This document shows, one piece after another, positions 1-22,451 of a stretch of 22,451 nt of DNA. A program made the position numbers and the translations under genes. Position 1 is the stretch's first letter, and each line of letters starts with the position of its first letter. The stretch is from a virus. The notes beneath the pieces were generated by a model that was given only the letters and a program-made list of their open reading frames with translations, was not told the DNA's origin and made no database searches. The DNA lies in IMG/VR virus record IMGVR_UViG_3300032084_001105, positions 1 through 22,451 of that record; one strand, written 5' to 3'.

Positions 1-660
1 GAAAAATTACCTTTCAGTGTCTTTAAAATAGGTAATAAAAAGCTACCGTTTTTAACTTTCTCAACCTTGCCGATTGTCAATTGTCCCGGTGCTTTGGAGT
101 GCTTAACTTATTGCTATTCTGTGAAAGCTTGGAGATACCCGGCTGCTTTTTTTGGGCAGGTGCAAAATACTTTAATTATGCAAGAAAGCTTTCATATTAT
201 ACGGAATGAGTTAAAAAGGATATTATCGACACCTAAATTTAAATATCAAAAAGATATTGATTTTAGATTATATGTTGACGGTGACTTTAAAAACATTACA
301 GATCTTCAAAATTGGTTAAACTTAATCAGAGAAAACCCAACTTTGAAAGCTTATGGATATTCTAAAAGCTTACATTTATTTACTCAACTAAATGACTTTA
401 GATTTGACTTTCCAAAGAACTATATTTTGAATTTATCCAACGGTGGTAAGTTTGAGATGTTAAAACCTGCTCTGGAAAAATTACACTTTGTCAGAGGTAA
501 ATTTACGGCCGTTAGAGGTACGATCTCTGAGATTAGAAAACAATTTAAAAAGAAGATCTTTATTTGTCCGGGCGAGTGTGGTTCATGTACCTCTATTGGT
601 CACGCCTGTGGTAACAATACCATATTTAAAAATATGGAGATAGTTATACCAATTCATTAG
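1..660 (+). CDS. GP88/DUF7227-like Cys-rich phage protein (5' partial)
   Basis: The frame is open from base 1, so the gene starts upstream of the window; a TTG at 67 is an internal codon, because the residues before it continue the same fold-like pattern (GNKKLPFLTFSTLPIVNCPG). Visible motifs are an N-terminal CPGxxxC...CYS cluster, a central RLYVDGDF segment, a YGYSKS segment, and a C-terminal CPGECGSC...HACG cluster. This layout resembles, from memory, the family first named from mycobacteriophage gene product 88 (GP88, DUF7227), whose members keep an N-terminal Cys cluster, a GDF-type motif and a YTKS-type motif. The function of that family is not established. The paired Cys clusters would suit metal or Fe-S binding, which is inference. 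The gene is followed by 76 non-coding bases. Family assignment is moderately sure; the coding status is very sure. Confidence 0.6.
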   Translation, partial: EKLPFSVFKIGNKKLPFLTFSTLPIVNCPGALECLTYCYSVKAWRYPAAFFGQVQNTLIMQESFHIIRNELKRILSTPKFKYQKDIDFRLYVDGDFKNITDLQNWLNLIRENPTLKAYGYSKSLHLFTQLNDFRFDFPKNYILNLSNGGKFEMLKPALEKLHFVRGKFTAVRGTISEIRKQFKKKIFICPGECGSCTSIGHACGNNTIFKNMEIVIPIH

Positions 661-679
661 ATCTTATAAAAGATAGTTT

Positions 680-704
680 GCTAGTACCTATTATAAAAAC
701 TAGC
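680..704. repeat. Inverted repeat GCTAGT/ACTAGC upstream of the small-gene cassette
   Basis: GCTAGT at 680-685 and ACTAGC at 699-704 form a perfect 6-bp inverted repeat around a 13-base A+T-rich centre containing TATTATAAA. It lies in the 76-base gap between the first two genes. There is no T-run, so a terminator is unlikely. An operator around a -10-like element is possible, but I see no good -35 hexamer. A second small repeat, ATCTT/AAGAT at 661-674, lies just before it. Confidence 0.3.
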
Positions 705-736
705 GAAACATTAATAAAAAAAAGGAATGTAATAAA

Positions 737-976
737 ATGGAATCAATAACAAATAAATATCTAAAGAGTTTATTTAATTCAATAGGTAGTGATTTAAAGC
801 TATTAATTAAAAAAGCTGAAAATAGACCTTATACCACTCAAAATAATTACGGGGCCTATATGGATCTATTAACTATGTTAAAACCTCAACTAGGTCTAGA
901 TAACGCCGTAAAATTATTAATTTTGGCAGGGGGTAATAAGTCAGGAATAAAACAAGCTAAACAAATATTAAAATAA
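737..976 (+). CDS. Hypothetical protein, 79 aa
   Basis: First complete gene of the small-gene cassette. ATG at 737 follows an AAGGA site at a workable distance (about 9-11 bases). The product is probably helical and slightly basic, with no cysteines, no signal peptide and no membrane segment. The C-terminal half ends in a Gly-Gly-Asn-Lys turn and a Lys-rich helix. I do not recognise the family. Only 12 bases separate it from the next gene, so the two are probably co-transcribed. Confidence 0.75.
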   Translation: MESITNKYLKSLFNSIGSDLKLLIKKAENRPYTTQNNYGAYMDLLTMLKPQLGLDNAVKLLILAGGNKSGIKQAKQILK

Positions 977-988
977 AGGGAATAGGTA

Positions 989-1189
989 ATGAAAAATCAC
1001 TTAGCTAATGAAAACAAATACGGTTATATCGAAATTAAAGAAGGAAATAAAATTGTTAAATTATTGCAATATGAATCGGATATAAAATGGTTTTATGAGC
1101 AATTAAATAAAGATGAATTTTATATGATAAACAATGGTTTTGAAATAAATATTACTAATAATGAATTGCTAGAAATTTTAGATAATTAA
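989..1189 (+). CDS. Hypothetical protein, 66 aa
   Basis: Starts 12 bases after the previous stop, with an AGGGAATAGGTA leader before the ATG. The product is acidic to neutral, beta-rich at the N-terminus (GYIEIKEGNKIVKLLQYE) and Asn-rich towards the C-terminus. It has no cysteines and no membrane segment. I do not recognise the family. Its AGGTA-ATGAAA start context resembles those of the genes at 1214 and 2096. Confidence 0.7.
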   Translation: MKNHLANENKYGYIEIKEGNKIVKLLQYESDIKWFYEQLNKDEFYMINNGFEINITNNELLEILDN

Positions 1190-1202
1190 TAAAACAAAAT
1201 AG

Positions 1203-1219
1203 GTAGGTAAATAATGAAA
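1203..1219 (+). repeat. 17-bp repeated start-codon context, copy 1
   Basis: GTAGGTAAATAATGAAA spans the ribosome binding site and start codon of the gene at 1214. An identical 17-bp copy spans the start of the gene at 2096 (2085-2101). Both lead into zinc-ribbon microproteins, so this may be a shared translation-initiation cassette or a trace of duplication. Confidence 0.6.
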
Positions 1220-1369
1220 CAAAAAGTATTAATTGAAAGTAATATATATTACTTAATTGCTTGTAAATGTAATTGTGGGATTGAGATGTTGAACGAGGAT
1301 GAATTATTTATATATAAACAGAAGTGCGAAGATTGTTATTATAAAAAGGAAAAGTGCAATGAGAAATAA
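1214..1369 (+). CDS. Zinc-ribbon-like microprotein, 51 aa
   Basis: A 51-codon frame starting at ATG 1214 in the repeated AGGTAAATAATG context. Residues 18-22 are CKCNC, followed by CxxC at 38-41 and a further Cys at 48, a plausible small zinc-binding knuckle. It fills a gap that would otherwise be empty between the genes at 989 and 1359, and overlaps the next start by 11 bases. It is short and has no recognised family, but cysteine spacing, ribosome site and tight packing support it. The role is unknown; zinc-ribbon microproteins of this kind recur across the cassette. Confidence 0.6.
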   Translation: MKQKVLIESNIYYLIACKCNCGIEMLNEDELFIYKQKCEDCYYKKEKCNEK

Positions 1370-1508
1370 ATTACCTAATTTTGAACTAGATATAAAGTTC
1401 CTGTTGTTGCGTGAGCAGATGAATGACAAGACTATGAACGAGAAACAAAAAGCAGTATTAAAAAAACATCATAAAAAAATGGAACAAATCAGTAAAACGG
1501 AAGTATAA
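1359..1508 (+). CDS. Hypothetical basic protein, 49 aa
   Basis: Start chosen at ATG 1359 because an AAGGA-type site (AAAAAGGAAAAG) lies just upstream. A longer frame from 1299 would run through the coding region of the preceding zinc-ribbon gene and has no ribosome site. The product is strongly basic and helical, with a Lys/His-rich C-terminal half (KKHHKKMEQ). No family is recognised. The last codons and the stop (GTA TAA) are part of a promoter-like sequence at 1479-1510 that faces the next gene. Confidence 0.6.
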   Translation: MRNKLPNFELDIKFLLLREQMNDKTMNEKQKAVLKKHHKKMEQISKTEV

Positions 1509-1510
1509 TA
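1479..1510 (+). promoter_or_regulatory. Promoter-like element, family copy 1
   Basis: TGGAAC begins at 1480 and GTATAATA at 1503, a 23-base start-to-start distance shared with three other sites in the window. The -10-like TATAAT overlaps the stop codon of the gene ending at 1508. The downstream ATG (1538) is 28 bases after the TATAAT. Bases between the boxes are A-rich (CAAATCAGTAAAACGG). Confidence 0.6.
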
Positions 1511-1537
1511 AGTAAGAAAATAAAACGGAGTGTTAAA

Positions 1538-1750
1538 ATGAATAAAGAACAAACTCTTAAAAAAAAACAAAAACAATTATTAAGTAGTTGTGATATATGC
1601 AAAAAAAATGGATCATTTAATGCTAGTGATTTTGAAAAAAACGGATTATATGGTTTCATAGGATTTTCTAGGGATCAATTAAACGAACTTGAACTAAGTC
1701 ATTTAAATGAAGATTCTATAAGATGCGAACAATGTTTAATGATAAAATAA
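1538..1750 (+). CDS. Zinc-ribbon-like protein, 70 aa
   Basis: ATG 1538 follows CGGAGTGTTAAA and lies just downstream of promoter-like copy 1. CxxC pairs at residues 18-21 (CDIC) and 63-66 (CEQC) bracket a 41-residue middle part with a YGFIGFSRDQL segment, so a single zinc site formed by the two ends is likely. The N-terminus is Lys-rich. No specific family or enzymatic motif is recognised. The next gene follows after 14 bases with its own AAAGGAG site. Confidence 0.7.
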   Translation: MNKEQTLKKKQKQLLSSCDICKKNGSFNASDFEKNGLYGFIGFSRDQLNELELSHLNEDSIRCEQCLMIK

Positions 1751-1764
1751 AAAGGAGTGTAAAA

Positions 1765-1986
1765 ATGGTATCAGATAAAGATATATATAAATTACTAGGT
1801 AAAAGAAAAATAAAATCTATCTTACGTAGGTGGGTAGTTGATCAGGTTAATGTTAGTTTAGAAATGAAAAATTCTCATATTTCTTTTGATTCAACTATTG
1901 ACGGTTACGGATTGCCTAAAAATTATGATGAAGATCATGATTATTTAGTAGATGAATTATTTGAATTTGTAGGTAATAAAATATAG
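1765..1986 (+). CDS. Hypothetical protein, 73 aa
   Basis: Start chosen at ATG 1765, preceded by AAAAAGGAGTGTAAAA. A longer frame from 1723 would overlap the upstream gene and lacks a ribosome site. The product has a basic N-terminal half (KRKIKSILRRW) and an acidic C-terminal half (DEDHDYLVDELFEF). There are no cysteines and no membrane segment, and I do not recognise it. Its stop at 1986 is directly followed by the structured element at 1997-2068. Confidence 0.65.
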   Translation: MVSDKDIYKLLGKRKIKSILRRWVVDQVNVSLEMKNSHISFDSTIDGYGLPKNYDEDHDYLVDELFEFVGNKI

Positions 1987-1996
1987 AATTAGTTGA

Positions 1997-2068
1997 AGGT
2001 GGGGACATTAGAAAGACTAACGAACTAACTAAGTTTGGTAATATTATTAACTTTCGACCTCCTCACCT
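1997..2068 (+). ncRNA. Candidate structured RNA element with SD-like arm paired to an anti-SD-like arm
   Basis: AGGTGGGGA (1997-2005) can pair with TCCTCACCT (2060-2068): nine pairs, one of them G-U. Inside it, GAAAG (2011-2015) pairs with CTTTC (2051-2055). The right arm sits in ACCTCCTCACCT, which resembles the anti-SD end of 16S rRNA, and the left arm resembles a Shine-Dalgarno site. The RNA could therefore hide a ribosome site in cis. It occupies most of the 109-base gap between the genes at 1765 and 2096. A similar layout occurs at 6232-6318. Structure is read by eye only. Confidence 0.4.
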
Positions 2069-2096
2069 GAAGCTATATAAAAAAGTAGGTAAATAA
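2007..2096 (+). CDS. Possible 29-aa microprotein with non-canonical ATT start
   Basis: The only long open frame in this gap runs from 1980 and ends at TAA 2094-2096, overlapping the next start as TAATG. It contains no ATG, GTG or TTG start. An ATT at 2007 lies a few bases after AAGGTGGGG. The peptide looks protein-like (a TNELTKFGN stretch, then NFRPPHLKLYKK). ATT starts are known but rare, as in infC. The frame could be chance or a side effect of a conserved RNA structure; I rate it as a candidate only. Confidence 0.22.
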   Translation: MRKTNELTKFGNIINFRPPHLKLYKKVGK

Positions 2097-2101
2097 TGAA
2101 A
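2085..2101 (+). repeat. 17-bp repeated start-codon context, copy 2
   Basis: Identical to 1203-1219 (GTAGGTAAATAATGAAA), spanning the ribosome site and ATG of the gene at 2096. Confidence 0.6.
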
Positions 2102-2314
2102 TGGGTAATTGAACAACTAAATAAAGGTTATGTAAATAACGAAGCTAAGGGACGGAGTCAGCATACCAAACAAACTAGACATTTAAAGTACTGTAAACAG
2201 TGTAAATTAGTCTTTCAAAAAGATACGATGTATAAAGTACAACTATATTATGAACATATGCCAACGTACAAACTGCCTAGGGAAACGTGTAAAAAATGCA
2301 AGGGGAAAAAATGA
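2096..2314 (+). CDS. Zinc-ribbon-like basic protein, 72 aa
   Basis: ATG 2096 lies in the 17-bp repeated start context. The protein is basic, with CxxC pairs at residues 33-36 (CKQC) and 65-68 (CKKC), consistent with one zinc ribbon, and a His/Lys/Arg-rich N-terminal third that could contact nucleic acid (inference). It ends at TGA 2312-2314, overlapping the next ATG as ATGA, so translation is probably coupled. No specific family is recognised. Confidence 0.7.
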   Translation: MKWVIEQLNKGYVNNEAKGRSQHTKQTRHLKYCKQCKLVFQKDTMYKVQLYYEHMPTYKLPRETCKKCKGKK

Positions 2315-2502
2315 TATTATTTTTATTATCTCAGTTAGGAAACAAGATACAGAGTATCTACTCATTAACAGAAGGTGTAAACGAGGATATGAGTAAAAAA
2401 GAATTGATCAGTATTATTAACGATATTTCAGGAGACGTAGAAAATCTCAGGGAGGATCTAGCATATATTATGCGAAAGAAGAAGTATTTTAGAAGTGTCT
2501 AA
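2311..2502 (+). CDS. Hypothetical helical protein, 63 aa
   Basis: Start chosen at ATG 2311: it forms an ATGA overlap with the previous stop and follows AAGGGGAAAAA. An upstream in-frame ATG at 2296 has no comparable site. The product has a short hydrophobic N-terminal stretch (MILFLLSQL), then amphipathic acidic helices ending in a basic tail (RKKKYF). It may be soluble and helical or weakly membrane-associated. I do not recognise the family. It overlaps the next gene by 8 bases. Confidence 0.65.
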   Translation: MILFLLSQLGNKIQSIYSLTEGVNEDMSKKELISIINDISGDVENLREDLAYIMRKKKYFRSV

Positions 2503-2854
2503 TTTAAAAATAGCTAAAGAGATCATAAGTCAATATGGCTTAGAAAGTAAAGTAACTTACACAAATAAATGTAACTTAGGCAGGTATGTACCTGAAACAG
2601 ATACTATTTACATTTCTAGAAATTATACTAGTTTTGATGAATTATTAATGACAATAGTACACGAAATAAAACACGCATTAGACTGCTTAAAACTAGGAAG
2701 GCGTAAGTACATTAAGAAATACAATCAGGCGAGTAATTTGGCTATAAATCAAGGCTTAGACCCCTATGTTTATAACAAGTGGGAGATCAAGGCAGAGAGG
2801 TACGCAGAAAATAATTATAAAAAGTGGGAACATTTAATAAAACAGAGTGTATAA
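2495..2854 (+). CDS. Small HExxH zinc metallopeptidase (ImmA/IrrE-like), 119 aa
   Basis: The protein carries HEIKH at residues 56-60 in the context TIVHEIKHALD, and a downstream helix WEIKAERYAE with Glu97 as a likely third zinc ligand. This is the HExxH...E arrangement of gluzincins such as ImmA/IrrE-type proteases. ImmA/IrrE proteins cleave phage or stress repressors, but members also occur as stand-alone phage genes of unknown target. The protein is near-minimal and has no fused helix-turn-helix domain. GTG 2495 is the only early start and overlaps the previous stop; its ribosome site is weak (AAGAAG). The 3' end carries promoter-like copy 2. SprT-like or other small metalloproteases are alternatives. 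The protease fold is fairly sure; the target is unknown. Confidence 0.7.
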   Translation: MSNLKIAKEIISQYGLESKVTYTNKCNLGRYVPETDTIYISRNYTSFDELLMTIVHEIKHALDCLKLGRRKYIKKYNQASNLAINQGLDPYVYNKWEIKAERYAENNYKKWEHLIKQSV

Positions 2855-2856
2855 CA
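2825..2856 (+). promoter_or_regulatory. Promoter-like element, family copy 2
   Basis: GGGAAC starts at 2826 and GTATAACA at 2849, again 23 bases apart. The -10-like TATAAC includes the TAA stop of the metallopeptidase gene. The next start chosen (ATG 2883) is 27 bases after it. This is the weakest of the four copies, with G for T at the first -35 base and C for T in the -10. Confidence 0.5.
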
Positions 2857-2882
2857 ATAAACAAAACGAATGGAGTGAAGTA

Positions 2883-3158
2883 ATGAATATATTATATAAA
2901 ATGGTTGATCCTGATAACATCTTTGGATTTAACTACATACTAGAAAATAAAGATTATTACATAGATATATCTTGTGAGAATTATGAGAATAGTGACTGGA
3001 TAAGGAATATTTACGTCAATGAAAAAACGCATCCTGAGGATGATGATATGATAGAAAGACAGATTGTACTTGGTGAAAGTTATGAAGTTGTTATGGTAAC
3101 GAATAAAGATATAAAACTAATAAAAAACTGTAGGATTTCTTATTATAGTGAAAATTAA
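2883..3158 (+). CDS. Hypothetical acidic protein, 91 aa
   Basis: Start chosen at ATG 2883 because TGGAG lies 8 bases upstream and promoter-like copy 2 would place the transcript start after the alternative GTG at 2847. The product is acidic, beta-rich and aromatic (IFGFNYILENKDYYIDI; DWIRNIYVN), with two cysteines and no CxxC pair. No family is recognised. It is followed by promoter-like copy 3 in a 66-base gap. Confidence 0.65.
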   Translation: MNILYKMVDPDNIFGFNYILENKDYYIDISCENYENSDWIRNIYVNEKTHPEDDDMIERQIVLGESYEVVMVTNKDIKLIKNCRISYYSEN

Positions 3159-3159
3159 T

Positions 3160-3191
3160 TTGGAACTTTTTAAAAAGCTATGCGTATAATA
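3160..3191 (+). promoter_or_regulatory. Promoter-like element, family copy 3
   Basis: TTGGAAC at 3160-3166, then TTTTTAAAAAG, then TGCGTATAATA at 3181-3191. It is almost the same as copy 4 (5753-5784), sharing TTGGAAC, TTAAAAAG and TGCGTATAATA at identical spacing. It lies in a true intergenic gap and rules out an ATG at 3180 as start, since transcription would begin near 3197. Confidence 0.7.
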
Positions 3192-3224
3192 AGAAACGAA
3201 GCGAATAAAAAAAGGAGTAGTGAA

Positions 3225-3587
3225 GTGAATAATAAAAGAGTGGCATATGAATGGAGTGTATTAAGCTATGTTGGAGGTATTGAAAATAGTTATGATGCTG
3301 ATCCTGTATTTAGTGATGATTTAAAAAGCCTTGGCTTAGAGACCCTAAATAGATTTGTAAAATCTAAGACATTTACAGGAGCAAAGTTAATTAGCAAAGA
3401 TTCAGATAATAACAATGATGTATATGGAGATTTAGAAATTAAGATCTGGAAGTTTATAAATGATGAATGGGATTTTGATTATGCTAGGGTAGATGACAAT
3501 GGGACAATACAAAAATCTACTTGGTATAATTGGAAAGTCCCTAATAAGTATCAAGTTGAGTTAAACCAATGTATAAAAAGGAGTTGA
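3225..3587 (+). CDS. Hypothetical protein, 120 aa
   Basis: Start chosen at GTG 3225, preceded by AAAAAGGAGTAGTGAA and placed 34 bases after promoter-like copy 3. An in-frame ATG at 3180 lies inside that promoter, ahead of the predicted transcript start. The product is acidic, with aromatic beta-type segments (DLEIKIWKFINDEWDFDY and STWYNWKVPNKYQ) that suggest a small beta-rich domain. There are no zinc motifs and no membrane segment. I do not recognise the family. The next gene follows after three bases with its own AAAAGGAG site. Confidence 0.7.
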   Translation: MNNKRVAYEWSVLSYVGGIENSYDADPVFSDDLKSLGLETLNRFVKSKTFTGAKLISKDSDNNNDVYGDLEIKIWKFINDEWDFDYARVDDNGTIQKSTWYNWKVPNKYQVELNQCIKRS

Positions 3588-3590
3588 GCA

Positions 3591-3818
3591 ATGACAACAG
3601 ATAGAGATATGATGTTAGATGAACTAGCAGATGACGTGTTCCCTGATCTAATTGATTTGATATATGATAGGAATTTCTACGATGAATACATAAAGAAAGC
3701 TATTGAGGAGGAGATGATCCACGCATACGATATTACTTACAGAGATGCGAAAGATCTTTCCTATTCTTTTAGACATAAGTTAATGAGTATAATAAGTAAG
3801 GGGGTGAAAGATGTTTAG
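3591..3818 (+). CDS. Hypothetical acidic helical protein, 75 aa
   Basis: ATG 3591 follows AAAAAGGAGTTGAGCA. The product is strongly acidic in its first half (LDELADDVFPDLIDLIYD) and helical throughout, with no cysteine and no membrane segment. A small acidic phage protein could act as a decoy or inhibitor, but no motif shows this. It overlaps the next start by 8 bases. Confidence 0.7.
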   Translation: MTTDRDMMLDELADDVFPDLIDLIYDRNFYDEYIKKAIEEEMIHAYDITYRDAKDLSYSFRHKLMSIISKGVKDV

Positions 3819-4056
3819 TCCTTGTTGTCAGTCAGTTGCCTATGATGATTACATTACAGAAGATGGTTGGGGTAGGTGTCTAGAATGTATGGAGCCTGTT
3901 GAGTATCCTATAGAGCATACTCACCAAGAGTATTGGGATTGTGAGTGTGAACAGAACTACATTCACAGTAAATATCACAAGACTTCCTGTGATATATGCG
4001 ACACCAATATGGAAGATCAACCAGATTCAATGAGAAGTGAGGTTGCTAAATGTTAA
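3811..4056 (+). CDS. Double zinc-ribbon-like protein, 81 aa
   Basis: ATG 3811 follows AAGGGGGTGAAAG. The protein is Cys/His-rich: CC at residues 5-6 with CxxC at 23-26 would make one knuckle, and CxC at 44-46 with CxxC at 60-63 a second; His52 and His56 lie between. Overall it is acidic. It looks like two tandem zinc ribbons or a small treble-clef-like domain. No specific family is recognised. It overlaps the next membrane microprotein gene. Confidence 0.7.
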   Translation: MFSPCCQSVAYDDYITEDGWGRCLECMEPVEYPIEHTHQEYWDCECEQNYIHSKYHKTSCDICDTNMEDQPDSMRSEVAKC

Positions 4057-4124
4057 GTGCAATATTATTTTTTGTTGTAGGTATTATGATTTTAGTTTAC
4101 TATAAAGCAAAGGAGACAAGATGA
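4050..4124 (+). CDS. Single-pass membrane microprotein, 24 aa
   Basis: ATG 4050 overlaps the previous stop and has GTGAGG 7 bases upstream. After MLSAIL the peptide is one unbroken hydrophobic segment (FFVVGIMILVYY) followed by the basic tail KAKETR, as in single-pass proteins with a cytoplasmic C-terminus. It ends in an ATGA overlap with the next gene. It is very short, but the gap of 64 bases, ribosome site, both overlaps and the clear membrane pattern support it. Confidence 0.6.
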   Translation: MLSAILFFVVGIMILVYYKAKETR

Positions 4125-4477
4125 AGTCTGAAAAATATAAAGAGTTTAGAGAAGCATTTATTAAGAGAACATTTGACTTAAGTGATGCAAAAAGAATTGA
4201 ATATACAGAAGGGAATCAGGACATAGATGTTCATACTAATTTTAAAAGAATTGGAAACGAGTTAGGTCTTAGTCCTGTTAAGGTGTTAGCCGTCTATCTG
4301 GTAAAACATATCAAGTCTTTACTCACCTTTTTTAAGTTAGGTAGAACCTTTAGCAATGAAACTTTAGAGTCTAGGGTTTCTGATATTGTTAATTACCTGA
4401 TACTGCTTTTATCTTACCTACATCACGAAGAGGTAAAAGATCGTGACGATAGACCTGAGAAAAGATCACAAGGATAA
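4121..4477 (+). CDS. DUF1599-like protein, 118 aa
   Basis: ATG 4121 follows AAAGGAGACAAG. Helical protein with Asn40-Phe41 in a VHTNFKRIG context, KHIKSL at 62-67, and a SRVSDIVNYLILL segment at 84-96. This pattern matches my recollection of DUF1599, also called nucleotide modification associated domain 1, which is common in phages and has no proven reaction. The C-terminal tail is charged (KDRDDRPEKRSQG). It sits between membrane microprotein genes, which tells little about its role. A MazG-like all-alpha protein is an alternative. Confidence 0.55.
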   Translation: MKSEKYKEFREAFIKRTFDLSDAKRIEYTEGNQDIDVHTNFKRIGNELGLSPVKVLAVYLVKHIKSLLTFFKLGRTFSNETLESRVSDIVNYLILLLSYLHHEEVKDRDDRPEKRSQG

Positions 4478-4489
4478 GGAAACAAGGAA

Positions 4490-4618
4490 ATGATTATGTA
4501 TTATATTATAGAAGTTTTACAGACCCAAGCATTTGATACGATTATACAAACTATAATGTGGGCATCCTTATGGGTGTTTGTTATTATCAGGTTGGATAGA
4601 ATAGAAAAGAAGTTGTAG
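4490..4618 (+). CDS. Single-pass membrane microprotein, 42 aa
   Basis: ATG 4490 has AAGGA nine bases upstream. The start is supported by a near-copy of its leader (GAAACAAGGAAATGATTAT) at the gene at 4666. The peptide has an amphipathic N-terminal part, a hydrophobic segment near residues 18-34 (TIIQTIMWASLWVFVII) and a basic tail (RLDRIEKKL), giving one likely membrane helix with a cytoplasmic C-terminus. The function is unknown. Confidence 0.6.
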   Translation: MIMYYIIEVLQTQAFDTIIQTIMWASLWVFVIIRLDRIEKKL

Positions 4619-4665
4619 TGGGTCAGGTAAAGATTATAAAAGAAACCAAACAGGGGAAACAAGAA

Positions 4666-4818
4666 ATGATTATCGTAACTATTTCAGACTGGATTATAAA
4701 GTTTATTGCATTTGCATTTGGTATGTTGGAACTAGCATTTGCTATGTTTTTATTTGTGTTTAGTTTTACATTATTTTGCTTTATTATGTACACGATTGTG
4801 GATTACTTTACATCATGA
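4666..4818 (+). CDS. Hydrophobic membrane microprotein, 50 aa
   Basis: Start chosen at ATG 4666, preceded by AGGGGAAACAAGAA, which matches the leader of the gene at 4490. A GTG at 4618 overlapping the previous stop (TAGTG) would add a 16-residue polar extension, but the duplicated leader favours 4666. Nearly the whole product after residue 9 is hydrophobic and Phe-rich, probably one long or two short membrane helices. The stop overlaps the next ATG as ATGA. A holin or superinfection-exclusion role is conceivable, but no motif shows it. Confidence 0.6.
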   Translation: MIIVTISDWIIKFIAFAFGMLELAFAMFLFVFSFTLFCFIMYTIVDYFTS

Positions 4819-5000
4819 AATGTTGGCATTGCAATACAGAATTAATATGGGGTGGAGACTTTACTTATGAAGACTATGGTCTTGAGGACGAAGGTATCGT
4901 AAGTAACCTATCTTGCCCAAATGATTTATGCGAAGCCTATGTAGAAGTGTACTTAAAGCTTAAAGATGATGATGAAGAAGATAATAGCGAAGAGAATTGA
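4815..5000 (+). CDS. Zinc-ribbon protein with CWHC motif, 61 aa
   Basis: Start chosen at ATG 4815 (ATGA overlap); a longer frame from 4776 runs through the membrane gene. CWHC at residues 3-6 and Cys34/Cys39 form a likely zinc site. Between them is ELIWGGDFTYEDYGLEDEG, a stretch I recall from small proteins found widely in tailed phages. The C-terminus is a run of Asp/Glu. The family appears common, but its function is unknown to me. Confidence 0.7.
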   Translation: MKCWHCNTELIWGGDFTYEDYGLEDEGIVSNLSCPNDLCEAYVEVYLKLKDDDEEDNSEEN

Positions 5001-5199
5001 TTACGTTGAGTGCAAACACTGTAAAACAAATACAGACTGCTCTCTTATAGATATGGATCGATCTGTGTGTTACGACTGTATTGTACGAATGAGATTCCGT
5101 AGAGAAATAGAGAAAGAACAAGAGGAATATCCTACGATAAGTAAAAAGGATTTTATAGATCTGTTAATGATTTTACGAGAAGGTCAAGATCCTTGTTAA
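4966..5199 (+). CDS. Zinc-ribbon-like protein, 77 aa
   Basis: CxxC pairs at residues 16-19 (CKHC) and 35-38 (CYDC), with Cys25 between, form a zinc-ribbon-like core. After this comes a charged helix (RFRREIEKEQEEY) and a hydrophobic C-terminal helix (DFIDLLMILRE). The start is uncertain: three consecutive ATGs at 4966-4974 overlap the previous gene by up to 35 bases and lack a good ribosome site. The coding frame itself is well supported by the Cys pattern. Confidence 0.65.
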   Translation: MMMKKIIAKRIDYVECKHCKTNTDCSLIDMDRSVCYDCIVRMRFRREIEKEQEEYPTISKKDFIDLLMILREGQDPC

Positions 5200-5269
5200 T
5201 AATTTACTATGAATTCTAATACTATTTTTTTATATTTAAGGAATCGAAATTACATATTCAGGAGTGATT

Positions 5270-5773
5270 ATGAAGGTGTGTTCTACTTGCAAAGAAAGTA
5301 AACCTAAAAGAGACTTTTATGTAAATAGGGCTAAGAAAGATGGTCGTCAGTATTTCTGTAAAAAATGTCAAAACGATTATCATAACAACAAGTGGTATAA
5401 GAAAAAAAAAGTAGAAAGAGTTCAACAGGTAAAGGAATATAAGTTACACAAAAAAAGAGTTAATTACAGAAAAGTTATTAAAGATTATTTTTCTAAAGGA
5501 TGTATTGACTGTGGGGAGATGGATATTAGAGTGTTAGAGTTTGATCACGTTAGGGGTGTTAAAAAACGATTTAAACATAGAAGAGGAGAGGGCGTGTCTT
5601 TTTTATTGATGAATGGATATAATTGGGAAACTATCAAGAAGGAAATAGATAAATGCGAAGTCAGGTGTTGTAATTGTCACAAGTTAAGAACCTACGAGCA
5701 ATTTAATTATCTGAGAGACATGAGAGATATTACAGAAGAATATTTTAATAAATTGGAACAAATTAAAAAGTAG
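5270..5773 (+). CDS. HNH endonuclease with N-terminal zinc finger, 167 aa
   Basis: Start chosen at ATG 5270, five bases after AGGAG; an in-frame GTG at 5264 overlaps that site. CxxC pairs at residues 4-7 and 30-33 form an N-terminal zinc finger, a type seen in several phage HNH proteins. A Lys/Arg-rich linker follows. The HNH core has CIDC (78-81), EFDH with Asp92-His93, and CEVRCCNCHKLRT (129-141) with His137 near the usual metal-binding position. It cuts or nicks DNA; in phages such genes are often free-standing homing endonucleases, or assist packaging. Isolation among tiny genes, away from terminase, favours the homing type (inference). The 3' end carries promoter-like copy 4. Confidence 0.85.
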   Translation: MKVCSTCKESKPKRDFYVNRAKKDGRQYFCKKCQNDYHNNKWYKKKKVERVQQVKEYKLHKKRVNYRKVIKDYFSKGCIDCGEMDIRVLEFDHVRGVKKRFKHRRGEGVSFLLMNGYNWETIKKEIDKCEVRCCNCHKLRTYEQFNYLRDMRDITEEYFNKLEQIKK

Positions 5774-5784
5774 TGCGTATAATA
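5753..5784 (+). promoter_or_regulatory. Promoter-like element, family copy 4
   Basis: TTGGAAC at 5753-5759, TTAAAAAG at 5763-5770, TGCGTATAATA at 5774-5784. It overlaps the last codons and stop of the HNH gene. The next start, ATG 5811, is 27 bases after TATAAT. With copy 3 it gives the clearest consensus: TTGGAA and TATAAT with a 19-base spacer. Confidence 0.7.
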
Positions 5785-5810
5785 CTTATAACCAATAACA
5801 AAGGAAAGCA

Positions 5811-6011
5811 ATGTACACAGCATTAAAAGAATTAATTACGTTACTTGAAAGAGACGTTGAATACGCAAAGGATGACTTTCATCAAGATCAAGGGGAGTAT
5901 TATCATCTTGGTAGAGTAGAGGGTCTAACAAAGGCTCTTAATTATGTGCTTAAAGCTCAGGCTAAGGAATTAACTGAGTTGGATAAATGGGCACAATCAT
6001 ATAACAAATAG
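5811..6011 (+). CDS. Hypothetical helical protein, 66 aa
   Basis: ATG 5811 follows AAAGGAAAGCA and lies 27 bases downstream of promoter-like copy 4. The product is a mixed-charge, probably two-helix protein (LKELITLLERDVEYAKDD, then RVEGLTKALNYVLKAQAKEL). There are no cysteines and no membrane segment. No family is recognised. A second small gene follows after 12 bases. Confidence 0.7.
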   Translation: MYTALKELITLLERDVEYAKDDFHQDQGEYYHLGRVEGLTKALNYVLKAQAKELTELDKWAQSYNK

Positions 6012-6023
6012 AAAGGATAAAAC

Positions 6024-6227
6024 ATGAACATAGAACTAGGGAAGATGCAAGATATTAGTATACACGATGTAAAAGATATGTCTTTTGACAGAGTCAGTAC
6101 ATCTACTTCAGATTACGTTAAGGATAAATACTTTACGACTATATCAATTAAAACCCACGACAATCAAACGATTGACATTACATTGTGGGCTGACGATAAG
6201 AACGTATTGCATCAAATAACTAAATAA
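6024..6227 (+). CDS. Hypothetical protein, 67 aa
   Basis: ATG 6024 follows GAAAGGATAAAAC. The product is acidic and probably all-beta (DRVSTSTSDYV, TTISIKTHDNQTIDITLW). There are no cysteines. No family is recognised. It is followed at once by the nested hairpin element at 6232-6318. Confidence 0.7.
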   Translation: MNIELGKMQDISIHDVKDMSFDRVSTSTSDYVKDKYFTTISIKTHDNQTIDITLWADDKNVLHQITK

Positions 6228-6231
6228 GTAA

Positions 6232-6318
6232 TTAAGGGCGAGGTTATGAACTGGTTTGTTATATTCCTATTCTTCCAGTTCAACCACAACTACACTCACT
6301 CCGCATCCTCGCCCTTAA
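6232..6318 (+). ncRNA. Candidate structured RNA: 12-bp perfect outer stem and 8-bp inner stem
   Basis: TTAAGGGCGAGG (6232-6243) is perfectly complementary to CCTCGCCCTTAA (6307-6318). Inside, TGAACTGG (6247-6254) is perfectly complementary to CCAGTTCA (6275-6282), with a 20-base loop. The left outer arm carries an SD-like AAGGGCGAGG just before an ATG at 6246, and the inner stem includes part of that start codon. No T-run follows, so a standard terminator is unlikely. Possible roles are translational control of the enclosed short frame, an attenuator before the nuclease gene, or a protein-binding site. The pairing is certain on paper; the role is not known. Confidence 0.55.
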
Positions 6319-6326
6319 ACTTTTAA
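6246..6326 (+). CDS. Possible 26-aa hydrophobic microprotein inside the structured element
   Basis: ATG 6246 is preceded by AAGGGCGAGGTT and runs 26 codons to TAA at 6324. The N-terminal half is hydrophobic (MNWFVIFLFFQF); the rest is polar with His, Asn and Ser. Its ribosome site and start lie in two stems, so expression would need the RNA to open. It could be a leader peptide or chance. No family is recognised. Confidence 0.35.
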   Translation: MNWFVIFLFFQFNHNYTHSASSPLNF

Positions 6327-6338
6327 AGGAAACCCCCT

Positions 6339-7064
6339 ATGAATATTGAAAAAATTTACCACGATTGGCTTAGAAAGAAGAATTCTTTACATTTTAAGAA
6401 TCGGTATCAAGGGCACGAACAATGGTTTCACGGATCTAGTGCTGGAATGTGTATGAGAAAGCATTACTTTCAACACGTTGCAGATGTACCCCCTAAAGAA
6501 ATCAATGATGATACCCTAAGATTATTTAGGTTAGGTGACTTAGTACATGGAGACATTCAAGATGCAGTTACTGAGTACGCTATTTTAAATGGAGCTCAAG
6601 TCCTTATTGAAACAGAAATAAGAATACCTGAAGTAAATGTGCGAGGTTTTTTAGATATGCTAATTATAGAAGACGGAGCATTGATCGATATTAAGACTTG
6701 CAATGCTTGGAAATGGAAAGGTTTATTTGGCCGCAATCCTGATCCTAACCCAGCCACTAATTATTATTTACAACTAGGAACTTATGGTTGGTGGTATGAA
6801 AAAGAATCTGGGAACAAATTAAAGAAATTAGCGTTACTATATTACAACAAAGATAATTCTAGGATGCGAGAGAAGGTCATTCCTGTATCTTACATAGATA
6901 AAGCAAAAGAGTATTGGCGTAATGTTAACAAGGTTTTTGAAAAAGGAAATCCACCTATAGAACTTGGAGTAGCTCCTGTATATAAGTGGGAGTGCAATGA
7001 GAAGTATTGCAACTTCTATAAGATATGTGGTGGAGGATTAAAAGAAAAAGGAGTCGATTTATGA
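6339..7064 (+). CDS. PD-(D/E)XK exonuclease, RecB/Cas4-like, with Fe-S cysteines, 241 aa
   Basis: ATG 6339 follows AAAGGAAACCCCCT. Motifs in order: Cys38 in MCMRKHYF; GDLVHGDIQ with His70; VRGFLDM with Asp106; LIDIKT with Asp117 and Lys119; and QLGTY near residue 147. The C-terminal Cys219, Cys224 and Cys230 would complete a 4Fe-4S cluster with Cys38, as in Cas4 and AddB-type nucleases. The family resects DNA ends, mostly with metal ions at the Asp/Asp/Lys site. Next to a DUF669-like ssDNA-binding candidate it probably supplies the exonuclease of a phage recombination or replication-fork repair system. It overlaps the next gene as ATGA. The fold assignment is strong; the exact substrate is inferred. 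Confidence 0.85.
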   Translation: MNIEKIYHDWLRKKNSLHFKNRYQGHEQWFHGSSAGMCMRKHYFQHVADVPPKEINDDTLRLFRLGDLVHGDIQDAVTEYAILNGAQVLIETEIRIPEVNVRGFLDMLIIEDGALIDIKTCNAWKWKGLFGRNPDPNPATNYYLQLGTYGWWYEKESGNKLKKLALLYYNKDNSRMREKVIPVSYIDKAKEYWRNVNKVFEKGNPPIELGVAPVYKWECNEKYCNFYKICGGGLKEKGVDL

Positions 7065-7468
7065 GCGACAAACAACCCAATTGGGATAAGATAACAGAGG
7101 GAAAGATTAGACACGGATTTGCCGTAGAAGCTTTCTCTAAAGGTAAATCACTAGACAGTGCTACTATGAAAGAAATAGATCGTTGGGTTTATTTTGTTGT
7201 GCACGGCTATGATGGTATTAAGAAGATAGTGAACAAAGATAAGAAGCTATCACCTGAAGAGTTTAAAGATGCTGTCATTGAGAAGTTTGATGGTGAAGTG
7301 ATTAAGCAAACAGATGATGAGTACATAGCAGAACAGATTGAAAAGAATATTGTGGGCCTAAAGAAACAGGATCAGAATAAAATAAAGTACCAACTAAAGA
7401 ATGGAACTATTACTCTTGACAATCTAGAAGCGTGTCTTAAAAAGATAGAGGTTATGCAAAACGCTTAA
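7061..7468 (+). CDS. Conserved-type protein between exonuclease and SSB candidate, 135 aa
   Basis: Start chosen at ATG 7061 (ATGA overlap, AAAAGGAGTCGATTT upstream); a longer frame from 7025 runs inside the nuclease gene. The N-terminus PNWDKITEGKIRHGFAVEAF resembles, from memory, small phage proteins encoded beside exonuclease and ssDNA-binding genes; their function is not established. The rest is helical and charged, with no cysteine until near the C-terminus. The context suggests an accessory role in the recombination module, which is inference only. Confidence 0.6.
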   Translation: MSDKQPNWDKITEGKIRHGFAVEAFSKGKSLDSATMKEIDRWVYFVVHGYDGIKKIVNKDKKLSPEEFKDAVIEKFDGEVIKQTDDEYIAEQIEKNIVGLKKQDQNKIKYQLKNGTITLDNLEACLKKIEVMQNA

Positions 7469-7469
7469 G

Positions 7470-7940
7470 ATGGATGACTTTGGAGATGCTTATTACCCTT
7501 TTGACGATGAATCAGATCGTAAGTCTTTACCTAAGGGTAGGTATACAGCTACTATTATTAATCTTGAGATCTCTAAAGATGTTAGGTTTGGTAGCTACAT
7601 TGCCGATGTATTTAAACCAGAGTACTTAATAGATGTTACAGAACACCCTGCTTATGAAGACGTTATTGTAAAGGATGATGGTATCTTTAGGTATAAAGAA
7701 GTAGAAGGTATGAAATACGAACATAAGAAAAACTGGGGATTTGCGAAGTTTATATCTATGATGAAGATAGGTAAGAGGGGTAATCAATTGCCCTTCTTAT
7801 CTTTATCTAGCATAAGAAAATCAAGAGTGCTGATCGATGTCTTTATTAAAAAGTTTTATAACGACTTAGACTCAGAAGTAAACTATCCAGTAGCTAGGGC
7901 TATTCAATTACTAGAAAAGAAACTGGATACTCCTTTCTAA
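7470..7940 (+). CDS. DUF669-like phage ssDNA-binding candidate, 156 aa
   Basis: ATG 7470 is one base after the previous stop, with only a weak ribosome site, so coupling is likely. The N-terminus is acidic (MDDFGDAYYPFDDESD), followed by LPKGRYTATIINLEIS, a start pattern typical of DUF669 phage proteins, which are thought to bind ssDNA. The final residues KKLDTPF resemble the acidic PF tail by which SSBs recruit partners, although fewer acidic residues are present. It sits between two nuclease genes. Family assignment is by pattern only. It overlaps the next gene as TAATG. Confidence 0.5.
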   Translation: MDDFGDAYYPFDDESDRKSLPKGRYTATIINLEISKDVRFGSYIADVFKPEYLIDVTEHPAYEDVIVKDDGIFRYKEVEGMKYEHKKNWGFAKFISMMKIGKRGNQLPFLSLSSIRKSRVLIDVFIKKFYNDLDSEVNYPVARAIQLLEKKLDTPF

Positions 7941-8428
7941 TGAAGTTAGATATTAACACTGAGAAAGGACAATCCTCATTGAGATATGAGAAGAAGATGA
8001 TTGACAGAATTAATCATGCGATTTGTAAAAAACACAAGAACGATTCTATGTTAATAGAGACTGACAAAAGTATGGATGCTAAGATAGATGGTATCATTGT
8101 TAAAAATAATGAAGTAGCTGGGGTCTTTGAGTCTAAGTGTAGAAATTTAAGTCTAATGGAATTAAAAAGTTTTGGATCTTGGTTAGTGACTTACGATAAA
8201 ATATCAGACGGTAAGACATTATCTACTATGTTAAGAGCTCCTTTTATTGGTTTTTTATATCTGATTAAAGACGACATTATTATGTATTGGAAAATAACTG
8301 ATAAATATGGGAACTTTTTATTTGATTATGACGTTAAAGAAACAAGGACACAAAGAACAATAAATGGTGGGAGTATTATTAGAAAGAACGCTTTCCTACC
8401 TGTTAAATATGGAAACGAATTATTATGA
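7940..8428 (+). CDS. Second PD-(D/E)XK-like nuclease, 162 aa
   Basis: ATG 7940 overlaps the previous stop (TAATG). An N-terminal helix with Glu17-Lys-Lys is followed by MDAKIDGIIVKNNEVAGVFE with Asp50, then ESK with Glu64 and Lys66, fitting the PD-(D/E)XK core (D, 13 residues, E-x-K). A Trp/Tyr-rich C-terminal half follows (IMYWKITDKYGNFLFDY). The family cleaves DNA or RNA in many settings: restriction, resolvases, or phage recombination. I cannot place it in a named subfamily. It overlaps the next gene as ATGA, so it is co-translated with the module. Confidence 0.65.
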   Translation: MKLDINTEKGQSSLRYEKKMIDRINHAICKKHKNDSMLIETDKSMDAKIDGIIVKNNEVAGVFESKCRNLSLMELKSFGSWLVTYDKISDGKTLSTMLRAPFIGFLYLIKDDIIMYWKITDKYGNFLFDYDVKETRTQRTINGGSIIRKNAFLPVKYGNELL

Positions 8429-8631
8429 GTAAAGGAATTTGCACAGCAACAATTAAGATGAATACAAAAGAAGTATTAAAGTGTATTAATGCTTTAAGTT
8501 ATTTTTCTGAAAGATATGTAAACGAAATGACTAAAGAGTCGTTAGCTGGATATAAAAAATTATTAAAAGATTATAAAGATATATATGATTCTATGATAAC
8601 AAAAGAAGATCAAGGAGTTGAAAATGTGTAG
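8425..8631 (+). CDS. Hypothetical helical protein, 68 aa
   Basis: ATG 8425 overlaps the previous stop (ATGA). The product has two Cys residues (6 and 19) without CxxC spacing and a Lys/Tyr-rich helical C-terminal half (YKKLLKDYKDIYDSM). No membrane segment is seen. No family is recognised. It overlaps the next zinc microprotein gene by 8 bases. Confidence 0.65.
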   Translation: MSKGICTATIKMNTKEVLKCINALSYFSERYVNEMTKESLAGYKKLLKDYKDIYDSMITKEDQGVENV

Positions 8632-8728
8632 ATCAGAATGTTGTGGAGCAAAATCCGATGAGGATTATAAGATTTGCTCGAAATGTCTTGAGCATTGCGA
8701 TATATGGTATGAAGAAGACGATGAATAA
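8624..8728 (+). CDS. Zinc-ribbon microprotein, 34 aa
   Basis: ATG 8624 follows AAGGAG at 8612-8617, an ideal ribosome site. The 34-residue product begins MCRSECCG and continues with CSKCLEHC at residues 18-25, giving a compact Cys-rich zinc knuckle, and ends in an acidic tail (EEDDE). It is too short for most gene callers, but the cysteine pattern, ribosome site and snug fit between neighbours make it convincing. The function is unknown. Confidence 0.65.
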   Translation: MCRSECCGAKSDEDYKICSKCLEHCDIWYEEDDE

Positions 8729-8885
8729 GAAATATTGTAGAGAGGGTATGAGAGATAAGATAGAGTATAAGTATCAATGTACGACTTGTGACTTTCATCA
8801 CGTTTCAGATAGTAAGACACTTTATATGCATTGTCCAAGATGTAGAATAAAATACGTTAAATCAAAAATGAGAATATCGATATGA
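8721..8885 (+). CDS. Rubredoxin/zinc-ribbon-like protein, 54 aa
   Basis: The start is probably ATG 8721, overlapping the previous stop; upstream in-frame ATGs (8643, 8709) lie inside the preceding gene. CTTC at residues 20-23 and CPRC at 38-41 form a standard zinc ribbon; the sequence between includes DFHHVSDSKTLYMH. The tail is basic (KYVKSKMR), which could favour nucleic-acid contact (inference). The stop overlaps the next ATG (ATGA). Confidence 0.65.
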   Translation: MNKKYCREGMRDKIEYKYQCTTCDFHHVSDSKTLYMHCPRCRIKYVKSKMRISI

Positions 8886-9217
8886 AAAATCCAAAGAATG
8901 TAAAAAGAGGTAGGCGAAATAGACAAAGGGGAGCTGAGTTACAAAGACAGTCTGTTCGTATGGCAAAGGACTTTGGCTTAGAAGCTTACAACAGAGATCG
9001 AGGTGGGGCTCAACACGAAAAGGGCGACATCGAAATAGAAGGGCGTTACTATGGATGCAAAAGAAGAACGAGTATAGCTAAATGGCTTAAGCCTGAAAAA
9101 CACGAAGATGGTGTTGTAGTTAGGGAAGATAGAGGTAAACCTTATATTGTATTAGATTATGAGTTTTTTATTAACATACTTTCAATTATGAAGGAGCTTA
9201 ATGATGACAAATCATAA
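8882..9217 (+). CDS. Resolvase/Hjc-like PD-(D/E)XK protein with altered ExK motif, 111 aa
   Basis: ATG 8882 overlaps the previous stop. The N-terminus is very basic (KRGRRNRQRGAELQRQ), with Glu19 in the usual first-helix position. RDRGGAQHEKGDI gives Asp49, and YYGCKRRTSIAKWL gives Lys60 in the position where Hjc-like resolvases carry ECK. Here the catalytic Glu is Gly58, so the protein may use another acid (Glu51 or Glu53) or be inactive. A VVREDRGKPYIVL strand follows, as in phage resolvase-like proteins. The likely role is binding or cutting branched DNA after recombination. The fold is likely; activity is open. Confidence 0.6.
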   Translation: MKNPKNVKRGRRNRQRGAELQRQSVRMAKDFGLEAYNRDRGGAQHEKGDIEIEGRYYGCKRRTSIAKWLKPEKHEDGVVVREDRGKPYIVLDYEFFINILSIMKELNDDKS

Positions 9218-9368
9218 AAAGCTAGGCTTAAGAGAAATCATAAGAGTCTATGAGAAATTAGTACTAGAAGACAAGGTTCATAAATATGGATCTGCTTTTC
9301 AAAGATTGATGAAATTAAAAAGAATTTTAAACAACAGAAAAAGATGGGTTAGTCATAAGTATAATTAA
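9204..9368 (+). CDS. Hypothetical basic protein, 54 aa
   Basis: ATG 9204 is seven bases after AAGGAG; an adjacent ATG at 9201 is too close to it. The gene overlaps the resolvase-like gene by 14 bases. The product is strongly basic and helical (EIIRVYEKLVLED, FQRLMKLKRILNNRKRW), with no cysteine and no membrane segment. No family is recognised. A small A/T-rich hairpin follows the stop. Confidence 0.55.
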   Translation: MTNHKKLGLREIIRVYEKLVLEDKVHKYGSAFQRLMKLKRILNNRKRWVSHKYN

Positions 9369-9371
9369 ATA

Positions 9372-9391
9372 ATCTGTTTAAGAAATCAGAT
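9372..9391 (+). other. Small hairpin after the recombination module
   Basis: ATCTGTTT and AAA-T-CAGAT can pair around an AAG loop with one bulged T. It lies four bases after the stop at 9368. No T-run follows, so termination would be weak at best. The rest of this 90-base gap holds the promoter candidate at 9406-9432 and the ribosome site of the gene at 9459. Confidence 0.3.
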
Positions 9392-9405
9392 GTTAAATAA
9401 ATACG

Positions 9406-9432
9406 TTGGCTCGTAAATAAAATATTTATACT
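9406..9432 (+). promoter_or_regulatory. Candidate promoter for the 70-aa acidic-tail gene
   Basis: TATACT (9427-9432) is a good -10 hexamer, and TTGGCT (9406-9411) a possible -35, but the 15-base spacer is short. It does not fit the four-copy promoter family. It is favoured by context: it lies in a 90-base gap ahead of a gene that has its own strong terminator. Confidence 0.35.
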
Positions 9433-9458
9433 AACCCATTACAAACAAGGAGATCAGA

Positions 9459-9671
9459 ATGGCTGAATACCAGCAAAAAGACCAGAGCTTTAAGCTTTGG
9501 AAAAATACCTTCAAGAATGATGGTGACAAAAAACCAGACTATACCGGAAACGGAATGTTTGACGGAACCATGAAAGACGTTGCCCTTTGGATAAACAAAG
9601 ATAAAAATGGGAAGCGTTACTTGTCAGGAACGGTTAAAGTACAAAAAGGAAAGGACGAGAGCCCTTTTTAA
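9459..9671 (+). CDS. Small protein with SSB-like acidic tail, 70 aa
   Basis: ATG 9459 follows ACAAGGAGATCAGA, one of the best ribosome sites in the window. The N-terminal part is polar and charged. The middle (GTMKDVALWINKDKNGKRYL then SGTVKVQ) looks like a small beta-sheet, and the end GKDESPF resembles the acidic PF tail of single-strand DNA-binding proteins. G+C is about 40 percent by hand count against about 27 percent in the gene before it. It stands alone between a candidate promoter and a strong hairpin terminator, which suggests separate, high expression. An ssDNA- or partner-binding role is inference; I do not recognise a named family. Confidence 0.65.
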   Translation: MAEYQQKDQSFKLWKNTFKNDGDKKPDYTGNGMFDGTMKDVALWINKDKNGKRYLSGTVKVQKGKDESPF

Positions 9672-9693
9672 GTAACTTAACGACTCCATATAA

Positions 9694-9719
9694 AATAGCG
9701 GGCCTACGGGCCCGTTATT
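9694..9719 (+). terminator. Rho-independent-type terminator with UACG tetraloop
   Basis: AATAGCGGGCC (9694-9704) pairs with GGCCCGTTATT (9709-9719), 11 pairs with one G-U, closing a C(UACG)G loop, the exceptionally stable UNCG tetraloop. The tract after it (CTTTAGAATATTTTT) is T-rich but broken. It is the only strong terminator seen, 22 bases after the stop of the acidic-tail gene. Confidence 0.8.
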
Positions 9720-9804
9720 CTTTAGAATATTTTTAATCAATACTTATATCAAAAAAATAATAATATGCCTGTAAACAGCAATATAGAAGGGTTTTTTTTT
9801 CTTA

Positions 9805-10059
9805 ATGTTTGAAATTTGTAGTCACATAGATAAGTTATGTGCTTTTTGTGGTAAATCGTATTATGATCCAGAAAAAGAGATTAATACAGAAGAAATAAAA
9901 TATTTTTGTGGTGTAGCATCTAGTTTTGATACGAGAGTTTTATCTCTACCTGAGTGTTGGTTAAAAATGAGTAAGTCGCAAAGAAGTACTTATGCTAAAA
10001 ATAAGAAAGAAGAAATGTTTAGAATTAAAATGAGGAGAAGAAATGGATATAATGGATGA
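9805..10059 (+). CDS. Cys-containing hypothetical protein, 84 aa
   Basis: ATG 9805 is the first start in this frame. AGAAGGG lies upstream but is separated from the ATG by a run of nine T and a few more bases, a longer gap than usual. CAFC at residues 12-15 with Cys5, Cys35 and Cys51 could bind zinc. The C-terminal third is very basic (KNKKEEMFRIKMRRRNG). The 85 bases before the gene, after the terminator, hold A/T-rich sequence with possible but unconvincing -10 boxes. It overlaps the next gene by 17 bases. Confidence 0.65.
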   Translation: MFEICSHIDKLCAFCGKSYYDPEKEINTEEIKYFCGVASSFDTRVLSLPECWLKMSKSQRSTYAKNKKEEMFRIKMRRRNGYNG

Positions 10060-10396
10060 GTTCCCAGATGAAGGCAGACTTAAATTAGTTTATAAATGTC
10101 CCGAGGAAGATTGTGGACATACTAGAGTAGTTGACGGATACTATCATATGATCTGCAGGTTACACGGAGATGAGAATCCTTTGATGACTTTAGATGGTAA
10201 AGACCGTAATGGGGAGAGTTTTACAAAAGAAGATTACTTACCAGAAGAACAGAGAAGAGAGATCCTTAGAATTATTATGAGTACTTTTACAAAAGAGTTA
10301 ACAGGTAATAAATATTTTAAAACCTTAGGTGACTTCTGGAAAAAGAATGGCTTTCAGGAATATGCAGATGAGTCATATAGTCATATTAAGGATTAG
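10043..10396 (+). CDS. Zinc-finger-like acidic protein, 117 aa
   Basis: ATG 10043 follows ATGAGGAGAAGAA inside the previous gene. Cys19, Cys24, His26, Cys38 and His41 (CPEEDCGH ... ICRLH) make a plausible zinc finger near the N-terminus. An acidic, helical remainder follows (FTKEDYLPEEQRREILRIIM). It is the last gene of the rightward block. Its stop (TAG, 10394-10396) overlaps the stop of the opposing late operon by three bases within a 4-base gene overlap. No family is recognised. Confidence 0.7.
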   Translation: MDIMDEFPDEGRLKLVYKCPEEDCGHTRVVDGYYHMICRLHGDENPLMTLDGKDRNGESFTKEDYLPEEQRREILRIIMSTFTKELTGNKYFKTLGDFWKKNGFQEYADESYSHIKD

Positions 10397-13300
10397 TTTT
10401 TCCAAAACTCTGCGTAATCTTCTAACCTTTCATCGTGCCTAACTAGTCTCTCGTAAGCTTCTTCTCCAATACGCTTACGAAGTATTTCTTTTCTAGATTC
10501 AAATACCTCTAGATCTTTACCCGGAGCTATCTTAGATTGTATTAATAGTCTTTTACCTAGGATAGACATTCTACCACTAGACACATCTTTTCCTGATAAA
10601 TCTAAAGCCTTAAAAAGATGCTTGTCTATTTCTGTAGTGGGTTCCCCAGCTCTCAAAGATGTATAAGCTTTTTTCATATTGACTCTAAAGCTTTTTATTT
10701 CCTCGTCAATTTCTCCAGTTCTATAACCACCACCATATTTATTTTGAAATTTCCATCTATAATAAGCTTTAATTGCGTTATCATCCTTTAATGATTCTTC
10801 GTTACCAAAACCAATAGCAGTTGACATAGTTCTGACAGCCTTGTTTATAGGAAAATATCTTTTAGCAACTTCTAAGTATCTTTCTTCTGCTTCTAGATAT
10901 GTATATTTACCTGTACCACTGGCAGCTTTTGTGAGTTCAGTAACTACAGAAACAGGAAAGAAAACGTCCCAAGGGTTTTGAGAAAGTTTACCATTTGAGG
11001 TTGATTGCATAATAGATCCAATAACTCCTCCTACGGCTGAATAAGCATAAGACTCTAAAGCAAAGCCCCAAGGGTTCTCCTTAATTTCATTAATCTTTAT
11101 TCCTACATTATCTGCACCACCATAAACAAAGGCCAACATCAATTGAGTTGTAGCTCCAGAAATAGCAGTCCCTAATATTTCACTAGCCATTAATTGATTC
11201 GCAGCAACAATTTTTTTATAATCCCTTTCATTTATACCTTCATTAGTTGCTTTTCCATAAGTCTTAACAGAATTAGCGAGGGATCGTATTTTCATTTGAG
11301 AATATTGTTCAAAAGCAGTAAGAGCCTTAAAGTATTTACTGTGCTCTAACCTTGACATTTCTCCTCCTCTTTGAGCACCACCTGTTAAATAAGCAGGGGC
11401 TCTTCTGATTAAAGCATCGTAAGCTTCTAAGGGTGCTCTACCCTTAATTATTAAATCAGCAACTTCCCTAGAAAAACCCATTTCCCTAATTAAAAGAGCG
11501 TCCTTAACAGAACCTTTTCCTTGTTTAAATTTTTTGACTTTTTCTGAGTATGTAAACCCTGCTAATAACTCTTGAAATTCATTGGCTTGCTTGAAACCAA
11601 AACCTCTTCTCATGATTTCAGTAGTTGCTCTTGTAAAAGAACTTACAGGTCTAGCTGGATCGATAGAAAGATTTGCAATGTCAACAGTAATAGCTCCTTG
11701 TTTTTCTAACATAGCTTCTATTGCTTTTTTATTGGTTGTTAGATTGAATATATTTCTCATTAGTGGAAGCATACCAGAATGCTTTCTAACATTTCCTAAC
11801 GGTTCAGATATGTTAGGGAAAACAGATCCTGATAAAGTTGAATTCCTAACAATGCTCATCGCTCCGTTATATGCCCTAGTTATTCTGGAGCCTGTACCAA
11901 CTGAAAGAACAGGGGCTTCTACTGGAGTACCGCTCAGGGCTCTAATACCTTGATGGAACACTATAGGGTTACCACCCTCTTCTGCTATCTGTTCTTTTAA
12001 TTGATTTACAATACTCGTTTTATCTATTTCTTGACCAAAAAATTTAGTTACTGCAATCCTACTAGATCCTGTCTCTGCTAGTCTTCTTGCGTACTCAAAG
12101 GGTTTATATTCTACGATAGGTACTATCTTTCCGTTACTATCTTTAATGGCGTGAGGAATATCTTTCCATTTACGACTGTGTTCAGCTTGTGTTGTTCTGG
12201 TAGGTGTTGATTGGTTTGGACTCACTACCCCTTTAACATTGTCTGACATCTCAGAAAAATAATTAGAAATAGCTTCTTTAGACTGCCCTGTTGCAGTAGC
12301 AAAGTCATTAATCATTATTTTAAAGTCTTGATTGTACTTACCTTTGTTTAATAAATCATAAAACTCAGGAGTCATAATTCTAGGAGCTATGTTTCTTCCT
12401 ATAACCTTAAAAGGTCTTATTGTTCCGTCTGGCCCCTCTTGCATAATATTGTTTTCTTCAAATAAAGAACCTCTTTTTTCAATAACATCTTTTATTTTCT
12501 CTGCTATTTCAAGCTCTTTGTTTGACAGTTTAATTTTACCTTCAATACCTAGGTGAAGTCTATTCATTAAAACTTTTTTACCATTCATCTCTACTTCTAC
12601 AAACCTAGACAGATTCATTGCATCTTTTCCTGAACCACTTATTTTTAAAGCTGGATCAAGAACTCCTGTTATTTCACCGTAAGTTTTCTTTTCTAAGTCT
12701 ATAGCATTAAACATTTTTTCAGAAGCTTCTATTGAAGTTTTTGTCCCCATAGATCTAACACGACCTACCATATCACTTGCTACCCAATTTAAAGCTCGTG
12801 AAGCTGGACTTTGAAATTTTGGAGGTAAGTCATTAGGAGTCGTTGATACTTTAGCGGTCTCCTTAGGAGTATCTTTATCAAGTCTTTGTAAAGCGTTATT
12901 GTAAAGCCTATCTATTTCTTGGTTGCTATACCTCTTAGGTTTGGACTTGCTTGAACCAAATAACTGCTTTAACATTTTTGGAGTGGGAATGCCCATAAAC
13001 GCCATCAACTCTATGCCTTTTACTTTTGCAGTTTCCTGAGTGTCTCTTTTTAATTCTTTAGTTCTTTGAATAGATCTTTTTAATTGATTTACTTCAGTCT
13101 CTGTTAACGTCTTATCCTTAAGTCTCATTTCATTTGCTTGTAAAGTAATGTCAAGATTAGACAATTCTTTTTGAAGCTTGAAGCCTTCTAGTTTTTTTTG
13201 CCCTTCTAACCCAAAAAGAGATTTTGGATTTCTTCTATTGATCCCTTCTTCATATATTTTTTTAGGTGTAAATAAATTTCTATCTGTTAAATCTTGACGA

Positions 13301-15645
13301 CCTCTTTCATTTTCAACAGTGACTACATTGCTATCTTTACCACGCTTAAAACCTTTAATAGTTCCAGAATACCCAGATTGATTTACATAAATCTTATCAC
13401 CTACTTTAATATCGTAATCTTTAGCACTCCCTTTATTATCTATCCCAGTTAACTTTTTCTTTTTAACTGTAGGGCCTGTCGGTTTTGTTTTAGGAGTTTT
13501 TACGACTTCTGCAGTTTGTATTTCTGATACAGCTTTTCTACCAGCATCTGCTGGGTGCAACGGTACTTCAAGAAGAGGATCTGGTTCAAACTTTCTGTTA
13601 AAAAAATCTCTTTCTTGCAAGGTCTTATCAAGTCTTTCTTGTTCTGACCTAGCCCTTCTTTTCATCTGGAGCTGTACTTCTTTTGTGCTCGGAGTTTCTT
13701 TAGTTTGTAAAGCTGTGTTAATCTCTATTTCACTAGCCCCCATTTCATTTAACCTGACTACCTTACCATCTATTTCAATTTGTAATTTGTCTAATATTCC
13801 TTGTTCAGCACCCGCCTTTTCTAACTCATTTATTTTTTTAGACAATTCACTAATACTAGTCTCTAGTTGATTGCGTTCAAGTATAACAGGTTTAGTCTCC
13901 ACTTCTGTTTTAATACCAGCATCTCTAAGCACTATATTAGCCCTTTGTTCTGCTTCTGATTGAGAAAACCCTTGCTTAACCAATTGCTCTACTGTTTGTT
14001 TCTTAGATTCAATTGCATCAAATTCCTCAGCTACTTTCTTAGCTCTGTCAAGACCGGGCTTTATAGGCTTGCTAGGGTCTTGAACAACCTCTTTAATTTC
14101 GTACTCAGTAATTCTTTCTCTGATTGTTTTTTCAGGGGTTTTACCTTCTATAGCTAATTGCAAAGATGTTTTTAACTCTGTACCAATTTTATTTAAAACT
14201 TCACTAGGCGGCTTACCAGTTTCTTGTACAATCCTTTGAGCTTCGGTAGCAACCGTTCTTTTCATAAACTCTGCTTGTGTAGGAGTTAATGTCTTTAATA
14301 GTTTTAATCCTATAATAGTGCCAGCAGCATCAAAATAACCTTCATATGCTTGCTTCCTACCTTCTTCAGTGCTTAAATTAATAGGACTATCTTCAGTAAA
14401 CCCAACTTGACCGTCTAATATTGGGGCTACTGTCCCAAGACCAACAACCTCTCCTGCAAACTCTAAAGCTCTGTCTGCTAAGGGCAACTTTGTGTATTTT
14501 CCAGTTACCGAACCAGCTAATCCAAGCCCACTAGTAAAGCTTCCTGTTACCGCACCTTTAACACCATGCTCTACCACCTCTAAAGCATCTACTTTTCCAG
14601 TTGATTCTATCTGATCTACAATACTTCGACCAGAGTCAAAAGCAGCGAACCCTCCAGCCCCACCTGTAATTCTTTCAATTGCATTTTTTACATGAACTCT
14701 TACTTGAGGTAAGGGCTTCTTAGTAAACCTAGCTATTTTATTAGCAATAATATCACCTGTCCTACCAACGGATTTTAAATTTTTAAGTTTCCCCCCACCT
14801 TTAAATAGTAAGGCATCAGCAGGCATTAACAATGAGAAACCACCAGCCGCTAATTGTTCAAACTTACTAGCTGAAAGAAGATTAGGATCTTTTTCTAAAA
14901 TCTCCCTATAAAAACTAGGATCAGACTGTTGCTCTAATCCAAATATCCTAAACAAAGATCCTGTAATAGATTGTTCAAATGCATTGTCTATTATTTCACC
15001 GGGAAGTTTTAACTCTCCTCTTACTTTCTTATAAGCATCGAGATCGCTTAGTCCTTTTTTCTTTTCTTTAGCTACTTCTCTTTTAAAAAATTGTGTTTTT
15101 TCATATTTAGCAACATCTTTTCCGGTAGGAGTAAATGGCAAATTAAACTTTGCTCTTTCTTCTTCTGTTTTTTTAGAAGCGGCTTGAGTATCAACACCGT
15201 CAAAAGTAGGTTTTTTTTCAGTAGGGATTTCAGTGGTAGGTATACCCATTATAAATTTAGGTAGTGGCTTTGCCTTATTAGATATTTGCTCAACAGCATT
15301 AGGCCCAGAAGCATCTCTCATAATAGCTTTAGGATTATCTCTATACTCCTCAAGTCCTCGTATAAGTTTTTGTAAGTTAGTTTCTTGAGGTTGCTCTAGG
15401 ATTGTTTCATCCGGATCAATTAAAACGCTTTTAGGGTCTATCTCAGAAGCCTTAGAAGAAACTTTTAATCTAAATGAATCATAGTCTCCTAAGTTAGGGA
15501 CTTGATCTTGAGATAATTTATCGTATAAAGATTTACTTTTTAAAGGGTCTTGGAGATTATTATAAAAGTTATCTAAACTTCCAAAGTCATTGTTGTATTT
15601 TCCTGAGACAAATTTATAAAGTCCTTCTACCTGTTTTTGAGGCAT
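10393..15645 (-). CDS. Giant internal/ejected virion protein (polyvalent type), 1750 aa
   Basis: ATG (complement of 15643-15645) follows TAGGATATAATT. An N-terminal repeat-like helical unit (YKFVSGKYNNDFGSLDNFY, then LGDYDSF) spans residues 1-65. A Gly/Ala-rich, partly hydrophobic part lies at about 265-450. A long coiled-coil-prone, Lys/Glu-rich part runs about 460-690. A small SH3/KOW-like strand set sits near 743-792 (IKVGDKIYVNQSGYSGTIKG). The large helical C-terminal half has short hydrophobic stretches near 1500-1560. Size, position as last late gene and composition match the large internal proteins that podoviruses inject with DNA (T7 gp16 in position, not in visible sequence). I see no lytic transglycosylase or polymerase motif. 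The virion role is inferred. Confidence 0.65.
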   Translation of the reverse strand: MPQKQVEGLYKFVSGKYNNDFGSLDNFYNNLQDPLKSKSLYDKLSQDQVPNLGDYDSFRLKVSSKASEIDPKSVLIDPDETILEQPQETNLQKLIRGLEEYRDNPKAIMRDASGPNAVEQISNKAKPLPKFIMGIPTTEIPTEKKPTFDGVDTQAASKKTEEERAKFNLPFTPTGKDVAKYEKTQFFKREVAKEKKKGLSDLDAYKKVRGELKLPGEIIDNAFEQSITGSLFRIFGLEQQSDPSFYREILEKDPNLLSASKFEQLAAGGFSLLMPADALLFKGGGKLKNLKSVGRTGDIIANKIARFTKKPLPQVRVHVKNAIERITGGAGGFAAFDSGRSIVDQIESTGKVDALEVVEHGVKGAVTGSFTSGLGLAGSVTGKYTKLPLADRALEFAGEVVGLGTVAPILDGQVGFTEDSPINLSTEEGRKQAYEGYFDAAGTIIGLKLLKTLTPTQAEFMKRTVATEAQRIVQETGKPPSEVLNKIGTELKTSLQLAIEGKTPEKTIRERITEYEIKEVVQDPSKPIKPGLDRAKKVAEEFDAIESKKQTVEQLVKQGFSQSEAEQRANIVLRDAGIKTEVETKPVILERNQLETSISELSKKINELEKAGAEQGILDKLQIEIDGKVVRLNEMGASEIEINTALQTKETPSTKEVQLQMKRRARSEQERLDKTLQERDFFNRKFEPDPLLEVPLHPADAGRKAVSEIQTAEVVKTPKTKPTGPTVKKKKLTGIDNKGSAKDYDIKVGDKIYVNQSGYSGTIKGFKRGKDSNVVTVENERGRQDLTDRNLFTPKKIYEEGINRRNPKSLFGLEGQKKLEGFKLQKELSNLDITLQANEMRLKDKTLTETEVNQLKRSIQRTKELKRDTQETAKVKGIELMAFMGIPTPKMLKQLFGSSKSKPKRYSNQEIDRLYNNALQRLDKDTPKETAKVSTTPNDLPPKFQSPASRALNWVASDMVGRVRSMGTKTSIEASEKMFNAIDLEKKTYGEITGVLDPALKISGSGKDAMNLSRFVEVEMNGKKVLMNRLHLGIEGKIKLSNKELEIAEKIKDVIEKRGSLFEENNIMQEGPDGTIRPFKVIGRNIAPRIMTPEFYDLLNKGKYNQDFKIMINDFATATGQSKEAISNYFSEMSDNVKGVVSPNQSTPTRTTQAEHSRKWKDIPHAIKDSNGKIVPIVEYKPFEYARRLAETGSSRIAVTKFFGQEIDKTSIVNQLKEQIAEEGGNPIVFHQGIRALSGTPVEAPVLSVGTGSRITRAYNGAMSIVRNSTLSGSVFPNISEPLGNVRKHSGMLPLMRNIFNLTTNKKAIEAMLEKQGAITVDIANLSIDPARPVSSFTRATTEIMRRGFGFKQANEFQELLAGFTYSEKVKKFKQGKGSVKDALLIREMGFSREVADLIIKGRAPLEAYDALIRRAPAYLTGGAQRGGEMSRLEHSKYFKALTAFEQYSQMKIRSLANSVKTYGKATNEGINERDYKKIVAANQLMASEILGTAISGATTQLMLAFVYGGADNVGIKINEIKENPWGFALESYAYSAVGGVIGSIMQSTSNGKLSQNPWDVFFPVSVVTELTKAASGTGKYTYLEAEERYLEVAKRYFPINKAVRTMSTAIGFGNEESLKDDNAIKAYYRWKFQNKYGGGYRTGEIDEEIKSFRVNMKKAYTSLRAGEPTTEIDKHLFKALDLSGKDVSSGRMSILGKRLLIQSKIAPGKDLEVFESRKEILRKRIGEEAYERLVRHDERLEDYAEFWKN
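10395..10409. other. A/T-rich palindrome at the convergent gene junction
   Basis: AGTTTT (10395-10400) pairs with AAAACT (10404-10409) around TCC. It sits exactly where the rightward and leftward blocks meet. Six A/T-dominated pairs make a weak stem, so two-way termination is doubtful. Confidence 0.3.
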
Positions 15646-15654
15646 AATTATATC

Positions 15655-16653
15655 CTACCAGTTCGGTATAGTTAAATCGTCACCTGTTTCAATATCTATA
15701 GGACTACCCATAATCATTGTTTCTCTCTGAGACTCAAAAGCTTCCTTTCTTTTTTGTAGTCTAGCTTTTTGTTCTGGAGTAAGCGGGGAGAGCATATTTG
15801 CCTTTCTCTTTCTTTCGCTTAACGCATCTGAGACATCTTTAATAGCTTTATTTATTTGAGCTAAAGACCTAGTACTACCTCCACCTTGTTTTGGTGCACC
15901 TGATATTGGGATAAGGTCATCTTCTTTTGTTTCGGTTGCCTTAGCCATAGCAATCTCTGAGTCTGTTGCATAAGCATACGCTCCAGTAGAGGGATTGTAA
16001 ACTTGTTTCTGACTTGTAGACACACTAGTTCTTTCAGGAACAATAAGTCCTACTGCCTTTACTGGGTCTAACCTAGAAAGAGACATTATCTCATTTATTC
16101 TTGGGTTATTAGGGTTTTCTTTAGCCCAAGAATCTATTTCTTGTCTGGCAACCCTAGGTTTTTCTGCATCTATTCTGTCTTTAATTTTTTGAGTATATGA
16201 TGGGTTATCTATAATAGATTGTTCTGATAGCATACCCTCTAAACTTATTGTTATCGCATAAGGATCGTTAGGGTTTTTTGTATATACTGAGTTTATCCTA
16301 TCGGTAAATGCTTGTTCTTTTTTTTGTAAATCGACACCAACATCTCTTATTCTTGATATCTTAGAGGTTGCAAAAGCATTAGCCTGAGCTTCTTTTGGTA
16401 GAGATTTAAGGAGGTTTAACTCATTAGTATATTCTTTTTGTTTTCTAGATTCATCGTCAATTTCTTTTTGTCTAAGTAAAGCATCATTATATCTTCTTTC
16501 TTGAAGTTTTTGTTTATCAAGAGCCAATTTCTGTGCTTGATACTGACCTACATAATCTGGTAAGCGATCTAGAAAATCTGCAAGGGGTGTTTCGTATTGA
16601 CCGGGAGCCATACGCTGTCTTCTACTGTATATTGATTTTACTCCGTTAGCCAT
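15655..16653 (-). CDS. Coiled-coil virion protein, probably internal, 332 aa
   Basis: ATG (complement of 16651-16653) has AAGGATTAG upstream, inside the end of the previous gene, with two bases between genes. The N-terminal tail is basic (SRRQRMAPG), followed by a strong charged coiled coil at about residues 38-90 (LDKQKLQERRYNDALLRQKE). A middle helical part and a Lys/Arg-rich helix near 290-315 follow. It contains no cysteine. Its position between the 589- and 1750-residue proteins fits the trio of internal or ejection proteins of podoviruses. No sequence family is recognised, so the role rests on context. Confidence 0.6.
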   Translation of the reverse strand: MANGVKSIYSRRQRMAPGQYETPLADFLDRLPDYVGQYQAQKLALDKQKLQERRYNDALLRQKEIDDESRKQKEYTNELNLLKSLPKEAQANAFATSKISRIRDVGVDLQKKEQAFTDRINSVYTKNPNDPYAITISLEGMLSEQSIIDNPSYTQKIKDRIDAEKPRVARQEIDSWAKENPNNPRINEIMSLSRLDPVKAVGLIVPERTSVSTSQKQVYNPSTGAYAYATDSEIAMAKATETKEDDLIPISGAPKQGGGSTRSLAQINKAIKDVSDALSERKRKANMLSPLTPEQKARLQKRKEAFESQRETMIMGSPIDIETGDDLTIPNW

Positions 16654-16655
16654 TA

Positions 16656-18425
16656 TTAACTAATCCTTATCCATCTACCTTCTCCCTGTGCTCCACCGGG
16701 GCCAACTCGCCTTCTGAATTGCCAGATTTGATCACCAAAAGAATATTCTGTATTTGGCATAGCGTTTGCAGGGGGATTCCAGTTAGGATCATTAGTAGGT
16801 ACTGGTGTTGCAGCAAGCTGCTCTTCAGGGGTTAGTTCTGTAATACCAGAAACTTCTGCTCCTATATCGGTAGCTAATCGTTCTTTAATACTTTCTTGAT
16901 AATCCTTTGCAGACTTTTCTCTAGCTTCACTTACTATATCAGATGAAGCTTGAGTTAAATCAAGTAAACTTTGTTGCTGTACCCCACTTTTTGAAAACCC
17001 CTGTTTAGCAGACAACGCAGTAGTACCAATTTTTCCCTGCTCTAAGTCTCCTCTAGTACTTCTTATAAGTGGGTTAACTTCTCCCCTATCAAAACCCTCA
17101 TAATACTTAGAAGCATCATCGTCTATTCTCAATCCCATACTGGTCGCTATGTCTTGAACATTGGTATTATAACCAGCTGTATCTGACACTGATGGTGAAA
17201 ACTGTCCTTGTTCAGAATCTTGAGTAGGGTCAAATCCTGTTGGAGGGGTATAGTATGAATAAGGATTTGGAGTGTTGGTAAAAGTACCCGAACCAAACCC
17301 ACCAGCTCTTTCCATAATTGGGCCACCATTTTCATAATTAATAAGACCGCCACTCTCTCGATTTACAAACGCTGGAGCCTCTGTTCCAAGTGACTGATAG
17401 TACTTCTCAAGATTGCCCTGTAAAGTCGCACTCCTAGCAAGACTATCCTTTGATTCTTGTATAGATCTTAAAGCTTCAAGAACTGCGTTCTCTTGTCCTG
17501 CCGTATTTGAAGCTGGTAATGTATCTTGAAAAAATTGTTCAGTTTCTGAAATAGCGGTTCTTGCAACATTAGAAGGGTCAGCCTGAGGAATAGAAACACC
17601 GTAGTCAGTTAGTATAGACTTAACACCCGCAGTAGGGTCAAAGTCTAATGGCATTAAAGCTCCGTCTCCGTATGAAGCCCTACCTTCTGGTGTATTTAAA
17701 TACTCTAATGTATCAGAGTATGCTTTACTAGAAGCAGCACTCTCTTCGGCCAAGTCAGAAAAATCATCTAAGGACGTGTCAAATTCAGGAATGGTAACAT
17801 CTCCAGCAATTTCAGCACCAGCTGAAGCTGGCATTGATCCGGGGGTAATACCTGAGGAGTAACCAAGTAATCCGTCACGCAACTTTCCCTGAACCTTTCC
17901 ATACATTCCACCACCGGGTGCTAATCCTGCTGTTAACCCAGCCTTTAATCCAGAGACACCAGCTCTTTCTAATATACCTTGGTTGTATTCCTCACTAGCT
18001 TCATCTATATCTTCAAAATCTTTTCCATAAAAAAACGTATCTGATGGTTGCTTAGATCTACGAGCTTTACCAGCCCCTAATCTTTCTCCAAAGCCTTTAC
18101 CTAAGGCTGTTCCTCCACCAGCTGCTAAAGCCAGTAAGTAAGCAGGAGCTGCCGCAGGTACTAAAGAAGAAAGCAATAGTCCTCCTGCTATTCCACCAAG
18201 ACTCCCGAATAAACTTCCCTTACCCTGTCTTTTAGCTTCTTTTTCTTGAGCTGATTCTAAGGCTTTAATTTCTTTAACGCCTTGCCTAGCTCTTGCAATT
18301 GCAGCATCCCCACCAGTCTGCATCATAGTCATCAAACTAGGGGAGCTCCCCATATAGTAACCAGTCATATTAGAGCTTGATCTTAAGGGAGGTGAACTAG
18401 AATAAGTGTTAGATTTCTTGTGCAT
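16656..18425 (-). CDS. Virion protein with glycine-zipper hydrophobic segment, 589 aa
   Basis: ATG (complement of 18423-18425) follows AAGGGAATTACATC. Residues 1-35 are Ser-rich. Residues about 71-112 form a Gly/Ala/Leu-rich hydrophobic stretch (SLFGSLGGIAGGLLLSSLV onward), of the kind found in phage proteins that enter the host membrane during ejection. Residues 150-360 are low-complexity, acidic and Ser/Ala/Gly-rich; the rest is polar, with a basic C-terminus (WQFRRRVGPGG). Context after the tail genes and before two large helical proteins fits an internal core or ejection protein. Not a recognised family. Confidence 0.6.
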   Translation of the reverse strand: MHKKSNTYSSSPPLRSSSNMTGYYMGSSPSLMTMMQTGGDAAIARARQGVKEIKALESAQEKEAKRQGKGSLFGSLGGIAGGLLLSSLVPAAAPAYLLALAAGGGTALGKGFGERLGAGKARRSKQPSDTFFYGKDFEDIDEASEEYNQGILERAGVSGLKAGLTAGLAPGGGMYGKVQGKLRDGLLGYSSGITPGSMPASAGAEIAGDVTIPEFDTSLDDFSDLAEESAASSKAYSDTLEYLNTPEGRASYGDGALMPLDFDPTAGVKSILTDYGVSIPQADPSNVARTAISETEQFFQDTLPASNTAGQENAVLEALRSIQESKDSLARSATLQGNLEKYYQSLGTEAPAFVNRESGGLINYENGGPIMERAGGFGSGTFTNTPNPYSYYTPPTGFDPTQDSEQGQFSPSVSDTAGYNTNVQDIATSMGLRIDDDASKYYEGFDRGEVNPLIRSTRGDLEQGKIGTTALSAKQGFSKSGVQQQSLLDLTQASSDIVSEAREKSAKDYQESIKERLATDIGAEVSGITELTPEEQLAATPVPTNDPNWNPPANAMPNTEYSFGDQIWQFRRRVGPGGAQGEGRWIRIS

Positions 18426-18484
18426 GATGTAATTCCCTTGAATTTAAGAAAGTTTTTTGTAATAATAAATAGTTTAATTTCATT

Positions 18485-19051
18485 TTACATACTAGCAGTA
18501 ACTATAACGTACCAGTCTGCTCCATTTTTTAAACAAACAGCAACATCTGCAGCTGTATTTAGCTCGAAGTCACTACCTCCGGTTAAAAATATATTGTCTT
18601 CGTTGTGTTTAATAGTGACTGTTCGACCACCATTTAACGCTCTCAGTATTAAAATCTGACCAGAAACCCCACCGTTAATAGTATCTAAGTCGTCATTTCC
18701 ACTAGCTCCTTGAACATCTACTTCATGTAAGGAATGGGTTACGGTAATAGCACCACTTGCTATTTCTAAATTAGGGCCCTGTTCAAACACTAGATCTTTA
18801 GCGGTAACTTTTGTTTTAGTCCTACCAGAAACTTCTAAATTCCTATCCACAATCTGATCACCATTTGCAGACAAATAAGTTTTCCAAAGCTTACCAAATT
18901 TTTTACGATACAAAGCTAACAAAGAATTGCTTTTTTTATGTAGGGCAACCTGTCCATCTATCATACTGGCTGGAGAAGGAATACCATTGAACTCAACAGT
19001 ACTTTGTTTAGTATTAATAACTTTACGAATATCTCTTTCAGTTAACGGCAC
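18485..19051 (-). CDS. Beta-rich tail/fibre-type protein, 188 aa
   Basis: The start is GTG (complement of 19049-19051), overlapping the previous stop as TAGTG, with AGAGAGTGAG upstream. The N-terminal 60 residues resemble a virion-attachment part (SPASMIDGQVALHKKSNSLL). The C-terminal half (DDLDTINGGVSGQILILRAL, then GRTVTIKHNEDNIFLTGG and a NGADWYVI end) is a beta motif I recall as frequent in phage tail-fibre and receptor-binding proteins. It probably attaches to the tail built by the neighbouring 1046-residue protein. A 59-base A/T-rich gap with nothing clear in it follows before the next gene. Confidence 0.65.
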   Translation of the reverse strand: MPLTERDIRKVINTKQSTVEFNGIPSPASMIDGQVALHKKSNSLLALYRKKFGKLWKTYLSANGDQIVDRNLEVSGRTKTKVTAKDLVFEQGPNLEIASGAITVTHSLHEVDVQGASGNDDLDTINGGVSGQILILRALNGGRTVTIKHNEDNIFLTGGSDFELNTAADVAVCLKNGADWYVIVTASM

Positions 19052-22000
19052 TAACTCACTCTCTTATTTCTAATAACTCTATACTCTATACTCAAATCGT
19101 TAAATTCAAATATACCAGCACTACCAACGTCAAATTTTATTTGAATACTTTGGCACGACAATGGATTTGTAGCTGGCACTAGTTTGACAATATCCCATTG
19201 CCCTGATGTATCTACTAAATTACCAGTAAATGTACCACCCCCACCTCCTGAAAAAGATTGCTTACCATCAATAGCGTATTTAAAAGGTGTAGTCTCAGCA
19301 CCATCTGATTTATAAGTTACATAAACTGCATACACTTTCTTAATAAGACCCGGCTCACCAAAATCAATATCCTTCGTCACAAACTCTTGTCCAGATGATG
19401 ATTTACTGACTGGTAAAAACTTTTTAAAATCCACATCATTACTATTTTGCAATCCTAAAACTAAATTATTATTCCAGTCTGTAACAAAGTTTGTATATGT
19501 TTCACTGTCGTCAAATATATTGCTATGAAATATCCAGCCGTTACTATCAAAATCATATACCCAGCCTTGGTTAGAATTGGTAGTAGAGTCATTAGGACTT
19601 CTTAACATAATTAAAGAGTTGCTAATAGCATCGTATCCAATCATAACGTCTTTTACGTTTCCACTACCTCTATACCAAGACTGCCAATCCACATTGGTTG
19701 AGGTGTAAGAAGCACTGCTAGTCGCTATTTTCTTTTCAATTAAGTTCGTAGCTCTATTACCATCATAGATATAACAACCATCATCAGACACCCAAGCTAT
19801 ACCGTATTTAGTTTTTGTAACGCTAAAACTAAAATTAACACCTGCATATTTAATAGTATCCTCTAAATACCATCCTGCTGGGCTAGGACTTGCAATATTA
19901 ATCACATGAACTAAATTATTTTTAAAAGCCAGTAGTCTATCAGCGTAAGACTCTAACGCTGTATACTCTCCATAGTCACCCTTAGAAACGTCAATAAAGT
20001 TATGCTCTAAGAATGTATCAAATTTATTAATCTCACTATACATCAACCTATCGCCATGTTTTTGAAGTTCTATGTTTTTACCTTTTAACTTCACATTAGC
20101 AATAAAGGTTCTTCTATTAGCAATAACAGAAGCCTTGTATATTTCATTTCGTCCACCAAATGCATTAAAGTGAACATCAGGACTGTATCCATTAATAGTG
20201 TCATAAGTGTCTATATTAGGAGTTGTGGCATTTCCTGTTGCGGGCCCTGTTACATAATAACCTTTACCACTCTGATAAGACCACCCAACATGATCTCCAT
20301 CAAACGTCATCTTAATACCTTTAACGATATCTATATCAACCAATAAAGTTAAATCATTATCTGTATTAGCTAACCTTGTGTAAACCCTTGCCCCTACTAA
20401 ACGGGCATTATAAGCTAAGTCTGCATACACAGATATTCTTAATGCCTTACCTCCAGCCGATGTATGGGTTCCAGCAGCTAAATTACTTCCATCGTCTCCA
20501 TCTCCCATTTGAAATGGTAAAGACTCTTGATTGTTTTCATAAACAAAACTTTGATAAAATTCATAAGTACCCGCTTCCCAGTCCCCATCAGCAGTACCAT
20601 CTGTAATACCAACATTAAAGCCCAACCCTCTTTCCAATATAGGACTATCTCCTTGTATACAAGCATGAGGGTCACTAGCAGATCCACTTGTGTGAACACC
20701 TGATCCATCTAGTATACCGCCATATCTTCTTTGGTAAGTAATAGTACCGCCTTGCCCGCCTGATCTTTTTGTACAAAACAATACTTCTTTTGGAAAAGTA
20801 CCTAATGCTTCCCCAATAGTAATAATTTCTCCGTTGGAAGCCTGATCTAATCTCTCAACAGCACTGGTGTTTTCAAAAGATAATTGATCTACTCTTCTTA
20901 CAGTTAAGTTGTCTATATCTCCATGATGCCCAGAAGTACTAGATGATAATTTAATAATTAAATAGCTTGTAGTACTGGTGGCTGTATAAGGAACTATTAA
21001 TGTATTTCCGGCTGTGTCTAAAGCGTGTTCAATAGCACCACTTTGATTGTCTGTATTGAAATTAGTAGAATCAGAACCTAAAGAAATGCTAATATTAGAA
21101 TTACCAGCTGCTAGTACATCAAAACTTACTTGATAAGTGGCTCCCACAACAGTAGTTAGCCTAAGAGATACAGAACCTTGATTTGCTGATCCGTTAGTTA
21201 ATACTCCAGTATTAGAGCTCATTGCAAACGTGGCTGAGTCAAATGCTACAAAACCATCACTATCTACTAATGTAGCACTTCCATCTCCGTTATTGTCTTC
21301 AAAATCAAACAGACTGTCATTGTCATTTAGAGCTCCAGCAAAGAATGTTTTTTTAGCAGATGGCAACATATTTGATAGTTCACCTGTGTCAGCTCTAAAC
21401 CTTAAAAGACTTGTACTATCTTTTTTACCTCTTGCTACCCCCCTGTTCTCACTATAAAAGTTAGTTGCTTGAGCAGGATCATGTTCATCTGCATTTAATG
21501 TAGTGTTACTCCCACCATTAACATTAGGAGAATTGATATAGGCATAAGTAAAAGAAGTCGCTAATTTAGGGGGAGCTAGTGTATTGGGATTTTCTTGCCA
21601 ACCCGCAAAGCTTAAACCATATGTGCTTGCAAATTGTGTTCTTTGTATGTAACCAAACCACTTTATAAAACTTGTGTTTTCCTCATTAATATTACAAACT
21701 CGTAAAGATTCATCTACAAAGTGATATATGTACTGAGCATTATCTCCAGTTGCTGTAGGGTTAATCGCATTCTTGATCCACCCATCCGCACTTGCTGGAC
21801 TTACACCCACATAGTCAGTCGTAGCGTTATTTGACCAAACGTCAATAGCATTATCCCCACTTTCGCCTACGTCACCTAAGGCACATAATTTATCTCCCGG
21901 TGCTCGTATAACTTCTATAATGGGCTTTGTAGTGCCAGCAGAATCCTCATCGGTTAAGATCTGTCCTTTTAAAGAATAATATACGTCACCAGTACTGCCT

Positions 22001-22191
22001 AAAGCTGTCCCATCAGTGTTAATTTCAGTCACTGTATAAACGCCATTATTGTCTGTAGTTCCAGATACTTTAATAGTATCGCCTACTTTAATTAGGTTTT
22101 GAACAGTAGAGTCGTCCGCAGTGTAAATAGTACTGTTTCCATTATCAGTACCACCTACTAACTTCATAAAGTTATTTGAAGGAGTTGGCAT
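19051..22191 (-). CDS. Large tail protein (tail-tube/stabilisation type) with carbohydrate-binding-like insert, 1046 aa
   Basis: ATG (complement of 22189-22191) follows AAGGGTATA. The N-terminal 280 residues are beta-rich (IKVGDTIKVSGTTDNNGVYT at 34-53). Residues about 295-437 look like a jelly-roll insert: an FDFEDNNGDG start, GATYQVSFDVLA in the middle and DIDNLTVRRV at the end, as in carbohydrate-binding modules. The C-terminal part, from about 650, has repeated strand units (RLMYSEINKFDTF, GIAWVSDDGCYIYDG, GWVYDFDSNGWIFHS) like the propeller-type tail proteins of podoviruses. This suggests a tail tube or adaptor with a cell-surface-binding addition. The exact family needs a profile search. 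Confidence 0.65.
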   Translation of the reverse strand: MPTPSNNFMKLVGGTDNGNSTIYTADDSTVQNLIKVGDTIKVSGTTDNNGVYTVTEINTDGTALGSTGDVYYSLKGQILTDEDSAGTTKPIIEVIRAPGDKLCALGDVGESGDNAIDVWSNNATTDYVGVSPASADGWIKNAINPTATGDNAQYIYHFVDESLRVCNINEENTSFIKWFGYIQRTQFASTYGLSFAGWQENPNTLAPPKLATSFTYAYINSPNVNGGSNTTLNADEHDPAQATNFYSENRGVARGKKDSTSLLRFRADTGELSNMLPSAKKTFFAGALNDNDSLFDFEDNNGDGSATLVDSDGFVAFDSATFAMSSNTGVLTNGSANQGSVSLRLTTVVGATYQVSFDVLAAGNSNISISLGSDSTNFNTDNQSGAIEHALDTAGNTLIVPYTATSTTSYLIIKLSSSTSGHHGDIDNLTVRRVDQLSFENTSAVERLDQASNGEIITIGEALGTFPKEVLFCTKRSGGQGGTITYQRRYGGILDGSGVHTSGSASDPHACIQGDSPILERGLGFNVGITDGTADGDWEAGTYEFYQSFVYENNQESLPFQMGDGDDGSNLAAGTHTSAGGKALRISVYADLAYNARLVGARVYTRLANTDNDLTLLVDIDIVKGIKMTFDGDHVGWSYQSGKGYYVTGPATGNATTPNIDTYDTINGYSPDVHFNAFGGRNEIYKASVIANRRTFIANVKLKGKNIELQKHGDRLMYSEINKFDTFLEHNFIDVSKGDYGEYTALESYADRLLAFKNNLVHVINIASPSPAGWYLEDTIKYAGVNFSFSVTKTKYGIAWVSDDGCYIYDGNRATNLIEKKIATSSASYTSTNVDWQSWYRGSGNVKDVMIGYDAISNSLIMLRSPNDSTTNSNQGWVYDFDSNGWIFHSNIFDDSETYTNFVTDWNNNLVLGLQNSNDVDFKKFLPVSKSSSGQEFVTKDIDFGEPGLIKKVYAVYVTYKSDGAETTPFKYAIDGKQSFSGGGGGTFTGNLVDTSGQWDIVKLVPATNPLSCQSIQIKFDVGSAGIFEFNDLSIEYRVIRNKRVS

Positions 22192-22203
22192 TATACCCTT
22201 GTT

Positions 22204-22451
22204 TTAACTTGGTAAGTCTGGTATATCTGCAGGAGTATCATCGCTACTAGCTACTCTATGAAAACTTATATTTCCATTACTAGTACCAAGGGCTAAGTCT
22301 GTACCGCTCTTAGTTTCTGTAATAGTTTGTTCAGAAGCTCCGCTATGATCTGATTCAAAGTAAAAAAACCCATAACCACCAGACCCTAATATATTAGCCG
22401 TTCTACTAACAATGTACTCTGTTAAATCCGTAGTTCCGTCAGAACCTTCTA
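22204..22451 (-). CDS. Virion protein, C-terminal part only (runs off the window)
   Basis: On the minus strand an open frame enters at 22451 and ends at TAA (complement of 22204-22206), giving about 82 C-terminal residues. Visible parts include TEYIVSRTANILGSGGYGFF, ESDHSGASEQTITETKSG, and a TPADIPDLPS end: Gly/Ser/Thr-rich and beta-like. It lies 12 bases upstream of the 1046-residue tail gene in the same direction, so a tail or head-tail protein is likely. I cannot name it from this part. Confidence 0.6.
   Translation of the reverse strand, partial: EGSDGTTDLTEYIVSRTANILGSGGYGFFYFESDHSGASEQTITETKSGTDLALGTSNGNISFHRVASSDDTPADIPDLPS

Follow-up and report, generated by a model that had tools for sequence, protein, structure and literature searches.

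Phages usually rely on the main sigma factor of their host, on a sigma factor of their own or on a polymerase of their own. T4 combines a phage activator with the host polymerase, its middle promoters consisting of a MotA box and a sigma70 -10, and phages of the phiEco32 type encode an ECF-like sigma factor and place phage genes on ECF-type promoters. In sigma70 boxes, the final T of TATAAT is normally near-invariant, and SigW promoters have CGTA as their -10, with a spacer of 16 bases.

Promoters of the ECF (extracytoplasmic function) type are characterised by AAC at -35 and by CGT at -10, the -35 of RpoE being GGAACTT and that of the SigW type in Bacillus ATTGAAACCTTT (PMC8103513). Regarding sigmaE, the promoters of micA and rybB belong to this class, whose motifs are GGAACTTTT and GTCAAA (PMC1804206), and the contacts made by the sigma factor are -35G, -34G, and -31C (PMC3397946). 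In E. coli K-12, micA reads TGAAC-N17-GTCTGA with an annotated start 34 bases past the first base of the box, and rybB reads AGAAC-N17-GTCTTA with a start also at +34, this second offset having been counted by eye. Finally, the EcfG promoter of Sphingomonas is described as GGAAC-N17-20-GTT (PMC6599016).

The DNA considered here, called the window, is the whole 22,451-nucleotide stretch of the viral record IMGVR_UViG_3300032084_001105, in which no end repeats were found. The pattern GGAAC-N18-TATAAY occurs exactly four times on its + strand (Table 1) and 0 times on its - strand. When the early block is subjected to 2000 dinucleotide shuffles, the pattern is far from equally frequent, with a mean of 0.0155 and a maximum of 1, and its GTATAAYA form, present in all four copies, has a shuffle mean of 0.001, although the fixed-spacing pattern was picked post hoc from the window data and the independent test is that of the relatives. 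The preliminary description had recorded the same four sites, at positions which sit 2 bases upstream of GGAAC. The spacing that it gave, 23 bases from the base preceding GGAAC to the G of GTATAA, was recovered, as were the TTAAAAAG and TGCG shared by copies 3 and 4, the placement of the four start codons 27-34 bases past the -10 box, and the upstream stop codons contained within the -10 of copy 1 (ORF 1299-1508) and of copy 2 (2852-2854, ORF 2495-2854). The TTGGAA which it took as the -35 holds for copies 3 and 4 only, copy 1 reading ATGGAAC and copy 2 TGGGAAC, and the family-wide invariant part is GGAAC. Copy 3 is the nearest to the family consensus and has the top score among the four; an upstream ATG of the gene behind it, at 3180, falls within the promoter copy itself.

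Table 1. Features of the window; predicted start points of the four promoter copies are inferred from the +34 offset in E. coli micA and rybB
Feature	Position	Strand	Details
Promoter copy 1	1469..1515	+	A/T tract 1469-1480; -35 GGAAC 1481-1485; -10 AGTATAAT 1502-1509, containing GT 1503-1504; predicted start about 1515
Promoter copy 2	2815..2861	+	-35 GGAAC 2827-2831; -10 TGTATAAC 2848-2855; predicted start about 2861
Promoter copy 3	3150..3196	+	AATTT-GGAACTTTTT 3162-3171 (GGAAC at 3162); -10 CGTATAAT 3183-3190; predicted start about 3196
Promoter copy 4	5743..5789	+	-35 GGAAC 5755-5759; -10 CGTATAAT 5776-5783; predicted start about 5789
Gene behind copy 1	1538..1750	+	70 aa, no family
Gene behind copy 2	2883..3158	+	91 aa, no family
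Gene behind copy 3	3225..3587	+	120 aa counted from GTG at 3225
Gene behind copy 4	5811..6011	+	66 aa
Structured RNA	6232-6319		Just upstream of nuclease gene
PDDEXK nuclease gene	6339-7064		Used as query for relatives
Look-alike GGAAC-N16-CGTT	6811..6839	+	Inside PDDEXK nuclease gene; most likely coding, excluded from promoter count
Look-alike GGAAC with GT 1 base farther	8310..8340	+	Inside gene 7940-8428; coding sequence common to relatives, excluded

The nuclease search retrieved 65 relatives from viral contigs, at 38-100% identity, and none from about 50,000 deposited phages, this uncultured phage group being represented here by environmental contigs alone; the nuclease and the tail protein have no cultured relatives, and the terminase and the portal protein distant ones only. 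Over the 65 relative loci (1.0 Mb), the exact motif is found 78 times on the early strand versus once on the other strand. Other spacings give 0-9 matches each, except N27 with 53, a peak which fits a shared coding sequence (...CTATATTATAAC) within the nuclease gene. When whole records were scanned, 15 of the 20 long relatives contained matches to the motif. The multi-copy promoter family fixing start codons, as put forward in the preliminary description, is strongly supported.

When the anchor GGAACTTT is considered alone, 159 distinct sites are obtained on the early strand versus 15 on the other, and GT stands at exactly +22/+23 in 102 of the former versus 2 of the latter, many of the early-strand sites outside the 102 being visibly coding sequence. 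Several sites are orthologous among close relatives and hence non-independent; after clustering of the noncoding sites at 75% identity, which is a partial correction, GT is at +22 in 68 of 229 early-strand clusters, with 6-21 at the other offsets, and in 10 of 75 clusters on the other strand. A ribosome-site-like sequence with a start codon and an ORF follows within 110 bases in 116 of 128 distinct sites (median 30 bases), the same count being 386 of 827 for other GGAAC occurrences. The sites of eight relatives are located on the early strand, where they precede many small genes and are present as well in the long divergent region upstream of the first early gene.

The consensus of the distinct sites is AAAAaTAAtTT-GGAAC-TTTTT-N11-[CA]GT-ATAAY-AAGTAAACAAA, with an overall layout consisting of an A/T tract, GGAACTTTT, about 12 bases, [CA]GT, ATAA, and a conserved A at the expected start. 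GGAAC and GT are its fixed parts, GT being preceded by C or A and CGT occurring in about half, and relaxing the -10 reveals many more sites, with CGTATAAG, CGTTTAAT, AGTTAAAT and similar. Since an iterated weight matrix drifted to the coding look-alike at 6811, new profiles were made with only the noncoding sites, after clustering. In these, the last position of TATAAT is T in 43% (0.04 bit), far from the near-invariance of sigma70 boxes, and A occupies position +33, where transcription would be expected to begin, in 79% of the GT sites; the final profile required GT, so that the conservation of GT in this profile is no evidence, the evidence being the comparison of offsets.

In terms of known promoter classes, the -35 region agrees with that of ECF promoters, GGAAC being present in all window sites and followed by TTT in most relatives, and the -10 has the ECF trait of CGT or GT at a single fixed distance. 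The -35 is not a TTGACA-like box with a spacer of 16-18 bases, as GGAAC is fixed and the spacer on that parse is 19. The register is that of sigmaE promoters: GT is at +22/+23 in micA and rybB, as in the phage sites, the +1 of the two E. coli promoters being at +34, and the letters contacted by sigmaE are the fixed letters of the phage promoter. The parse into sigma70-like boxes with a 19-base spacer, proposed in the preliminary description, is rejected as probably wrong because the fixed part of the -10 profile is [CA]GT, the last T of TATAAT being unconserved, and because the register equals that of micA and rybB. With these RpoE promoters, the phage sites therefore share the GGAACTTTT -35, the position of GT, the predicted distance to the start, and an A/T-rich upstream region, but they differ in being located in phage early genes and in having GTATAA or GTTAAA where GTCAAA or GTCTGA stands in the strict enterobacterial form. 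Because the -10 departs from the enterobacterial GTCAAA, the class is named ECF-type and not RpoE promoter proper; besides, the RpoE yardstick is enterobacterial, whereas the phage host may not be a gammaproteobacterium.

The other systems are similar in part. The phage AATTTGGAACTTTTT resembles the SigW -35 ATTGAAACCTTT and the phage CGTATAAT matches the CGTA -10 of SigW, but GGAAC is found in place of GAAAC, and GAAACTTT yields no aligned GT in the phage sites. The GGAAC ... GTT pattern recalls the EcfG general-stress promoters of Alphaproteobacteria, from which the phage sites differ by their one fixed spacing, their T-rich stretch after GGAAC, and the commoner occurrence of GTA than GTT. 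T4 middle promoters are also phage promoters with a non-standard -35 region and a TATAAT-like -10, whereas the -10 described here has no conserved final T and the class is also present in contigs without similarity to the family's proteins. Finally, phiEco32-type phages likewise have genes behind ECF-type promoters, but a phage-encoded sigma factor was not found in the 20 relatives searched.

The distribution of this promoter class extends beyond the present phage group. Among 2.9 million viral contigs, GGAACTTTT-N12-MGTATAATA has 51 matching stretches, versus 4 and 5 for the spacing controls N14 and N10 in the same collection. Relatives of the family proteins are encoded by 29 of the 51, whereas 22 show no such similarity; these 22 include near-identical copies and several pieces of one contig, the independent lineages being fewer, as well as four stretches that look like coding sequence (L293, L297, L298, L300), and the protein comparison covered only the stretch around each match, so that a remote relationship borne by another part of a contig can escape it. 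A portal protein resembling this group's is indeed found among them (contig G221, L240). Two contigs stand out most clearly from the group: one, of 102 kb, carries 7 sites, and the other, a 293-kb phage, carries 21, which share a single spacing and all lie on one strand (0 on the opposite strand). The annotated relatives nearest to the 293-kb phage, at about 35%, are huge phages from metagenomes and a Microcystis phage. In a panel of 13 other phage records, including T4, T7, two pelagiphages, HMO-2011, a Roseobacter phage, and several Bacteroidetes phages, 0-4 loose matches each without pattern were obtained, the promoter class being absent. A partial literature search found no report of ECF-type promoters as a class in phages, which is weak evidence of novelty.

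As candidate readers, sigma factors were searched for in the 20 long relatives: Sigma70_r2 (PF04542) gave no match and Sigma70_r4_2 (PF08281) none over the cut-off, with one sub-threshold partial match in G019. Weak sigma or helix-turn-helix matches in G222 and G228 actually correspond to an HNH-type protein with a helix-turn-helix, and a sigma factor matched by a 117-aa early protein with an E-value of 0.084 was judged to be noise, the relatives of this protein having only 76-88 aa. The single-subunit RNA polymerase domain PF00940 matched 0 of 20 relatives, the control giving no signal either. In relative G005, no early-block ORF exceeds 320 aa, and the early proteins of at least 150 aa are a DUF932, a GP88, an HNH-type protein, the PDDEXK nuclease, a second PDDEXK-like protein (below cut-off), and a 156-aa protein without family.

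In bacterial genomes, relatives of the nuclease were found in one Marinimicrobia bin and one Nitrosopelagicus single cell, on contigs containing phage genes only. The nuclease is present in 1 of 245 Marinimicrobia genomes, and GGAACTT-N15-GTATAA is not enriched in 199 genomes of this phylum with a weak host link, the reversed-pattern control differing in dinucleotides and its excess not being taken as avoidance; no host gene carrying the promoter was found in the bacterial scan, which covered this one phylum. Given the phage-only contigs, the rarity of the nuclease, and the lack of enrichment, Marinimicrobia were not retained as host and no host is claimed.

Since no sigma-factor domain was found in any of the 20 long relatives, the likeliest reader is an ECF sigma factor encoded by the host. 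From the comparisons of sequence, the four window sites would be ECF-type (RpoE/SigW-like) promoters read via a host-encoded ECF sigma factor, a reading to which a probability of about 0.6 is assigned; the "altered host factor" evoked in the preliminary description comes near to it when taken as an alternative host sigma factor. The phages would thereby probably borrow a stress regulator of the host to run their takeover genes. More precisely, the host RNA polymerase associated with the host ECF sigma factor would read the sites, each small group of early genes having its own start, and transcription would begin at the conserved A, about 34 bases past the first G of GGAAC. In several relatives, the leading region also contains one near-consensus sigma70-type promoter (TTGACA-N16-TATAAA), from which the first genes could be started; envelope stress caused by infection would next free the ECF sigma factor and raise the remaining early genes. 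Several points stand against the ECF reading: the best sites keep a perfect sigma70 -10 (TATAAT), the -10 is not that of enterobacterial sigmaE, the motif is not enriched in Marinimicrobia, and the class is absent from the panel of cultured phages.

These perfect TATAAT boxes, found in many sites, and the upstream A/T tracts, which suit any bacterial polymerase, would also be expected from housekeeping sigma70-type promoters of the host, the unusual GGAAC -35 being typical of the host group and TATAAT the true -10. Such an explanation seems unlikely, as the final T is unconserved while the preceding GT keeps one fixed offset, and when the early block is scanned for generic sigma70 promoters, no excess is seen (55 versus 52.7). 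In addition, the divergent region of several relatives contains a near-consensus promoter (TTGACA-N16-TATAAA or similar), which suggests that the main sigma factor of the host probably reads ordinary boxes.

The preliminary description also raised the possibility of a phage-encoded activator, that is, a MotA-like protein or an unrecognised small sigma factor that would read GGAAC and recruit the host polymerase to a weak -10. T4 offers a precedent, and many early proteins of 60-160 aa, which have no known family, could provide a candidate; nevertheless, this explanation now appears rather improbable, in that the same promoter with the same rigid spacing occurs in contigs without similarity to the family's proteins, no sigma-domain match exceeds the cut-off, the large early proteins of G005 are mostly nuclease, DUF932, GP88 and HNH, a site is already present upstream of the first early gene, and the register is that of sigmaE promoters. 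As to chance or the common ancestry of a few intergenic pieces, to which the orthology of several sites in close relatives would lend itself, it is hardly credible in view of the collection-wide spacing control (51 versus 4 and 5) and of the excess of GT at +22 that persists after clustering at 75%.

Returning to the host ECF sigma factor, a broader and more tentative proposal, given somewhat less than even odds, is that, in several unrelated lineages of phages infecting uncultured bacteria, a large share of the early or middle genes is run from envelope-stress ECF promoters of the host without any phage-encoded sigma factor, the stress signal of infection switching the programme on. If this were true, host stress responses would be a regular on-switch for infection across phages that share no protein. 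The signature GGAACTTTT-N13-GT could then serve to group uncultured phages by the transcription machinery of their hosts, and the promoter class is directly testable in laboratory E. coli with RpoE.

Apart from the promoters, a conserved structured RNA is observed just upstream of the nuclease gene, with a predicted fold of -28.5 kcal/mol (z -4.3); scanning the window for Rfam families and tRNAs gave no matches. The alignment yielded no automatic consensus fold, and in a stem search, which is biased towards finding stems, two stems appear to be kept in relatives, where many of the changes are paired, and the CCACAACTACACATC that separates the stems is conserved.

Directly upstream of the PDDEXK nuclease gene, the window carries a structured RNA whose outer stem pairs AAGGGCGAGG with CCTCGCCCTT and whose inner stem pairs GAACTGG with CCAGTTC, CCACAACTACAC being kept between the two. 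This RNA was found at the same position in about 20 relatives (alignment A2), and a stem search detected numerous compensatory changes in their copies. An Rfam scan of the window gave no gathering match. Besides the PDDEXK/Cas4-like nuclease, the early block also encodes a RusA-like resolvase and an SSB-like protein.

A short hairpin and a T-run, followed by a conserved TTTTTTGACAATT, lie directly 3' of the first early promoter of the ECF-type class; this arrangement may act as an attenuator or supply another promoter. A second, look-alike motif class, TTGTGGAAC-N16 with GTTGGA-CGTATAATaaGG at its end, was noticed in more GC-rich contigs.

Features and their positions (L numbers, loci on other contigs)
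Feature	Location	Strand	Remark
Structured RNA	window 6232-6319	+	directly 5' of PDDEXK nuclease gene
First early promoter with hairpin, T-run and TTTTTTGACAATT	L126:1516, L125:2245, L143:1677, L164:1786, L168:2730, L169:537, L194:14058		
Gene product 88 family protein (PF17338)	window 1-660		truncated by contig end
Second look-alike class	L044, L056, L064, L076, L080, L101, L050, L099		

Regarding hosts, the nuclease relatives in L210 and L211 come from a genome bin of Marinimicrobia and from the assembly of a single Nitrosopelagicus cell, and their contigs hold phage genes only. In the 102-kb contig (L226-L230), the promoter sites read TTTGCGTATAAT and the genes downstream lack an obvious ribosome site, thereby hinting at a Bacteroidetes-type host.
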